NCBI GenBank assembly: GCA_958295645.1
Contig: OY282361.1
Span: 124,001 to 188,000 of the forward strand
Direction of reading: 5' to 3'
Source: Longimicrobiales bacterium
GTDB taxonomy: Bacteria; Gemmatimonadota; Gemmatimonadetes; Longimicrobiales; Gaopeijiaceae
Length of the DNA stretch: 64,000 bases
The notes beneath the pieces are model-generated. The model worked only from the letters and a program-made list of their open reading frames with translations. It made no database searches and was not told the origin of the DNA. Positions 1 through 64,000 of the stretch are shown one piece after another. Position 1 is the stretch's first letter. The number at the start of each line of letters is the position of its first letter. The position numbers and the translations under genes were made by a program.

Positions 1-3000
1 CGGACCTCCGGCGACGGCGGCGGTCAGCCTCTGCGTGCCCAAAGGCTCGCCGAGGGTCCAGGAAGTCTGCGCACGGCCCTGGGCGTCGGCGGTGGCCGCA
101 CTGGGATTCGCGCTCCCGTTTCCGGAGGCCGTCGTGAACGACACCTCGGCGTTGGCAACGGGATTGCCGCCGGTATCGAGCAACTCGACCACGACAGCGT
201 CTGACAGGGGCCGTCCGCGGACGCCGCGCTGCCGGTCGCCCGACACAACCCTAATGGCCGCCACGGTCTCCTCCGGGGCCAGGGCGGTGGCGGTGACGCG
301 CACGAATGGTCCGTCGGCAACGGCGACGGCCGCCGTGAGGCTCTGCGCGCCCGGATGGTCGCCGAGGGTCCAGGAGGTTCGCGCCCGGCCGTCGGCGTCG
401 GTGGCCGCGGTGTCGGGATCGGCGGAGCCGTCGTCCTGGGCGGGCGTGAAGGCGACGCGAGCGCTGGACACGGGTTCGCCGTCGGCGTCGAGGACCAGCG
501 CCACGACGGGCTCCTGAAGCGCCGTTCCTTGGAGAGCGCGTTGCCGGTCGCCGGCCACGATCCGAATGGAGTTCGCGGTCTCTTCCGGCGTGAGGGCGGT
601 GGCGGCGACGCGGGCGGACGGTCCGTCGGCAATGGCGACGGCTGCCGTGAGGCTCTGCGCGCCCGGGTGGTCGCCGAGGGTCCAGGAGGTTCGCGCCCGC
701 CCGTCGGCGTCGGTGGCGACGGTGTCGGGATCGGCGGCGCCGTCGCCCTGGGCGGGCGTGAAGGCGACGCGAGCGCCTGGCACGGGTTCGCCGGTGGCGT
801 CGAGGACCAGCGCCACGACGGGCTCCTGAAGCGCCGTTCCTTGGAGAGCGCGTTGCCGGTCGCCGGCCACGATCCGAATGGAGTTCGCGGTCTCCTCCGG
901 CGTGAGGGCGGTGGCGGTGACGCGCACGAATGGTCCGTCGGCAATGGCGACGGCCGCCGTGAGGCTCTGCGCGCCTGGATGGTCGTCGAGGGTCCACGAG
1001 GTTCGCGCCCGGCCGTCGGCGTCGGTGGCGACGGTGTCGGGATCGGCGGCGCCGTCGCCCTGGGCGGGCGTGAACGTCACGCGAGCGCCTGGCACGGGTT
1101 CGCCGGTGGCGTCGAGGACCAGCGCCACGACGGGCTCCTGAAGCGCCGTTCCTTGGAGAGCGCGTTGCCGGTCGCCGGCCACGATCCGAATGGAGTTCGC
1201 GGTCTCTTCCGGCGTGAGGGCGGTGGCGGCGACGCGGGCGGACGGTCCGTCGGCAATGGCGACGGCTGCCGTGAGGCTCTGCGCGCCTGGATGGTCGCCG
1301 AGGGTCCAGGAGGTTCGCGCCCGGCCGTCGGCGTCGGTGGCGACGGTGTCGGGATCGGCGGCGCCGTCGCCCTGGGCGGGCGTGAACGCGACGCGAGTGC
1401 CTGGCACGGGTTCGCCGGTGGCGTCGAGGACCAGTGCCACGACGGGCTCCTGAAGCGCCGTTCCTTGGAGAGCGCGTTGCCGGTCGCCGGCCACGATCCG
1501 AATGGAGCTCGCGGTCTCCTCCGGCGTGAGGGCGGTGGCGGTGACGCGCACGAATGGTCCGTCGGCAATGGCGACGGCCGCCGTGAGGCTCTGCGCGCCT
1601 GGATGGTCGTCGAGGGTCCAGGAGGTTCGCGCCCGGCCGTCGGCATCGGTAGCCACGGTGTCGGGATCGGCGGCGCCGTCGTCCTGGGCGGGCGTGAAGG
1701 CGACGCGAGCGCCTGGCACGGGTTCGCCGGTGGCGTCGAGGACCAGCGCCACGACGGGCTCCTGAAGCGCCGTTCCTTGGAGAGCGCGTTGCCGGTCGCC
1801 GGACACGACCCTAATGGCCGCCACGGTCTCCTCCGGGGCCAGGGCGGTGGCGGTGACGCGCACGAATGGTCCGTCGGCAACGGCGACGGCCGCCGTGAGG
1901 CTCTGCGTGCCCGGATGGTCGTCGAGGGTCCAGGAGGTTCGCGCCCGGCCGTCGGCGTCGGTGGCCACGGTGTCGGGATCGGCGGCGCCGTCGTCCTGGG
2001 CGGGCGTGAACGTCACGCGAGCGCCGGGCACGGGTTCGCCGGTGGCGTCGAGGACCAGCGCCACGACGGGCTCCTGAAGCGCCGTTCCTTGGAGAGAGCG
2101 TTGCCGGTCGCCGGCCACGATCCGAATGGAGTTCGCGGTCTCTTCCGGCGTGAGGGCGGTGGCGGCGACGCGGGCGGACGGTCCGTCGGCAATGGCGAGG
2201 GCTGCCGTGAGGCTCTGCGCGCCCGGATGGTCGCCGAGGGTCCAGGAGGTTCGCGCCCGGCCGTCGGCGTCGGTGGCCACGGTGTCGGGATCGGCGGAGC
2301 CGTCGTCCTGGGCGGGCGTGAAGGCGACGCGAGCGCCGGGCACGGGTTCGCCGTCGGCGTCGAGGACCAGTGCCACGACCGGCTCCTGAAGCGCCGTTCC
2401 TTGGAGAGAGCGTTGCCGGTCGCCGGCCACGATCCGAACGGAGTCCGCGGTCTCCTCCGGCGTGAGGGCGGTGGCGGCGACGCGGGCGGACGGCCCTCCA
2501 GCAATGGCGACGGCCACCGTGAGGCTCTGGGTTCCCGGGTGGTTGCCGAGCGTCCAGGAGGTTCGCGCCCGGCCGTCGGCGTCGGTGGCCACGGTGTCGG
2601 GATCGGCGGCGCCGTCGCCCTGGGCGGGCGTGAACGCGACACGAGCGCCTGGCACGGGTTCGCCGTCGGCGTCGAGGACCAGCGCCACGACGGAGTCCTG
2701 AAGCCCCAGTCCTTGCCGAGCGCGTTGCTGGTCGCCGGCCACGATCCGAACGGAGTCCGCGGTCTCCTCCGGCGCGAGGGCCGTGGCGGCGATGCGGGCG
2801 GAGGGCCCTCCAGCGCCGGCGACGGCCGCCGTGAGGCTCTGCGCGCCCGGGTGGTTGCCGAGCGTCCACGAGGTTCGCGCCCGGCCGTCGGCGGCCGTGG
2901 CCACCGTGTCGGGGTCGGCGGAGCCGTCGCCATCGTCCGGAGCGAAGGCCACCGAGACGCCTTCGACCGGCGAGCCCCGGGCGTCGTTCACTTGCACGAC

Positions 3001-3061
3001 CACGGCCTCCCCCAACGCGAGACCCTGGCGCACAGCCTGGCCGCCGCCCGAAACCACCTCC
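1..3061. repeat. 312-bp tandem repeat array, about 9.8 units
   Basis: A landmark near the unit boundary recurs at about 254, 566, 878, 1190, 1502, 1814, 2126, 2438 and 2750, a strict 312-bp period (104 codons). The array continues off the left edge. Units at 566-2400 differ by a few bases. The right-hand units, which are the N-terminal ones in the protein, are more divergent, as expected when amplification happens internally. Two subtypes can be told apart by the minus-strand coding of GPSARVAAT versus GPFVRVTAT. Units at 254 and 1814 share the same rare variant 1560 bp (five units) apart, which suggests a higher-order duplication. Confidence 0.95.
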
Positions 3062-3411
3062 ACGGCCGAGGTCACCTGCGCCACCGTGACCGTCGCCGTG
3101 GCGCTCAGTCCTTCGAACGACGCCGTCAGTACCCCGGATCCGTTCGCGACGGCCGTCACTAGGCCACCGGTCGTGACCGTGAACACCGCCAGCCGGCTGC
3201 TGCTCCAGGCGACCGCGCCCGTAAATGCCTTTCCGTACTGGTCGGTGATGGCCGCCGAGAACGACGCCGTCTCCCCAATCGAAACCAATGTGACCGAGGA
3301 CGGCGTGACGGCCACCGACATGGCCTTGGGCGCGGCGGGACTGTCGCTGCAGGAGGCTGCCGCCCAGATCAACAGCGCTGCTGCCCCGACTCCCGCCGCT
3401 CTCTGCCTCAT
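1..3411 (-). CDS. Ig-like repeat lipoprotein (partial, 3' end beyond window)
   Basis: The start is the ATG at 3411. The frame stays open for 1137 codons to the window edge, so the C-terminus is missing. The N-terminus is a lipoprotein signal with a short basic region, a hydrophobic stretch and lipobox AAASC (Cys about residue 21). Next comes one Big_2-like Ig domain of about 90 residues (motif AVTPSSVTL), then about ten 104-residue repeats carrying VALVLDADGEPVPG and DADGRARTSWTLG, as in invasin/Big_1-type Ig-like domains. It is probably an outer-membrane-anchored surface protein (adhesion or polymer binding), which is inference. The central repeats are almost identical at DNA level, which points to recent amplification. 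The gene is divergent from the hydrolase at 3539. The repeat-bearing opposite strand is also open over long stretches, but its product is Arg/Gly-rich and has no signal peptide. Confidence 0.85.
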   Translation of the reverse strand, partial: MRQRAAGVGAAALLIWAAASCSDSPAAPKAMSVAVTPSSVTLVSIGETASFSAAITDQYGKAFTGAVAWSSSRLAVFTVTTGGLVTAVANGSGVLTASFEGLSATATVTVAQVTSAVEVVSGGGQAVRQGLALGEAVVVQVNDARGSPVEGVSVAFAPDDGDGSADPDTVATAADGRARTSWTLGNHPGAQSLTAAVAGAGGPSARIAATALAPEETADSVRIVAGDQQRARQGLGLQDSVVALVLDADGEPVPGARVAFTPAQGDGAADPDTVATDADGRARTSWTLGNHPGTQSLTVAVAIAGGPSARVAATALTPEETADSVRIVAGDRQRSLQGTALQEPVVALVLDADGEPVPGARVAFTPAQDDGSADPDTVATDADGRARTSWTLGDHPGAQSLTAALAIADGPSARVAATALTPEETANSIRIVAGDRQRSLQGTALQEPVVALVLDATGEPVPGARVTFTPAQDDGAADPDTVATDADGRARTSWTLDDHPGTQSLTAAVAVADGPFVRVTATALAPEETVAAIRVVSGDRQRALQGTALQEPVVALVLDATGEPVPGARVAFTPAQDDGAADPDTVATDADGRARTSWTLDDHPGAQSLTAAVAIADGPFVRVTATALTPEETASSIRIVAGDRQRALQGTALQEPVVALVLDATGEPVPGTRVAFTPAQGDGAADPDTVATDADGRARTSWTLGDHPGAQSLTAAVAIADGPSARVAATALTPEETANSIRIVAGDRQRALQGTALQEPVVALVLDATGEPVPGARVTFTPAQGDGAADPDTVATDADGRARTSWTLDDHPGAQSLTAAVAIADGPFVRVTATALTPEETANSIRIVAGDRQRALQGTALQEPVVALVLDATGEPVPGARVAFTPAQGDGAADPDTVATDADGRARTSWTLGDHPGAQSLTAAVAIADGPSARVAATALTPEETANSIRIVAGDRQRALQGTALQEPVVALVLDADGEPVSSARVAFTPAQDDGSADPDTAATDADGRARTSWTLGDHPGAQSLTAAVAVADGPFVRVTATALAPEETVAAIRVVSGDRQRGVRGRPLSDAVVVELLDTGGNPVANAEVSFTTASGNGSANPSAATADAQGRAQTSWTLGEPLGTQRLTAAVAGGP

Positions 3412-3538
3412 GGCTTCGTCCCCCGCCTCAAGACGCCGCTCCGCTCCCGGCACAAGTTCGCACCATGGATATCTTAATCGCATGGCAACTCGACTAGCAC
3501 GGCCGGCCTCGGCCGCACGGCTTCGACGGGGGGTGAGC

Positions 3539-4363
3539 ATGGCGAGGAACGGGCGGACGCTTCGGCTTGCGACATGGCTGGTTTGCTTCGTGGCGGTCGG
3601 CGTCGCCTCCTGCGAGAGGGATTCGCGGCCCGCCGCCGGGGAAGCCGTGGTGCTGGTTCACGGCCTCGGCCGCACCGAGCGCTCGATGGCGGTGCTCGCG
3701 CAACGCCTTCGCTGGGCGGGCTACGACGTGACAGCCTTCGGCTACGATTCGCGCCTGGACCCGGTCGCTCGCCAAGCGGAGGCCCTCGAAGAAATGGTAG
3801 CGCGTTGCTGCGCCGAAGCTCGCCGCGTTCACTTTGTGGGGCACTCGCTCGGCGGCATCGTCATCCGCAGCTATCTCGCCGCCCAGCCGCCCGATTCGCT
3901 GGGCCGCGTCGTCCTCTTGGTTCCGCCCAGCCGGGGCAGCGAGCTGGCCGACTGGATACGCGGCATTCCCGTGGCCTCGGAGGCGTTGGGCCCTGCCGGC
4001 CGCGCCCTGGGGACCGGAGAGTCCGACATGCCGGCCAGACTGCCGCCCCCGGCCTACGAGATGGGCATCGTCGCGGGCGACCGCAGCGTCAATCCCCTGG
4101 GCTCGGCCTTCATCGAGGGGCCCGACGACGGCATGGTCGCGCTCGCCCGAACGCGCGTGGAGGGAGCGCCGATGGTCGTCCTTCCCCGGTCGCACGCTTT
4201 CATCATGAACAGCCGCCACGCCGCCCGGGCAGTCGTCCAGTTTCTCCGGACGGGAGCGTTCGAAGCCCAAGGCGCGCCCGCGCCCCCGAGCGATGTCCCG
4301 GGTGGCGCAGACGGCCGAGGCGGTGCGCCTGGCGCGCCCGCACCGCCTAGCGATGTCCCCTGA
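3539..4363 (+). CDS. Alpha/beta hydrolase lipoprotein (lipase/esterase-like)
   Basis: The start is the ATG at 3539, preceded by a purine-rich GGGGGTGAG site. An in-frame ATG at 3482 is less likely because the lipoprotein signal begins after 3539. The product is 274 aa: a signal peptide ending in lipobox GVASC, then an alpha/beta hydrolase core. The strand-1 motif VVLVHGLGRT and the nucleophile elbow GHSLGG (Ser about residue 103) are clear; an Asp in GPDDGMV and a His in SHAFIM are candidates for the rest of the triad. This resembles secreted triacylglycerol lipase or PGAP1-like esterases; the substrate is unknown. The last 30 residues are a low-complexity tail in which GAPAPPSDVP occurs twice, from a 60-bp duplication. 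The stop overlaps the following broken acetyltransferase reading frame. Confidence 0.8.
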   Translation: MARNGRTLRLATWLVCFVAVGVASCERDSRPAAGEAVVLVHGLGRTERSMAVLAQRLRWAGYDVTAFGYDSRLDPVARQAEALEEMVARCCAEARRVHFVGHSLGGIVIRSYLAAQPPDSLGRVVLLVPPSRGSELADWIRGIPVASEALGPAGRALGTGESDMPARLPPPAYEMGIVAGDRSVNPLGSAFIEGPDDGMVALARTRVEGAPMVVLPRSHAFIMNSRHAARAVVQFLRTGAFEAQGAPAPPSDVPGGADGRGGAPGAPAPPSDVP

Positions 4364-4480
4364 CCAGCCTTCGGCGACGCTCCGTTCCATGAAGTCCGAG
4401 GACCGGCCTCCGGCGGTGCTCCGTCCCATGAAGTCCGAGGACTGGCCTTCGGTGGCGGCCATCTACCGCGAGGGGATCGC
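4270..4480. repeat. Two short tandem duplications (60 bp and 39 bp)
   Basis: A 60-bp unit is repeated at 4271 and 4331 (GGCGCGCCCG followed 20 bases on by CGATGTCCC) and lengthens the tail of the hydrolase. Immediately after it, a 39-bp unit around ATGAAGTCCGAGGA is repeated at 4389 and 4428, duplicating the first 13 codons of the acetyltransferase homology. Both are multiples of three and keep frame. Confidence 0.85.
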
Positions 4481-4720
4481 GACAGGAGACGCCACGTTCG
4501 AGACGACAGTCCCCGCCTGGGAGGACTGGGACGCGGCGCGCCGTCCGGACTGCGGGATCGTGGCCGAGGTTGGCGGGCCCGCAACCGGCGAGCCGGAAGA
4601 CCCCGCGGCGCCGGACCCCTCGCGAGCCGTCGGGGGGTTCGCGTGTCTGAGCCCGGTGTCGCGGCGGGCCGTGTACGCGGGCGTGGCGGAGGTGATGGTC
4701 TACGTGGCCGCTTCGTGCAG
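4353..4720 (+). pseudogene. Truncated GNAT acetyltransferase (phosphinothricin acetyltransferase-like)
   Basis: From about 4428 the frame reads like the N-terminal two thirds of the PAT/Bar group of GNAT enzymes: SVAAIYREGIATGDATFET, then GFACLSPVSRRAVYAGVAEV. The family continues with the acetyl-CoA-binding loop (Arg/Gly-rich, RGxGxG/A) and the last helices. Here the similarity stops after VMVYVAAS, and the frame runs on as unrelated sequence into the 3' end of the opposing propeller gene, finally stopping at 4994. The acetyl-CoA-binding half is therefore missing and the protein should be inactive. A duplicated 13-codon start region precedes it. A deletion joining the gene to its convergent neighbour is the simplest explanation. 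Confidence 0.7.
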
Positions 4721-4761
4721 GGAGCTGGGGCTGTCCGGGCGGGCGCCGGGCCTGCGCTCGG

Positions 4762-6009
4762 CTAAGAGCCGTCCGGTCGCTCGATTCGGTACACGTCCAC
4801 GTAGTCGAGGTCCAGGCTGTCCCGCCGAATCGTCACGACGTGTTCCGCGCCTAGTGCCGGGATGCCTCTGCTGGCGGGCGCCTCGATCCGGGCCAGCAGA
4901 TCGCCGTCGGCGGCGAAGACCTCCCACCAGTTGCCGTCGGCCGCCGCCACGTCTACCCAAAGGCGGCCGTCCGGAGCGACGAACAGCGTCTTGACGATGG
5001 GCTTCACCGACGGCCGGCCCGGCAGATCCGGCTCGCAGGGCACGCCGGGATTCTCGCTTCGGAAGTTGCGGATTCCTTCGGAAGCCGCCTCCCATTCGGC
5101 GGCGCTCAAGGGGGCCGGCTCGGCCTCGCGCTCGATGACGCGCACCGTGTCGGCGCCTTGGGTCACCGCAATGCGGTAGGCGTTCGTCATCGCCGAGTAC
5201 AGCAGGCCGCCGGGACCGGGGTGCTGGACCAAGCTGGGCGCGAAGGGGATCGAGTAGAAAAGCTTGCGATCCTCGGCGGTGCACACGATATGGGACGCCG
5301 GTTCCTCCGGCTGCGGCAACTTCGAGATCGCGATGTCCGTCGGCCCCTCGGGACCGTGCCCGACGTAGAAGTGGTCGAAGTCGTGCTCGGGGAGGAAGTC
5401 GTCCGCGTAGACTTCCTCCGGACTCACCGGGTAGAGCCGCAATCCCGATCCCGAGACGCCTTGGGTGGCCGTCTCGCGCTGGCCAAGGTGGTCGCCCGCC
5501 GCGGAGAACTCGCTGATGCGCGCGTTGGCGTAGTCGAGCGCCAAGAGCCGGTCTCCAACCCATGCGATCGAATAGAGGGACTCGAACTCGCCCGGACCCT
5601 GGCCGCGGCGTCCGAAGCTCCAGCGATGCGAGCCGTCCAGTCCGAAGACCCGGACTTCCCAGTTCAAGCGATCGGCTACGAACACTTCGTCGTCCGCCCC
5701 CAGAGCCACAGCCACCACCCGGCCGAAGTCCTCTGGACCGGCCGCCGTCGACAGAGCGCCGGCGCCCATGGACGCGACAAGATCCAGCCGCCAGACGGGA
5801 GGGGTTCCCATGTTGGTGACTCGGATCACGCCGTCCGAAGGGAGGCTCTCGTCGGGTCCGCAGGCCGCCGCGACGAGCACGGCCGCCGCCGATGCCGTGC
5901 GAACCGCGACCGCTCCCCAAGCTGGGCATCTCTTCGCGCACCATGTTCGCCGCGAGGTTCGCCGCCAAACTGTCCTGGTCTCTGGGTCTCCGAGTCCTGT
6001 CTGCCCCAT
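4762..6009 (-). CDS. 6-bladed beta-propeller lipoprotein
   Basis: The start is the ATG at 6009, because AAGGGAGG lies 5 bases upstream; the frame is open further up but without such a site. The product is 415 aa. After an unusually long, Arg-rich N-terminal region (about 35 residues) comes a hydrophobic stretch ending in lipobox LVAAAC. The body shows NHL/6-bladed-propeller signatures: VALGADDEVFVADRLNWEV, FGRRGQGPGEF, and a C-terminal strand DGRLWVDVAAADGNWWEVF followed by YVDVYRIERPD. Such secreted propellers of unknown ligand are common in Gemmatimonadota and Bacteroidota. Its 3' end converges on the truncated acetyltransferase. Confidence 0.75.
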   Translation of the reverse strand: MGQTGLGDPETRTVWRRTSRRTWCAKRCPAWGAVAVRTASAAAVLVAAACGPDESLPSDGVIRVTNMGTPPVWRLDLVASMGAGALSTAAGPEDFGRVVAVALGADDEVFVADRLNWEVRVFGLDGSHRWSFGRRGQGPGEFESLYSIAWVGDRLLALDYANARISEFSAAGDHLGQRETATQGVSGSGLRLYPVSPEEVYADDFLPEHDFDHFYVGHGPEGPTDIAISKLPQPEEPASHIVCTAEDRKLFYSIPFAPSLVQHPGPGGLLYSAMTNAYRIAVTQGADTVRVIEREAEPAPLSAAEWEAASEGIRNFRSENPGVPCEPDLPGRPSVKPIVKTLFVAPDGRLWVDVAAADGNWWEVFAADGDLLARIEAPASRGIPALGAEHVVTIRRDSLDLDYVDVYRIERPDGS

Positions 6010-6128
6010 CCTGTCCTCCCTTGATCGATTCCGCTGTGCCGTGACAGCCGACAAACCAACCCATAACATTAACGACAAACGTTGGGCGGCTCCCTAGTCG
6101 CGCCGCCCCCTCAAGTCCCATCCGGGAG

Positions 6129-9100
6129 ATGACCCTCGTGAGTTCCCCCAGCAACACTCGGCGCCGCTCGGCGGCCCCGCCGGCCCGGCCCGGGTCGCTC
6201 CTTCGGCCCTTCCGGCTGCCCGCCCTCCGGCTCGTCGCTGTCGGCCCGCTTGCCGCCGCCACCGGCCTGCTCGCTACCGTCCTCCCTCTTGCCGTTGTCG
6301 GCCTGCTCGCCGCCCCGCGTCCTCTCGTCGCCGTCGGCCCGCTTGCCGCCGCCGCACCCGCCCAGGCCCAGGCCCAGGACGACGACGCCGACCCGCTCGC
6401 TCTCGCGACCGCGGCCCTCGAGTTCCGCGCGCTCGGTCCCACCATCATGGGCGGGCGCGTGGCCGACTTGGCGGTCGTCGAAACCGATCCGCGCGTCTTC
6501 TACGTCGGCGTGGCCACGGGGGGCGTCTGGAAGACCGAGAACGCGGGCATCACCTTCGAGCACGTCTTCAAGGACGAGGCCACCGCTTCCGTGGGGGACG
6601 TGACGGTCGCCCCCTCCAATCCCAACGTCGTCTGGGTGGGGACCGGCGAGCCGCAGAACCGGCAGAGTTCGCCCTGGGGCCACGGCGTGTACCGGTCCAC
6701 CGACGCGGGCAGGACGTGGACGCATTTGGGGCTGGAGGACACGCACCACATCGCGCGCATCCAAGTCCACCCGCGCGACCCCGACGTGGCCTACGTCGCC
6801 GCGGTGGGCCATCTGTGGGGACCCAATCCCGAACGGGGCGTCTATCGCACCCGGGACGGCGGCGCGAGCTGGGAACAGGTGCTGCACGTGGACGAGGACA
6901 CGGGCGCGATCGACTTGGCGATGGACCCGTCGGACCCTCGGACGCTGTTCGCTGCCATGTACCAGCGCCGTCGGCGGGCTTGGGGATTCAACGGCGGCGG
7001 ACCGGGAAGCGGCATCTACCGCACCACGGACGGCGGGGACGAATGGACCGAGCTGACACAGGGTCTTCCCGTCGGCGACAAGGGGCGGATCGGGCTGGGC
7101 ATCTACCGCGGGGACGGAAACGTGGTCTTCGCCTTGGTGGAGGCGGACGCCCGCGCGCCGGGACAGGGCTTCGGCGGAGGCGGGCAGGAGGGCCGGCGCC
7201 GCAACGGCGTCTACCGCTCCACGGACCGGGGCGAGACGTGGGAGCGCTTGAGCGGCACGAACAACCGCCCCATGTACTACAGCCAGATTTGGGTGGACCC
7301 GAACGACCCCGAGCGTCTCTATTTGGGCGGATCGAGCATGTACCGCTCCTCCGACGGGGGCCGCAACTTCACGCCCGACGCGGCGGCCGGCGTCCACCTG
7401 GACCACCACGCGCTCTGGATCGACCCCGCCGACTCGGACCACCTGATCCTGGGCGGCGACGGCGGCGTCTCGGTCAGCTGGGACCGGTCCGACAACTGGT
7501 ACCAGCTGCGCAACCTGCCCATCGCCCAGTTCTACGAGATCGGCGTGGACATGCGCGATCCCTATCACGTCTGCGGCGGCCTTCAGGACAACGGCTCCTG
7601 GTGCGCGCCGTCGGACACGTGGTCAAACCAGGGGATTCGCACGCGCGACTGGTACAACGTCGGCTCGGGCGACGGCTTCTTCACCGTCATGCACCCCGCA
7701 AGTCCGAACCTGATGTTCGCGGAGTCGCAGGGCGGCAACCTCACGCGCGTCGATCGGGCGACGGGCGAGCGAGCTCGGATTCGCCCGGTGGCCAGGCCCA
7801 CGGCCGAGGACGAGGAGCGCGATCTGCGCTGGAACTGGAACACGCCGATGCTGCTCTCCGAGCACGACGACCAAGTCGTCTACGCCGGCGCGAACGTCCT
7901 CTTCCGCTCCTCCGACTTGGGCCGGAGCTGGCAGGAGATCAGCCCCGACCTGACCTACGCCGTCGACCGCGACACGCTGGAGCTCATGGGCGTGGCCGGG
8001 AGCGAGCCCCAGATGTCCCGCAACGACGGCCAATCCACCTACGGCAACCTGACAGCGGTCGCCGAGTCGCCCTCGGATCCCGCCGTCCTCTACACCGGAA
8101 GCGACGACGGCCGCCTTCACGGCACCCGCGACGGAGGCGCCACTTGGCAGGACCTGACGCCCAACGTGGACGGCCTGCCGCCGCACACCTACGTCACGCG
8201 CATCGTGGCCTCGCACGGAGCCTCTGGCGCCGTCTTCGCCGCCTTCGACGGACACCGCAACGACGACTTCGCCCCCTACCTCTACGCCAGCGACGACTTC
8301 GGCGAGAACTGGGAGCCGATCACGGACGGGCTGCCGCAGACGTCCCTGAACGCCTTGGCCCAGCACCCCGCGGCTCCGAACCTGCTTTTCGCGGGCAGCG
8401 AGGTGGGCGTCCACTTCTCCATCGACGCGGGCGAGAGCTGGTCGCGCTTGGACGGGGGCCTGCCGACGGTTCCCGTGGACGACATCGTGGTGCACCCGAG
8501 GGACAACGACTTGGTGATCGGCACGCACGGACTGGGCATCTGGATCATGGACGACATCGCGCCGCTGGCGGAGCTGTCGGCGGAGGTGCTGGCGTCGGCG
8601 GCGCATCTGTTCTCGGTGCGCCGGGCCACGTCGTACAACCCGTACCGGCCTCAGGGCTGGACGCCGGGCATCTACGCCGCGCCCAACCCGGCCGCAGGCG
8701 CCCGCATGAGGTACTGGCTGGGCGAGGCGGCGACCGGCGGCGTGGGCCTCGTGGTGAGCGACGAGAGCGGGGTGGTGCGCGAGGTGCGTGGACAGGGGAA
8801 GGCCGGCCTCAACGAGGTGATTTGGAACTTGCGGCTCGTGGAGGAGGACGAGGCCGCGACCGGGACCGGATCGAACGCCGGAACGGGCCCCCGCGTGTTG
8901 CCCGGCCGGTACACGGTGGCGTTGCACGCGGATGCGGACACGCTGGAGACGTCGTTCGAAGTGCGGCTGGATCCGCGCGTCTCGCTTTCCCGGGCCGACT
9001 TGGAGGCCCGCCACGCCGCGATGATGGATTCGTATCGCTTGGCCGGCCCGGTGCAGGCGGCCCGCCGCCGTCTCGCCTCCATGGCCGAGCAGCTCGAGGT

Positions 9101-9443
9101 GGTCGAGGAACGGGTGGAGGAAGCCGCGGACAGCGTGCCCGAGGAGATCTCGGCGGCGATCGAGTCGTTCGAGGAGGCGCTGGAGGAGACCCGCGAGGCG
9201 CTTCAGGAGGCCGCGCCCGGCGCCGCCGCCTGGCGGACCATCGAGGGCGCCAGCGTCCTGCCGACGGCCGACCAGCTCTGGCTGATCGATCGGTCCTGGG
9301 AAGAGGTCCCTCCGGTGATCGAGAGCGTGAACGAGCTGCTGGCGGAGAGGCTCCCCGCGCTCTACGACATGCTGGCCGAAGCCGGCGTGCGCCCGGAGAC
9401 GGGCGATCCGGTGCCGGTGCCGAGAAGGGGTGGTTCCGGGTAG
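6129..9443 (+). CDS. Secreted BNR/sortilin-like beta-propeller protein
   Basis: The product is 1104 aa with an ATG at 6129 and CATCCGGGAG upstream. It has an unusually long hydrophobic N-terminus (about 75 residues) in which LVAVGPLAAA occurs twice, ending in an AQAQAQ signal-cleavage region. The mature part has repeated Asp-box/BNR motifs of sialidase and sortilin (VPS10) propellers: GVWKTENAGITF, GVYRSTDAGRTW, GIYRTTDGGDEW, GVYRSTDRGETW. The family is annotated as WD40/YVTN/BNR-like repeat protein, often encoded beside S9 peptidases as here. The C-terminal 200 residues form a helical/coiled region rich in Glu and Ala. A binding or glycosidase role cannot be told from the sequence. The S9 peptidase gene follows 216 bp downstream in the same direction. 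Confidence 0.85.
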   Translation: MTLVSSPSNTRRRSAAPPARPGSLLRPFRLPALRLVAVGPLAAATGLLATVLPLAVVGLLAAPRPLVAVGPLAAAAPAQAQAQDDDADPLALATAALEFRALGPTIMGGRVADLAVVETDPRVFYVGVATGGVWKTENAGITFEHVFKDEATASVGDVTVAPSNPNVVWVGTGEPQNRQSSPWGHGVYRSTDAGRTWTHLGLEDTHHIARIQVHPRDPDVAYVAAVGHLWGPNPERGVYRTRDGGASWEQVLHVDEDTGAIDLAMDPSDPRTLFAAMYQRRRRAWGFNGGGPGSGIYRTTDGGDEWTELTQGLPVGDKGRIGLGIYRGDGNVVFALVEADARAPGQGFGGGGQEGRRRNGVYRSTDRGETWERLSGTNNRPMYYSQIWVDPNDPERLYLGGSSMYRSSDGGRNFTPDAAAGVHLDHHALWIDPADSDHLILGGDGGVSVSWDRSDNWYQLRNLPIAQFYEIGVDMRDPYHVCGGLQDNGSWCAPSDTWSNQGIRTRDWYNVGSGDGFFTVMHPASPNLMFAESQGGNLTRVDRATGERARIRPVARPTAEDEERDLRWNWNTPMLLSEHDDQVVYAGANVLFRSSDLGRSWQEISPDLTYAVDRDTLELMGVAGSEPQMSRNDGQSTYGNLTAVAESPSDPAVLYTGSDDGRLHGTRDGGATWQDLTPNVDGLPPHTYVTRIVASHGASGAVFAAFDGHRNDDFAPYLYASDDFGENWEPITDGLPQTSLNALAQHPAAPNLLFAGSEVGVHFSIDAGESWSRLDGGLPTVPVDDIVVHPRDNDLVIGTHGLGIWIMDDIAPLAELSAEVLASAAHLFSVRRATSYNPYRPQGWTPGIYAAPNPAAGARMRYWLGEAATGGVGLVVSDESGVVREVRGQGKAGLNEVIWNLRLVEEDEAATGTGSNAGTGPRVLPGRYTVALHADADTLETSFEVRLDPRVSLSRADLEARHAAMMDSYRLAGPVQAARRRLASMAEQLEVVEERVEEAADSVPEEISAAIESFEEALEETREALQEAAPGAAAWRTIEGASVLPTADQLWLIDRSWEEVPPVIESVNELLAERLPALYDMLAEAGVRPETGDPVPVPRRGGSG

Positions 9444-9659
9444 CGTATTTCGCCGAGTTGCCCGAGCCGCCAGCGCCGCTAGGCCGCCGGGCGTCGTGGC
9501 ACGTCGGCGGTTGCACGGGAACCGCCGGGTTGCGGGGTGGCGGACGGGCCCGCACTTTGTCGCACAATGCGGCTTCGGCGAGACGGTCGGAAGCGTACAC
9601 TTCAGGGCGCCGAAGAGCAGGTTCCCACAAGTCGTCCTTCATCCCCCCGAGACGAGCCC

Positions 9660-12074
9660 ATGAACCGCCCCCGCCCCCGCTTTCTTCGACTTTCCGCCAT
9701 CCCCCTCGCGCTCTCGGCGGCGTCGGTTCCCGCCGTCGCCCTGGAGGCGCAGACGGGCTACCGCGAACCCCCGCCCGAGGTCGTCGAGATCCTGGACGCC
9801 CCGCCCGCGCCCTTCGTCGCCGTGAGTCCCGACCGGCGCTGGCTGGCGCTGGCGCACCGCAAGAACATGCCGAGCATCGAGGAGCAGGCGCAGCCCATGC
9901 TTCGGCTGGCGGGCAGAAGGATCAACCCGGCGACCAACGGCTCGTTCGGGATTTCGCTCGTCACGGGGATCGGGCTGGTGGAAGTTGAGAGCGGAACGGA
10001 GTGGAAGGTGGAGCTGCCCGCTGGGGACGGATGGTCCACGGCGGACTTTTCCGACGACGGCGAGAAGATCGCGTTGGAGCGGGCGACGCCGCAGGGGATC
10101 GAGTTGTGGGTGATCGAGGTCGCCACGCGCTCGGCGGTTCGGGTGGTCGGGCCGCGCCTCAATGGGACGATGGGTCGTCCGTGCCAGTGGATGCCGAGCG
10201 GAGAGGAGCTGCTCTGCCGCCTGGTGCCGGCGGACAGGGGCGCCGCGCCGCAGGAGCCCGCCACGCCTGCCGGGCCCGTGATCCAGGAATCGGAGGGTCG
10301 GCGCTCGCCGGTGCGGACGTATCAGGATCTGTTGAAGGGGCCGCACGACGTGGCCTTGTACGAGCACTACGCGACGGCGCAGCTGGCGGTCGTCGGCGTG
10401 GAGCAGGGGATGGAGAGGCCGCTCGGCGAGCCCGCCGTGTACGGCTCGGTGGAGGTCTCGCCCAGCGGCGAGATGATCTTGGTCGAGAGGCTGAGGAGGC
10501 CGTTCTCGTACTTGGTTCCGGACCGGCTGTTCCCGAGATCCGTCGAGGTCTGGGACGGGGACGGGAAGTTGGTGCGCGTCGTCCACGAGATCGCCTTGGG
10601 CGACGGAATACCCATAGGGGGCGTTTACGCCGGTCCGCGGGGCCACCACTGGATGGACGGCGCCTCCCACGTGCTGGCCTTCACCGAAGCCCTGGACGGC
10701 GGAGACCCCCGTGCGGAGGCGGAGCGCCGGGATCGGCTCATGTCTCTGCGCGCGCCCTTCGACGGGGAGCCCGAGGAGCTGGTTCGGACCGAGTTCCGGC
10801 TCCTGGGCCTCACGTTGGGGGAGGGCGACTTCGCCTTCCTGCGCGAGTACGACAGGCCCAGCCGGACCATGCGCACATGGAAGGCCGACACCAGCCAGCG
10901 CCCCTTCGCGACGGAGCTGCTCTGGGAGATGAACTCGGAAGACCGCTACGCCGACCCCGGCACGCCCGTCATGAACGCGGCCGGCGACCGCATGATCCAG
11001 ACGGACGGCTGGATATATCTGCGGGGCGCCGGGGCCTCCGACGAGGGCGACCGGCCCTTCCTCGACCGCATGAACGTCGAGACCGGCGAGACGGAGCGCC
11101 TGTTCCGCTCGGGGCCGGAGTCGTACGAAATGGTGGTGGCCATGCTCGACGGCCGGGGGCGGCGGGTGCTGACGCGCCACGAGTCCAAGGCGGAGCCGCC
11201 GAACTACTTCGTGCGCGACTTGGCAGGCGAGGATCGACGCGCCTTGACGGCCTTTCCCGACCCGGCGCCGCAGCTGGCGGGCGTCACGCGCGAGTTCCTG
11301 GTCTACGAGCGCGAAGACGGCGTCCAGTTGTCCGGCACGCTGTACGTTCCGGCGGGCCATGACGACGGCCCGCTCCCGGCCGTCGTCTGGGCGTACCCCC
11401 GGGAATACGCGAGCGCGAAGACGGCGGGGCAGGTGAGGGGTTCGCCCCACCGCTTCAACCGCATCGGGGGCGCCTCGCACATGTTCTTTCTCACGCAGGG
11501 GTATGCGGTGTTCGACGGGCCCACCATGCCGATCGTCGGCGGCGACACGGCCAACGACCGCTACGTGGAGCAGCTTGTGTCCTCGGCAGAGGCGGCTGTG
11601 GACCTGCTGGTGGACATGGGGGTGGCGGATCGCGACCGGATCGGCATCGGCGGTCATTCCTACGGCGCCTTCATGACGGCCAACCTGCTGGCGCACTCCG
11701 ATCTGTTTCAGTCGGGCATCGCGCGGAGCGGGGCGTACAACCGGACGCTGACGCCCTTCGGCTTTCAGTCCGAGCGGCGCACCTTCTGGGAAGCGCCGGA
11801 CCTGTACTTCGCCATGTCGCCCTTCATGCACGCCGACGACATCGACGAGCCCATGCTGATGATTCACGGCGCGGCCGACAACAACTCCGGCACGTTCCCC
11901 ATGCAGTCCGAGCGCATGTACCACGCCGTGAAGGGACTCGGGGGCAAGGCGCGGCTGGTGATGTTGCCCAACGAGAGCCACGGCTACCGTGCCAGGGAAT
12001 CGGTGCTGCACGCACTGGCCGAGATGATCGAGTGGTTCGACCGCTACGTGAAGAGGGGGAAGGACAAGGCGTAG
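9660..12074 (+). CDS. Secreted S9 family prolyl-oligopeptidase (glutamyl-peptidase-like)
   Basis: The product is 804 aa. The ATG at 9660 opens a Sec signal peptide (MNRPRPRFLRLSAIPLALSA, cleavage near ALEAQ). An N-terminal beta-propeller (about 40-560) precedes the alpha/beta hydrolase peptidase domain, with nucleophile motif GIGGHSYGAFM (Ser about 666), Asp in HGAADNNSG (about 739) and His in NESHGYR (about 773). The GHSYGAFMTANLLAHS form and the N-terminal region are closest to the glutamyl-endopeptidase (CGEP-like, S9D) group rather than classical DPP-IV. It would cleave peptides in the periplasm or outside the cell. Neighbouring aminopeptidases and a TonB-dependent receptor suggest peptide scavenging. 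Confidence 0.88.
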   Translation: MNRPRPRFLRLSAIPLALSAASVPAVALEAQTGYREPPPEVVEILDAPPAPFVAVSPDRRWLALAHRKNMPSIEEQAQPMLRLAGRRINPATNGSFGISLVTGIGLVEVESGTEWKVELPAGDGWSTADFSDDGEKIALERATPQGIELWVIEVATRSAVRVVGPRLNGTMGRPCQWMPSGEELLCRLVPADRGAAPQEPATPAGPVIQESEGRRSPVRTYQDLLKGPHDVALYEHYATAQLAVVGVEQGMERPLGEPAVYGSVEVSPSGEMILVERLRRPFSYLVPDRLFPRSVEVWDGDGKLVRVVHEIALGDGIPIGGVYAGPRGHHWMDGASHVLAFTEALDGGDPRAEAERRDRLMSLRAPFDGEPEELVRTEFRLLGLTLGEGDFAFLREYDRPSRTMRTWKADTSQRPFATELLWEMNSEDRYADPGTPVMNAAGDRMIQTDGWIYLRGAGASDEGDRPFLDRMNVETGETERLFRSGPESYEMVVAMLDGRGRRVLTRHESKAEPPNYFVRDLAGEDRRALTAFPDPAPQLAGVTREFLVYEREDGVQLSGTLYVPAGHDDGPLPAVVWAYPREYASAKTAGQVRGSPHRFNRIGGASHMFFLTQGYAVFDGPTMPIVGGDTANDRYVEQLVSSAEAAVDLLVDMGVADRDRIGIGGHSYGAFMTANLLAHSDLFQSGIARSGAYNRTLTPFGFQSERRTFWEAPDLYFAMSPFMHADDIDEPMLMIHGAADNNSGTFPMQSERMYHAVKGLGGKARLVMLPNESHGYRARESVLHALAEMIEWFDRYVKRGKDKA

Positions 12075-12151
12075 GGGCGCCGGCCGATGCCGGGGGCCGG
12101 TCCGCGACTACGGACGGATGGGCGCCCGTTGCGCCGGGCGAACAAGAGGCC

Positions 12152-13261
12152 TCAGGCGAAGAGGGCGGGGTGCCCGCCGGTGTGGACGAACACCCAGTGG
12201 CTGTCCGGCCCGGGGTTCTCCTCTGCGAGAGAGGCCGTCATCGCCGCCGCGGCCTTGGCCGTGTAGACGGGGTCGAGCACGATGCCGGCGCACCGGGCGA
12301 AGGCGGTCGCGGCGGCCTCGCCTTCAGGCGTGGGGAGGCCGTAGCCCTTGCCGACGAAGGCGTCCGTCGCCTGCATGTCCGCGACGGCCTCGTCCACCCG
12401 GCGAAGCAGGCGGCCCTCGTCTTGGCCGCCCAGCAGTGCCGCTGCGGCCCGGGCGAGCCGCGCGACCGTCGCCCTGACCCGGTCGGCGGGTTCGTCGGCG
12501 CTGGCGGCGCACAAGCGGGCCGGCCATCCGGCCAGGGCGCATCCCAGGACCAATCCCGCCATTGTGCCGCCCGACGAGGCAGCGCAGAAGACCCGCGCCG
12601 GCGCTCCGTCCAGCTGGTCGCACATCTCCAAAGCCGCGTGCGCGTAGCCGAGCGCCCCCCGAGGCGTGGAGGCCCCCGCCGGAACCACCAGCGCCCGCCC
12701 CCCGTCCGCCGCCACGCGAGCCGCTTCGGCCTCCATGGCCCGGCCGCGCGCCTCCCTTCCCCCGACCCCGACGATCCGAGCGCCGAACAGCCGGTGCAGG
12801 AGAACGTTCCCCCGCGCGGAGCCTCGCTGGCCGCCGCCGCCTCTCGTCGCGTAGCCCCGAACAGCATCTCCCGCGCCGTCCTCCCCCAGCCCATCCTCCC
12901 CTGCGCCGTCCCCGTCCTCCCCCGGCCCCCGGTTGATCGCCAAGGTGCAGGCCAGCCCGAGGCGCGCCGCCGCCGCGGCCGCCACCCGGCAGTGATTGGA
13001 CTGCGGCCCGCCCTCCGTCACCAGATGCGTGACCCCGTCCAGCCTGTCGGGCGCGAGTTCGTATTCCAGCTTGCGCACCTTGTTGCCGCCCAGTCCGAAG
13101 CCGGTCCAGGCGTCCGCCTTGATCCAGATGTTGGCGCGCGTCTCTAGACGGGCGGCCAAGCGCGGGGCGGGCAAGAGCGGCGTCGGGGTTGCGGCCAGGG
13201 GCGTCCGGGGCGTGCGGTGAAGAACCTCGAGAGCGGTTGCGAGGGGTCGTGGACGCGGCAT
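12152..13261 (-). CDS. PLP-dependent D-cysteine desulfhydrase / ACC deaminase family enzyme
   Basis: The product is 369 aa from the ATG at 13261. An in-frame upstream start at 13342 would add 27 unlikely residues and run into the next gene's leader. The fold-type II PLP motifs are clear: GFGLGGNKVRKLEYEL with the Schiff-base Lys in NK, TEGGPQSNHCR, the phosphate-binding segment SSGGTMAGL, and a C-terminal FVHTGGHPALF. The family includes D-cysteine desulfhydrase, ACC deaminase and L-cysteate sulfo-lyase, which cannot be separated here. Odd feature: an acidic/Gly low-complexity insert (about residues 105-130; GED/GAG repeats) between the PLP lysine domain and NVLLHRLFGA, probably another local expansion. 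The gene is divergent from the TonB-dependent receptor. Confidence 0.82.
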   Translation of the reverse strand: MPRPRPLATALEVLHRTPRTPLAATPTPLLPAPRLAARLETRANIWIKADAWTGFGLGGNKVRKLEYELAPDRLDGVTHLVTEGGPQSNHCRVAAAAAARLGLACTLAINRGPGEDGDGAGEDGLGEDGAGDAVRGYATRGGGGQRGSARGNVLLHRLFGARIVGVGGREARGRAMEAEAARVAADGGRALVVPAGASTPRGALGYAHAALEMCDQLDGAPARVFCAASSGGTMAGLVLGCALAGWPARLCAASADEPADRVRATVARLARAAAALLGGQDEGRLLRRVDEAVADMQATDAFVGKGYGLPTPEGEAAATAFARCAGIVLDPVYTAKAAAAMTASLAEENPGPDSHWVFVHTGGHPALFA

Positions 13262-13385
13262 GGCGGGCGCAGGAAACGGGTCGGGCGGTTCCCCGAATTC
13301 GGAGCGAGGCGGAACTTTATCGGCTTGGGGACGTACACTCAATAATGCCCCTTCCGCGCAGTCGTCAAAAAAGGACCCCCAAGCA

Positions 13386-15758
13386 ATGAAGAGCGTTCGC
13401 GGATCATTCCTTCTGCCGGCGGTCGTGCTGGCCGCCGCCGCGCTCCCGGATCACGCTCGCGCGCAGAACGGAACGGTCGCGGGCCGGGTCTGGTCCGCCG
13501 AGGGGACGCCGCTCGAGGACGTGACCGTCGAACTCGTCCTCGCCGCCGACTCCGCGGCCCGGCGCGCCTCGCACACCGGCGAACTGGGGTACTTCGCCTT
13601 CCGGGACGTGGCACCGGGCGCGTATGTGTTGGCGTTCGGCCTGATCGGATACGCGCCGGGCCGGCAGGACGTGACGGTGGCGCCGGGCGAGCGGACCGAG
13701 ATCGAGGCGGTGCTCGCGGTTCGGCCGCTTGCGCTCGAAGGGGTCACCGTGGACGCCGAGCGGAGCCGGGTGCGGACCCGCTTCGAGGAAAACGCCGGCA
13801 CGACGGTGCACGACGTCGGCAAGAAGGCGATCAAGTCGGTTCCGGGGGTGGCGGAGGCGGATCCGCTGCGAGCCATAGAAGTGCTGCCGGGGGTGACCAC
13901 CGTGTCGGACATCTCGCCCGCCTTCAACGTGCGCGGCGGCTCCGCCGACCAGAACCTGATCCTCCTCGACGGCGTGCCGATCCTCAGTCCGTTCCACCTG
14001 GGCGGCGCCTTCTCGGTCTTCAACGCCGACATGATCCGCCGGGCGGAGCTGCGTTCGGGGGGATTTCCGGCCGAGTACGGGGGCCGCGTCTCGTCGGTCC
14101 TCCTGCTCGACTCCGACGTGGGAGACGGCCGGCTCGGGGTCGACGGGGGCGTCAGCCTCCTGGCCTCGCGGGCGGCGGTCAACGGCTCGTTGCCGGTCAG
14201 CCTTTCCGACTGGATGGGGCTGGCGAGCGCGCGCTGGCGGATGTCGGCGCGCCGGTCCTACGTCGATGTCGTGCTGCGGCCCTGGACCAACGTCCCATAT
14301 ACGCTGCACGACCTGCAGGGCGTCTTCGAGGCGTGGACGAAGGGCGGCAACCGTTTTCGGGTCACCGCCTATTCCGGCAACGACCGCTTGGACGGCCGGA
14401 ACGGCCTGGGCGATCCACCGGAGGAAGGCGAGAGCACGCCGTTCAGAATCGTGTGGGAATGGGGAAACAAGGCCGTCGGCGGCTCCTGGACGCACCCCAT
14501 GACGGGCGGCGGAGCATTGGACTTGCGCGGCTACTTCTCGCAGTACGAGTCCGACCTCTTCTTCCCCGACTTCACGGACGCGCGCTTCCTGACGCGAATG
14601 CACGAGACGGGCTTCGGCGCCGACCTGGAGAGACGCCCAACGCCGCGCACGCGCTGGAAGTCGGGCTTGTCCACCAAGCGGGCTTGGTACGACAACCAGA
14701 TCCAAGATCGCGACACCGGCGTCGGGGGGCCCGGAGGAGGACGGGGAGAGGGCTGGGAGTTCGCGGGCTACAGCCAGCTTCATTGGGAGCCCAGTCGCCG
14801 ATGGCTGATCGAAGCCGGCGTCCGCCTCGACCGCTGGCAGCCCGGCCGGGGCCCCGACGAGACGACGGTCTCGCCCCGGGTGGCCGTGAAGCGCTTCCTG
14901 GAAGGCGGAAAGTCGGCCGTCCGGCTCTCGATGGGCCGCTACTCGCAGTTCGTGCACTCGCGGCGCAACGAGGAGCTTCCCTTGGGTCTCGACCTGTGGC
15001 TGCTGGCGGGAGAGAGGGCCCCCCGCGTGATCTCCGATCAGGTGCAGGCGGGGTTCGAGCGATTCTTCGGCGAGGACGAGGAATGGTTCGCGACGGCCGA
15101 GGGCTACTATCGAACGTTCGACGGCGTCCTCACGACGAACTTCGCCGACGATCCCAACGATCCCCTCGACGATCTCCTGCCGGGCCGGGGGCGCGCGTAC
15201 GGACTGGACCTGTTCCTCAAGCGGGACCGGGGGCCGACGACGGGGTGGCTTTCGGTCTCGTTCATGCGTACCACGCGGACGTTCCCCGACACGAGGTCCG
15301 GCCTCGATCCGTTGCCCGAGATCAGCGTTCCGCCCGTGTTCGCGCAGGACGTGGACATCGACCTCGTGCTGCAACGCGATCTGGGATGGGAGCTGGAGGC
15401 CGGCCTGCGGCTCAACTTCTCCGTCGGGAGACCGTACACGCGTCCGTTGGGCGCCTACGCAGGCAACAGATTCCTTCCCATCTACGGCCGCTGGGACTTT
15501 GACGTCTTCCCCGGGCTGTTGCTGGGACCGCGCAACGGAGACCGCTATCCGCCGCGCCATCGCCTGGACGTGAGCCTGAGGAAGGCAATGCGGTGGGACT
15601 GGGGCCGGGTGACGCCCTATCTCAACGTGCTGAACGTGTACAACCGAAAGAACGCCCTGTTCTACTTCTTCGAGTTCGACAGGAATCCGCCGCGCCGGCA
15701 GGGAGTGTCGATGACGCCTATTCTGCCCACCATAGGAGTGGAGATGTCCTTCCGATGA
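13386..15758 (+). CDS. TonB-dependent outer-membrane receptor with carboxypeptidase-regulatory domain
   Basis: The product is 790 aa with an ATG at 13386. The signal peptide ends near ARAQN. Residues about 27-115 are a CarboxypepD_reg-like domain (GTVAGRVWSAEGTPLEDV, then GYFAFRDVAPGAYVL). The plug domain follows (FNVRGGSADQNLILLDGVPI, ELRSGGFPAEYGGRVSSV), then a beta-barrel ending in an aromatic-terminated strand, GVEMSFR. It would import a large or scarce substrate across the outer membrane using TonB; the substrate is unknown. Its stop overlaps the ATG of the next lipoprotein gene (ATGA), so the two are translationally coupled, much like a SusC/D-type pairing in logic though not in family. 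Confidence 0.9.
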   Translation: MKSVRGSFLLPAVVLAAAALPDHARAQNGTVAGRVWSAEGTPLEDVTVELVLAADSAARRASHTGELGYFAFRDVAPGAYVLAFGLIGYAPGRQDVTVAPGERTEIEAVLAVRPLALEGVTVDAERSRVRTRFEENAGTTVHDVGKKAIKSVPGVAEADPLRAIEVLPGVTTVSDISPAFNVRGGSADQNLILLDGVPILSPFHLGGAFSVFNADMIRRAELRSGGFPAEYGGRVSSVLLLDSDVGDGRLGVDGGVSLLASRAAVNGSLPVSLSDWMGLASARWRMSARRSYVDVVLRPWTNVPYTLHDLQGVFEAWTKGGNRFRVTAYSGNDRLDGRNGLGDPPEEGESTPFRIVWEWGNKAVGGSWTHPMTGGGALDLRGYFSQYESDLFFPDFTDARFLTRMHETGFGADLERRPTPRTRWKSGLSTKRAWYDNQIQDRDTGVGGPGGGRGEGWEFAGYSQLHWEPSRRWLIEAGVRLDRWQPGRGPDETTVSPRVAVKRFLEGGKSAVRLSMGRYSQFVHSRRNEELPLGLDLWLLAGERAPRVISDQVQAGFERFFGEDEEWFATAEGYYRTFDGVLTTNFADDPNDPLDDLLPGRGRAYGLDLFLKRDRGPTTGWLSVSFMRTTRTFPDTRSGLDPLPEISVPPVFAQDVDIDLVLQRDLGWELEAGLRLNFSVGRPYTRPLGAYAGNRFLPIYGRWDFDVFPGLLLGPRNGDRYPPRHRLDVSLRKAMRWDWGRVTPYLNVLNVYNRKNALFYFFEFDRNPPRRQGVSMTPILPTIGVEMSFR

Positions 15759-16768
15759 GGATTTCCGGCATGGCGAACGGAGCCCTGGCCGTCGTGGTCT
15801 TGGGGGCGTCGTGGGCGTGCGAACTTGTCGAAGTCGAGGCCGCGAAGCCGGACGACGTGGTGGTGGCCGAGGTGGCGGTCGTGCTCGCGAGCGGCTCCGG
15901 CGACGGCCTCGAATTCGCAATGTCGGCCTCCGCGTTGCTGCACCGCACGCGCCAAGGGACCAGCGTCGACGGCGCGACGGTGCGCCTCTCGAACCAGGAC
16001 GGCCGCACCGTGGCCTTGCTTGCCGAACCGCGCGGCTTCCTGTGCCTGCACTACGACACGCTCGCATTGGGGCAAGCGCGCGACGAGTCGGGCGCCTCCT
16101 GCTACCGGGCCGCCGAGACGGAAGAGCCGTTTGCGCCCGGAGACCGGCTGGCGCTGGAGATCGTCCTGGCCGACGGCGGCGTGCTCAATGGAGCTTCGCG
16201 AATTCCGTCTTCGTTCTCGATGCCCCAACTGCGCTTGGCGGACGGCATGTGCGGCATGAGGCCGGAAACCCAGCAGCGCCTCGACTGGACGCCGGCGAAC
16301 GGCGCCTGGGCCTACAGGAGCGAAGCCCGCGTCACGGGCCACGAGCAGGGCGCCGGTTCCGGTTTCCGCCCCGACTCACTGGACCTGCAGCTGCTGGCCC
16401 TCGGCCGGGAGCGGACCGGCTTGGTCTTCCCCCGTTCGTTCGGGTTCTCCGAGTACCTGGACTCGACCTACGACCGCGACCTCATCCTGAAGTTGCGCGA
16501 CGGGCTTCCGGCCGGCGCCTGGGCCCATCTCTCGGTGACCGCCATCGACCGGAACTGGATGAACTGGACTCGCGACACGGGCGTCACCTTCTCCGGCACC
16601 GTGCGCATCCCCTCGGTGTTCGGCGACGGCACCGGCGCCTTCGCGACCGGTATCCAACGGCAGTTCGAGGTGACGGTGGGAGAGGACACGGGGGCGCCGG
16701 CGTGCGGGCCGGAGGAGTCGGCGGGTTCGGGCGCCCTCGCGACGCCCGCGGTGTCACGCCCGCGCTGA
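15755..16768 (+). CDS. Putative lipoprotein partner of the TonB-dependent receptor (DUF4249-like)
   Basis: The product is 337 aa and starts at the ATG overlapping the receptor stop. The short signal ends in lipobox GASWAC. The N-terminal half resembles the extracellular beta-sandwich of DUF4249-type lipoproteins found beside CarboxypepD_reg TonB receptors (pattern VVAEVAVVLASG, DGATVRLSNQDGR, CYRAAETEEPFAPGDRL). The C-terminal half contains DRDLILKLRDGLPAGAWAHL. It probably sits on the outer membrane and works with the upstream receptor. The family assignment is tentative; the coupling and the lipobox are directly visible. Confidence 0.6.
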   Translation: MRISGMANGALAVVVLGASWACELVEVEAAKPDDVVVAEVAVVLASGSGDGLEFAMSASALLHRTRQGTSVDGATVRLSNQDGRTVALLAEPRGFLCLHYDTLALGQARDESGASCYRAAETEEPFAPGDRLALEIVLADGGVLNGASRIPSSFSMPQLRLADGMCGMRPETQQRLDWTPANGAWAYRSEARVTGHEQGAGSGFRPDSLDLQLLALGRERTGLVFPRSFGFSEYLDSTYDRDLILKLRDGLPAGAWAHLSVTAIDRNWMNWTRDTGVTFSGTVRIPSVFGDGTGAFATGIQRQFEVTVGEDTGAPACGPEESAGSGALATPAVSRPR

Positions 16769-17419
16769 GAGGCTGGCCATGCTGGTGGACGCCGGCAGGC
16801 GCCGGGCCGGAAGGAACGAGCGGGGTAGTGGCCCGAGTGCCGTGTCGCGCCTTGACGATGTCGGCGCCGTCTCGGCGTTGGCGCTCTTCGTTTGGACGAG
16901 GTAGCCGCGTAACGGACGCTGCTCGCGTGATGTCCGGCGAGAAGTTGTCCGAGAATCTGTCGACGGTGCCCGGCCGTACAGCTGGCTTGAGGCGGTCTTC
17001 CGCCTGCGCATTGCGTTTTCCGCGTTCGCGTTCAATCTTTGCCCGGCTGGATGCGAGATGCGAGTCGGCGCCCGCGGCGGCGTTGCGATCCACGACAGAG
17101 TTTGCGGCAAGAGCGAGAGCCCAGGCCAAGCGAGAGCTCAACCGATGAGAACGAACATCCGGCGACGCGTCCGGCATGGCGTTGGCGGCCAGCCGCTTCC
17201 GATGGCGGCGGCGTGCCGGGCCACGCCCCCTATGATCGGCTACCGACAGCGAATCGTGGCTCTCGAGGAGTTGATCCGGTGCATCAATGGCCACAACGAC
17301 GGTGTGGTCCGCCGCGCATGTGGAGGCGGCGCAGTACGTGAAGAAACAGTCGGAGCGGCTGGATGGACCGCAGCGACTGAATCCGACTCCCAAGGCACTC
17401 TTGGAGGGCACGAAAGACA
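16769..17419. other. Intergenic stretch before the Zorya island
   Basis: This 650-bp stretch has no convincing gene. Reading frames on both strands are short, Arg/Ser-rich and without family motifs. GC begins to fall here, which may mark the left edge of an acquired segment. A 95-codon frame opens at ATG 17287; its first 45 codons look amphipathic and protein-like (HVEAAQYVKKQSERLDG) but it lacks a ribosome-binding site and then overlaps zorA out of frame. I saw no tRNA, integrase or inverted repeat that would define an insertion boundary. Confidence 0.5.
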
Positions 17420-19135
17420 TTGACAGCGCTTTTCCAGTTCGCCCTTGCCCCCTACTTTGTGGAGGTTTACTGCCTGTTCATCTTCCTCGTGTTCGCGGTC
17501 ACTCTGGGGTGGTGGCTACGATCGTCGTATGTCCTGAGGAAGGAGCTTTCGGAATCCCTGCCCCCGCAGGGTAATCATTCCGAGTTTGCGAAGAGGTTCG
17601 AGAAATACGGCGCCCAGGTGGCCAAGAGATTTCCCCAGTTGTGGCCCCAGTATCGAGCCGCCTTGATCCCTAAGCCCGACGAGATCACGTCTCTCGTCAG
17701 TGCTTCGCAGTACATCAACGATGCGACCGTAATTGCTTCGAAGTTGCCGGTTCACGTCTATTCGGCCGTGCCAAACATTCTGACAGGACTGGGCATCCTG
17801 GGAACCTTCCTCGGTTTGGCCGGGGGTATCTATCAGGCTACCGCTGGCATCACGTCCACTGACACCGGCGCAATTCGAGATTCCTTGTCTGCGCTCTTGG
17901 ATGGTGCGGCGCTTGCCTTCGTTACTTCAATTGTGGGTGTGGCTTTTTCTATCCTGTTCCTCGTCCCCATGCGTCGAGGGCTACGGGCCATCAGTGGACT
18001 CGCTGGTGACTGGGCAAGTCGGCTCGACGAACTGGTCCAGCTTCGCACGCCGGCATACATTGCCGTCAAGCAACTGGAAGAAGCCAAGGAGACCACCAAG
18101 TCGCTGAAGGACTTTGCGACTGACCTAGCCGTTGCCATCGCCAAAGAAACCGAACCCCATGTCAAAGGTCTGCGTGAGGAACTGCAAGGACTCCGAAGCG
18201 ATCGGGCAACTGACAGTGGCAAGATCATCAAAGACGCGCTGGAGGAATTCGCCCAAGTGCTCAGCAGGCAAGCCGGCAACCAGTTCGATACGCTGGCGAA
18301 TACCGTCGGGGATCTCAATTCTTCCCTGGCCACCTCCGTTCGCCTATTCGAAGAAAGCCAAGAATCGGTGAACCAGACGTTCAGGTCGTTGGTTGCAAAG
18401 ATGGAAACATCGATGAACAAGAACACCAACACGATGTCGCGGGAAATTGAACGATCCTTCGCCGAGGCAACCGATGCAGTCGGGGAGGTGTCCAAGGACT
18501 TCACGAGTCGGCTGACTTTGACCACGTCCAAAGTGCTGGCGGAGATGGACAGCAAGCTCAACACCGTGACCGCGGCTCTGGCGCAGGCGGGAACGACAGC
18601 GGCGGGCAACATATCGGAGTCGTCGGAGGGACTGAAGGACGCCGTCAATACGCTTGCACGGTCCACCACCCAGAGCGAGCACGTGCTTGGCCGGATGACC
18701 CGCGTCGCTGGCGATTTTGACCGACTTCACGCGACGATTGAGAAGACGGGTGAACAGGTCGGCCGCATCATTGCCCCCCTTCAGCGGGCAACGACCTCCA
18801 TCCAAGAATCTGTCGATCGGACCGCCGTGGTCTTGGAAGACACGGGGACTCTTGTCGAGCGAATCGAGAGTTCGACTCAGAGACTTGAGACGCACAATGA
18901 GTCGCTAACGCAAATATGGAAAGACTACCAAGGGCGGTTCAAGGATGTGGACCAATCATTGGCGCAAGTTTTCGAGAAGATCTCCGAATCGCTCGCGTCC
19001 TACAGTCATCAGGTCACGGAGTTCGCCAAGGTGCTGGACACAACCGCGGGCGAAGCGATTGAGAAGCTGGCCGCCGCTACAGGTGAACTCAGCGGCACCG
19101 TCGAGGAGTTGATTGAAGCACTTCCAAATGAATAG
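17420..19135 (+). CDS. zorA: Zorya anti-phage protein ZorA (MotA-like membrane stator with coiled-coil tail)
   Basis: The product is 571 aa. The best start is TTG at 17420, with GGAGG about 11 bases upstream; it places the first transmembrane helix (FALAPYFVEVYCLFIFLVFA) at the N-terminus as in ZorA. Two more membrane helices follow at about 116-140 (NILTGLGILGTFLGLAGGIY, MotA-like) and 158-185 (AFVTSIVGVAFSILFLVP). Residues about 190-571 are a long, charged, mostly helical tail. In characterised Zorya, a ZorA5B2 complex forms a proton-driven motor in the inner membrane whose tail transmits a signal to the cytosolic effectors ZorC and ZorD. The order zorA-zorB-zorC-zorD with overlaps confirms the identity. 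Base composition is visibly less GC-rich than in flanking genes. Confidence 0.92.
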   Translation: MTALFQFALAPYFVEVYCLFIFLVFAVTLGWWLRSSYVLRKELSESLPPQGNHSEFAKRFEKYGAQVAKRFPQLWPQYRAALIPKPDEITSLVSASQYINDATVIASKLPVHVYSAVPNILTGLGILGTFLGLAGGIYQATAGITSTDTGAIRDSLSALLDGAALAFVTSIVGVAFSILFLVPMRRGLRAISGLAGDWASRLDELVQLRTPAYIAVKQLEEAKETTKSLKDFATDLAVAIAKETEPHVKGLREELQGLRSDRATDSGKIIKDALEEFAQVLSRQAGNQFDTLANTVGDLNSSLATSVRLFEESQESVNQTFRSLVAKMETSMNKNTNTMSREIERSFAEATDAVGEVSKDFTSRLTLTTSKVLAEMDSKLNTVTAALAQAGTTAAGNISESSEGLKDAVNTLARSTTQSEHVLGRMTRVAGDFDRLHATIEKTGEQVGRIIAPLQRATTSIQESVDRTAVVLEDTGTLVERIESSTQRLETHNESLTQIWKDYQGRFKDVDQSLAQVFEKISESLASYSHQVTEFAKVLDTTAGEAIEKLAAATGELSGTVEELIEALPNE

Positions 19136-19141
19136 AGCCGC

Positions 19142-19972
19142 ATGAAACGCTACGGCATCACACAAGCGGGCGACGATGAACAAGGGGGCGGCTACTTGGC
19201 GACGGTCAGCGACGTCGTTGCCGGGCTGGTGTTCGTCTTTATTCTGATGCTGGCTTTCTTCGTCTATCAGCTTGCGGATGTGACGGAAGATCTGACCGGC
19301 GAAGGCGAGACCCGTCGGCAGATCCTGCACGACATTGCGGACCGGCTGGAGGGACAAGGACTTCGTGTGGAGGTGCTCTACGAGCAGGGTGTGTTGCGAC
19401 TGTCGGAGAACGCCGTCAACTTCCCGTTGGGAGTGGAGCAACCGATTCGCGACCACCGGATCAACGTTGGATACTTGGCCAAGACGATTGCCGAGGTTGT
19501 GCCCTGCTACTTGGAGTCCGGCAACCAGCCGGTTGTTCGGCCGAGACGGAACGACACCTCGTACTGCGCAGTGCTCGCCGATCCCAGTAGCTACCCTTGC
19601 CACCGGAAGGAGTTTCCTTGGCGGCTGGAGACGTTGTTAATCGAGGGACATACGGACGATACGCCAGTTCGTGCCGGAATGCGGTTCCGAGACAACCTGG
19701 AGCTGTCGTCCATGCGCGCGGCGACCGTCCACCGCATGATTGCGGCATGCGAACCGGGCATGGAGAGCTTCTTGAACACCCGCGGCTTCCCCGTTCTTGG
19801 CGCGAGCGGATACGGAGCAACGCGCCCCATCACCGGGGCACCTGACGGCAGACACGAGAATCGAAGGATCGATCTGCGCTTCTTGCTGGAGCCGCCGCAG
19901 GGCGTGCTCGAGCGGCCCAGCACACCGGGCGCCGAGGTGCGCGAGAGGCTCAGGGAGCAAGTACGGCCGTGA
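19142..19972 (+). CDS. zorB: Zorya anti-phage protein ZorB (MotB/OmpA-like)
   Basis: The product is 276 aa; the ATG at 19142 lies 6 bp after zorA. There is one N-terminal membrane helix, SDVVAGLVFVFILMLAFF, whose Asp24 matches the essential proton-carrying Asp of MotB/ZorB. A periplasmic OmpA/MotB peptidoglycan-binding domain follows (about 150-250: LLIEGHTDDTPVR, NLELSSMRAATVHRMI, GYGATRPI, ENRRIDLRF). The four Cys residues in the periplasmic part (about residues 122-145 and 200) could form disulfides. ZorB anchors the motor to the cell wall. Its stop overlaps the GTG start of zorC (GTGA). Confidence 0.93.
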   Translation: MKRYGITQAGDDEQGGGYLATVSDVVAGLVFVFILMLAFFVYQLADVTEDLTGEGETRRQILHDIADRLEGQGLRVEVLYEQGVLRLSENAVNFPLGVEQPIRDHRINVGYLAKTIAEVVPCYLESGNQPVVRPRRNDTSYCAVLADPSSYPCHRKEFPWRLETLLIEGHTDDTPVRAGMRFRDNLELSSMRAATVHRMIAACEPGMESFLNTRGFPVLGASGYGATRPITGAPDGRHENRRIDLRFLLEPPQGVLERPSTPGAEVRERLREQVRP

Positions 19973-21402
19973 CGACCAACGAGGTTGGGTTGCGGGACGC
20001 TCTGCGCTCGTGGGCTGAGCCACCTTTCATTAACCGATACGACGCAACACCACGAAGAACCCAAGTGGCGGCCAACAAAGTCATGGCGCGGCTAGCCGAG
20101 TTGAAGCCGCGGAGGCCTTCTCCCTACGATCTCGAGTCTCTCCACGAGCGTGCGTGCATGGCGGCCGACGGAGACGGCATCCTGCACAGCTTGGCGCCCG
20201 GTGACCTCCGGCGGCTACCGTGGGTGCTGTTCTACCCGAAGACCGACAGCGAAGAGGTCCGCCGCGCGTGGCTTGGCAACCAGCCGGCGGTCGTGCTCGA
20301 CTATCAAGAGTGGCTGGGCCAGCGACGGCGGACGAGCCCGCTGGTGGCCTTGTTGCACGAGCTTCTTCGATTCTATCCCGCAGACTTGCCGACCTTTGGT
20401 GATTGGTTGGAGCTTCTTCGGCGCTCGGTCAACGGCGCTCGTTCTCCTGCCCTGCAACAGCTAGATCCGGACTTGTTCTTACGGAGTGGCGATCGCAAGG
20501 TCGTCGCTCGCATGGTGGCAGATCGCCAAGCCGATGTCGAGAAGCTTGGACTAACCCCCGGGCTTGCTCGGTGCGAGTTTCTAAGGTCTGGTGCGCGTAA
20601 GGTCATGCGTGCGACCAGCCAACACATTCGATCCGGGAAGATCAGCCGCGAGGAGATCGATGGGTTGCTGAATGTGCTCGAGTTGGATGACGGCCTGCGA
20701 TTCAGGAATGCCGAGATGTACCGGGAAACAGCAGAAGCACTGTTGCTGCCCTTTGCTGAGAAACAGGATAACAATCCGCTAGGCATGGAAAAGGTGTGCG
20801 CTTGGTTCGTGCGTCGCTTTGGCGACCCGAGACTTCACGCCCATGGATACAGATGGCGAGATGTGCCGGACGAGGCACGGAAGATCGTCGTCAAGTGGCT
20901 TGTTCGAGGAACGTTCGAGCAGTTCTTCCAGCTTCTTCAACATACGGCCTACGATCGCCATTGGCGGTATAGACAGGCGTTCTGGAAGCGTTATCTGCAA
21001 CATAATATGGTTGAGGAAGCGTGGTTTGTCCTAGGAACCCGCGCGAGAACCATGCTGAGACGCATTTCGAACAAGGAATCGACGTGGAACAATGGGACGC
21101 TGGCTGGAGCCGCCAGCGATCAGTCCGTCCTGCTAATGCGAATCGGAGGCGTGACGATTGCTGAGTGGAGCCACAACGGAAGTTGTCGAATCTGGTGCGA
21201 AGAAAATGTAAGTGCTCCACGATTGTACGACGACGATTATGCTCGCGCCCAGCTGGTTTGCAACAGTGCCGATTTTGTTCAGCCGCATCATTCGAGTGCC
21301 AGTGGGGGATGGCAGTCCCATGTAGCCCGGCAAATCAAGAGATATACGGGACGGACGGTTGCAACCCAAGAAGTACATTATGACGGAACCGTGTATGGGT
21401 AG
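19969..21402 (+). CDS. zorC: Zorya anti-phage protein ZorC (EH-signature domain)
   Basis: The product is 477 aa with a GTG start overlapping the zorB stop. The protein is soluble, helical and basic, with no enzymatic motif I can recognise, which fits the EH-signature family to which ZorC belongs. The C-terminal part contains SVLLMRIGGVTIAEWSHNG and a basic end (HVARQIKRYTGRTV). ZorC is proposed to be a DNA-binding cytosolic effector that helps recruit or license ZorD. The call rests on its position between zorB and zorD, its size and this C-terminal segment. Its end overlaps the zorD start by about 20 bp, consistent with one operon. Confidence 0.85.
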   Translation: MTTNEVGLRDALRSWAEPPFINRYDATPRRTQVAANKVMARLAELKPRRPSPYDLESLHERACMAADGDGILHSLAPGDLRRLPWVLFYPKTDSEEVRRAWLGNQPAVVLDYQEWLGQRRRTSPLVALLHELLRFYPADLPTFGDWLELLRRSVNGARSPALQQLDPDLFLRSGDRKVVARMVADRQADVEKLGLTPGLARCEFLRSGARKVMRATSQHIRSGKISREEIDGLLNVLELDDGLRFRNAEMYRETAEALLLPFAEKQDNNPLGMEKVCAWFVRRFGDPRLHAHGYRWRDVPDEARKIVVKWLVRGTFEQFFQLLQHTAYDRHWRYRQAFWKRYLQHNMVEEAWFVLGTRARTMLRRISNKESTWNNGTLAGAASDQSVLLMRIGGVTIAEWSHNGSCRIWCEENVSAPRLYDDDYARAQLVCNSADFVQPHHSSASGGWQSHVARQIKRYTGRTVATQEVHYDGTVYG

Positions 21403-24400
21403 CTTGACGGAGAAGCCCTTGTTTGAGCCCGCGCAGGACGGCCTGCTTGTTCAAGTAGCCGGCGTTGCCGTGTCGGATTGGCTGTCCACATCGGACCAGA
21501 ACGCGATTCGCTTGGGTGCCCTTGTTCGACTGTTTGGCGACGGTGAGGCGATGGAGGTGGCCTCAGACACGTTGCGGGTGCCGTGGGCTGGGGTGGCCGC
21601 CTTGTCCTGGGAAGAGCTTCGGCGTTCCGGGTTGCCCGCTTCGTCGCCCCTGACGTTGGAGATCGAGTCTAGCAGAGCGATTGCCCATCCCGACTTCGCT
21701 GTCGTGTGCCGGTACGTGGAGGACGGCAGGCATGTCCTGGTTCGACGCCAAGGTGCCTGGCTGGCTGTGGGCGATCGCCGCTTTACTTTGCTCGATCCGT
21801 TGTACTCTGTTGTGGAAGCGTTCGACCAGTACGACCCGCACGCGATGGCGGACATCGAAGATCGCATGAAGTGGTGGGGGGAGACCTCGCAGTTGTTGCC
21901 TGAAGACGTCGTGCTGGACGGCCACCTTCGATCATTGCGCGTGGTCGTTGCCGCGACGTTCCGGCTTGAGCCGTTCCGAAACTCCGCCGGGGAACCAGAT
22001 TTTGATCCGATACCGGGAGAGTACGTCGGATCAGCCGATGAACCGAATGACGCCGCACGGCGTTTTGCGGACGTGCTGGATGATGAAAGGCAAGCCAGCT
22101 TTCGCCGCTACTTTCGGACATATGGTCAGGCCCGGAAGAAGTACCCGGTCGGTGGAGGTACATATGTGTTTTTTACTGCGCAGGCGGTGCGAGCACTTAA
22201 CATAGTTCGTCATGCTCAACACGGCACAGCGGAGGAGCGGCTAGCCTTTCTGGAGGAACCGCACAGCTACCTGCGAGACACCTTTTCCGGTGCCGAGGAC
22301 GACAGAGAAGCCAGTCTCGACGATGTGTTTTGCGACCACGGGCTGAGCGAGCGAGTGCACGGGATCGGAGTCTGGGAGGGCAAGAAAATACCTTGGACCG
22401 CGAGACCCGCGCAACCCTGGCTACCGCCGGAAGAAGTGGGCGTGATGGTCGACGGCACGTCCCTGCCGATCACCGTGGACGAGTTGCCGAACCTGCATGA
22501 TCGCCTGACCGCAGCCGCCGACAAGGGAATGTCCTACATTGATTTCGGCGGCGCACGTCTCGCAGTCACGGACGCAACCATCGCCGAGGTGCGCCTCCTG
22601 ATCAACGAGCACCTGCTCGTAGTGCCGCGCCCCCGCGATGCCGACAAGCCGGAGACGGCCCTGCTGGACCATGTGCTCAGGGTCATCGACAACCTGGAGA
22701 TTGTCGGGTTTCGACGCAGAAGGAAGCCAAGGGCGGGAAGGTCGTCGAAGCACCGCCTGGCACTTCATTCCATGCTCCTGACCCATCAAGACGACGGGAT
22801 TCGGTGGTTGCATCGTCACTACGAGGACGGAAGCTGGGGTGCGCTACTCGCCGACGACATGGGACTCGGCAAGACGCTCCAGGCCATGGCATTCCTGCAG
22901 GGTGTCCGCGCCCTCATGCGAGAAGGCCGCGTCGAGAGACTGCCGATGCTGGTGGTGGCGCCCACGGGGTTGCTCAAGAACTGGGAAGACGAGCACAAGA
23001 AGCACTTGGTCGGCTCGGGGCTGGGGAACGTGGTCAGGGGTTACGGCAGGTGGTTGCAACGGCTTCGGCGGAAGGTCACGGCTGGCGGTGAGCTTGTTTC
23101 CGGTCGTCCGGTACTGGACGTCGATGAGTTGCGTGGTGCCGATTGGGTTCTCACCACGTACGAGACTCTTCGCGACTATCAGCACAGCTTCGGATATGTT
23201 CGATGGGGCGTGGGCGTGTTCGACGAAGCGCAGAAGATCAAGAACCCGAATACCAAGACGACCGAGGCCGCACTGGCCATGAATGTCGATTTCGCGCTGC
23301 TGATGACCGGGACGCCGGTGGAGAACCGGCCAGCCGACATATGGTCGATTCTGGACCGATGCGAACCGGGGGCATTCGGCCCGCTCAAGGAATTCAGCCG
23401 CCGATACGAACGAGACGATGCCAGCCATGATGCGTTGCGCACCCTCCATGCGGCGCTGACAGAATCGACTACCAAGATTACAACTCCCCCGATCATGCTT
23501 CGAAGGCTCAAGGAGGACCACATCAGCAAGCTGCCTCCGAAAGAAGTCTGTCGGTTGTCGCGTGACATGCCGGACGTGCAGGCCGCCGCGTACGCCAGAA
23601 TCGTCTACGAAAGCAGGTTGGGCGTGTCGCCTCTGAAGACGTTGCACCAGCTGAGGAACATTTCGCTTCACCCTGGAGCGCCGGACGACGATCATGGGAT
23701 TGATGGCTACATTGGCCAGTCGGCTCGGCTGATGTCCACGTTTCAAGTGTTGGAAGAGGTGTGCTGCCGAGGCGAGAAGGCTCTGCTGTTCATCGAGTCC
23801 CGCCAGATGCAGGGCTTCCTTCTTGCCGCGATTCGAAGAAAATTTGAGATGGCCGAGGACATATTGGTCATCAACGGTGCGGTCTCCGGACAGGCAAGAA
23901 AGGCAAGGGTGGACAGGTTTCAGGAACGTAGTGGCTTCGACGTGATGCTGTTGTCGCCCAGGGCCGGGGGCGTTGGCTTGACGTTGACCGCCGCCAATCA
24001 TGTCATACACTTGTCGCGATGGTGGAACCCGGCCGTCGAAGATCAATGCACGGATCGAGTGTATCGGATCGGTCAACTGCATCCGGTGCGCGTTTACGTT
24101 CCGCTGGCGCGTCATCCTAGCTTTGGAGAATATAGCTTCGACTTCAAGCTTGACGACTTGTTGGAAAAGAAGCGAGCGATGAACCGTAGCGTATTGGCGC
24201 CCGTTGGGGCATCCAGAGATGATGCTGACCGTCTGCTACTCGATACCACGGAGAGGGCGCAACAACATGCATCGGCCGGCGGACATGGCCCGGGAAGCGA
24301 TGAGCGGAAGGTGCCGGACGGAAAAGTGAACGGCACGCGAACAAGAGGGCCGTTGGGCAAGAAAACCGAGCGAGAACAAGACGTGAGCATCATGGAGCCC

Positions 24401-24763
24401 GATCAGTTCGAGCGATGGGTGCTCGGATTGTTGCGAGAAGCCGGCTATGACGCACAGGCGACGCCGAGGTCGGGAGATCGAGGGGCCGATGGCATCGCAC
24501 GATCGGCGGATGGCCGGCACACACTTGTAGTGCAGTGCAAGCATACACAGGGAAGACGCCCGTGCGGCGCCGCGGCGATCGATGAGGTGTGTGTTGCGAT
24601 GAGTGCCTATGATATTCAAGGCGAAGGGCGTCCCGTCGTGATCACCAATGCTTTACGTTTCTCAGCACGCGCGCGCAAACTCGCGCAACGTCACGGCGTG
24701 CGACTGGTGAACGCGCCGGATCACGATGCCTTCCGCCGTGCTCTTTCGAGTCTCACGGAGTAG
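21380..24763 (+). CDS. zorD: Zorya anti-phage effector ZorD (SNF2 helicase with C-terminal Mrr-like nuclease)
   Basis: The product is about 1127 aa from ATG 21380; ATG 21395 is also possible. After a 480-residue N-terminal region come SNF2/Swi2 motors: Walker A LLADDMGLGKTLQAM (about 489-503), DEAQ box GVFDEAQKIKNP (about 612), LMTGTPVENR, and motif VI DRVYRIGQLHPVRVY (about 890). A charged linker (about 950-1003) leads to a restriction-endonuclease fold of the Mrr type at about 1005-1127: FERWVLGLLREAGYDA, then GDRGADGI and VVQCKH, giving the (E)-D-QxK catalytic pattern. It would translocate on and degrade invading DNA once ZorAB is triggered. It is the last gene of the island; the DtxR-family gene converges on it 19 bp away. 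Confidence 0.93.
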   Translation: MTEPCMGSLTEKPLFEPAQDGLLVQVAGVAVSDWLSTSDQNAIRLGALVRLFGDGEAMEVASDTLRVPWAGVAALSWEELRRSGLPASSPLTLEIESSRAIAHPDFAVVCRYVEDGRHVLVRRQGAWLAVGDRRFTLLDPLYSVVEAFDQYDPHAMADIEDRMKWWGETSQLLPEDVVLDGHLRSLRVVVAATFRLEPFRNSAGEPDFDPIPGEYVGSADEPNDAARRFADVLDDERQASFRRYFRTYGQARKKYPVGGGTYVFFTAQAVRALNIVRHAQHGTAEERLAFLEEPHSYLRDTFSGAEDDREASLDDVFCDHGLSERVHGIGVWEGKKIPWTARPAQPWLPPEEVGVMVDGTSLPITVDELPNLHDRLTAAADKGMSYIDFGGARLAVTDATIAEVRLLINEHLLVVPRPRDADKPETALLDHVLRVIDNLEIVGFRRRRKPRAGRSSKHRLALHSMLLTHQDDGIRWLHRHYEDGSWGALLADDMGLGKTLQAMAFLQGVRALMREGRVERLPMLVVAPTGLLKNWEDEHKKHLVGSGLGNVVRGYGRWLQRLRRKVTAGGELVSGRPVLDVDELRGADWVLTTYETLRDYQHSFGYVRWGVGVFDEAQKIKNPNTKTTEAALAMNVDFALLMTGTPVENRPADIWSILDRCEPGAFGPLKEFSRRYERDDASHDALRTLHAALTESTTKITTPPIMLRRLKEDHISKLPPKEVCRLSRDMPDVQAAAYARIVYESRLGVSPLKTLHQLRNISLHPGAPDDDHGIDGYIGQSARLMSTFQVLEEVCCRGEKALLFIESRQMQGFLLAAIRRKFEMAEDILVINGAVSGQARKARVDRFQERSGFDVMLLSPRAGGVGLTLTAANHVIHLSRWWNPAVEDQCTDRVYRIGQLHPVRVYVPLARHPSFGEYSFDFKLDDLLEKKRAMNRSVLAPVGASRDDADRLLLDTTERAQQHASAGGHGPGSDERKVPDGKVNGTRTRGPLGKKTEREQDVSIMEPDQFERWVLGLLREAGYDAQATPRSGDRGADGIARSADGRHTLVVQCKHTQGRRPCGAAAIDEVCVAMSAYDIQGEGRPVVITNALRFSARARKLAQRHGVRLVNAPDHDAFRRALSSLTE

Positions 24764-24782
24764 GGCCATGTGTAGCGGTATC

Positions 24783-25208
24783 CTAGCCGATCTCCACGCG
24801 ATCCGGGATGGGAGCTCCGTGGGGGTCCGCGCGCGGGTTGCCCAGCGCTTCCGCCATCCGCTCCACCAAGCGGTCGGAGGCGGCGTGCTCCAGCCGTTCC
24901 GCCTCCTCGTGCACCTCGCTCGACGCGAAGCCGAGACGCTGCACCAGGAACGACTCGATGATGCGGTGTCGCCGGACCACGCCCAACGCGACGATGGTCC
25001 CCGCCTCCGTCAGGCGGACGCCGCGGTAGGGCTCGTGCACTACCAGACCGTCTTGGTCCAGGCGGCGGATCATGCCGCTCACGGACGCCGGCTGCACGTC
25101 CAGCACGCGAGCCAGCTGGCTGGTGCCGGCCGCCTCGCCCTTCTCGTTGAGGCTGTAGACCGCCTTCAGGTAGTCCTCCACGGAGCGCGAATGCGAGGGA
25201 GCGGTCAC
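24783..25208 (-). CDS. DtxR/MntR-family metal-dependent transcriptional repressor
   Basis: The product is 141 aa with a GTG start at 25208 and no clear Shine-Dalgarno sequence. The N-terminal winged helix has SVEDYLKAVYSL, then TSQLARVLDVQPASVSGMI (recognition helix) and YRGVRLTEAG. The dimerisation/metal-binding domain shows VVRRHRIIESFLVQRLGF and HEEAERLEHAASD, with the His and Glu ligands of the family. It lacks the C-terminal SH3-like domain, as in MntR. It would repress metal-uptake genes when Fe or Mn is plentiful; no transporter gene is adjacent, so its targets are elsewhere. It is divergent from a small gene at 25343, so the 134-bp gap between them may hold a shared operator. Confidence 0.9.
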   Translation of the reverse strand: MTAPSHSRSVEDYLKAVYSLNEKGEAAGTSQLARVLDVQPASVSGMIRRLDQDGLVVHEPYRGVRLTEAGTIVALGVVRRHRIIESFLVQRLGFASSEVHEEAERLEHAASDRLVERMAEALGNPRADPHGAPIPDRVEIG

Positions 25209-25342
25209 GGGCGGCCGGTAGCTGGCGGGAGACGGGACGGGGGATGCGGAGGAAGACGGGCGCTTCGCACGCCTCCAAACATAGACGGCTCGCCTTCGTT
25301 CCCCGATATTCGTAGCGTGAGCAGCATCTCTAGCGAGGAGGA

Positions 25343-25540
25343 ATGGTGGCAGACACGGTAGCCGTCGACGCCAAGCGCATCTTGCTCCGCTACGGAGCGC
25401 CGATCACGGTTCTGGACGACGTTCCCGACGAGGCCCGCGTCGACTTCGCCCGCACCATCGCCCGCACCCCCTTGGCCGAGCGCGAAGCCCGGCTCAGGGA
25501 GCTGCTGACGGAGGGCGGGTACTTGAAGCCCAGCGAGTAG
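25343..25540 (+). CDS. Small conserved-looking protein of unknown function
   Basis: The frame encodes 65 aa from ATG 25343. A strong AGGAGGA immediately precedes the ATG and is too close, so GTG 25346 (second codon) may be the true start. The protein is acidic/basic mixed and helical, without membrane or signal sequence: ITVLDDVPDEARVDFARTIA, then AEREARLRELLTEGGYL. I do not recognise a family. It is divergent from the DtxR-type regulator and its end is 6 bp from the convergent ATPase gene. Confidence 0.55.
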   Translation: MVADTVAVDAKRILLRYGAPITVLDDVPDEARVDFARTIARTPLAEREARLRELLTEGGYLKPSE

Positions 25541-25545
25541 GGTGC

Positions 25546-27267
25546 CTACGGAGCCGTCACCCGCAGCGTCCTGAGCCGGTTGAGCGCAGCAGCCACTTCC
25601 TGCACGCGCGGGGCGGCGAGGTCGCCGCTGGGTGCGTCGCTCAGAGCGTCCAGTCCGCCGGACTCCATTCGTTCGCGAAGCGCTTCCAGGACCTCTTCGA
25701 CGGTTCGGTTCGCGCCCATCGCGGCCCTCGCCCGGGCCAGAGCGAGTCCGATGGCCCGAACCTGCGCCGGCGACACGATCTGGGAGACGCCCGCCAGCGC
25801 GATGCGTTCGCGCCCGAACTCCATCGCGGCTGTTCCATGCGCCTTGACCGCCACGCGGCGGCGGCCCCGCTCGGGCCGGATCGATCCGGGATCGGGGCAA
25901 CGGTGCATGGACGGCCAGCGGGCCGGCGCCGTCTCGGCTAGTCTGCCGGTCGGGTGCGCGGCGGCCACCTCGCCGGCCCGGGCGGTCAGGTCGCGCGGCG
26001 CGTAAGCGGCCATGCCGATCACGCGGTCGGCGACGTCCAGGTAGTCGCCCGACCCGCCAATCACGATCAGCGCGCTGGCGCCGGCGTCCTCGTAGAGGCT
26101 GCGAGCGCGGTCCACGAAGGGGGTGATGGGCTCGTCGCGGCCCTGGACGAGCGCCTGCATGCGCCGGTCGCGGATCATGAAGTTGGTGGCCGACGTGTCT
26201 TCGTCGACGAGCAGCAGGCGGGCGCCGGCTTCGAGCGCCTCGATCACGGCGGCGGCTTGGCTCGTGGAGCCGGAGGCGTTGGCGGTCGAGAACCGAGCGG
26301 TGCCGCCCCCGCCGGGCAGCGTGCCGATGAAGGGCGAGATGTCCACGCCCGCCACGGCCCGTCCGTCCTCGGCCTGCACCTTCATGGCGGTCGGATCGGT
26401 CACGACGCGCTCCCGGCCGTCGCCCGGGCGGTGGTTGTAGACGCCGCGCGCGACGGCGTTCAGAAGCGTCGACTTGCCGTGGTAGCCGCCCCCCGCGAGC
26501 AACGTCACGCCCTCGGGCAGTCCCATCCCCGCCACAGGGGGTCCGTTCGGGCGCTCCAGCACGACCCGGAAGGCGGCCGGCGACTCGAACAGGACGGCGT
26601 CCTCCCGGCGGAGCGGCCGGTCGTCGTCCCCGCTTCGGCGCGGCAGCAACGAGCCGTTGGCGACGAAGGCCACGAGTCCGCGTTCCGGCAGCTGCGCGCG
26701 CAGGAATTCCGCATCTTCGTTGGTCTCCGCGTGCAGCGCCGCCTCCGCGGGATCGTGGGCGCGCGCCACCAACGACGAGGCCACGAGGGAGGGCAGCGTC
26801 TCCAAGAGCAGCCGGGCCGCGTCCCGTCCCCGGACCCGCCTTCCGTTGGCGGGCAGCCCCACCGTGAACCGGGCCTCCAGGCGTCCGTCTTCGCCGACGA
26901 GGACGGCCGTCTGGGGCAGCACGACTTGGCCCGGATCGGCCATGGCGATCTCGCCGCTCCTGCCGTGGCCCGTGCGGCGCAGCTGGCCGAGACGCCTGGC
27001 CTGATCCGCGAACGTCCGGGCGAGCAGGCAGGACAGTCCCGTGCGCCGGGCCCGCGCGGCCGTGAGCGCTTCCGGAAAGCCGGCGACATGCGAATCGAGC
27101 AGGACGGCCACCGAGCTGGGCGCCGCGAACGGGTCCCCTTGAACGCGGCGAATCTCCAGGACGAAGTCCCGCAGGGTCCAGGACCCCTTGATCTCCTTGT
27201 AGGCCGGATAGCCGCGTCCGTCGATGCGCTCGAGCAGGCGTTCGAGGCCGGTTGCGCTCCTGTTCAC
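25546..27267 (-). CDS. Predicted ATPase of the ABC class (PF09818-type, MRB1590-like)
   Basis: The product is 573 aa from GTG 27267, where recognisable homology begins (RSATGLERLLERIDGRGYPAYK); the frame is open another 64 codons upstream but these overlap the divergent promoter region. The N-terminal domain has GSWTLRDFVLEIRRVQGDPFA, the P-loop is LLAGGGYHGKSTLLNAV, the Walker-B-like strand is RLLLVDEDTSATNFMIRDRR, and IVIGGSGDYLDVADRVIGM follows. This is a cytosolic ABC-type ATPase without membrane partner. The only characterised relative I recall is the trypanosome RNA-editing protein MRB1590; the bacterial role is unknown, perhaps RNA or translation related. It sits between a metal regulator and a divergent GGT gene. 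Confidence 0.85.
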   Translation of the reverse strand: MNRSATGLERLLERIDGRGYPAYKEIKGSWTLRDFVLEIRRVQGDPFAAPSSVAVLLDSHVAGFPEALTAARARRTGLSCLLARTFADQARRLGQLRRTGHGRSGEIAMADPGQVVLPQTAVLVGEDGRLEARFTVGLPANGRRVRGRDAARLLLETLPSLVASSLVARAHDPAEAALHAETNEDAEFLRAQLPERGLVAFVANGSLLPRRSGDDDRPLRREDAVLFESPAAFRVVLERPNGPPVAGMGLPEGVTLLAGGGYHGKSTLLNAVARGVYNHRPGDGRERVVTDPTAMKVQAEDGRAVAGVDISPFIGTLPGGGGTARFSTANASGSTSQAAAVIEALEAGARLLLVDEDTSATNFMIRDRRMQALVQGRDEPITPFVDRARSLYEDAGASALIVIGGSGDYLDVADRVIGMAAYAPRDLTARAGEVAAAHPTGRLAETAPARWPSMHRCPDPGSIRPERGRRRVAVKAHGTAAMEFGRERIALAGVSQIVSPAQVRAIGLALARARAAMGANRTVEEVLEALRERMESGGLDALSDAPSGDLAAPRVQEVAAALNRLRTLRVTAP

Positions 27268-27479
27268 GGGACGGCCTGCTTTGCCGCGAGAGTTTCTGTC
27301 GACTGTTCGCTCCAAGGTTCTCCGTCCTGGGGCTGGGCAAACTATGCGAAACCCGCAACGGGGCCAAGATTCCACGTCTGCGACCGGCGCCCGTCGCGGA
27401 CGCCTCATGCGGCTTGCGGCACCGCCCGTCGGTCGGTACGATGGCGGCAACCTTGGCAACTCGCTACGGAGGAGGACGG

Positions 27480-29168
27480 ATGAAGATGCGGCAGCGGCCG
27501 GTTTGGTTCGTCGTCGGCGCCCTCGCGGCCCTGACTTGGGGGGCTTGCGGCCCGCCCATGCCGCCGGAGATACCGGACGCGCCGAAGGTGGCCTCGTCGG
27601 CGGAGGGCGTCGTGGTCGCGGCGCAGCCTCTGGCGGCGGAGGCGGGGGCGCGGATGCTGAGGGCGGGCGGCAACGCGGCGGACGCGGCCGTTGCGGCGGC
27701 CTTCGCGGTGTCGGTGGTGGAGCCGTCCATGAACAGCATCGGAGGCCGCACGCAGATCTTGGTGCGCAGGGCGGGCGGCGGATTCGCGGGAATCGACGCG
27801 ACGACGCAGGCCCCGGCCACCTACGACCCCGAGACCGCGCCGCAGGCGTCCTACGGGTACGAGACCGTGGGAGTGCCGGGTGCGCTCGCGGGGCTGGTCC
27901 GTCTCTTGGAAGACCACGGCACGCTGCCGCTCGAAGAGGTGATGGCCCCGGCGATCGCGCTGGCCGAGCACGGCTTCCACCTGCTTCCCGGCGAGGCTGC
28001 CCGCCATGCGTCGGGAGCCGCTCAGCTGGGCGAGTTCCCCGGTTCGCGCGCCCACTTCCTGACGCCCCCGGGCGAAGCCCATGCGCCGGGCGCTCTCTTC
28101 CTGCAACCGGGCTTGGGGGCCACGCTTCGCACCATCGCGGAGGGCGGCGCGGAGGTCTTCTACCGCGGCGAGATCGCCGAGAGGATCGCGAACAACGTCA
28201 CCTACTACGGCGGCGCTGTCACGGCCCAGTCCCTGGCGGACTACCGGGCCGAGGACTCGCGCGTCGTGCGGGGAAGCTACCGGGGCTACGAGCTGGTGGG
28301 GACGGACTTGCCCGCCTCGGGCGCGGTGACCATCGGGATACTCCACGTGCTGGAGCGTTTCGACATGGCGGCTCTGGACCGCCCGCAGTGGGCGGCCCTG
28401 GTGGGGACGGCGGTGGCGCAGGTCTTCGCGCGGGCCGCCGGGGACGAGGACGGGAGAGAGGAGGTCACCAGCAAGGCTTGGGCGGCCGAGATCGCCGCCG
28501 GGATCGAGTTGCCGGGCCTGGATCTGCCGCGAGCCGCTTGGCTGCCGGGGGATGGACGGTCTCCGGCGACGGTCTCCGTGGCCGGCCTTCCCGAAGCGTG
28601 GACCTCCGAAGATTCCCACACGACCCACCTGTCCACGGGCGACGAGAACGGCATGTACGTGTCGCTCACGCAGACGATCGGTCCCAGCCTGGGCTCGAAG
28701 GTGGCGACGCCGGGGCTGGGCTTCCTCTACGCCGCAACGCTGGGCGGCTACTTGGGGCACATGGAGCCGGGCGAGCGGGCCAGTTCCAACATTTCGCCGC
28801 TCATGGTGCTGCAGGACGGCGAGCCGGTGCTGGTGCTGGGCGCGGCGGGCGGCAGCCGCATCGTCTCGGCCGTCGTGCAGGCGGTGCTCCGGGTCGTGGA
28901 TCACGGCATGCCGTTGGCGGACGCGCTCGCTGCGGCCCGGGTGCATCCGATGGAAGGGGGCGTCGCCATGGAGACGTCGCCGGACATCGGCTGGGCCGAG
29001 GAGGATGTGGAGGCGGTGCGGTCGTGGGGACTTGAAGTGCGGCCCATCGAACGCGCGGGCGCCTTCGGCCGCATCCACGGCATCCAGATCGACCCGGCGA
29101 CCGGCCGAATGACGGGCGTGGCGGACCCCGACTGGGAGGGCGCGGCCATCGTGCCCGACGGGCGATGA
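27480..29168 (+). CDS. ggt: Gamma-glutamyltransferase, lipoprotein form
   Basis: The product is 562 aa with ATG 27480 preceded by GGAGGAGGAC. The signal ends in lipobox LTWGAC. The large-subunit motif RAGGNAADAAVAAAFAVSVV is clear, and autocleavage would occur before the catalytic Thr of SHTTHLSTGDENG (about residue 381), releasing the small subunit with its GGSRI oxyanion motif. It would hydrolyse gamma-glutamyl bonds of glutathione or peptides outside the cytoplasm. The stop overlaps the ATG of the D-aminoacylase gene (ATGA), so the two are coupled: one removes gamma-glutamyl groups, the other handles N-acyl-D-amino acids. Confidence 0.92.
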   Translation: MKMRQRPVWFVVGALAALTWGACGPPMPPEIPDAPKVASSAEGVVVAAQPLAAEAGARMLRAGGNAADAAVAAAFAVSVVEPSMNSIGGRTQILVRRAGGGFAGIDATTQAPATYDPETAPQASYGYETVGVPGALAGLVRLLEDHGTLPLEEVMAPAIALAEHGFHLLPGEAARHASGAAQLGEFPGSRAHFLTPPGEAHAPGALFLQPGLGATLRTIAEGGAEVFYRGEIAERIANNVTYYGGAVTAQSLADYRAEDSRVVRGSYRGYELVGTDLPASGAVTIGILHVLERFDMAALDRPQWAALVGTAVAQVFARAAGDEDGREEVTSKAWAAEIAAGIELPGLDLPRAAWLPGDGRSPATVSVAGLPEAWTSEDSHTTHLSTGDENGMYVSLTQTIGPSLGSKVATPGLGFLYAATLGGYLGHMEPGERASSNISPLMVLQDGEPVLVLGAAGGSRIVSAVVQAVLRVVDHGMPLADALAAARVHPMEGGVAMETSPDIGWAEEDVEAVRSWGLEVRPIERAGAFGRIHGIQIDPATGRMTGVADPDWEGAAIVPDGR

Positions 29169-30856
29169 GACGGGCGGGCGCATTGCGCGGCACAGGGCGG
29201 GCCAGTGTCCCGTTGGTCCCGTTGCGGCGCTCGCCGGGTGCGAGCCGCGGGGCGCTCGAAGCGGCAGGACGACCGAGGACTCGGTGCGTCGCCCGCGGCG
29301 GGCTCCTTGCGGCGTTGGCGCTGGCTGGTTGCGAGGCCGACCCCGCCTACGACCTCGTCTTGCGGGGCGGCCAAGTCCTGGACGGGAGCGGTGCTCCGCC
29401 GCAGGTCGCCGACGTGGCCGTTCGCGATGGGCGCATCGTGGCCGTGGGCAGCTTGGGAGAGCTTCGCGCCGAGCGGCAGCTGGACGTGACCGGCCTCTAC
29501 GTCGCCCCCGGCTTCATCGACTCGCATTCCCACGCCGGCCCGGGCTTGGCCACCTCCGGACTGAGCCAAGCGGAACCGTTGCTGGCGCAGGGGATCGCTA
29601 CGGTTCTCGTCAACCCCGACGGGGGCGGCCCCGTGGATATGGCCGAACAGCAGCGCGCCTTGGAGGCCGACGGCCTCGGCGTGAACGTGGCGCTCATGGT
29701 CCCCCACGGCTCCGTGCGGCGCGAAGTGGTGGGCATGGAGGACCGCGACGCCTCGGCGGACGAACTGGACCGGATGCGACGCCTTGTTCGCCAGGGCATG
29801 GACGAAGGGGCGTGGGGCCTCTCGTCGGGCACCTTCTACGCGCCCGGCAGCTACGCCGGCAACGCCGAGCTGGTCGAGCTGGCCCGCGTGGCGGCCGAAT
29901 ACGGCGGCGTCTACTCCAGTCACATCCGCGACGAGTCCGACTACACGATCGGCGTGGAGGCAGCGGTCGAGGAAGTAGTGGACGTGAGCCGCCAGACCGG
30001 GATCACGGCCGTGGTGACCCACGTCAAGGCTCTCGGCCCGCCGGCGTGGGGCGCCTCCTCCGCCATCGTCGAGCGCATCGAGGCGGCACGGGCCGCCGGG
30101 CTGCCGGTCTACGCGGACCAGTACCCCTACTTGGCCTCGGCCACGGGCTTGTCCGCCGCGCTGTTGCCGCGATGGGCGCAGGCCGGGGGCGCCGACGCCT
30201 TCGAGGATCGGCTCGCCGACCCGGCGACGCGGGAGCGCATCCGCGAAGCGATGGTGGACAACCTTGCCCGGCGCGGCGGGGCCGAGCGCATCCAGTTCCG
30301 AAGCTTCCGCGAGGATCCCTCGATCGAAGGCCGGCGGCTGTCGGACGTTGCGGCGGAGCGCGAGGGCGATCCGGTGGACGTGGCGCTGGACCTGATCCGC
30401 GAAGGCGGCCCCTCCATCGTCTCCTTCAACATGCGCGAGGACGACGTCCTGCGGCTCATGACGCAGGAATGGACGATGACCTCGTCGGACGGCGGCCTTC
30501 CCGAGTTCGGCGTCGGCGTGCCCCACCCCCGGTCCTACGGCGCCTTCGCCCGCAAGATCGGCAAGTTCGTCTTCGAGGATCGCGTGATGCCGCTGGAGGC
30601 CGCCGTGCACAGCATGACCGGCCTGCCCGCCCGCGTGTTCGGCATGGAGGCCCGCGGGCGCATCGCCGAGGGCATGGTCGCCGACGTGGTCGTCTTCTCG
30701 GACTACTTCAAGGACAACGCCACCTTCACCGAACCCCACCAGCTCTCGTCGGGCGTGGTGCACCTCTTCGTCGCGGGCGAGGCGGCCGTGCTGAACTCGG
30801 CGTTCACCGGAGCGCGAGCGGGGGCGGTGCTGGCGCGGGGGGAGGTTGCCCGCTGA
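29165..30856 (+). CDS. N-acyl-D-amino-acid deacylase family amidohydrolase (lipoprotein)
   Basis: The product is 563 aa if the ATG overlapping the ggt stop is used; the first 40 residues are Arg-rich and the hydrophobic signal (LLAALALAGC lipobox) comes late, so a shorter start is possible. Amidohydrolase-superfamily marks are YDLVLRGGQVLDGSG, metal ligands in PGFIDSHSHAGPG, YSSHIRDE, VVTHVKALGPPAWG, and the D-aminoacylase C-terminal pattern HPRSYGAFARKIGKF with SMTGLPARVFGMEARGRIA. It would deacylate N-acyl-D-amino acids or act as a dipeptidase-like amidase. The gene ends at a 9-bp inverted repeat. Confidence 0.88.
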   Translation: MRRAGALRGTGRASVPLVPLRRSPGASRGALEAAGRPRTRCVARGGLLAALALAGCEADPAYDLVLRGGQVLDGSGAPPQVADVAVRDGRIVAVGSLGELRAERQLDVTGLYVAPGFIDSHSHAGPGLATSGLSQAEPLLAQGIATVLVNPDGGGPVDMAEQQRALEADGLGVNVALMVPHGSVRREVVGMEDRDASADELDRMRRLVRQGMDEGAWGLSSGTFYAPGSYAGNAELVELARVAAEYGGVYSSHIRDESDYTIGVEAAVEEVVDVSRQTGITAVVTHVKALGPPAWGASSAIVERIEAARAAGLPVYADQYPYLASATGLSAALLPRWAQAGGADAFEDRLADPATRERIREAMVDNLARRGGAERIQFRSFREDPSIEGRRLSDVAAEREGDPVDVALDLIREGGPSIVSFNMREDDVLRLMTQEWTMTSSDGGLPEFGVGVPHPRSYGAFARKIGKFVFEDRVMPLEAAVHSMTGLPARVFGMEARGRIAEGMVADVVVFSDYFKDNATFTEPHQLSSGVVHLFVAGEAAVLNSAFTGARAGAVLARGEVAR

Positions 30857-30875
30857 AGGACCCGCGGCGGGCAAC
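30845..30875. terminator. Perfect 9-bp inverted repeat at the end of the D-aminoacylase gene
   Basis: GTTGCCCGC (30845-30853) pairs with GCGGGCAAC (30867-30875) across a 13-base loop that contains the stop codon. It could end transcription of the ggt-deacylase pair. There is no T-tract, so a factor-independent terminator is doubtful. Confidence 0.35.
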
Positions 30876-31060
30876 TCGAGCGCGAACACGTTCTGGCCTC
30901 GTTCCCAGACTGTCCAACGGCGGGTCTCGGCTCCGGGCATTGCGTAGCCGAGCACCCAAATGCGCCCGTCCCGGTCTACCTTCACCTGTGCAATCGGTGG
31001 AGCGACGGTGTTGTGCGGCGTGCGTTCGCCGTCGTCCGGGCGGAAACCAAGTCGCTCGGC
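30860..31060 (-). pseudogene. Remnant of a beta-propeller gene C-terminus
   Basis: Read on the minus strand from about 31050, the frame gives FRPDDGERTPHN, then QVKVDRDGRIWVLGYAMPGA and RRWTVWERGQNVFALELP. This has the DRDG-IWV / W-V-x-G-x-x-x-x-ELP pattern of the last blades of 6-bladed propeller proteins such as the one at 4762-6009. No start or signal peptide precedes it, and it runs without a stop into the antisense of the D-aminoacylase gene. It is a piece of a gene, truncated at both ends. Confidence 0.5.
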
Positions 31061-31064
31061 CGGG

Positions 31065-31500
31065 TCAGGCCCCCCTCGCGGCGACCTCCGCTTCGACATG
31101 TTCTTGGGTGACGGCCACGCGCTCGCCCGGCATGGGGAACGTCGACAGAGCTGTGCCGTTGCGGTCCCGGACTACGTATTCTGGTCCCCTTCCTTCATGG
31201 TCGCGGATGACGGCATCGACCAGTGCCCGCCGAAGTTCAGGGCTCCGTTGTTCCATTGGAAGTCGCTGATACGAGTCGTACGCGCTCATCACTCGGGCGA
31301 CATCGTCGCTCAGCAAGTCTCTCGCGAGCGCTGTCTGCGGCCTCTCTTCCTGTGCTGTCAGATCCCCCGCTGCCGCCAGCAACGCTATGCAGGTTGCCCA
31401 AGCCGGCCGCCACTGCAACTGCCGCGCGACGGGCTGGTCTCCGTGGCCGGCCCGGCCCCCGCTCACGGAGGGGGCTGGTATGCATGTGGGTCTCCTAGGT
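31065..31500 (-). pseudogene. Third, truncated copy of the dmpA-linked secreted protein gene, chimeric 3' end
   Basis: The frame on the minus strand reproduces the first half of the genes at 31535 and 32804 (WAT/ACIALLAAAGDLTAQEER, VARVMSAYDSYQRLPMEQR, ALVDAVIRDHEGR). It then jumps after EGRGPEY to an unrelated ending, VVRDRNGTALSTFPMPGE, that resembles a propeller strand, and stops at 31065. Its upstream side has lost most of the dmpA segment that the other copies carry. It retains the element containing CCTAGGAGACC and ATGCATACCAGCCCC that also lies upstream of the second copy. A decayed duplicate. Confidence 0.7.
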
Positions 31501-31534
31501 GGACGGCAGCCGGGACGGCGACCGACGGATGAGT

Positions 31535-32344
31535 TCAGTCTCGCCACCAAGGCACGAGACGACCGTCCAGCGCATCTTGTGCATTGCGTTGGATGCGCTC
31601 GACCCATCGTTGGTTGTGGATGCCGCGGGCGCGAATGGCCGAGGTACTCTCCGCCAACTCCGCAATCAATCCTTGGAGTCCCGGATCGTCGAGCAACGAC
31701 GCCAAGAGAATCGCCGGGTTCAACGACGAGCGGGACCCGGACGAATCGTGGGCTAACGCCAGTGTGCGACCTGCATGGTCCCGCATCTGAGAATACGTCG
31801 TCTCGTCGAACGCCTCGACTCCCCGGTGGTCCACAAAGAATGCCAGAGCTTCAAGTGCAGCGGCGTATGAAGTACTTCCCATATGTTCTCGCGACAGCGT
31901 GCCCAGCACACCCGCGAGAGCCGGTCGGCCGAACTGCAACAACATCTCGTAGACGTCCTTGCCAGTCTGCGGGAAGAGCACGATCGCTGGAATGACGACC
32001 GGGTCTCCTGACCGACCCAGTTCCAGCATGGCTTCGATCAGAGCCTGGATCTCCTTGACGGAGTATGTTGGTTCCCTTCCTTCATGGTTGCGGATGATGG
32101 TGCCGACCAGCGCCTGCCGAAGTTCAGGGCTCCGTTGTTCCATTGGAAGTCGCTGATACGAGCCGAACGCGCTCATCACTCGAGCAGCGTCGTCGCTCCG
32201 CAAGTCTCTCGCGAGCGCTGTCTGTGGCCTCTCTTCCTGCGCTGTCATGTCTCCCGCCACCGCCAGCAACGCTATGCAGGCTGCCCAAGCCGACCGTCTG
32301 CCACGCGCCGGGCGAGGCTCCTTTGCCGGTCCGGCCCCGTTCAC
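31535..32344 (-). CDS. Secreted protein of unknown function, second copy (HEAT-like)
   Basis: The product is 269 aa from GTG 32344, which overlaps the stop of a dmpA remnant (GTGA), as in the parental copy. The signal-like segment SAWAACIALLAVAGDMTAQ is followed by helical pairs: DDAARVMSAFGSYQRLP, ELRQALVGTIIRNHE, LIEAMLELGRSGDPVVIPAIV, RPALAGVLGTLSRE, AILLASLLDDPGLQGLIAEL. The helical hairpins suggest an alpha-solenoid (HEAT-like) protein exported to the periplasm; no enzyme motif is seen. It is full-length and without stops, so it may still be expressed, but its dmpA partner copy is broken. It is about 75-80% similar to the copy at 32804. Confidence 0.65.
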   Translation of the reverse strand: MNGAGPAKEPRPARGRRSAWAACIALLAVAGDMTAQEERPQTALARDLRSDDAARVMSAFGSYQRLPMEQRSPELRQALVGTIIRNHEGREPTYSVKEIQALIEAMLELGRSGDPVVIPAIVLFPQTGKDVYEMLLQFGRPALAGVLGTLSREHMGSTSYAAALEALAFFVDHRGVEAFDETTYSQMRDHAGRTLALAHDSSGSRSSLNPAILLASLLDDPGLQGLIAELAESTSAIRARGIHNQRWVERIQRNAQDALDGRLVPWWRD

Positions 32345-32705
32345 GGCGGCGGGACGACCCCGTGGTGCCGCAGGACTTCCACGACGGCGTCGATCGGAAT
32401 GGCCTCTCGCGTGCCCGAGTGGCTGGTGATCGTGGTCGCTCTCGGGATCGAGTTGTAGATGGCTTCTTGGGTGGCTTCGACGGTCGCTTGGAAGAGGCTG
32501 GACATGGCGAGGTTGGCGAGGGCTTCGACGGTGGCGACGGGAGCGCCGGGGCGGCGGGCGCACGGAGGGGCTGGTATGCATGTGGTCTCCTAGGTGGAAG
32601 GCGGCCGGGGCGGCGGCGGACGGATGGCGCCGTGGAAAAGCTAGCTACCTAGTCGCCCGATCCGTTGCTGGCGAAGGAGCCGGTTCGCGACGCCGTCCTC
32701 GCCCA
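32341..32705 (-). pseudogene. 3' fragment of a duplicated dmpA
   Basis: The minus strand 32341-32575 encodes the last 75 or so residues of DmpA almost unchanged (GAPVATVEALANLAMSSLF, EAIPIDAVVEVLRHHGVVPP, stop). Further upstream, 32600-32705 matches the SRTG-SSASNGSGDY region but carries in-frame stops (GACTAGGTAGCTAGC) and a short duplicated insert. The first 350 codons of the gene are absent. It is the scar left by duplication of the dmpA 3' end with its downstream neighbour. Confidence 0.85.
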
Positions 32706-32803
32706 CGAACAATCCGCCCCTCACCTCCACCAAGTTCGGAGCACGTTGATTGTGAGCTACCTCAGATTGGGTGGACCTGCCCCGATTCGGTGGACGGGCA
32801 ACT

Positions 32804-33622
32804 TCAGTCTCGCCACCAAGGCACGAGACGACCGTCCAGCGCATCTTGTGCTCTGCGTTGGATGCGCTCGACCCATGGCGGACAGCTGATGCCGCGGGCG
32901 CGAATGGCCGCGGGACTCTCCGCCAACTCCGCAATCATTCCTCGGAGTCCCGGATCGTCGAGCAACGACGCCAAGAGAATCGCCGAAGTCAACGACAAGC
33001 CGGACCCCGTCGAAAAGTGGGCGAACTCAAGCGTGCGACCTGCATGGTACCGCATCTGAGAATACGTCGTCTCGTCGAACGCCTCGACGCCCCAGTGGTC
33101 CACAAAGAATGCCAGCGCTGTAAGTGCGTGGGCGTAAGACCAGCTTTCCGTTTTCTTTCGCGACAGCGTGCCCAGCACACCGGTGAGACCCGGGCGGCCG
33201 AACCGCAACACCGTTTCGTATACGTCCTTGCCAGCCATCGGGAAGAGCACAATCGCCGGAATGACGACCGGGTCTCCTGACCGACCCAGTTCCAGCATGG
33301 CTTCGATCAGAGCCGCGTCCTCCTCGCCACGGTATGCTGGTCTCCTTTGTTCATGATCGCGGATGACGGCATCGACCAGCGCCCGCCGAAGCTCAGGGCT
33401 TCGTTGTTCCATTGGAAGTCGCTGATACGAGCCGAACGCGCTCATCACTCGAGCGGCGTCGTCGCTCCGCAAGTCTCTCGCGAGCGCCGTCTGCGCTCTC
33501 TCTTCCTGTGCTGTCAGATCCCCCTCTGCCGCCAGCAACGCTATGCAGGCTGCCCAAGCCGGCCGCCACGGCAAACTGCCGCGCGCCGGGCGAGGCTCCT
33601 TTGCCGGTCCGGCCCCGCTCAC
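32804..33622 (-). CDS. Secreted protein of unknown function, parental copy (HEAT-like), coupled to dmpA
   Basis: The product is 272 aa from GTG 33622, overlapping the dmpA stop codon (GTGA), so translation is coupled to the peptidase. The signal-like region WRPAWAACIALLAAEGDLTAQ leads into repeated helical pairs like those of the second copy (ALIEAMLELGRSGDPVVIPAIV, AILLASLLDDPGLRGMIAEL) and the same C-terminus, WVERIQRRAQDALDGRLVPW. This is consistent with a periplasmic alpha-solenoid. No known domain name is certain. Being fused genetically to an aminopeptidase, it may assist or restrain DmpA, which is inference. Confidence 0.65.
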   Translation of the reverse strand: MSGAGPAKEPRPARGSLPWRPAWAACIALLAAEGDLTAQEERAQTALARDLRSDDAARVMSAFGSYQRLPMEQRSPELRRALVDAVIRDHEQRRPAYRGEEDAALIEAMLELGRSGDPVVIPAIVLFPMAGKDVYETVLRFGRPGLTGVLGTLSRKKTESWSYAHALTALAFFVDHWGVEAFDETTYSQMRYHAGRTLEFAHFSTGSGLSLTSAILLASLLDDPGLRGMIAELAESPAAIRARGISCPPWVERIQRRAQDALDGRLVPWWRD

Positions 33623-34923
33623 GGTGGCGGGACGACCCCGTGGCGCCGCAGGACTTCCACGACGGCGTCGATCGGAATGGCCTCTCGCGTGCCCGAGCGG
33701 CTGGTGACCGTGGTCGCTTTCAGGATCGAGTTGTAGATGGCCTCCTCGGTGGCTTCGACGGTCGCTTGGAAGAGGCCGGACATGGCGGGGTTGGCGAGGG
33801 CTTCGACGGTGGCGACGGGAGCGCCGGGGCGGCGGCGCACGGAGGTCGCGGTGGAGAAGCTGACCACGTAGTCGCCCGATCCGTTGCTGGCGGAGGAGCC
33901 GGTTCGCGACAGGCCCATGATGGCGCGACTGGCTAGGCGTCGCAGGTTGCGAGCGGAGAGCGGGGCGTCCGTGGCGACCACGATCATGATCGACCCTTGC
34001 GATTCGCCGTGGCGTTCTTCCGTGCGGCCTCCGGGCTCGTGCTCCACGCGCGATCGGAAGGCGTAGCGTCCCAGCGCCTTGCCCACCGGGACGCCCGCGA
34101 TTTGCAGAATCCCCCCGAAGTTGGATTGGACGAGCACGCCCACCGAGTATCCCCCCAGCGAAGCCGGCAACCGGCGCGAACTCGTCCCGATCCCGCCCTT
34201 CCAGCCGAAGGCGGACGTTCCGGTTCCGGCGCCGACCGAGCCCTCTTCCACTGAGCCGCCCGACCCCCCTTCCAGCGCCTCCCGCACGTGCTCCGGCCTG
34301 ATCGGACGGCTGCGGACGGCGTTGAGGCCGCCGTCGTTCGTCTCTCCCACGACGGGGTTGATGGATCGCACGTCCTCCATCCCTTCCTGCGAAAGGGCCC
34401 ATTCCACCATTGCGTCGGCCGCCTTCCAGACGCAAAGCGTGCAGGTCAGGAGGAGCGGCGTTTCCATCTCGCCCAGCTCGGCCACTTGCGTGACGCCCAG
34501 CAGCTTGCCGAAGCCGTTGCCGACGTGAATCGCGGCGGGGACGCGCTCGAAGTAGAGATTGCCGGCGTGCGGGCGAACGGCCGTGAGGCCGGTGCGGAGG
34601 CTGTCGCCTTCGACGACGGTGGCGTGGCCGACCAGGACGCCTTCGACGTCCGTGATGGCGTTCAGCGGGCCGGGCTGGAAGACGCCGGGCGCGATGCCGA
34701 GGTCGCGGGCGCGGGGGCGAGCGGCCGCGTCCGCACCTTCCTGGGCGGCGTCGGGGCGATCCTGGGCAACGGCCGCGGGATCCGGGGCGCTGGCGGCGAA
34801 GGCTGGGAGGGAGAAGGCGGGAAAGGCGAAAGCGCCGCTGGGAGTCGCCAGCGCGGCACCGCGGGGAATCGCCAGTGCGACGGCGGCTACCGTCGCGCAG
34901 GCGGTCAGGCGTCGAATGGTCAT
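33619..34923 (-). CDS. dmpA: P1-family (S58) self-processing aminopeptidase DmpA
   Basis: The product is 434 aa with an ATG at 34923 and a Sec signal followed by a long Ala/Pro linker (to about residue 65). Family motifs: GPLNAITDVEGVLVGHATV, GLTAVRPHAGNL, AIHVGNGFGKLLG, GETNDGGLNAV. The self-cleavage site is WKGGIGTSSR; by family logic the chain is cut before Thr247, which becomes the N-terminal nucleophile of the beta subunit. DmpA/BapA enzymes release N-terminal D-Ala or L-amino acids, or beta-amino acids. This fits the D-amino-acid and peptide theme of 27-31 kb. Its 3' end has been duplicated downstream. Heme O synthase lies 19 bp upstream on the same strand. Confidence 0.9.
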   Translation of the reverse strand: MTIRRLTACATVAAVALAIPRGAALATPSGAFAFPAFSLPAFAASAPDPAAVAQDRPDAAQEGADAAARPRARDLGIAPGVFQPGPLNAITDVEGVLVGHATVVEGDSLRTGLTAVRPHAGNLYFERVPAAIHVGNGFGKLLGVTQVAELGEMETPLLLTCTLCVWKAADAMVEWALSQEGMEDVRSINPVVGETNDGGLNAVRSRPIRPEHVREALEGGSGGSVEEGSVGAGTGTSAFGWKGGIGTSSRRLPASLGGYSVGVLVQSNFGGILQIAGVPVGKALGRYAFRSRVEHEPGGRTEERHGESQGSIMIVVATDAPLSARNLRRLASRAIMGLSRTGSSASNGSGDYVVSFSTATSVRRRPGAPVATVEALANPAMSGLFQATVEATEEAIYNSILKATTVTSRSGTREAIPIDAVVEVLRRHGVVPPP

Positions 34924-34942
34924 GGGCAGGGCGCCTCCGAGA

Positions 34943-35827
34943 TCAGTTCAGGGCTCCGGCCACCATCAGCGCCAGAAGCAGCGGGTGGTAGAGCAGCGAT
35001 CCCACGAACACGCGGCGGCAGCGCTGGCGGGTGGGGTCGAGCAGGAACGCGGCGCTCGCGGCGAGCATTGCGGCGCTCAGGATCAGCGCGCCCCCGAGGT
35101 ATGGTCCGCCCGCCATTCCCAGGAAGGCGGGAAGCACGCTCACGGGCACCAGAGCCGCCGCGTAGCCGACGAGGAACACGGCGATCAGCCGTGGCGACAC
35201 CGGCGGGATGAGGTGGAAGCCGGCCCGCTCGTAGTCCTCGCGCAGCGTCCAGCCCAAGGCCAGGACGTGGATCAGCTGCCAGAAGAAGAGGATGCCGAAC
35301 AGCGCCATTCCCCGGGCGTCCACGCCGCCCGTGCTTGCCGTCCATCCGATGAGCGCCGGCAAAGCCCCGGGAACCGCGCCCACCGGCGTCGCCACGGGCG
35401 AGCGCAGCTTCAGCGGCGTGTAGACGGCGTTGTAGAGGAGTGCTGCGGCCGCCGCGACCACCGCCGGAGCCCATCCAAGCCAGAACGCCAAGTGCCCCAC
35501 CCCCGCGACCACGAGCGCGGCGCCGAAGAGGCGGGCGCGTCCGGGCGACAGGCGGCCCGAAGGCACCGGGCGGCCCCGCGTGCGAAGCATCAGGGCGTCG
35601 GGCCGCCGCTCGATGTACTGGTTCAGGGCCAGGGCGCCGCCGGTGCTCAGTGCGGTTCCCAGCACGACGTGCGCCACGTTCAGCCATTGCATCTCCGCCG
35701 CCGCCACCACGTAGCCTGCTGCGGCCGTGACGGCCACGAAGACGGTGATTCCGGGTTTCGCGAGTTCCAGGTAGGCGGGGATGCCGCCCCCCGGCCCGGC
35801 GCGACGGAGGCGCTCCTCCAGGCTCAC
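34943..35827 (-). CDS. ctaB: Protoheme IX farnesyltransferase (heme O synthase)
   Basis: The product is 294 aa with a GTG start at 35827. It is a UbiA-superfamily polytopic membrane protein. The first prenyl-diphosphate motif is NQYIERRPDALMLRTRGRP and the second is FGILFFWQLIHVLALGWTLREDYERAGF. PTPVGAVPGALPALIGW-type residues match CtaB/CyoE. It farnesylates heme B to heme O for haem-copper oxidases, though no oxidase genes are in the window. The start region lies in a 17-bp tandem repeat that repeats the GTGAGC of the start codon, between it and the SDR gene upstream. Confidence 0.92.
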   Translation of the reverse strand: MSLEERLRRAGPGGGIPAYLELAKPGITVFVAVTAAAGYVVAAAEMQWLNVAHVVLGTALSTGGALALNQYIERRPDALMLRTRGRPVPSGRLSPGRARLFGAALVVAGVGHLAFWLGWAPAVVAAAAALLYNAVYTPLKLRSPVATPVGAVPGALPALIGWTASTGGVDARGMALFGILFFWQLIHVLALGWTLREDYERAGFHLIPPVSPRLIAVFLVGYAAALVPVSVLPAFLGMAGGPYLGGALILSAAMLAASAAFLLDPTRQRCRRVFVGSLLYHPLLLALMVAGALN

Positions 35828-35878
35828 GGGGCGTCCAGGCTCACGGGGCGCCGAAGCTCACGGGGCGCCCAGGCTCAC
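35822..35878. repeat. 17-bp tandem repeat at the SDR/ctaB junction
   Basis: GCTCAC (minus-strand GTGAGC) recurs exactly every 17 bases at 35822, 35839, 35856 and 35873. The leftmost copy is the ctaB start codon and the rightmost contains the SDR stop. An ancestral GTGA overlap of the two genes was probably expanded by slippage. The 51-bp gain separates the two genes without altering either frame. Confidence 0.9.
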
Positions 35879-36666
35879 AAGAGTCCTTGCAGCAGTCCGC
35901 CGTCGATCTGGAAGGTGTGCCCCGTGACGTACGAGGCCGCGTCCGAGGCGAGAAAGGTCACCGCGGCGGCCAACTCCTCGGGCCGTCCCAGCCGCCCCAT
36001 GGGAACGCTGGCCGCAATCTGTTCGCGCACCGACTTCCAGTCCGTCCCCTGCTTCTCGGCGCGGGCGTCGAAGAGTTCGCGCAGGCGGTCCGTCTGGATG
36101 AAGCCCGGAGCCACCACGTTGCAGAGGATGCCATCGCGCGCCACCTCCCGCGAGAGCGTCTTGACGAAGCCGACCACGCCGGGGCGGGCGGTGTTCGACA
36201 GGATCAGCCCCTCGACCGGCTGCTTGACCGAGACGGACGTGATGGCGATCACCCGGCCCCACCGCTTCTTGCGCATCTCCGGGACGGCCGCGAGCGCAAG
36301 CTGAACCGTGGACATCAGGTTGAGCTCGAGCGCCTTGCGGTAGGACTCGGGAGCGAAGGCGTCCGCCCCGCCCGGCGGCGGCCCCCCGGCGTTCGCGATC
36401 AGGACGTCCAGCCTGCCGAAGGTGCCCACCGCGGTCTTGACCAGTTCGGCGCAGCATTGCTCGCTGGTGACGTCGCCGGGCGCGGGCACGATCCGGCGCC
36501 CCGTTTCCCGGGCGATTTCCGCGGCGGTCGCCTCCAAGGTCTCTCTGCTCCGGGCGTTGACGACGATGTCCGCGCCTTCGCGAGCCAAGCGTTCCGCCAC
36601 GGCCCGTCCCAGGCCCGTCGAAGCTCCGGCCACCAGCGCGACTCTGCCTGCGAGTCCAAGATCCAT
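35875..36666 (-). CDS. SDR-family oxidoreductase with non-canonical active site
   Basis: The product is 263 aa; ATG 36666 has AGAAGGAG upstream. The Rossmann motif is VALVAGASTGLGRAVAERLA, with cofactor residues NARSRE and LIANAGGPPPG, and the C-terminus is GHTFQIDGGLLQG as in FabG-like SDRs. The catalytic segment reads ITSVSVKQPVEGLILSNTAR; in place of Tyr-x-x-x-Lys there is Ser-x-x-x-Arg. A subgroup of SDRs annotated as 3-oxoacyl-ACP reductases has this SN-x-x-R form, so the gene is not decayed, but the chemistry must differ or be absent. It lies upstream of ctaB on the same strand, separated by the 17-bp repeat. Confidence 0.85.
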   Translation of the reverse strand: MDLGLAGRVALVAGASTGLGRAVAERLAREGADIVVNARSRETLEATAAEIARETGRRIVPAPGDVTSEQCCAELVKTAVGTFGRLDVLIANAGGPPPGGADAFAPESYRKALELNLMSTVQLALAAVPEMRKKRWGRVIAITSVSVKQPVEGLILSNTARPGVVGFVKTLSREVARDGILCNVVAPGFIQTDRLRELFDARAEKQGTDWKSVREQIAASVPMGRLGRPEELAAAVTFLASDAASYVTGHTFQIDGGLLQGLL

Positions 36667-36860
36667 CAGTCGTCTCCTTCTCGTGGCATGCGGCGCACGC
36701 CGTGGTATGGGGCGCCGTTCCCGGCAGCGGCGCATGTCCTGGCAACTCGCGCGCAAACTGGCACGCGGAGCCCCCCTTGGGCGCTCGAACTGGGGCGTGC
36801 CGAAACACCCGAGCCGCCTCTATGGTAATATTGAGCATACGAGGCAAGGCGGCGGCGCCA

Positions 36861-37535
36861 ATGAAAATCAAGGAAACGACTGGCCAAGCAACCCGGGACC
36901 GGCGGCGGGCCGAACGGAGGATCTGGAGGGGGGGGCTGGTCGCGTCGCTCCTCCTCCACCTCCTGTTCGTGCTGGCCGGCGGACGGCGTCCCATTCCGGA
37001 GTCGCCGTTTGCGGCCGCGGGCCCGGACGCCGGGGACGACCGAGCCGCCAGAGGGGGCGTGCAGGCCGTCAACTTGGTCTCGCCGCCTCCGCGTCCCATC
37101 CGCCCCGCGGAGATCCCTCTGCCCGTGGACATCGAGATCGAGCCCGTGGAAATCGACGCAGAGCCGTCGTTCGACATGGCGGCGCTGCTCGGCGAGGACC
37201 CCGGCCCATTGGGTCCGCCCGGCCTCGACGACGGCGACGGCAAGGGAGACGGCGGCACCGCGGAGGAGGGCCTGCTGCGAGTGCTTCCTCCGGCGCCGCG
37301 AGGCATGATCATCCCTCCCGCCAACAAGAAGCTGCGCGGGGTGCGCGTGCAGGTATGGGTTTTCGTGGACGAGCGAGGGCGCGTGGTCCCGGATTCGACG
37401 CGCCTCAACCCACCGACGCGCGACCGCGGCTTCAACCGCCAGCTGGTCCGCGAAGCCGCGCAATGGATATTTCGGCCGGGAACGCGGGACGGCCAGCCCG
37501 TGGCGGCGTGGTTTCCCTATACGGTCATCATGTAG
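36861..37535 (+). CDS. TonB-family energy transducer
   Basis: The product is 224 aa with an ATG at 36861. A basic N-terminus (RDRRRAERRIWRG) precedes one membrane anchor, LVASLLLHLLFVLAGG, with the His-containing helix of TonB proteins. A Pro/acidic periplasmic spacer follows (PPPRPIRPAEIPLP, VDIEIEPVEIDAEP), then a C-terminal domain with VRVQVWVFVDERGRVV and AAQWIFRPGTRDGQPVAAW, the TonB_C pattern. It passes proton-motive energy to outer-membrane receptors such as the one at 13386. ExbB/ExbD are not nearby. A TAATAT box at 36826 lies 30 bases before the start, with no good -35. It heads a same-strand envelope run to 44227. Confidence 0.82.
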   Translation: MKIKETTGQATRDRRRAERRIWRGGLVASLLLHLLFVLAGGRRPIPESPFAAAGPDAGDDRAARGGVQAVNLVSPPPRPIRPAEIPLPVDIEIEPVEIDAEPSFDMAALLGEDPGPLGPPGLDDGDGKGDGGTAEEGLLRVLPPAPRGMIIPPANKKLRGVRVQVWVFVDERGRVVPDSTRLNPPTRDRGFNRQLVREAAQWIFRPGTRDGQPVAAWFPYTVIM

Positions 37536-37553
37536 GGCCTGCGAGTCGTCCAA

Positions 37554-39119
37554 GTGCGCGGAGCCAAGAGAATCCTGTGGGTGGACGACGAGATCGACCT
37601 CCTGCGCCCGCATCTGCTCTTCCTGCAGCAGCGGGGATACCACGTGGACGCCATTCCGAACGGCGACGACGCGATCGCGCTGCTGCGGCGGCGCTCCTAC
37701 GACCTCGTCCTGCTGGACGAACACATGCCGGGCCGGCGTGGCCTGGACGTCCTGGAGCTGATCCGGCGCGACGACTCGCACGCCCGCGTCGTCATGATCA
37801 CCAAGTCCGAGGAAGACAGGACGATGACGGAGGCGATCGGGCGCTACGCGGAAGACTATCTGGTGAAGCCGACGAGTCCGCGCCAAGTGCTGTCGGTGGT
37901 GACGCGGATCCTGGAGGGTTCGTCGATTCGCCAGCAGCACACGGCCCAGGACTTCGCCGCCCGCTGGCCCGCGCTGGCCCGCCGCCGCGAGGAGACGCCC
38001 TCTGTGGAGGGGTTCGAACGGGCGTACCAGGAGCTGGTCGAATGGCGCCTTCGCATGGAGGCGGCGGGCGAGAAGGGGTTGCTGGACACTCTGGAGTCGC
38101 TGCAGGGCGAACTGCGCCACGACTTCGGCCGCTGGACGGCGCGGCAGTACCCCCGCTGGATGCGCGGCGAAGGCGAGCCGCCGGAGCTGTCGGTCGACGT
38201 GGTGGAGCGGCGGCTGGTGCCCCTCTTGGGATCGGACCCGGTGTTCTTCGTGGTGCTGGACTGCATGAGGCTGGACCAGTGGCGCGCCATCTCGGGACTG
38301 CTGGGCGACATCTTCGAGATCGACGAGGGCGTGCACTGGTCGATCCTGCCGACGGCGACCCCGTACGCGCGCAACGCGCTCTTCTCGGGCCTCTTCCCCG
38401 ACGAGATCGCCAAGCAGCGCCCGGGCTGGTGGGACGGGGTCGGCGACGAGGGGTCGATGAACACCTTCGAGGACGAGTTGCTGCGCGCCCAGCTGCGCCG
38501 GCTCCTGGGCCGGGACGTGCCCGTCCACTACGAGAAGGTCTTCACCGACCGCAATGCGGAGGCGGTGCTGGGACGGGTGCGCTCGGCGGCTTCCAAGCGC
38601 GGCTCCGTCACGGCCCTGGTCTTCAACTTCGTGGACCTGATGACGCACGGGCGCTCCGAATCGCCGATCCTGATGGAGGTGGCGAAGGACGAGGCTGCGT
38701 TGCGCCAGCTCACGCGCTCCTGGTTCGAACGCTCGACGGCCTTCTCGGTGCTCATGGAGGCCGCCCGGCGGGGTTGCCGCGTGCTTCTCACGACGGATCA
38801 CGGCTCCATTCACTGCCGCCGCTCGGCCGTGGTGCGCGCCCGCCGCGGAACGACCGCCAATCTCCGCTACAAGTTCGGCCCCGACCTGCGAGCCGACAGC
38901 GCCACCGCGGCCATGGCCACCGCGCGCGCCGCCGACCTGCGCCTGCCCCCGGGCGAAGGCGGCACGACCTACCTCGTGGCCCTGGAGGACTTCTTCTTCG
39001 TCTACCCGACGCGGCTTCGCGAGTACCGCCGCCGCTACGCCAACTCCTTCCTCCACGGCGGCGCCTCGCCTGAAGAAATGATCGTTCCGGTCGCCTCGCT
39101 CACGCCCCGGCGCCGGTGA
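37554..39119 (+). CDS. porX: PorX-type response regulator with PglZ phosphatase domain
   Basis: The product is 521 aa with a GTG start at 37554. Residues 1-125 form a receiver domain: acidic pair VDDE, phospho-Asp in YDLVLLDEHMPG (about 53), Thr/Ser in MITKSEE, and YLVKPTSPRQVL. The C-terminal two thirds are an alkaline-phosphatase-superfamily PglZ domain with metal-ligand segments VVLDCMRLDQW, FNFVDLMTHGR and TTDHGS. In Bacteroidota, PorX regulates type IX secretion and has phosphodiesterase activity on oligonucleotides; no por/gld genes are in this window, so the role here is open. Its stop overlaps the GTG start of the ABC exporter (GTGA), linking regulation to envelope export. Confidence 0.9.
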   Translation: MRGAKRILWVDDEIDLLRPHLLFLQQRGYHVDAIPNGDDAIALLRRRSYDLVLLDEHMPGRRGLDVLELIRRDDSHARVVMITKSEEDRTMTEAIGRYAEDYLVKPTSPRQVLSVVTRILEGSSIRQQHTAQDFAARWPALARRREETPSVEGFERAYQELVEWRLRMEAAGEKGLLDTLESLQGELRHDFGRWTARQYPRWMRGEGEPPELSVDVVERRLVPLLGSDPVFFVVLDCMRLDQWRAISGLLGDIFEIDEGVHWSILPTATPYARNALFSGLFPDEIAKQRPGWWDGVGDEGSMNTFEDELLRAQLRRLLGRDVPVHYEKVFTDRNAEAVLGRVRSAASKRGSVTALVFNFVDLMTHGRSESPILMEVAKDEAALRQLTRSWFERSTAFSVLMEAARRGCRVLLTTDHGSIHCRRSAVVRARRGTTANLRYKFGPDLRADSATAAMATARAADLRLPPGEGGTTYLVALEDFFFVYPTRLREYRRRYANSFLHGGASPEEMIVPVASLTPRRR

Positions 39120-41023
39120 TCCGACCCCCTGCGCCGCAGAGCCCTGCGCCGCCGTCCCGGTCCGTGCGGAATGCCGCCCCAACCGAGCCCGGCCCTGCGC
39201 GCAAGCGCCCGCCCCGCCCCCGCTACGGGCGAATCCTCGCCTATCTGCGGCCCCACCGCACCGCGCTCGCCTTGGCCGGCTTGGCCGGCGCCGCCTACGC
39301 CGCGCTGGACGCCTTCTCCTTCGTGGCCCTGCTGCCCTTCCTGGCGACGGTGTTCGGAGCCAACGCGGCCCTGGGCCTGCAGGAGGAGCCGACCCGCATC
39401 CGAGCTGCGCTGGAGGCCACGGTGGGCCGCTTCGTCGAGCTGGGCGGCGACCCGCAGACCGTCGTGGGCGGGATCATCCTGTTCATCCTGGCGCTGGTCG
39501 CCTGCAAGAACGTGGTGGACTTCCTGCGGTCGTACCTGTCGGCGAGGGTCGAGCAAGGAGTGGCGCGCGACTTGCGAGACGAAGTGTACGACCACGTCCT
39601 CAAGCTCGATCTGGCGTTCTTCGGGCGCACGCGCACCGGCCAAGTGGTGTCCCGCCTCACGCACGACGTGGAGCAGCTGCGGGCCTTGATCGCCAAGGAG
39701 CTGGTCCAGGCGGTCTCGCACGTCCTGGGGCTGGTGGCGGTGCTGTTCTGGATGACCGAGATATCGTTGCGGCTCACGGCGGCGGCCTTCGTGGTGGTGC
39801 CGCTCACGATGGTGATCTGGGGGCCGCTGGTTCGGAGGCTGCGGCAGCGCGACCGCAGGGCGCTCGACTTGGCGGGCGACCTGGGCGGCCGCATCCAGGA
39901 GACCGTCTCCGCCATCCGCATGGTCAAGTCGGCGGCGGCCGAGGGACAGGAGCGGCGGCGGTTCCAGCGCGTCACGTCCGCCTACTTCAACGCGGTCATG
40001 CGAACCGTCAAGCTGCGCGCCCTGGCGGGGCCGATCACCGAAGTGCTGGTGGCCATGGGCACATCGATCCTGCTCTGGTACGGCGCGAGGATGGTGGTGG
40101 TGGACAACTCCCTCAGCGGCGAAGCGTTCCTCACCTTCATCCTCTTGAGCACGCGCCTCTACGCTCCGGTCAAGTACATGAGCAAGCTGCCCGCGCTGAT
40201 CCAGCCCGGCTTGGTCGGCGCCGAACGCCTCTTCGAGTTCATGGACGCGCCCTCCCGCATCCGCGACAGGGAGGACGCCAAGCCGTTCGCCGGCGTCGGC
40301 GAGGGCATCCGCTACCGGCACGTCGGACTGCAGTACCGCGCGGGCGATTCCGTGCTTCGCGACATGGACTTCTGGGTTCCGAAGGGCACGGTGGTCGCGC
40401 TCGTCGGCCCCAGCGGCGCCGGCAAGACGAGCATCGTGGACCTGCTCGGACGGTTCTACGACGTGACCGAGGGCGCAGTCGAGATCGGAGGCGAGGACGT
40501 GCGGAACTACTCGCTGAGGGAGCTGCGGGGCGCGCTCGGCATCGTGTCGCAGGACACGGTGCTCTTCCACGACACCGTGCATGCGAACATCGCCTACGGG
40601 AAGGACGGAGCGACCGCCGAGCAGGTCGAGCAGGCCGCCCGGGCCGCGCACGCGCACGACTTCGTGGCGACTCTCCCCGACGGCTACGACACCCTGGTGG
40701 GCGAGCGCGGCACGCAGCTATCGGGCGGCCAGCGGCAACGCATCGCCATTGCCCGCGCCGTCTTGCGAGACCCTCCGATCCTCGTGCTCGACGAGGCCAC
40801 CAGCGCACTGGACGCCGAGTCGGAGCACTTGGTTCAGTGCGCCCTCGACCGGCTCCTCGAGGGCCGCACCGTCTTCGTGATCGCGCACCGGCTGTCCACG
40901 ATCCAGCGCGCAGGCCTGATCGTGGTGGTGGACGAGGGGCGCGTGGTTCAGCAAGGCACGCATGCGGAACTCATGGAGGAGGGGGGACTGTACCGCCACC
41001 TTCGCGACATGCAGTTCCGGTGA
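39116..41023 (+). CDS. MsbA-like ABC exporter (fused permease-ATPase)
   Basis: The product is 635 aa with a GTG start overlapping the porX stop. After a Pro-rich N-terminal 35 residues comes an exporter membrane domain of six helices (about 40-350; SARVEQGVARDLRDEVYDHV, FFGRTRTGQVVSRLTHDVEQ). The ATPase domain has Walker A GPSGAGKTS (about 433), the Q-loop in GIVSQDTVLF, signature LSGGQRQR (about 536), Walker B ILVLDEATSALD (about 556) and the H-loop IAHRLSTIQ. It is a homodimeric lipid/LPS flippase-like exporter. A lipid A-type acyltransferase gene directly downstream supports an MsbA role. Confidence 0.9.
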   Translation: MIRPPAPQSPAPPSRSVRNAAPTEPGPARKRPPRPRYGRILAYLRPHRTALALAGLAGAAYAALDAFSFVALLPFLATVFGANAALGLQEEPTRIRAALEATVGRFVELGGDPQTVVGGIILFILALVACKNVVDFLRSYLSARVEQGVARDLRDEVYDHVLKLDLAFFGRTRTGQVVSRLTHDVEQLRALIAKELVQAVSHVLGLVAVLFWMTEISLRLTAAAFVVVPLTMVIWGPLVRRLRQRDRRALDLAGDLGGRIQETVSAIRMVKSAAAEGQERRRFQRVTSAYFNAVMRTVKLRALAGPITEVLVAMGTSILLWYGARMVVVDNSLSGEAFLTFILLSTRLYAPVKYMSKLPALIQPGLVGAERLFEFMDAPSRIRDREDAKPFAGVGEGIRYRHVGLQYRAGDSVLRDMDFWVPKGTVVALVGPSGAGKTSIVDLLGRFYDVTEGAVEIGGEDVRNYSLRELRGALGIVSQDTVLFHDTVHANIAYGKDGATAEQVEQAARAAHAHDFVATLPDGYDTLVGERGTQLSGGQRQRIAIARAVLRDPPILVLDEATSALDAESEHLVQCALDRLLEGRTVFVIAHRLSTIQRAGLIVVVDEGRVVQQGTHAELMEEGGLYRHLRDMQFR

Positions 41024-41090
41024 GCGCCGCCAAGCGAGGGGCGGACGGGCTTGGGCGTTCGGGGTCGGGCGTTCGGGATATGCGGCCGCG

Positions 41091-41984
41091 GTGAGCGGAC
41101 GGAGCGACGCGCGGCACCGGCTGGAGTACGGCGCTGTTCGCCTGTTGGAGGCGACGTGCAACCTCGTGCCGGAGGCGGTGGCGCAGCGGGCGGGGGCCGG
41201 GCTCGGGTGGCTGACCGCTCGTTCGGGCAGGCCTCGTTGGGCGGTGGTGATGGAGCAGCTTCGCGGCGCGTTTCCGGAGGCGGGCGAGGACTGGCGGCGG
41301 GACGTGGCCAGGCGTTGCTACGCGCACTTCGGGGCGGAGGCCGTGGCCGTGCTGCGGTTGTCCCGTCTGGGACTGGACGGCGTGCACGAGCGAACGGAAG
41401 TCGTCGGAAGCGAGGTGCTGGAGGCGGCCAGGAAGCATCCGACCGGAGCTGTCATCGTCACCGGACACGTCGGGAACTGGGAGCTCTGCGGCGCGGCCTT
41501 GGTGGCGGCGGGCCTGCCCATGGACGTGATCGCGGCCCGCCAGCGGAACCTGTACTTCGACCGCTACATCACGCGGCGCCGGGCGGATCTGGGGATGACG
41601 ATAATCCCGCGCGAGCAGGCGCGGCGCCGCGTGGTCGAAGTGCTCAGGACGGGCAAGTCGGTGGGCATCGTGGGCGACCAGGACGCGCGGGACGCGGGCA
41701 TCTTCGTGGACTTCTTCGGCCGGCCGGCGGCCACGGCGCGCGGACCCGCCGTGCTGGCCCGCCGGGCTCGGGCGCTCATGGGCACGGCTTTCCTCACGCG
41801 CCTGCCCGGAGTTCGCCTGCGCTACCGCCTCGAGATCGAGGCCCTCGATTCCCGGCTGGGCGTGAACGCCCTCACGCAGGCCTGCGCCTCTCGCCTGGAA
41901 GCCAAGATACGCGAGCATCCCGAGCAGTACTTCTGGATGCACCGGCGATGGAAGACCACGCCCCCGGAGCCGCCTACGGCCTGA
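41091..41984 (+). CDS. Lipid A biosynthesis acyltransferase (LpxL/HtrB family)
   Basis: The product is 297 aa. GTG 41091 is chosen because homology begins at once (HRLEYGAVRLLEATCNLVPE); the frame is open upstream over the end of the ABC gene. The catalytic HX4E motif is GHVGNWELCG (about 125-130). Other family marks are the segment VVMEQLRGAFPE, VGIVGDQDARDAGIFVDFFG and the C-terminal EQYFWMHRRWKT. It transfers a secondary acyl chain to lipid A precursors at the inner membrane, implying an LPS-type outer membrane. It is in the same strand run as the exporter. Confidence 0.9.
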   Translation: MSGRSDARHRLEYGAVRLLEATCNLVPEAVAQRAGAGLGWLTARSGRPRWAVVMEQLRGAFPEAGEDWRRDVARRCYAHFGAEAVAVLRLSRLGLDGVHERTEVVGSEVLEAARKHPTGAVIVTGHVGNWELCGAALVAAGLPMDVIAARQRNLYFDRYITRRRADLGMTIIPREQARRRVVEVLRTGKSVGIVGDQDARDAGIFVDFFGRPAATARGPAVLARRARALMGTAFLTRLPGVRLRYRLEIEALDSRLGVNALTQACASRLEAKIREHPEQYFWMHRRWKTTPPEPPTA

Positions 41985-42105
41985 GTCGGCGGCCGGGCCT
42001 CCCGGAGCGTCGCCGCCTATTGCGGCCTGCCCCCGGGGTCGCCCGGGCGGCCGAACTCGCGGCCTGCCGCCGCCGCCCAAGGGAACTTTCTCGCCCTTCC
42101 GCCGG

Positions 42106-42111
42106 TATTAT
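42106..42111 (+). promoter_or_regulatory. Possible -10 box before the GT2-DUF3108 gene
   Basis: TATTAT sits 36 bases before ATG 42147, in an otherwise very GC-rich 160-bp gap. No good -35 hexamer lies 16-18 bases upstream, so support is weak. Confidence 0.3.
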
Positions 42112-42146
42112 ATGGAGCGAGAGGCGTTCCACCACGGAGTCCCGGC

Positions 42147-43676
42147 ATGATCTACATATGCATTCCCGCCCGCGACGAAGTCCGCACCGTAGGGCTCCTG
42201 CTGTGGAGGATCCGGGAGACCATGGCCGCTCTCGGCCGGGACTACGAGGTCCTGGTGCTGGACGACGGCTCCCGCGACGGCACCCGCAGACTGGTCGACA
42301 CGTACAGGCGGGTCATGCCTCTGGCCTTGATCGAACACGACCGGCCCTGCGGCTACGGACCGGCGGTGGAGCGCTTGCTGCGCGAGGCGGTCGGCCGCGC
42401 CCGCTATCCCAAGAGGGACGCCGTCGCGGTCGTGCAGGCCGACTTCACCGATCCCCCGGAGCACTTGGCCGCATTGGTCAAGACGATGGAGGGCGGCGCG
42501 GACATCGTGGCCAGCGCGCCCTCCGGCCCGGCGCCGCGGCCGGTTCGTTGGGGACGCAAGCTGGCGGAATTCGCGCTGGGGAAGCGGCAGCGCTCCGCCC
42601 TCGGCGCAGGGGACCCCCTGTGCGGCTTTCGCATCTACCGCGCGATGGTGGCCAAGAGCGCGCTGGACGCCTCGCCGGGACGGCTCCTGCGTTCCCGCGA
42701 CCCCTGGGCGGCCAACGCCGAGCTCTACGCCAAGCTGGCGCCCTTCGCCCGGCGGTTGGCGGCGGCGCCCGTGCAGCTGCGCTGGGACGTCCGCCGTCGC
42801 AAGAGCCGGGCGCGGCCTCTCGTCGCCGCCCGCCAACTCCTGCGCGTCCGGCGACTTGCGGCCGCCGTCGTCCTCTGGTCGTCGCTGGGCCTCGGCGGCC
42901 TGCCCGGCGCCGCCCTAGGCCAAGCCTTCGTGCGGGACACCCTGAGCGCTTCCGTCCCCGCGCCGGCCCGCATTCCCTTCGCGGTTGGCGAAAGACTGCG
43001 CTACAAGGTCAAGTTCGGGATATTCAACGTGGGCGAGGGCTGGATGTCGATACCGCGAATCGATACCGTCTCCAGCTTCCCGACGTATGCGGTGGAGTGG
43101 CATATCAAAGGCGGGGTCCCGTTCTACAAGATGGATTCCAAGTTCTACAGCTGGATGGACGTGCGGACGCTCGTTTCCCGGCGCTTCGTCAAAGACCAGA
43201 ACGAAGGCGGACGCGAGACGTACAAGGAATTCATGTTCTTCCCGGAAGACCGGCGGTTTCAGCGGATCGACTACGACACCGCGGGCGTCATGCCCACCTC
43301 TCTTCCGCTGGACGACGTCGCCTTCGTCTACTTCGCGCGAACGCTGCTGTTGAACGTCGGCGACACGCTCACATACAACCGTTTCTACAAGGAAGAAGGC
43401 AATCCCGTCGTCATCCGCGTTCTGCGCAGGGATCAGCGAAAGGTCGGCGCGGGGAAGTTCAACACGATCGTCGTGCAGCCCATCATTCGCACCGACGGCT
43501 TGTTCGCGGAAGGCGGCCGCGCCGAAATCCACTTCTCCGACGACGACAACCGCTATCTCGTGTACATGGAAACGCACATAGCCGGCGGCATAAGCCTGTC
43601 GCTCCATTTGGAAGAAGTACAGTCGGGCGGACCCGCCACGAGTGCGACCGAGGTTGTCGGAGGAGGAAAGCGCTGA
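42147..43676 (+). CDS. Glycosyltransferase family 2 fused to a periplasmic DUF3108 domain
   Basis: The product is 509 aa with an ATG at 42147. Residues 1-225 are a GT-A glycosyltransferase: YICIPARDEVRTVG, DYEVLVLDDGSRDGTRR, then VVQADFTDPPEHL and GDPLCGFRIYR. A single hydrophobic segment follows (about 236-258, LAAAVVLWSSLGLGGLPGAA, ending in ALGQ like a signal sequence). Residues about 270-490 are a DUF3108 beta-domain: RIPFAVGERLRYKVKFGIFN, YNRFYKEEGNPVVIRVLRR, FNTIVVQPIIRTDGLFAEGGRAEIHFS with SDD. DUF3108 proteins are normally separate and exported. The topology would put the transferase in the cytosol and the DUF3108 domain in the periplasm. No stop or frameshift separates them. Confidence 0.82.
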   Translation: MIYICIPARDEVRTVGLLLWRIRETMAALGRDYEVLVLDDGSRDGTRRLVDTYRRVMPLALIEHDRPCGYGPAVERLLREAVGRARYPKRDAVAVVQADFTDPPEHLAALVKTMEGGADIVASAPSGPAPRPVRWGRKLAEFALGKRQRSALGAGDPLCGFRIYRAMVAKSALDASPGRLLRSRDPWAANAELYAKLAPFARRLAAAPVQLRWDVRRRKSRARPLVAARQLLRVRRLAAAVVLWSSLGLGGLPGAALGQAFVRDTLSASVPAPARIPFAVGERLRYKVKFGIFNVGEGWMSIPRIDTVSSFPTYAVEWHIKGGVPFYKMDSKFYSWMDVRTLVSRRFVKDQNEGGRETYKEFMFFPEDRRFQRIDYDTAGVMPTSLPLDDVAFVYFARTLLLNVGDTLTYNRFYKEEGNPVVIRVLRRDQRKVGAGKFNTIVVQPIIRTDGLFAEGGRAEIHFSDDDNRYLVYMETHIAGGISLSLHLEEVQSGGPATSATEVVGGGKR

Positions 43677-44227
43677 AGCCTGGGCGAACTCGGCTGCGGC
43701 TTCGCAGCGCCTGGATCCTGGCCGCGGTTTTCTTCTGGTTCGCCCGCCCGACGGCTGCATCGCTGTGGCTGGGCGCGGGCGTCACGTTGCCGGGCATCTT
43801 GTTGCGGGCCTGGGCCGCGGGCACGCTGGAGAAGAACTGGCGGCTGACGATCGCGGGCCCTTACGCCTTCACGCGCAATCCGCTCTATCTCGGGAGCTTC
43901 GTCGTGGGCCTGGGCGCTTCGGCCGCGGCCGCTCTGCCTTGGTTCGCGGTGGTCTTCTTGGCCTTCTTCGCCTGGATGTACCTCCCCGCGATGAGGTCGG
44001 AGGCCCAGAGCCTCGAGGAGGCCTTCGGCGACGAGTACGTGCGCTACGGCGAGCGCGTGCCGCTGCTCTTCCCCTGCCGTGCGCCGTACCGGACCGGCGA
44101 CGAGACGTCGTTCTCCATTCGGCGCTACGCCCGCAACAAGGAATACGAGGCGCTGCTCGGCGCCGTCGCCGGGTTCGCCGTCTTGGTCGTGAAGGCCGCG
44201 TACCTGGGTCTGATCTTCGGCGGCTGA
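43673..44227 (+). CDS. ICMT/phospholipid methyltransferase-like membrane protein, probable CTG start
   Basis: The product is 184 aa. The frame has no ATG, GTG or TTG until about codon 41, in the middle of conserved sequence. A CTG at 43673 overlaps the previous stop (CTGA) and is preceded by AGGAGGAAAG at ideal distance, so initiation at CTG is likely. Membrane helices alternate with the signature of isoprenylcysteine carboxyl methyltransferase-like enzymes: GPYAFTRNPLYLGSFVVGLG, then RSEAQSLEEAFGDEYVRYGERVP. It would methylate a small-molecule, lipid or prenylated substrate with S-adenosylmethionine; the substrate is unknown. Translation is coupled to the GT2-DUF3108 gene. Confidence 0.82.
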   Translation: MKPGRTRLRLRSAWILAAVFFWFARPTAASLWLGAGVTLPGILLRAWAAGTLEKNWRLTIAGPYAFTRNPLYLGSFVVGLGASAAAALPWFAVVFLAFFAWMYLPAMRSEAQSLEEAFGDEYVRYGERVPLLFPCRAPYRTGDETSFSIRRYARNKEYEALLGAVAGFAVLVVKAAYLGLIFGG

Positions 44228-44250
44228 CCCCAGCCGTCTTGCCAGGGCGG

Positions 44251-44670
44251 TCAGCGACCGTCTGGCGAACCGGCCTCGCCGGACTGGATCAGGTACAGCA
44301 CCGGGCCCACGAAGGTCTTGCCCTTGGCCTGAACCTCGAAGACGTAGCGGCCCGGCGCTGGAAACACCACCTCTTCCAACGGCATGACCAGGCGCGTGCG
44401 CGGCGGCGGACGGTCGCTGGGCCGCGGCTCCACGTCGGAGTGTCCTTCCACCGAGAGAGTCGGCCGCCCGTTGGGTCCCTTGACGTGGACTCTGAAGGCG
44501 TAGCGTCCTCGATCGCCTTCGTCCCATTCCAGCGACAGCACGAGCATCATGCGGTCCTGCTTGGCCGGGAAGCCCGGCGCGTACAAGTCGTGGAACACGC
44601 CGCTCAGGTCCAGCTTGCCGCCAGCCGAGGCGGCCGCGCGATCGCAGACCGCCGCGGCGAGCAGCCTCAC
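44251..44670 (-). CDS. DUF6941-like protein
   Basis: The product is 139 aa with a GTG start overlapping the stop of the hydantoinase-B gene (GTGA). It is a beta-rich small protein: LLAAAVCDRAAASAGGKLDL, SGVFHDLYAPGFPAK, LVLSLEWDEGDRGRYAFRV, PGRYVFEVQAKGKTF. This order matches the DUF6941 fold (a C2-like or immunoglobulin-like sandwich of unknown function). It is cytosolic, with no signal. Its partner role with hydantoinase B is unknown. Confidence 0.7.
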   Translation of the reverse strand: MRLLAAAVCDRAAASAGGKLDLSGVFHDLYAPGFPAKQDRMMLVLSLEWDEGDRGRYAFRVHVKGPNGRPTLSVEGHSDVEPRPSDRPPPRTRLVMPLEEVVFPAPGRYVFEVQAKGKTFVGPVLYLIQSGEAGSPDGR

Positions 44671-46337
44671 GATCCCTGATCCGGACTGCCCGGCCGCCCC
44701 CAGCCGCCACCGCCCGGGGAGCGGATGCTCACGACGTCCCCAGCCTCGACCCGCACGGTGTCCTTGCCGCCTAGCGGCCTCTCCTCGCCCCCCCGAACGA
44801 GCGCGTTGACGCCCGGCGCGCCGTCCCGGCCGCCCTGCGCTCCGGCCGGCCCCCGCAAACGCCGGTCGCACAGGAGCGTCACGGTCGCCTCCGCGAGCAG
44901 CATCAGGTCGCGCTGCAAGCCGTCCCCGCCTCGGTGGAGACCGTCGCCTCCCGTGCCGCGCCGAATCCCGTACCGCGTCACCCGGAACGGATACGAATGC
45001 TCCAGGGCCTCGACCGGCGTGTTCAGCGAGTTGGACATGTGACAGTGGACGCCCGAGAGACCCGGACCGGTGGGCCCGGCGCCCATTCCGCCGCCCACGG
45101 TCTCGTAGTACGCGAACGCGCGCCCAGTTCGCGGGTCCGTCCCTCCCATCGCGGTGTTGTTCATGGTCCCCTGGGACAGCGCGGGCATCCACTCCGGCAA
45201 GGCTTCGGCGAAGGCCAGCATGAGCACGTCGGTGATGCGCTGGCTGGTCTCCACGTTGCCCGCCGCCACCGATGCGGGCGGCCGAGCGTCCACCAACGTC
45301 CCCTCGGGCAGGCGCAACGTGACCGCGTTCATGGAACCGCCGCCCGCGGGCAACGCCTCGCCCAGCAACGCCTCCACGATGCACCGTACGACGTAGCGCG
45401 TAGCGGAGGCCGTAATGGCGGCCACCGCATTCACGCCGCCGCTGGCCTGCGGGTCGGTTCCCGAGAAGTCGACGACCAGGCGCGAGCCGCGCACCGACAA
45501 CGTCGCTTCGATGCGGAGCGGCCCAGAACCGAAGCCGTCGTCGTCCAAGTAGTCGACCGCGGCGTAGTCGCCGTCGGGAATCTTCGCCAGTCCGGCCTCC
45601 ACGAGACGATCCGCGTATCCCACGAGCGCCCCCATGGCCGCCAGCGTCTGCGAAAGACCTCTGGATTCGACGATTTCCAGCAGGCGGCTTCGCCCGGCGT
45701 GCAACGCGGCCAGCTGCGCGTCGAGGTCTCCCGCCCGCTCCTCGGGCGTTCGGACGTTGGCCAGCGCCATGCGCCACAGATCCTCGTTGCGAACCCCGCG
45801 CGAGTAGAGGCGGACGGGTGGGATCCGGAGCCCTTCCTGGAAGATTTCCTGGGCCAGCGGCATCGAGCCGGGCGACATGCCGCCCACGTCCGAGTGATGA
45901 GCTCGGGATGCGACGAACCCGACGAGCTTCGGCGCGCCCACCTCGCAATGCACGGGCGCAACCACGGTGATGTCGGGCAAGTGCGTGCCGCCTTCGAACG
46001 GATCGTTCAGGCAAGCCACGTCGCCGGGCGCCAGCGTGCCCAGCGCATCGAGCGCGGCGGCGACGCTCATGGGCATCGCGCCGAGGTGCACCGGCATGTG
46101 GTCGCCAAGAGCGACGGCCGTGCCTTTGGCGTCGAAGAGCGCACAGGAATAGTCCCGCCGCTCCTTGATGTTGGGCGAGAACGAGGCCCGCTTGAGCGCC
46201 GCCCCCATCTCCTCGGCGAGCGCCGTGAACAGATGGCGGAAGACCTCGAGAGTCACCGGGTCGCTGGCTGCCGGAGCCGCGGCGGCGGAGCGGCTTTCGC
46301 CGTGCCCGGCCCGGCCAAGGCCGTGATCGTTCGCCAT
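44667..46337 (-). CDS. Hydantoinase B / oxoprolinase-family subunit (HyuB-like)
   Basis: The product is 556 aa with an ATG at 46337. Family motifs run throughout: DPVTLEVFRHLFTALAEEMG, RASFSPNIKERRDYSCALFD, DHMPVHLGAMPMSV, CLNDPFEGGTHLPDI, GFVASRAHHSDVGG, GNVETSQRITDVLMLA, RYGIRRGTGGDGLHRGGDG. HyuB normally works with HyuA in ATP-dependent opening of hydantoins, 5-oxoproline, acetone or acetophenone carboxylation. No HyuA gene is adjacent; the upstream gene is a small membrane protein, so HyuA must be elsewhere. Low-complexity Ala stretch at residues 15-25. Confidence 0.9.
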   Translation of the reverse strand: MANDHGLGRAGHGESRSAAAAPAASDPVTLEVFRHLFTALAEEMGAALKRASFSPNIKERRDYSCALFDAKGTAVALGDHMPVHLGAMPMSVAAALDALGTLAPGDVACLNDPFEGGTHLPDITVVAPVHCEVGAPKLVGFVASRAHHSDVGGMSPGSMPLAQEIFQEGLRIPPVRLYSRGVRNEDLWRMALANVRTPEERAGDLDAQLAALHAGRSRLLEIVESRGLSQTLAAMGALVGYADRLVEAGLAKIPDGDYAAVDYLDDDGFGSGPLRIEATLSVRGSRLVVDFSGTDPQASGGVNAVAAITASATRYVVRCIVEALLGEALPAGGGSMNAVTLRLPEGTLVDARPPASVAAGNVETSQRITDVLMLAFAEALPEWMPALSQGTMNNTAMGGTDPRTGRAFAYYETVGGGMGAGPTGPGLSGVHCHMSNSLNTPVEALEHSYPFRVTRYGIRRGTGGDGLHRGGDGLQRDLMLLAEATVTLLCDRRLRGPAGAQGGRDGAPGVNALVRGGEERPLGGKDTVRVEAGDVVSIRSPGGGGWGRPGSPDQGS

Positions 46338-46338
46338 T

Positions 46339-46746
46339 TCAGGTTCGCTTCCCGCGTTTGACGGCCCTTCGCCTCTCGCTGGTCGCTTCTTGCATCAGTT
46401 CCTCGAAGCGGACGACCAAGGTGTCGGCATCGGAGCCCAGCATCCGCTCGGGGACGTCCGTCGTCGCCGGCGAGTCGGCGCCTGCGTCCGCCTCGTCGAT
46501 GGCCTTCATGCTGTGGAGCCGCAGCCAGTCGTCGAACCTGCTGCTCATGCGAACCACGGCGTAGAACCTGCGGGGACGACGCCCGCGTCCGGCGACCAGG
46601 TCGACGACGATCGCCAAGATCGACAGGTTGATGGCCAGCAAGTCCTTTACGCCGTCCAACGCCAGCTTGAGCTGGAAGACCACGAAGTCGCGAAGAGTCA
46701 CGCCTTGGGACGCGACGACCGCCGGTTTCTTACGGAATGGGCTCAT
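46339..46746 (-). CDS. Small membrane-associated protein of unknown function
   Basis: The product is 135 aa from ATG 46746. One hydrophobic segment occurs at about 30-55 (ALDGVKDLLAINLSILAIVV, then DLVAGRG) after an amphipathic helix (TLRDFVVFQLKLA). A basic, charged C-terminus follows (FEELMQEATSERRRAVKRG). I do not recognise a family. It ends 1 bp before the hydantoinase-B start, so it is the first gene of that three-gene minus-strand operon. The 273-bp gap upstream is shared with the divergent gene at 47020. Confidence 0.6.
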   Translation of the reverse strand: MSPFRKKPAVVASQGVTLRDFVVFQLKLALDGVKDLLAINLSILAIVVDLVAGRGRRPRRFYAVVRMSSRFDDWLRLHSMKAIDEADAGADSPATTDVPERMLGSDADTLVVRFEELMQEATSERRRAVKRGKRT

Positions 46747-47019
46747 GGGCGCCGATCGTTGACTGGACGTGGACTGTAACCGTCCATCCGCGGATCGCCA
46801 AACGACGAGCAGGCCGCCTTGGCATTCGCGTCTCTCGGCAGCGCGGTCGCGTCGCGGACTCGCCAAGCCGCATTTCATTCGACGCCGTGGGCGTTTCCAT
46901 AGCCGGTTTGCCGTTTTCGGACGTCTTGCCGTAGTTTTCATGGTCTGTCCAGCGGCCGCTCCGCCCAAGGGGCCGGCAGTCGGCCGCGACCGAGAATCAC
47001 CATCAAACAGGGAGGTGCG

Positions 47020-47289
47020 GTGCCGAAGCAAGAGCCGATGGACCGGGCGCGCGACGAACTCTTCAGCCACATTCATCGTTGCGGCGTGTTGGAAGCGAAC
47101 GTGGACGACCAGGACTCCTGGATGACCGAGACAATGGGGTACTTGGCCGAGCGGTACCCGGACCTGGGAGAGCAGGAACTGGTCCAACTCAAGGCGGTGG
47201 GCATGCGTTTCTGCCAGCCCGTCATCTCCAGGCTGGCGCCCGAGGAACCTGTGGGCCACCCGGTCTTGGGGCCTCCGAAGGAAGCCTGA
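47020..47289 (+). CDS. Small soluble protein of unknown function
   Basis: The product is 89 aa; GTG 47020 has GGGAGG five bases upstream. It is acidic and helical: DRARDELFSHIHRCGVLEA, then SWMTETMGYLAERYPDLGEQ, ELVQLKAVGMRFCQPVI. Two Cys residues; no membrane segment. Family not recognised. It is followed 35 bp later by the asparaginase gene in the same direction. Confidence 0.65.
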   Translation: MPKQEPMDRARDELFSHIHRCGVLEANVDDQDSWMTETMGYLAERYPDLGEQELVQLKAVGMRFCQPVISRLAPEEPVGHPVLGPPKEA

Positions 47290-47324
47290 CCGCAAGACCG
47301 AATCCTCCAGCAGCGGAGCCTCGA

Positions 47325-48425
47325 ATGAAGACCCGTCGTGACTTCTTGAAGACTTCAGCGGGGGCCGGACTGAGCGCGGCCGCCGTCGCAGGAGCGCAGC
47401 CGTTGATGGGAGCGCCCGCGATCTTGTTGCGCCGGAACTCGCCCGTGGCCGTGGCCAGCAGCAACGGCTTGGAGTCGGTCGCCACGGCCGTGGGGGTGGT
47501 CGAGGGCGGCGGCGACACGTTGGACGCCGTGGTGCAGGGCGTGAACCCGGTCGAGATGGATCCCAACGACACGTCCGTCGGCTACGGGGGCCTTCCCAAT
47601 GCGGACGGGACTGTGCAGCTGGATTCGTCGGTCATGCACGGACCCAGTCGAGGCGCGGGCGCGGTAGCCGCCTTGGAGGGCGTCAAGATGCCGTCGCGGG
47701 TCGCCGTCGACGTGATGCGCCACACGGATCATGTCCTGCTCGTCGGGAAGGGCGCCCAGCGATTTGCGATCTCGATGGGGCACCCGATCGAAGAACTCCT
47801 CACCGAGCGTGCCCGGCGCCGCTGGATCGAATGGCGGGCCCGGATGAGCGACCGCGACGACTACTTGACCGCCGAGGAATCGGGCTATCCGCCGCCGCCT
47901 CCCCCGCCGGAAGACGAGGGCGACGAGGTGGACCTCTTCGATTCGCACGACGGGGTCCGGCCCCACGGCACGATCAACTGCAACGTCGTGAACCGGGAAG
48001 GCGACCTGTCCGGCGTGACCACGACCTCCGGGCTGGCCTGGAAGATTCCGGGCCGGGTGGGAGATTCGCCGATCGTCGGCGCCGGCCTGTACGTGGACAA
48101 CGATGTGGGAGCCTGCGGCTCCACCGGGCGGGGCGAGGCCGTGATCAAGACGTGCGGATCGCACTCGGTCGTGGAGCTGATGCGGGCGGGGATGGCGCCG
48201 CAGGACGCCTGTCTCGAAGCGCTTCGGCGGGTCGTCAGGTTCTGCGTCGCCCCGCGCCTCCAGGACGAGCAGGGGCGGCCGAACTTCAACGTCAACTACT
48301 ACGCCGTGAACAAGAACGGCGAATACGGGGGCGCGGCCATATGGTCCGGGGCTGGATTTGCGGTTTGCGTGGCCGGGGACGCCCGCCGCGAGGACTCCGC
48401 CTATCTCTTCGAGAGGAGCGGCTGA
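47325..48425 (+). CDS. N4-(beta-N-acetylglucosaminyl)-L-asparaginase family (Tat-exported)
   Basis: The product is 366 aa with an ATG at 47325. The N-terminus KTRRDFLKTSAGAGLS is a twin-arginine signal. This is an Ntn-hydrolase: GGLPNADGTVQLDSSVMHG in the alpha subunit, and self-cleavage at HGTINC, making Thr about 216 the N-terminal nucleophile of the beta subunit, then GDLSGVTTTSGLAWKIPGR and GACGSTGRGE. It would remove Asn-linked GlcNAc or hydrolyse Asn/isoaspartyl substrates in the periplasm. A poly-Pro run (seven) and acidic segment just before the cleavage site form a flexible linker. Confidence 0.9.
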   Translation: MKTRRDFLKTSAGAGLSAAAVAGAQPLMGAPAILLRRNSPVAVASSNGLESVATAVGVVEGGGDTLDAVVQGVNPVEMDPNDTSVGYGGLPNADGTVQLDSSVMHGPSRGAGAVAALEGVKMPSRVAVDVMRHTDHVLLVGKGAQRFAISMGHPIEELLTERARRRWIEWRARMSDRDDYLTAEESGYPPPPPPPEDEGDEVDLFDSHDGVRPHGTINCNVVNREGDLSGVTTTSGLAWKIPGRVGDSPIVGAGLYVDNDVGACGSTGRGEAVIKTCGSHSVVELMRAGMAPQDACLEALRRVVRFCVAPRLQDEQGRPNFNVNYYAVNKNGEYGGAAIWSGAGFAVCVAGDARREDSAYLFERSG

Positions 48426-48432
48426 CCCGCGG

Positions 48433-48921
48433 GTGAACGAGTCCACCGCCGTTACCAAGACCAAGGCCAAGCCCGGCGCGTCCACGGCCAAGGCCACCGA
48501 GACCAAGGCCGCGAAGGCGCCCGCCGGCCGGCCCCGGTCGGCCGCCCGGAAACCGAAGAAGGCCAAGCCCGCCCGGATCGGCTTCGGCGCTCAGCCGCTG
48601 GAGGACGGCAAGGCCATGGAGCGGCTCTACTGCAGCGAACGGCAGTTGCCGTCTCCCATGGGCGGCTCGCTCGCGTACATGGGCGCTCGGGCGGAGCCTG
48701 ACGGCACCAGCACAGTGCTCTTCGAGTGCAAGACGTCGACTCTGCGCTTCGAGTTGCCGATGCGGAACAGCACATGGCGGGAGCGCCGCAAGGTGAAGGA
48801 GCAGGTTGCCGACGGACTGGAGCCCCTGTGCCCCCGGGCGGAGCTTGGACCGGCCCTCCAGAGACGCGAAGACTACTGGTATTGCCCTCGTTGCAACCTC
48901 AAGTTCGGCCTGGCTTCGTAA
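48433..48921 (+). CDS. Protein with histone-H1-like tail and zinc-ribbon-like C-terminus
   Basis: The product is 162 aa from GTG 48433. The first 45 residues are Lys/Ala/Pro-rich (KTKAKPGASTAKATETKAAK), typical of H1-like DNA-binding tails. The globular part has RLYCSERQLPSPMGGSLAYM and FECKTSTLRFELPMR; the end reads YWYCPRCNLKFGL, a CxxC pair that may bind zinc with upstream Cys residues. The family is not recognised; a nucleic-acid-associated role is an inference from the tail. It lies 7 bp after the asparaginase gene and 10 bp before the dehydrogenase. Confidence 0.6.
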   Translation: MNESTAVTKTKAKPGASTAKATETKAAKAPAGRPRSAARKPKKAKPARIGFGAQPLEDGKAMERLYCSERQLPSPMGGSLAYMGARAEPDGTSTVLFECKTSTLRFELPMRNSTWRERRKVKEQVADGLEPLCPRAELGPALQRREDYWYCPRCNLKFGLAS

Positions 48922-48931
48922 GCCCCGGCGC

Positions 48932-49981
48932 ATGACCAAGCTCGCCGTCATAGGCGGGGACGGAATCGGACCCGAGGTCGCCGAGGCCGCAGTTCTGGTG
49001 ATCGAGGCGGTTGCCGACCGGTTCGCCGTTCCGTTGTCCGTGGACCGATGGGACTTGAGCGCGGAGCGGTTCCTGCGCGAGGGCGTCACCATCACGGCGG
49101 ACGAGATGGACCGCTTGACCGGCGACTACTCCGTGGCTCTTCTGGGAGCTCTGGGCGATCCCAGGGTGCCGGGCAACGAACACGCGCGCGACATCCTACT
49201 GGGCCTCCGCCGGCACGCGGACCTGTACGTCAATTTCCGGCCCTGCAAGTTGCGGCTCCCCGCGCTGTGCCCGCTCAAGGCTCCCGGCGGGCCGATCGAT
49301 CTGGCCATCTTCCGCGAGAACACCGAGGAACTCTACACCGGCCTCGGCGGACGCTTCAAGCCGGGCACGCCCGACGAAATCGCCACGCAGGAGAGCGTCA
49401 ACACGTACAAGGGCGTCGAGCGCATCGTGCGGGCGGCCTTCGAGTACGCGACCGAGCACGGCCGCCGGCGGGTCACTCTCGTCGACAAGGCGAACGCGCT
49501 TGTGCACGCCGGACGGCTTTGGCGCAGGGTGTTCGCAGAGGTCGGCGCACAGCATCCGGGCGTGGAGCAGGACGCCCAGTACGTGGACGCGATGGCGATG
49601 GACCTGATTCGGCGGCCGGCCCGCTACGACGTGATCGTCACGTCCAACCTCTTCGGCGACATCGTCAGCGACTTGGCGGCGCAGGTCACGGGGGGCCTGG
49701 GCTTGGCCCCGTCGGCCAACCTGCACCCGGGCTCCTGGGCGCTGTTCGAGCCGGTCCACGGATCGGCGCCGGACATCGCGGGGACCGGCGCCGCCAACCC
49801 GCTCGGCGCCATCGCCTGCGGAGGGCTTATCTTCGAGCATCTGGGCGAGCCGGCGGCGGCGGCGGCGGTGGACGAAGGGCTCCTGGCTTCGTTGGAAGAG
49901 GGCGTCGCGACGCCGGACTTGGGCGGGCGCGGCACGACCCGCGAAGTGGCGGAATGGATCGGCGCCCGCGTTCGGCGCTGA
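48932..49981 (+). CDS. Isocitrate/isopropylmalate dehydrogenase family enzyme
   Basis: The product is 349 aa with an ATG at 48932. Beta-decarboxylating dehydrogenase motifs: IGGDGIGPEVAEAA, LRRHADLYVNFRPCKL (substrate Arg residues), FRENTEELYTGLGG, KANALVHAGRLWRRVF, Mg ligands in VTSNLFGDIVSDLAAQVTGG, and cofactor segment EPVHGSAPDIAGTGAANP. The His/Gly after PVHG with following Ala and Asn residues favours NAD. It could be 3-isopropylmalate, homoisocitrate or tartrate-type dehydrogenase; no leuC/leuD is beside it. It leads a run with thiolase and hydroxyacyl-CoA dehydrogenase, so a catabolic role is possible. Confidence 0.85.
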   Translation: MTKLAVIGGDGIGPEVAEAAVLVIEAVADRFAVPLSVDRWDLSAERFLREGVTITADEMDRLTGDYSVALLGALGDPRVPGNEHARDILLGLRRHADLYVNFRPCKLRLPALCPLKAPGGPIDLAIFRENTEELYTGLGGRFKPGTPDEIATQESVNTYKGVERIVRAAFEYATEHGRRRVTLVDKANALVHAGRLWRRVFAEVGAQHPGVEQDAQYVDAMAMDLIRRPARYDVIVTSNLFGDIVSDLAAQVTGGLGLAPSANLHPGSWALFEPVHGSAPDIAGTGAANPLGAIACGGLIFEHLGEPAAAAAVDEGLLASLEEGVATPDLGGRGTTREVAEWIGARVRR

Positions 49982-50010
49982 AGCGAATTCGCAATAGGAC
50001 CGAGGCGTAC

Positions 50011-51234
50011 ATGAGCAAGAGAGAGGCGGGGAAGGGGCGGGCAGCGGAGAAGGAGCTGGTCTTTCTGTCGGGCAGGCGCACGCCGTTCGGCACGTTCGGC
50101 GGCTCGCTCAAGGACTTCACGGCCACGGACTTGGGAGCGTTGTCGGCCACGGCCGCGCTCGAAGCCGCGGGCGTCCGGCCGGAAGACGTGGACCACGTGG
50201 TGTACGGCAACGCCTTGCAGACGTCGGCGGACGCGCTCTATCTGGCGCGCCACGTGGGCCTGCGCGCGGGCGTTCCTGAAGCGGCGGGCGCGCTGACGGT
50301 GAACCGGCTGTGCGGCTCGGGCTTCCAGGCCGTCGTTTCGGGCGCGCACGAGATCCTCGTGGACGGGGCCAGCGTGGTGCTGTGCGGCGGCGCCGAGTCG
50401 ATGAGCCAGGCGCCTCACGTAGTGCGGGGCGCTCGCTGGGGCGGACTCCGGCTGGGGCCCGCCGCGAACGCCTTCCAGGACGTGCTGTGGGACTCGTTGC
50501 TGGACACGCACTGCGGTCTCACGATGGCGGAGACGGCGGAGCGCTTGGCCGAGCAGTACGGCGTCACGCGGCAAGAGGCCGACCAGGTCGCCGTCGACAG
50601 CCAAGCGCGTGCGCAGGCCGCCTGGGAGGCGGGCCGCTACGAAGCGGAGGTCGCTGCGGTGACGGTCAAGAGCCGGCGCGGCGAGACGGAATTCGCCCGA
50701 GACGAGCACATGCGTCCGCAGACCACCCTGGAGGCCCTCGCGAAGCTCCGCCCCTACTTCAAGAAGGACGGCCTCGTGACGGCGGGCAACGCGAGCGGCA
50801 TCGGCGACGGGGCGGCGTCCCTGGTGCTGGCCGAACGGCGGTGGGCCGAGGCGAACGGGAAGCAGCCGATAGGCCGTCTCGTCTCCTGGGGTTTCGCCGG
50901 CGTCGATCCTTCCGTCATGGGAATCGGGCCGGCGCCCGCCGCCCGGTTGGCGCTCGAACGAGCGGATCTGTCCCTTGCGGACATGGACTTGGCCGAGGTC
51001 AACGAAGCGTTTGCGCCGCAGTACAAGGCGGTGGAGAAGGAACTGGGTCTGGACCCGGAGCGAACGAACGTGGACGGCGGGGCGATCGCCCTGACGCATC
51101 CCCTGGGCGCCTCGGGCGCTCGCATCACGATTCACCTGATCCACGAGTTGCGCCGCCGGGGCGGACGCTACGGACTCGGATCGGCTTGCATCGGCGGCGG
51201 CCAGGGCGGCGCAGTGATCGTCGAGGCATACTGA
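50011..51234 (+). CDS. Acetyl-CoA C-acyltransferase (thiolase)
   Basis: The product is 407 aa with an ATG at 50011. Acyl-accepting Cys in LTVNRLCGSGFQAVVSG (about residue 101), the second loop NASGIGDGAASLVL, catalytic His in GGAIALTHPLGASGAR and proton-donor Cys in GSACIGGGQGGAVIVEAY. It makes or breaks acetoacetyl-CoA/3-ketoacyl-CoA. The 3-hydroxyacyl-CoA dehydrogenase gene follows 20 bp later, giving two consecutive steps of beta-oxidation or of butyryl-CoA metabolism. Confidence 0.93.
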   Translation: MSKREAGKGRAAEKELVFLSGRRTPFGTFGGSLKDFTATDLGALSATAALEAAGVRPEDVDHVVYGNALQTSADALYLARHVGLRAGVPEAAGALTVNRLCGSGFQAVVSGAHEILVDGASVVLCGGAESMSQAPHVVRGARWGGLRLGPAANAFQDVLWDSLLDTHCGLTMAETAERLAEQYGVTRQEADQVAVDSQARAQAAWEAGRYEAEVAAVTVKSRRGETEFARDEHMRPQTTLEALAKLRPYFKKDGLVTAGNASGIGDGAASLVLAERRWAEANGKQPIGRLVSWGFAGVDPSVMGIGPAPAARLALERADLSLADMDLAEVNEAFAPQYKAVEKELGLDPERTNVDGGAIALTHPLGASGARITIHLIHELRRRGGRYGLGSACIGGGQGGAVIVEAY

Positions 51235-51254
51235 AGGTCACAAGGAGACAAGCG

Positions 51255-52133
51255 TTGGAAATTCAGACAGTAGGCGTAGCGGGGTGTGGTTTGATGGGAA
51301 GCGGAATCGCCGAAGTGGCGGCGAAGGCGGGATGCGCCGTCGTGGTTCGCGAGGTGGACGAGGCCGCGTTGCAGGCTGGACGCGGCCGCCTGGAGAAGTC
51401 GCTTGCTCGCGCGGTCTCCAGGGGCAAGCTCGATGCGTCGGAGCGCGACGAAGCGCTGGCGCGCACGACCTTCACTACGGAGCTCGGCGACTTTGCGGAA
51501 TGCGACTTGGTCGTCGAAGCCATAGTGGAGGTGCTGGAGGCGAAGAAAGCGCTGTTCTCGCAACTGGACTCCATCTGTCCGGCGGGCGCCGTCTTGGCGT
51601 CCAACACCAGTTCGCTGCCCATCACCGACTTGGCTGCGGCCACCTCCCGCCCCGATCGCTTCGTGGGACTGCACTTCTTCAATCCCGTGCCGGTGATGAA
51701 GCTCGTTGAAGTCGTGCGAACCATCGCGACCAGCGACGAGACGTTCGACGCGGCATTCGCGTTCTCGAAGAGCGTGGGCAAGACGCCGATCGCTGCCCGC
51801 GACAACTCCGGCTTCGTGGTGAACCTGTTGCTGGTGCCATACATGCTCGACGCGATTCGCCAACTCGAGCGCGGCGTTGCGAGCGTCGAAGACATCGACA
51901 AGGCCATGACCTTGGGATGCGGATACCCGATGGGTCCCTTCACGTTGTGCGACTTCGTGGGCATCGACACCCTTCACAAGATCGCCGAGATCATGTTCGA
52001 CGAATACCGGGAGGAACGATACGCTCCCCCTCCCTTGCTCAGACGTCTCGTGGCCATGGGCAGGTTCGGGCGCAAGAAGGGGGCTGGATTCTACGACTGG
52101 ACCAAGGAAGGCCCGGTGCCGCTGAAGCTTTAG
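51255..52133 (+). CDS. 3-hydroxybutyryl-CoA dehydrogenase
   Basis: The product is 292 aa; TTG 51255 has AAGGAGAC at good distance and is the first codon before the NAD motif VGVAGCGLMGSGIAEVAAK. Further marks: VEAIVEVLEAKKALF, SNTSSLPITDLA, catalytic His in FVGLHFFNPVPVMKLVEVV, DNSGFVVNLLLVPYMLDAIR, and C-terminal GYPMGPFTLCDFVGIDT. It oxidises 3-hydroxybutyryl-CoA to acetoacetyl-CoA, the substrate of the thiolase upstream. Length is normal for single-domain HBD. Confidence 0.93.
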   Translation: MEIQTVGVAGCGLMGSGIAEVAAKAGCAVVVREVDEAALQAGRGRLEKSLARAVSRGKLDASERDEALARTTFTTELGDFAECDLVVEAIVEVLEAKKALFSQLDSICPAGAVLASNTSSLPITDLAAATSRPDRFVGLHFFNPVPVMKLVEVVRTIATSDETFDAAFAFSKSVGKTPIAARDNSGFVVNLLLVPYMLDAIRQLERGVASVEDIDKAMTLGCGYPMGPFTLCDFVGIDTLHKIAEIMFDEYREERYAPPPLLRRLVAMGRFGRKKGAGFYDWTKEGPVPLKL

Positions 52134-52184
52134 GGAGCGCAGGACTTCCCGCCTGCACTCAATCCCCGAAAGGACGCAAAGAGG

Positions 52185-53612
52185 ATGACCTCGAGCCAGG
52201 ACACGACCAGAAGCCGTTGGGGCAATGCCCCCTCGACCACCTTGGCCCGGATCGTCGCCCCGGGTCTGTCGGCCGCGCTGGCCGTTGTCTGCTTGGCCGT
52301 GCCGGTTCGCGCGGTCGTGCTGGCCGCCCCCGGCTCCGTCGCCGAGCATCCGGCCGTCGCTTCGGTCGGCAACCAGGACTACGGCGCTCAGGTCGACGAC
52401 GCCGTGGCCCGGGTCCAGGACTCCATCGTCCGGTTGCGCGAGACCATCCACCAGAATCCGGAGTTGGGCAACCGGGAGTTCGAGACGGCGGAGCTGGTCG
52501 CGGACCACTTGCGAGCGCTCGGCTTCGACGACGTGCGGACCGGCGTGGCCCACACGGGCGTGGTCGGCATCCTGCGGGGCGGCCGGCCCGGCCCGGTGGT
52601 GGCGGTGCGGGCCGACATGGACGCCCTGCCCGTCACGGAGGACACGCCGTACGCCTTCAAGTCCACGGTGCGCACCACCTATCTGGGACAGGAGGTCGGC
52701 GTCTCCCACGCATGCGGCCACGACATCCACGTGGCGGTGCAGCTTGGCGTGGCCTCGGTGCTGGCGTCGATGCGCGACGAGCTTCCGGGCACCGTCAAGT
52801 TCATCTTTCAGCCGGCCGAAGAGGGACCGCCGCCGGGCGAAGACGGGGGCGCGCGCATGATGGTGGCGGAGGGCGTTCTGGCGGATCCTGCTCCCAGCGC
52901 GATCTTCGGCCTCCACAGCTTCGCCGACCTGGAGGTGGGCACGGTGGGATTCTCGGTGGGGCCGGCTCTGGCCGCGGTGGACCACTTCAAGATCAGGGTC
53001 GTGGGCAAGCAGTCCCACGGGGCGGCGCCCCACCTGAGCGTCGATCCCGTCGTGATGGCGGCGCAGGCCGTGGGGGCGTTCCAGACCATCCGCTCGCGCA
53101 ACTTGAGCCCGTTGGAGCCCAGCGTGGTGACGGTGGGAATCATCCGCGGCGGCACCCGCTTCAACATCATCCCCGGCGCGGTGGAGATGGAGGGGACGGT
53201 GCGGACCTACAACCCGGAGGTGCGCGACGCCGTCGAGCGGCGCATGGGCGAGATACTGGCCGGAATCACCGCCGCGGGCGGCGGCGCGTACGAGCTGGAC
53301 TACGACCGGGGCACTCCCGCCACCATCAACGACCCCGCCCTGGCCGCCCGGATGCTGCCGACCCTGCGGCGCGTGCTGGGGGACGACAACGTGCTGGACT
53401 TGGCGCCCACGATGGGCGGCGAGGACTTCGCGTACTTCGCCAACGAGGTGCCCGGCTTTTTCTTCCGCCTAGGCCAAGTTAAGCCCGGGGGCGTCTCCGG
53501 AGGCCATCACACGCCGGACTTCCAGGCCGACAACTCGGCCGTCCCCGTAGGCATCCGGACCATGACCAACCTGCTCTTGGACTACCTGAAGGCCGAGCGG
53601 CCCGCGAGTTGA
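52185..53612 (+). CDS. M20 family amidohydrolase/peptidase, exported
   Basis: The product is 475 aa with an ATG at 52185. A long N-terminal region ends in a hydrophobic signal (ALAVVCLAVPVRAVVLAA). M20D-type motifs: RLRETIHQNPELGNREFET, VRADMDALPVTEDT, metal-binding SHACGHDIHVA (about 174), FIFQPAEEG, the lid domain with KQSHGAAPHLSVDP, and MGGEDFAYFANEVPGFFFRLG with HHTPDF. It would hydrolyse N-acyl amino acids, hippurate-like or indole-conjugate amides, or dipeptides, in the periplasm. It adds to the peptide/amide catabolism of the region. Confidence 0.9.
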   Translation: MTSSQDTTRSRWGNAPSTTLARIVAPGLSAALAVVCLAVPVRAVVLAAPGSVAEHPAVASVGNQDYGAQVDDAVARVQDSIVRLRETIHQNPELGNREFETAELVADHLRALGFDDVRTGVAHTGVVGILRGGRPGPVVAVRADMDALPVTEDTPYAFKSTVRTTYLGQEVGVSHACGHDIHVAVQLGVASVLASMRDELPGTVKFIFQPAEEGPPPGEDGGARMMVAEGVLADPAPSAIFGLHSFADLEVGTVGFSVGPALAAVDHFKIRVVGKQSHGAAPHLSVDPVVMAAQAVGAFQTIRSRNLSPLEPSVVTVGIIRGGTRFNIIPGAVEMEGTVRTYNPEVRDAVERRMGEILAGITAAGGGAYELDYDRGTPATINDPALAARMLPTLRRVLGDDNVLDLAPTMGGEDFAYFANEVPGFFFRLGQVKPGGVSGGHHTPDFQADNSAVPVGIRTMTNLLLDYLKAERPAS

Positions 53613-53650
53613 GCCTGGGCAGGCCGCCCGTTTGCTGGCGGTGGGTTGGT

Positions 53651-53845
53651 CTAGCGCCGGGACCGGCGTTGCCGCCGCCGTTCGCGACGGATGGCCGCTT
53701 CACGCCGCCGTTTGCGCCGGGCGCTGGGCTTCTCGTAGAACCGGCGCTTCCTGAGTTCCGAGTAGAGACCGGAGCGTTGCACCTTCCGCTTGAATCTGCG
53801 GAGGGCTCTCTCCAGGCTCTCGTTGTCCTGTACGACGACTTCCAA
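53651..53845 (-). CDS. rpsU: Ribosomal protein bS21
   Basis: The product is 64 aa. The start is TTG 53845, giving [20 protein letters not shown] directly after it as in bS21, with GAGGTG eight bases upstream. The S21 core [20 protein letters not shown] is followed by a very basic tail ([15 protein letters not shown]). It is part of the 30S subunit and helps mRNA recruitment. It is monocistronic here, facing the M20 gene. Confidence 0.93.
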
Positions 53846-54185
53846 CTTGGTGCACCTCGCGAGTGGTGAGCCGACAACGCCCGGCATCGCGGAGGAAGCT
53901 CCGCCGAGCAGGCGCCGCGCGGCGGTGGCCGACGGCAGAGAAAGGTAACGCAGGAGGCGGCCTGCGCAAGCTCGAGCGTGGGCGGGCGCCGCGGGCGCAT
54001 CCAGCCGACGCACGGCGCCCGGTCTTGCCCAGGCTGGTCGAGGCTTGTTATGATGGCAGTGGCAAGATCCCCGTTCCGGCTGAACGAGCGCCGCCGCTGG
54101 GTGGTACCGCCTCCGCGCCCGGGCCAATGCCGCCGTCCACGGTCCATTTGGGCCGACCACAACCGAATCTCCCAAAGGGACGACC
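53846..54185. other. Divergent intergenic region between rpsU and the NIPSNAP gene
   Basis: No gene is seen in these 340 bp. It should hold the rpsU promoter (minus strand) and the promoter of the NIPSNAP gene; a candidate for the latter is listed at 54025. Confidence 0.5.
54025..54054 (+). promoter_or_regulatory. Candidate sigma-70-type promoter for the NIPSNAP gene
   Basis: TTGCCC (54025-54030), an 18-base spacer and TATGAT (54049-54054). The ATG is 130 bases downstream, so the leader would be about 125 nt. Confidence 0.4.
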
Positions 54186-54488
54186 ATGATCTACGACGTT
54201 CACCAGTATTCGTGCCGCTACGGCACGCTCCACCAGCACTTGGCCCTGTACAAAGAGTTGGGCCGGGCGGCCCAAGAGCGCCACTTGGGGACGCCCGTCG
54301 TCTACGGCACCGGCGAGACCGGCGACTTGGAATCGTACACCCACATCTGGGCCTACGACGACATGGCCGACCGGGAGCGCCGCCGCGCCGCCATGCTGGC
54401 GGATCCCGACTGGCAGGCGTTTCGGAAGGCGAGCTTCAAGAATGGGTACGTGGTTTCCCGCCGCAGCTACATCTTGCGGGCGGTGTAA
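54186..54488 (+). CDS. NIPSNAP-family protein
   Basis: The product is 100 aa; ATG 54186 has AAAGGGACG upstream. A single alpha/beta dimeric-barrel domain: [65 protein letters not shown]. It is one NIPSNAP unit of normal length; the biochemical function is unknown. It converges on the decayed permease copy. Confidence 0.88.
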
Positions 54489-54507
54489 GTACGTCTCGCG
54501 GGCGACG

Positions 54508-55533
54508 TCAAGGCAATACCCGGAGCGTCACCACGTCCATGCCGTGGAACTGTTGGTGGCGGACGGACGACGCCAAGTGGTGGAGCAAGCGAAGAGACAT
54601 CTCCTCTCCGTGCTCGGGCGGCGGTTCTTCGGCGGTTTCGCCGAGCACCGAAATGTGGTCTTGCAAGTTGCTGCCGCTGGTTCCGCCGTCGGCGCCGACA
54701 ATGAACTTCAGCACCGCCGCGCCATCTTCCTTCCTGACCGTCAACAACAGGGCGGGAACCGTCGGACCGCCTTCGCCTGAAGCGCCCGCGGCCACGTCCA
54801 TGTCGGCACGTTCGCCCTCAGCGGTGCCTGCGCTCTCGCCTGCGCCCGCGCTCTCGCCCTCGCCTGCCTCTGGCGCCCAGAGGCGCACGGTCCCGGTGCC
54901 CCGCAGCACGACGAGAATGATCGTCAGGATCGTGACGCCCCCACTGGCCGGGGCCGCCGCCGCATGCATTTCAGTGGAGGCCGAGTGGAGCATGGAGAAC
55001 AAGATTGGCATGACCGTCACCGGCAGGAGCATGACGATGGTTCCCGTGACCACCGGCGTCAGCACCCTGTGCAACCAGGACAGTCGTTGCGAGATGAAGG
55101 CCTAGACCACGCCCGTGACGAGCACGAGGGTGGCGAGCATGGCCGGACCGCCCTCCACCAAAGCCGTCACGGACACGGCGACGAACGTGCCGGACGTGCC
55201 GTGGACAAGCACGTAGCCCGCGCCTAGGCGTCCCACCCGGACGGCTTGGAGCGCCGTCGAGAGGCCGCCGGCCAAGACCGCGGCAAAGGCGCCCCACGTC
55301 AGATGCCCTTCGGCGCCGCCGGCCCGGAACACGATCGCCGCGACCAGAACCGTCTCGTTGATGGCCAAGACGGCCAGCTGAAGTCCCAACGCCGCGGCCA
55401 GCGTGGTGGGTGGGCGGGCGTCGGCCTCGTAGCGAAGGCTTCGGCCGTCCAGCGTCAAGCGTTGCTTTTTGGCACGGACGCCGGGCTCACGGCGTGCCCG
55501 TCTCGGCGGTCTTCGCATCCGCTGCCAGGACAT
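54508..55533 (-). pseudogene. Decayed first copy of the NCS2-GHKL permease
   Basis: The minus strand matches the intact copies at 55652 and 57669 but has several lesions. The start region is shifted by one base. The codon for Gln132 is now TAG (55102-55104). About 295 codons are missing after TVRLWAP (the equivalent of residues 210-505), which removes the second half of the membrane domain and the start of the GHKL-like part. The C-terminal end (ALLLTVRKEDGAAVLKF to QFHGMDVVTLRVLP) is still well conserved, so decay is recent. A low-complexity AGEGESAGAGES segment fills the deletion junction. Confidence 0.9.
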
Positions 55534-55651
55534 GGGCTGAACTCGGGAAGATCGTGGCCACGATCCGCAACCGTTCGACGGGGTCGTCGTAGTCCAAGTC
55601 CCGTTGGCGGTTGCGTAGGATGTTTGCCTTTCCGCAGGAGTCGCAAGGGAC
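55534..55651 (-). pseudogene. TAXI gene scar between permease copies 1 and 2
   Basis: Read on the minus strand, the gap encodes DLDYDDPVERLRIVATIFPS and SAHVLAADAK, matching residues about 98-125 of the TAXI binding protein (LDYDEPVKGLRIVAPIFPSS), joined to a short GTP-stop end like the TAXI C-terminus. There is no start codon in frame. It shows that each duplicated unit originally began inside the TAXI gene. Confidence 0.8.
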
Positions 55652-57493
55652 TCAAGGCAACACCCGGAGCGTCACCACGTCCATGCCGTGGAATTGTTGG
55701 TGGCGGACGGACGACGCCAAATGGCGGAGCAGACGAAGGGACATCTCCTCCTCGTACTCGGCCGCAGATTCTTCGGCGGTTTCCCCGAGGAACGCAATGC
55801 GGTCTTGCAGGTTGCGTCCGCCGGTTCCGCCGTCGGCGCCGACAACGAACTTCAGCACCGCCGCGCCCTCTTCCTTCCTGGCCGTCAACAGCAGGGCGGG
55901 AACCGCCGGATCGCCTTCGCCTGCGGCGCCCGCGGCCGCGTCCACGTCCTCGCCCCCGGCGGCTCCTGCGCCCTCGGCGCCTATGCCCTTGGATTGGATC
56001 AAGGTCAGCAACGTCTCTTCCGCGGCGGCTTCCATGCGCTCGCGGGCCGGCTCCAGTCCGGACGCGGAGGCGAAGGCCCGCAGGAACTGTTGGATCCTAG
56101 GCAGCTCGGCCGAGTCGAGGCGTCCCCTGAACCGGCGGCTGCGGGGGGAGCCCAGGTGCAGCAGAAGCGTAAGAGCAATCGCGGTCAAGCCTCCGGCCGT
56201 CATGCCGTTGGAGAGCACGCCCCCTGCGAATTGCGAGAAGAACTCGGGGTAGACCATGTCGAACTGGAACGCTGCGCCCGTCCAGAACGAGGTGCCTGCG
56301 ATCAACCCGTCGCGCATGTTCGTCGCGTTCCTTCCCGTCTCGCGCACTCCGATGATGAACAACATGGCCATGACGACGATGATGGAGGCTGCCGCCACGG
56401 CTGGCGGAACCGCCGTGATGGCCGCCACCGCTTTGGGCAGGAACGCGAGGACGACCAAGGCGACTCCGGCCGCCAGCCCGACGCTGCGCGCCGCCACTCC
56501 AGTGATCTCCGTCACCACGACGCCGGCAGGATACGGCGTGTGGGGCGCGGCCCCCAGCAGGGCGCCCAGCATATTGCCCGCGCCTTCTCCCGCGATGCCG
56601 CCCTGCACGGCGCGGAAGTCCACCGCCGGACGGCGGCGCCAGGAGACCCTGTGGGCGGCGGCGACGACGCCGATGGACTTGGTGGCCGCCACCAAGGTGA
56701 TGAACAGGAACGCCGGCAGGACGGCCCAGAACGCCGGCCCGAACTCCAGGTTGAAGCCCGGAGGACGCCCGGACGGCAAGCCGATCCACGCCGCCTGCGA
56801 CACGAGCGCCGTGTCGTAGGCGCCGAAGAAGGCGGCCGTCACCGACCCTGCAACGACGCCCAGCACAGGCGCCCAGAGGCGCACGGTCCCAGTGCCCCGC
56901 AGCACGACGAGGACGATCGTCAGGACCGTGACGGCCCCACTGGCCGGAACCGCCGCCGCAGGTATTCCGGCGGAGGCCGAGTGGAGCATTGGGAACAAGA
57001 TCGGCATGACCGTCACCGGCAAGAGCATGACGATGGTTCCCGTGACCACCGGCGTCAGCACCCTGTGCAGCCACGACAGTCGCTGGGAGATGACGGCCTG
57101 GACCACGCCCGTGACGAGCACGAGGGTGGCGAGCATCGCCGGACCGCCTTCCGCCAAAGCCGTCACGGACACGGCGACGAAGGTGCCGGCCGTGATGTGG
57201 ACCAGCACGTAGCCCGCGCCTATGCGTCCCACCCGCACAGCGTGGAGCGCTGTCGAGACGCCGCAGGCCAAGACCGCGGCGAAGACGCCCCACGTCAGAT
57301 GCTGCTCTTCGGCGCCACCGGCCCGGAACACGATCGCCGCGGTCAGAACCGTCGGATTGACGGTCAAGACGGCAAGCTGAAGCCCCAACGCCGCGGTCAG
57401 CTTGGCGGGCGGACGGGCGTCGGCCTCGTAGCGAACGTGGCTTCGGTCGTCCAGCGTCGCACGCGGCCCTTTGGCGCGGGAGACCGGGTTCAT
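55652..57493 (-). CDS. NCS2-type permease fused to GHKL/RsbW-like domain, copy 2
   Basis: The product is 613 aa with an ATG at 57493. Residues about 30-455 are a polytopic membrane domain with the NCS2 (xanthine/uracil) layout: ALGLQLAVLTVNPTVLTAAI, LHRVLTPVVTGTIVMLLPV, LFITLVAATKSIGVVAAAHR, GALLGAAPHTPYPAGVVVTE, ITGVAARSVGL, FLPKAVAAITAVPPAVAAAS. Compared with UraA as I recall it, the substrate Glu in TM8 is Lys272 and the Glu-Asn of TM10 is Ala323-Gly324, so the substrate must differ. Residues 463-613 look like HATPase_c_2 (anti-sigma/RsbW type): RIQQFLRAFASASGLE, then RMEAAAEETLLTLIQ, ALLLTARKEEGAAVLKFVVG, and SLRLLRHLASSVRHQQFHGM. The N-box Asn is missing. An Ala/Gly/Glu linker splits this domain. 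Confidence 0.8.
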   Translation of the reverse strand: MNPVSRAKGPRATLDDRSHVRYEADARPPAKLTAALGLQLAVLTVNPTVLTAAIVFRAGGAEEQHLTWGVFAAVLACGVSTALHAVRVGRIGAGYVLVHITAGTFVAVSVTALAEGGPAMLATLVLVTGVVQAVISQRLSWLHRVLTPVVTGTIVMLLPVTVMPILFPMLHSASAGIPAAAVPASGAVTVLTIVLVVLRGTGTVRLWAPVLGVVAGSVTAAFFGAYDTALVSQAAWIGLPSGRPPGFNLEFGPAFWAVLPAFLFITLVAATKSIGVVAAAHRVSWRRRPAVDFRAVQGGIAGEGAGNMLGALLGAAPHTPYPAGVVVTEITGVAARSVGLAAGVALVVLAFLPKAVAAITAVPPAVAAASIIVVMAMLFIIGVRETGRNATNMRDGLIAGTSFWTGAAFQFDMVYPEFFSQFAGGVLSNGMTAGGLTAIALTLLLHLGSPRSRRFRGRLDSAELPRIQQFLRAFASASGLEPARERMEAAAEETLLTLIQSKGIGAEGAGAAGGEDVDAAAGAAGEGDPAVPALLLTARKEEGAAVLKFVVGADGGTGGRNLQDRIAFLGETAEESAAEYEEEMSLRLLRHLASSVRHQQFHGMDVVTLRVLP

Positions 57494-57668
57494 GGCGTCC
57501 CGTCGCGATCGTCCGGACGGTTCACATCGGTTGCCAGGACATGGGTCGAGATGGGGAACATCGGAGCCAAGAAACGCAATCCTTTCGACGGGTTCGTCGG
57601 AGTCGAAGTCCCTGGTGGCGGCTTCGCAGGATGCAAGTCTTTGCCTTGCCGCGGAAGTCGCAAGGGAC
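57494..57668 (-). pseudogene. TAXI gene scar between permease copies 2 and 3
   Basis: On the minus strand the gap starts GAAGCCGCCACCAGGGACTT, matching the TAXI codons for EAATGGLDYDEPVKGLRIV, and ends with codons for NRPDDRDGTP then the ATG of copy 2, matching the TAXI C-terminus NRLGGRDGAP and the ATG of copy 3. The middle two thirds of TAXI are deleted and the frame is shifted. Confidence 0.85.
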
Positions 57669-59498
57669 TCAAGGTAGTACCCGGAGCGTCACCACGTCCA
57701 TGCCGTGGAACTGTTGGTGGCGGACGGACGACGCCAGATGGCGGAGCAGGCGAAGGGACATCTCCTCCTCGTGCTCGGACGCTGGTTCTTCGGCGGTTTC
57801 CCCGAGGAACGCAATGCGGTCTTGCAGGTTGCGTCCGCCGGTTCCGCCGTCCGCGCCGACAACGAACTTCAGCACCGCCGCGCCCTCTTCCCGCCTGGCG
57901 GTCAACAGCAGGGCGGGAGTCGCCGGATCGCCTTCGCCTGCGGCGTCCACGTCCACGTTCTCGCCCCCGGCGGCTCCTGCGCCCTCGGCGCCTATGCCCT
58001 TCGATTGGATCAGGGTCAGCAACGTCTCTTCCGCGGCGGCTTCCATGCGTTCGCAGACCGGCTCCAGTCCGGCGGCGGAAGCGAAGGCCCGCAGGAACTC
58101 TTGGATCCTGGGCAGCTCGGCCGTGTCGAGGCGTCCCTTGAACCGGCGGCTGCGAGGGGAGCCCAGGTGCACCAGGAGCGTAAGGGCAATCGCGGTCAAG
58201 CCTCCGGCCGTCATGCCGTTGGAGAGCACGCCCCCTGCGAATTGCGAGAAGAACTCGGGGTAGACCATGTCGAACTGAAACGCGGTGCCCGTCCAGAACG
58301 AGACGCCCATGATCAACCCGTCGCGCATGCCCGTCGCGCTCCTCCCCGCCTCGCGCACCCCGATGGTGAACAACATGGCCATGACGAATATGACGGAGGT
58401 CGCCGCCACGGCCGGCGGAACCGCCGCGATGGCCGCCACAGCCTTGGGCAGAAATGCAAGGACGGTCAGTACGACTCCGGTTGCCAGCCCGACGCTGCGC
58501 GCCGCCACTCCCGTGATCTCCGCCATCGCGACGCCGGATGGATACGGCGTGTGGGGCGGGGCTCCCAGAAGGGCGCCCAGCGCATTGCCCGCGCCTTCTC
58601 CCGCGATGCCGCCCTGCACGGCGCGAAAGTCCACCGACGGGCGGCGGCGCCAGGAGACCCTGTGGGCGGCGGCGACGACGCCGATGGACTTGGTGGCCGC
58701 CACCAAGGTGATGAACAGGAACGCCGGCAGGACGGCCCAGAACTCCGGCCCGAACTCCAGGTCGAGGCCAGGAGGACGCCCGGGCGGCAAGCCGATCCAC
58801 GCCGCCTGCGACACGAGCGCCGTGTCGTAGGCGCCGAAGAAGGCGGCCGTCGCCGAACCCGCGACGACGCCGAGGGCAGGCGCCCAGAGACGCACGGTCC
58901 CGGTGCCCCGCAGCACGACCAGAATGATCGTCAAGATCGTGACGCCTCCACTGGCCGGGGCCGCTGCCGCATGGATTTCGCCGGAGGCCGAGTGGAGCAT
59001 GGGAAACAAGATTGGCATGACCGTCACCGGCAGGAGCATGACGATCGTTCCCGTGACCACCGGCGTCAGCACCCTGTGCAACCACGACAGTCGCTGGGAG
59101 ATGACGGCCTGGGCCACGCCCGTGACGAGCACGAGGGTGGCGAGCAAGGCCGGACCGCCCTCCACCAAGGCCGTCACGGACACGGCGACGAAAGTGCCGG
59201 CCGGGACATGGACAAGCACATAGCCCGCGCCCACGCGCGTCCCACCCGTAGCTTGGAGCGCCGTCGAGATGCCGCAGGCCAAGACCGTGGCGAAAACGCC
59301 CCACGGCAGATGCTCCTCGGCGCCGCCGGCCCGGAACACTATCGCCGCGACCAGAACCGCCAGACTGACGGCCAAGACGGCAAGCTGAAGCCCCAATGCC
59401 ACGGCCAGCTTGGCAGGCGGACGGGCGTCGGCCTCGTAGCGAACGCTTCGGCTGTGCAGTGCCGAGCGTTGCCCTTTGGCGCGAGAAACTGGGTTCAT
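57669..59498 (-). CDS. NCS2-type permease fused to GHKL/RsbW-like domain, copy 3 (parental position)
   Basis: The product is 609 aa; ATG 59498 overlaps the TAXI stop (ATGA), so it is the third gene of the TRAP-TAXI operon. It has the same architecture as copy 2 with most residues identical, including ATKSIG and PHTPYPSGVAMTE substitutions at the binding motifs and the C-terminal GHKL-like domain (about 460-609; RIQEFLRAFASAAGLE, AAAEETLLTLIQ). The domain pair suggests a transporter whose activity, or a partner switch, is sensed or relayed by an RsbW-like module; this is inference. Being the copy coupled to TAXI, it is probably the ancestor of copies 1 and 2. Confidence 0.82.
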   Translation of the reverse strand: MNPVSRAKGQRSALHSRSVRYEADARPPAKLAVALGLQLAVLAVSLAVLVAAIVFRAGGAEEHLPWGVFATVLACGISTALQATGGTRVGAGYVLVHVPAGTFVAVSVTALVEGGPALLATLVLVTGVAQAVISQRLSWLHRVLTPVVTGTIVMLLPVTVMPILFPMLHSASGEIHAAAAPASGGVTILTIILVVLRGTGTVRLWAPALGVVAGSATAAFFGAYDTALVSQAAWIGLPPGRPPGLDLEFGPEFWAVLPAFLFITLVAATKSIGVVAAAHRVSWRRRPSVDFRAVQGGIAGEGAGNALGALLGAPPHTPYPSGVAMAEITGVAARSVGLATGVVLTVLAFLPKAVAAIAAVPPAVAATSVIFVMAMLFTIGVREAGRSATGMRDGLIMGVSFWTGTAFQFDMVYPEFFSQFAGGVLSNGMTAGGLTAIALTLLVHLGSPRSRRFKGRLDTAELPRIQEFLRAFASAAGLEPVCERMEAAAEETLLTLIQSKGIGAEGAGAAGGENVDVDAAGEGDPATPALLLTARREEGAAVLKFVVGADGGTGGRNLQDRIAFLGETAEEPASEHEEEMSLRLLRHLASSVRHQQFHGMDVVTLRVLP

Positions 59499-60472
59499 GG
59501 CGCGCCGTCGCGGCCGCCGAGACGGTTCAGATTGGCCTCCATCCACTTTCGGGTGGCCGGGTGCAGTTCGATCGGCGCATCAAGCAGGAAATTCTCGTCG
59601 ATCTGCTTGGCGATGTCGTAGACCTGCTCCAGCTGCTCGCGGTCTTCCAACACCAGATGGACGACGTGGCCGACGACATCGTCCGAGAGGTCGGACATCG
59701 CCACGAGCCAGTTGACGAGTCCCGCCGTGACCACGTCCGATTCCATGCCTGCGTACGCTCCCTGGGGAATCGGGTTGGACGTGTAGTAGGGATGGCGGCG
59801 GCGCAGCTCTTCGATCTTCTCCTCGGCCATCGGGAGCAGCCGAGCGCCTCCCGCGGTAGCGTCGAGGACCGCGGCGGCCGGGTATCCGACCGAGAAGATC
59901 GCCGCGTCCAGCGCCCCGTCCCGGAGCGCGGCGGCCGATTCGGTGAAGCTCAGGTACCGGACGGTCACGTCGTCGTAGCCCAGGCCGTGGACCTCCAGTA
60001 TCTGCCTCGACATCTGCTCCGTGCCGCTCCCCGCCGACCCCACGGACACGGTGCGTCCCGCGAAGTCGGCCACCGACGACCCCGTGAAGCTGCGGGACAC
60101 CAGGATGTGGGCCGAGCTGGGGAAGATCGGGGCCACGATCCGCAACCCTTTGACGGGCTCGTCGTAGTCCAAGCCCCCGGTGGCGGCTTCGTAGACCGTG
60201 TTCGCCGGGGCGAAACCCAGGTCGATTTGGCCTTCCCGGAGGCGGTTCACGTTCTCCACGCCGCCGCCCGTCACCTCGGCCGTGTACTGCCGCAACGAGT
60301 CGGCGATCGAAAGCCGGGCGGTGATGAATCCCCCCATTGGATAATAGATGCCGCCCGTCCCGCCCGTTCCCAGGCTCATGAACTCCTGGGGACCGGCTCC
60401 GGAACAGGCTGCCAAGCTCGCGGCGCCGACGGCCGCCAATCCCGCAACCCTTCGCCCGACCAGCGTTCTCAT
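59495..60472 (-). CDS. TAXI-family TRAP transporter solute-binding protein (lipoprotein)
   Basis: The product is 325 aa with ATG 60472 overlapping the stop of the TRAP permease (ATGA). The signal ends in lipobox ASLAAC. TAXI motifs: MSLGTGGTGGIYYPMGGFI, LREGQIDLGFAPANTVYEAA, IVAPIFPSSAHILVSRSF, GRTVSVGSAGSGTEQMSRQI, YLSFTESAAALRDGALDAAI, and HPYYTSNPIPQGAYAG. It captures the substrate (dicarboxylates, amino acids or related acids are known TAXI ligands) for the fused TRAP permease; it is lipid-anchored rather than soluble. The NCS2-GHKL permease follows with a 4-bp overlap. Confidence 0.92.
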   Translation of the reverse strand: MRTLVGRRVAGLAAVGAASLAACSGAGPQEFMSLGTGGTGGIYYPMGGFITARLSIADSLRQYTAEVTGGGVENVNRLREGQIDLGFAPANTVYEAATGGLDYDEPVKGLRIVAPIFPSSAHILVSRSFTGSSVADFAGRTVSVGSAGSGTEQMSRQILEVHGLGYDDVTVRYLSFTESAAALRDGALDAAIFSVGYPAAAVLDATAGGARLLPMAEEKIEELRRRHPYYTSNPIPQGAYAGMESDVVTAGLVNWLVAMSDLSDDVVGHVVHLVLEDREQLEQVYDIAKQIDENFLLDAPIELHPATRKWMEANLNRLGGRDGAP

Positions 60473-62337
60473 GTGGAGACGTCTCCTTCCGTCGGCCGAC
60501 CCTTGGACCCGGAGTCCCCGCGACCGCGCAACGCGCCGCCGGCCGCGAACATCGCCAAGCCGACCCCGTCCCAGATCCAGCCGGGGCCGATCAGCGCCAG
60601 GGCCGCCACGAGCAACACGACGCGTCGCACCGGTCCAAGGGAAACTCGGATATATCCCGTCACGGCGCCAGCAAGGGCGACCGTGCCGACCAATGCGGTC
60701 GCCGAAGTGAAGAGTACCTCGGAGGCCGATCCGTCCAGGATCAGGGGCGGGGCGTAGATGAACATGAAGGGAATCAGAAAGCCCACCGAGGCCAGCCCCA
60801 TGGCCGTCCATCCCGTCTTGAGGGGCGGCGACCCGGCAACGCCGGCGGCGGCATAGGCGGCCAGCGACACGGGCGGAGTCAAGTTGGAGAGGCAACCGAA
60901 GTAGAAGATGAAGAGGTGGGCCGCCAGCATCGGGACGCCCAGCTCCACTAGCGCAGGGGCGCCGAGGGCCGCCAGCACCACGTAGGCGGCGGTGGTGGGC
61001 AGGCCCATGCCTAGAACGATGGAGCCCAGCGCGGTCAAGACCAGTGCGACAGGAAGGTTGCCCTGGGACACCACGATGATCAGCTCCGACATGCGCAGCC
61101 CGATGCCGGTCAGAGAGGCCACGCCCACGACGATTCCCGCCGCGGCGCAGGCCGCCGCCACTTGCACCGCGCTCGTGGCCCCGGAGCGCAAAGCGCGGGC
61201 GGCCCGGTCCCGGTGCAGGCGGGTCTCCTTGACTGCGAAAGCCGCCGCGACCGCCGAGACCACGCCCCAGAAGGCGGCCCGCGTCGGCGAGCGTCCCAGC
61301 GCCAGCATGACGACGATGACGACGATCGGCGCCAAAAGGTGAATCCGCTTGGCCACGCCTTCGGAGGAGGCCGCCGGCGTCCTGGGCACGCCGGCTTTGC
61401 CCGCCTGGAAGTGGATGGCCCACAGCAACGCCGCGTAGTAGAGGGCCGCCGGGATGGTGGCGGCCAGCGCCACTTTCGCGTAAGGGCTGTTCGTCCAGGC
61501 GGCCACGACGAAGGCGCCGGTCCCCATGACCGGGGGCATGAGCTGCCCGCCCGTGCTGGCCGCGGCCTCGATGGCGCCGGCGAAGTAGGGCTTGAAGCCC
61601 GACCGTCGCATGAGGGGAATGGTGAACGTCCCCGTGGTGACCACGTTGGCCACGGCGCTGCCCGACAACGATCCCATGAAGGCGCTCGACACGGCCGCCG
61701 TCTTCGCTGGGCCCCCGCGGGTCCGCCCCGCAACCCGGTTCGCCAGCGCGATCAGCAGGGCGCCGCCGCCCGCCGCGTCCAAGCAGGCGCCGAACAAGAC
61801 GAACAGGTACGCGAAGTCCGCCGACACGCCCAAGGGCACGCCCCAAATCCCCTCCGTGGACAGAAACATCTGTTCCACAAGCCGTGCCGGCCCGTAGCCT
61901 CGGTGAGCCAGGATTCCGGGGAGCCAAGGCCCCGCCAGGGCATAGGCCAGAGCCGCCATCGCCACCGCCACCAATCCCCAGCCCGTGGCCCGCTTGGCCA
62001 GAACCAGCACGCCGGCCACGATCACGGCGCCAGCGGCCAAGTCCAGTCCCGTGGGACTTCCCGAACGCGCCACCAACGCTTCGTTCTGGGAGACCAAGTA
62101 CAGAGCGCAGGACACCAGCGCCGTGCCGACGACGGCGTTGAACGCCCATCCCCAACGCGACCGAGGCCGGGTTCGCACCCCCACGCCCATGAACGCGAGC
62201 GACGCCATGAGCGCCAAGTGGACCGGGCGCTGCACAAGCGCCGTGAAGGGCGCCACGCCCGCCCCATAGAGGTGGAACAGGGTGGCAGCCGCGGCCACGA
62301 CCAGGATCGCCCGGCTCAAGCAAGTGCTTCCGGCCAT
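60469..62337 (-). CDS. TRAP transporter fused permease (small and large subunits in one chain)
   Basis: The product is 622 aa from ATG 62337, preceded by GAGG at 10 bases; a TTG ten codons earlier is too close to its purine run. It is polytopic throughout: an N-terminal DctQ-like four-helix region (ALMASLAFMGVGVRTRPR), then the DctM domain with GVSADFAYLFVLFGACLDAAG, SSAFMGSLSGSAVANVVTTG, GAIEAAASTGGQLMPPVMGT, ALGSIVLGMGLPTTAAYVVL, and FGCLSNLTPPVSLAAYAAAG. It is a Na+/H+-coupled importer working with the TAXI protein. First gene of the operon running down to copy 1 of the NCS2-GHKL permease. Confidence 0.93.
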   Translation of the reverse strand: MAGSTCLSRAILVVAAAATLFHLYGAGVAPFTALVQRPVHLALMASLAFMGVGVRTRPRSRWGWAFNAVVGTALVSCALYLVSQNEALVARSGSPTGLDLAAGAVIVAGVLVLAKRATGWGLVAVAMAALAYALAGPWLPGILAHRGYGPARLVEQMFLSTEGIWGVPLGVSADFAYLFVLFGACLDAAGGGALLIALANRVAGRTRGGPAKTAAVSSAFMGSLSGSAVANVVTTGTFTIPLMRRSGFKPYFAGAIEAAASTGGQLMPPVMGTGAFVVAAWTNSPYAKVALAATIPAALYYAALLWAIHFQAGKAGVPRTPAASSEGVAKRIHLLAPIVVIVVMLALGRSPTRAAFWGVVSAVAAAFAVKETRLHRDRAARALRSGATSAVQVAAACAAAGIVVGVASLTGIGLRMSELIIVVSQGNLPVALVLTALGSIVLGMGLPTTAAYVVLAALGAPALVELGVPMLAAHLFIFYFGCLSNLTPPVSLAAYAAAGVAGSPPLKTGWTAMGLASVGFLIPFMFIYAPPLILDGSASEVLFTSATALVGTVALAGAVTGYIRVSLGPVRRVVLLVAALALIGPGWIWDGVGLAMFAAGGALRGRGDSGSKGRPTEGDVST

Positions 62338-62962
62338 TTGGACCGCCGTCCTCGATTCGTCGTGCAACTCCTGCCCCGTGCGTTGAAAGGTAATCGGCCG
62401 TCCCCTGGGTCATCGACGCCCGCGCGTATCGAGCCGGCGAAACCGCCCAGGCCTTTGCCTTTCGCCCGCCAAGGCCGCGCGCGCCCCTGCCTCCAGCCGG
62501 CGAAGTCGGTCGGCGGTGGCGCCGGTGGCGCCGCCAAGCGGCCCGTTGCCGAAAATATGCCGAAAATGGGCCGTCCAAAGCGGCGCGGATCAGCGGGGTC
62601 GGCTTTCGGATACTTTTGTGGGAAAATATGTTTCCGCTCGAAGAGGCGCGACCTATCCCGAGGACGACTACAAGCGCACCAAACCGGTAGTTAAGACGGC
62701 AACAGACGTTTACCGAGAGTTGCACCCGTCGCCGGGGAAACAAGTGATTACGGCTTTTCGTTGAGATTTTGTTAAGTCGTTGCACGCCAACGAGTTATGA
62801 TGCTGATCGATGCGCTCTTCCCCGTTCTTGCCTGGTTTGCGGGCCGGTTCCGGGTCGCATATGATTGACGTTCCTTCCTCATCGGGCGCCCTCGGGGTGC
62901 CGACGACCCCTGCCCGCCCCGCCCGCGGTCATACACCTTCCTGCTTGAGAGCGATTTTGCGC
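62338..62962. other. Intergenic region upstream of the TRAP operon, AT-richer core
   Basis: No gene is supported in these 625 bp. The part from about 62550 to 62810 is noticeably AT-richer than the surroundings, with GAAAATATG twice (62550 and 62622), which suggests regulatory DNA for the divergent TRAP operon and for the small gene at 62963. A TATGAT at 62796 could be a -10 box for the plus strand, but its -35 is weak. Confidence 0.45.
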
Positions 62963-63154
62963 ATGTGGAGAACGCGATCCGTCCGTCTGAACGTTCGCCT
63001 GCCCGACGATGTCTCCGTCCAGGCCGAAGAGCTTCAGCAATCCGACCCGGACTTCATGAGTTGGATCATTCAGTACGGACTTACTCGCCGTTCCATCTAC
63101 CGGGACATGCGCGAGGCGGAGCGCGAATCCGCGAGTTCGCTGGCGGCTACGTAG
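62963..63154 (+). CDS. Small protein, possibly ribbon-helix-helix DNA-binding
   Basis: The product is 63 aa from ATG 62963; an upstream ATG at 62810 would add 51 residues lacking protein character. The sequence SVRLNVRLPDDVSVQAEELQ, then DFMSWIIQYGLTRRSIYRDM, has a basic beta-strand followed by two helices, as in ribbon-helix-helix repressors. The family assignment is uncertain. No partner toxin gene is next to it. Confidence 0.5.
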   Translation: MWRTRSVRLNVRLPDDVSVQAEELQQSDPDFMSWIIQYGLTRRSIYRDMREAERESASSLAAT

Positions 63155-63186
63155 GTCCTGCGCTTCCACCAGCGGCGCCCGGCGGA

Positions 63187-63215
63187 TTGACAATCAATTT
63201 GTTTGGGCGGATATT
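63187..63215 (+). promoter_or_regulatory. Likely sigma-70-type promoter of the gene at 63293
   Basis: Perfect TTGACA (63187-63192), a 17-base spacer and GATATT (63210-63215, four of six matches to TATAAT), in a locally AT-rich stretch. The ATG at 63293 is 78 bases downstream. Confidence 0.55.
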
Positions 63216-63292
63216 GTTGATAATCTCCAGCAACGCCTGATTACCGGCTGTCTTCCCCCGATTCACGGATCTCCGGCTTGGCGGAGGGAGAA

Positions 63293-63619
63293 ATGGTGGA
63301 TCCACACGAAGAGTCCGTGCTTCGCGCGAAGTACAGGGACTACTGCTCGGCCCGGCTTGCGGATGAGCTGCTGTCCTTGTCGCCGGACGAGATGTACTCC
63401 CTGGCCGAGACGGAGGCGAGGGCCGCGGGCCAAGACGTCCCGGCCTCCTACAACGAGGCGGTTCGATTCGCCACGCAGAACATTCGGTCGCGGCTCGCTC
63501 TGCCGGAGTTCGAGGCGTGGGTCGAGGAATACAAGAGCGACCCTGGCCAGTTCGACGGCCACTTGATGCGCCTGTGGCAGTCGGAGGAAGAAGAGGACGA
63601 GGAGCCCTCCGGGTCCTGA
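63293..63619 (+). CDS. Small acidic protein of unknown function
   Basis: The product is 108 aa; ATG 63293 has GCGGAGGGAG upstream. The protein is helical and soluble: EESVLRAKYRDYCSARLADE, LLSLSPDEMYSLAETEARA, RFATQNIRSRLALPEFEAWV, ending in a very acidic EEEEDEEPSG tail. Family not recognised. It is preceded by a good promoter and convergent with infA. Confidence 0.7.
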   Translation: MVDPHEESVLRAKYRDYCSARLADELLSLSPDEMYSLAETEARAAGQDVPASYNEAVRFATQNIRSRLALPEFEAWVEEYKSDPGQFDGHLMRLWQSEEEEDEEPSGS

Positions 63620-63635
63620 CGCGACCCGCGATCCC

Positions 63636-63712
63636 GACGCGGCGCCCGATCTTGAAGTGGCGCCCGGTCTTGCTTGAAGTGGCGCCCGGTCTTGAAGCGG
63701 CGCCGGAACTGC
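63636..63712. repeat. Short tandem repeat between convergent genes
   Basis: GGCGCCCGRTCTTGAAG recurs three times at roughly 18- to 22-base spacing, one unit carrying an extra CTTG, followed by a partial fourth GGCGCC. It is another local expansion in non-coding DNA between the 108-aa gene and infA. Confidence 0.75.
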
Positions 63713-63726
63713 GAGAAACGCGCCGC

Positions 63727-63942
63727 CTACTTGTAGCGGTACGTGACCCGCCCACGCGTCAGGTCGTATGGCGACATCTCGACCTTGACGCGATCCCCCG
63801 CGAGGACGCGGATGTAGAACTTCCGCATCTTGCCCGACAAGTAGGCGAGAATCTCGTGGTCGTTGTCGAGCTTCACGCGGAAGTTGGTGTTGGGCAGCAC
63901 CTCGGTGACGGTGCCTTCCATTTCGATGGAGTCGTTGGCCAT
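63727..63942 (-). CDS. infA: Translation initiation factor IF-1
   Basis: The product is 71 aa with an ATG at 63942, the exact length of IF-1. It is an OB-fold protein with family signatures: [59 protein letters not shown] and the end YRYK. It binds the A site of the 30S subunit during initiation. It follows the ssb gene by 7 bp on the same strand. Confidence 0.97.
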
Positions 63943-63949
63943 GGATCGG

Positions 63950-64000
63950 CTAGAAGGGCAGGTCGTCTTCGGGCTCGTCGCCGCCGGACTCCGAGGCGTT
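63950..64000 (-). CDS. ssb: Single-strand DNA-binding protein, C-terminal end only
   Basis: The last 16 codons and TAG stop of a gene entering from the right edge encode an acidic/Gly tail ending [11 protein letters not shown]. The DDLPF tip is the conserved SSB C-terminal peptide that binds partner proteins. The OB domain lies outside the window. Confidence 0.85.

Follow-up and report, generated by a model that had tools for sequence, protein, structure and literature searches.

We analysed a stretch of 64,000 nucleotides (hereafter the window) from the genome of a Longimicrobiales bacterium (Gemmatimonadota; assembly GCA_958295645.1, contig OY282361.1, positions 124,001 to 188,000), which is a single contig of 2.89 Mb and is 95.7% complete. 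At positions 42147-43676 of the window, on the plus strand, lies a gene of 509 codons that starts with ATG and encodes a GT2 glycosyltransferase and a DUF3108 domain in one open frame. The genes described around it are on the same strand. Upstream are genes for a protein with a response regulator receiver and a PglZ domain (37554-39119), an ABC exporter with fused membrane and ATPase domains (39116-41023; here labelled MsbA-type), and a lipid A acyltransferase family protein (40962-41984; PF03279, labelled LpxL-type), the true start of which is probably inside the open reading frame. We take the receiver-PglZ protein to be PorX-like; PorX is a regulator in the type 9 secretion of Bacteroidota. 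The next gene downstream (43673-44227) encodes a PEMT/ICMT-type methyltransferase, and its start codon was assigned by eye: no usual start codon seems to be present at the expected start, and a CTG after GGAGGAGGAAAGCG is the likely start, overlapping the stop codon of the fused gene by 4 bases. A preliminary description of this DNA had placed the fused gene in an LPS-type gene run, and the ABC exporter and lipid A acyltransferase family genes upstream and the PEMT-type gene downstream support an envelope gene run.

Within the fused gene, the GT2 domain (PF00535) covers residues 4-167 (42156-42647, plus strand; E 7e-14, 52.5 bits against a Pfam gathering cut-off of 23.3). The GT2 part ends in a basic C-terminal tail, RWDVRRRKSRARPLVAARQLLRVRR (residues 212-236; 42780-42854, plus strand), which may act as an n-region for the signal-peptide-like stretch that follows, LAAAVVLWSSLGLGGLPGAALG (residues 237-258; 42855-42920, plus strand), recognised by its pattern. 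Residues 233-258 between the two domains consist of RVRR and this stretch, and QAFVRD comes next. The rest of the protein (42921-43673, plus strand) is proposed to be periplasmic and includes the DUF3108 domain (PF11306) at residues 285-481 (42999-43589), where the match extends over profile positions 1-202 of 209 (E 3.5e-24, 86.2 bits against a Pfam gathering cut-off of 26). There are no internal stops in the 509-residue frame. The single uninterrupted frame and the order of GT2, embedded signal sequence and DUF3108 given in the preliminary description were therefore recovered, with the hydrophobic stretch located between the two Pfam domains. Against NCBIfam, the fused protein gave only glycosyltransferase matches, all far below the cut-offs. 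In the host genome it was matched at four places, the three others weakly and in the GT2 part only. The structure model of the full chain (pTM 0.49; pLDDT below 50 in the linker at residues 240-274) is uninformative on how the two domains are placed relative to each other, because of this low pTM and the low-confidence linker.

Among solved structures, the closest in sequence to the GT2 part are the polyprenyl-phosphate glycosyltransferases ArnC, sll0501 (which we take to be GtrB), and DPMS. The GT2 part differs from these enzymes in its DxD motif and, as judged by eye, in that its separate form has no C-terminal membrane helix. Among the 102 rows compared, the first Asp of the motif is replaced by Q in 77, H in 24, and R in one, which makes Q or H the residue in 101 of the 102, and the second Asp is present in all 102. 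Residue Q97 of the window protein aligns with the first Asp of the DAD motif of ArnC. Given QxD or HxD instead of DxD, we do not file this GT2 as a member of the ArnC/GtrB/DPMS group, and with the first Asp missing its activity is not certain. The window protein also has P186 at a position occupied by G in 100 of the 102 GT2 rows.

When modelled alone, the DUF3108 part reached a pLDDT of 78.5, and the model predicts an EipB/LolA-like beta barrel. Its top structural neighbour was EipB of Brucella (6ntr; Z 14.7, rmsd 3.5 over 192 residues), with chain Xh of 9fqr, from the bovine sperm axoneme, on par (Z 14.5 over 204 residues). Further neighbours were LolA-type, VioE, and 3fzx rows with Z values of 9.5 or less (3fzx, 9.4; LolA 1iwl, 9.2; LolA-type rows, 7 to 9.5). 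A Foldseek search also returned 4fvs, 3fzx, LprG, VioE, and LolA; no TM-score among the best 50 rows exceeded 0.50. The predicted fold is thus what the DUF3108 part would have in common with EipB (DUF1849), LolA/LolB, and the YmcC-like 3fzx, whereas in sequence it gave no match to them: searches against solved structures, which can miss distant relatives, found no EipB- or LolA-type protein up to an E value of 1 and nothing useful (best E 0.3 for the single sequence and 0.24 for a nine-row profile). In excerpts of one paper, EipB is described as a periplasmic barrel that resembles LolA/LolB, the loss of which leads to sensitivity to envelope-disrupting compounds and the exact role of which is unknown (PMC10787603). 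An excerpt of another paper describes DUF3108 proteins as outer-membrane barrels with a YmcC fold (3FZX) (PMC4364669), a placing that differs from the periplasmic one proposed here. The excerpted literature that names DUF3108 contains no description of a GT2 fusion.

The pairing of these two domains is widespread among relatives. The first search for relatives gave matches in all 58 genomes (58/58), and the 10 named relatives found were Gemmatimonadetes/Gemmatimonadota MAGs. Of 68 scanned loci, 50 carried a GT2 followed on the same strand by DUF3108, and the two shared one frame in 4 of the 50 (the window, G038, G026, and G008); several of the 18 loci lacking the pair were short or at contig ends. 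Stop-free fusions that span both domains were found in at least 12 of the 121 genomes of the window's family and in at least 36 of 395 phylum genomes, both counts being lower bounds among matches listed to about E 3e-60 (family) and 2e-64 (phylum). Taken together, at least 38 different genomes among 429 (G000-G428) have such a fusion. The domains are accordingly separate in the normal case, as the preliminary description had stated, and the search for the same two-domain order that it had proposed has a positive outcome. Six further rows among the phylum matches (G053, G037, G092, G254, G212, and G310) span both domains in a single frame that is broken by one or two stops. No fusion was found in a sample of 22 genomes from other families and one other class (six from the latter), which had been chosen partly for looking unfused in the phylum search (four f4 genomes for certain); by hand count, 18 of these have both genes on one strand within approximately 1.3 kb, and the adjacent pair was not seen in the other four (G161, G170, G186, and G240).

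The separate and fused forms have the same domains, in the same order, with the same kind of signal peptide before DUF3108, and in the window's family they have mostly the same neighbours. They differ in that the fused form lacks the intervening stop, start, and ribosome site and would yield one precursor. At separate loci, an in-frame DUF3108 start overlaps the glycosyltransferase stop by 4 bases in at least 25 of 46 cases (counted by hand, with the near-copies L035/L051 and L037/L053 included); such an overlap is a usual sign of translational coupling. Two variant arrangements were also observed. Four loci from four genomes with genus code g25 (L050, L117, L121, and L123) have two tandem DUF3108 stretches behind the GT2 gene, and five loci of families f2 and f3 (L063, L072, L073, L080, and L086) have a separate GT2 with an R/P/A-rich C-terminal tail of up to approximately 330 residues before the DUF3108 gene.

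To describe the junction, we read the fused genes of 37 of the 38 genomes directly (all except that of G253) and compared them with 65 separate loci; these statistics cover all 102 loci, including near-copies and some genomes taken from two collections. All 37 fused genes keep a signal-like stretch between the domains. The best 12-residue hydropathy averaged 2.38 in fused (n=37) and 2.40 in separate genes (n=65). According to one hand-made pattern (AxA|Q-like; small-x-small-Q), a cleavage-type ending is present in 33 of 37 fused genes (11.2 expected by shuffling) and 54 of 65 separate ones (21.2 expected). The ending of the window's own stretch, ALG|Q, scores in this AxA-type test, and the gene combines a single frame with an internal signal peptide. 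The misses were L046 (AAA|EQ), L145 (LSP|Q), and L141 and L147, for which the script took another hydrophobic stretch and for which both the stretch and an A|Q ending are visible by eye. The net charge just before the stretch averages +3.4 in fused and +2.2 in separate genes. The uncharged run of the fused genes has a median length of 17 residues and a length of 12 in six f4 rows; in the 35 rows with the right stretch it is 12-23 residues long.

While the signal has been kept, the start and ribosome site of the second gene are mostly lost in the fused genes. An ATG near the signal was found in 7 of 37 fused genes compared with 57 of 65 separate ones, and a start there that has an SD-like match in 9 of 37 compared with 54 of 65. 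The fused gene of the window has a single in-frame start within reach, a GTG placed 29 codons before the signal core and lacking an SD-like match. The retention of the signal together with the loss of most translation starts favours a single precursor from which the second half is exported, and disfavours internal initiation.

An uncharged run of such length with such an ending is the typical look of signal peptidase I substrates, and in the window protein the cut is predicted from sequence to fall between residues 258 and 259 (ALG|QA). We propose that a pair found across the phylum, a cytoplasmic GT2 and an exported DUF3108 protein, lost the intervening stop, start, and ribosome site at this locus. 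One ribosome would then make one precursor, in which the GT2 would fold in the cytoplasm with its basic tail serving as the n-region, and the retained signal peptide of DUF3108 would thread the second half through Sec. The most likely next step is a cut by signal peptidase I after ALG, which would leave the GT2 on the inner membrane via the remaining hydrophobic stretch and set free a periplasmic DUF3108 barrel. We regard it as reasonably probable that a single precursor is made in which the GT2 stays inside, the internal signal directs DUF3108 into Sec export, and signal peptidase I probably cuts the chain; this topology, export, and cleavage are inferred from the sequence features described above. 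A comparable case is FbcH, the cytochrome b/c1 precursor of Bradyrhizobium, in which signal peptidase cleaves the chain next to an internal signal. The two cases would have in common one precursor for two envelope proteins and an internal signal peptide. They differ in the proteins involved, in that cleavage is shown for FbcH and predicted for GT2-DUF3108, and in that the GT2-DUF3108 fusion arose several times.

The preliminary description had one membrane helix between the two domains; that this helix ties them together for good is not supported. In such an arrangement, an uncut signal anchor would hold one mature chain, with the GT2 inside and DUF3108 outside, and the product would be passed across. 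The uninterrupted chain is consistent with this, as are the net charge of +3.4 before the stretch, which fits an N-in topology, and the fact that the related ArnC/GtrB/DPMS enzymes are membrane-held. However, the uncharged run is short, and an AxA|Q ending of the cleavage type, which an anchor does not need, is found in the fused genes at close to its frequency in the separate form. This signal-peptide form makes two mature proteins likelier than one tethered chain, and we consider a permanent tether rather unlikely. A restart of the ribosome within the fused frame, by which DUF3108 would be made separately, appears improbable to a greater degree: in-frame starts that lie near the signal and have an SD-like match do occur in nine of the 37 fused genes, but they are far rarer than in separate genes, and the lone GTG within reach in the window, 29 codons before the signal core, is devoid of such a match.

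The GT2-DUF3108 fusion has recurred in the phylum. We built a tree of 87 rows from the GT2 and DUF3108 columns, with the junction left out and 15 of the 102 rows dropped as more than 93% identical. On this tree, which is a quick tree with less sure starred branches, the fused or separate state changes nine times, with eight changes forced by starred branches, compared with 25.6 for shuffled labels. AU tests rejected a single clade in each of three sets: the 31 fused rows together (p 3e-62), the 10 fused rows of family f1, to which the window belongs (p 6e-4; 50-row test, no mixture model), and the 4 fused rows in a careful tree of 23 rows from the surroundings of the window (p 1.9e-5; at least three changes are forced on this tree). 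A single ancestral fusion forming one clade is rejected by the 87-row tree and these AU tests. The row nearest to the window, L048, is separate and has 61% identity to it, and in family f4 nineteen fused rows form one group with a support of 100. The change counts carry no direction, and repeated splitting of an ancestral fusion, instead of repeated joining, could formally account for them; joining is favoured by the absence of fusions from the 22 picked genomes, which include six of another class and were chosen partly as unfused-looking. Long end branches were observed in the fused rows L049, L153, and L156 and in the window (0.45-0.89, compared with medians of 0.19-0.21), and also in the separate rows L078, L086, and L079.

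An assembly or sequencing error, or a meaningless local loss of a stop in one MAG, is very improbable: the window's own fusion event is indeed known from one genome, and its nearest row is separate, but similar fusions are found in many other genomes, including the f4 group in which every row is fused, and a one-base change cannot give back the usual arrangement. Between 42700 and 42990, frames 0 and 2 have no stops and the first stop of frame 1 is at 42916, on the 3' side of the hydrophobic stretch. The interval 42772-42929 has one ATG, GTG, or TTG over all plus-strand frames (TTG at 42856, frame 1) and none in the fused frame. These stop and start positions disfavour a one-base error, because they leave no insertion or deletion of one base, and hence no missed stop or indel artefact of this kind, that would recreate the two-gene arrangement of the relatives in which DUF3108 has its own start and signal. 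The preliminary description had held that a conserved stop between the domains in relatives would mark the window as a read-through or error. Such a stop is present in most relatives; it is not a sign of error here, because the fusion recurs across several lineages.

As to function, it is possible that the GT2 makes a lipid-linked sugar that DUF3108 binds or carries, an idea drawn tentatively from the protein families, the predicted fold, and the locus. On the cytoplasmic face, the GT2 would charge a lipid with a sugar; in the periplasm, the product would be bound or carried by the LolA/EipB-like barrel. We also suggest, with similar caution, that approximately nine times by parsimony a translationally coupled gene pair may have turned into a self-splitting precursor for two compartments, the signal of which would export the carrier, leave the enzyme membrane-bound, and give an exact 1:1 output of the lipid-sugar enzyme on the inside and its lipid carrier on the outside. 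What is new here is probably the recurrent fusion of a conserved gene pair around an internal, probably cleavable signal. The approximately nine state changes of one gene pair offer a natural replicate series on why operon genes fuse, and on how export can stay unblocked when an exported protein is joined to a cytoplasmic enzyme. In addition, DUF3108, which is of unknown function according to Pfam and is seldom named in the literature searched, is tied to a glycosyltransferase across the whole phylum, which makes a role in lipid-sugar handling directly testable.

The gene neighbourhood was compared among 75 loci with at least 2.5 kb upstream, a set in which short flanks hide some matches. Same-strand matches to the window genes were found for the MsbA-type gene at 44 of these loci, the LpxL-type gene at 51, the PorX-like gene at 40, and the PEMT-like gene at 31. 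For the 30 fused loci among the 75, the corresponding numbers were 9, 9, 9, and 6. PorX-, MsbA-, LpxL-, and PEMT-type genes were not found near any of the fused f4 loci with enough flank (21/21), and the link to lipid A is therefore not general. What the loci have in common is an envelope setting with glycosyl transfer, rather than a single fixed operon for lipid A. Two fused f4 loci have a gene for a GT4-type glycosyltransferase directly upstream. Also in this family (L136:3484-4446), the fused gene is overlapped at its end by an uncharacterised frame of 321 aa that gave no Pfam match.
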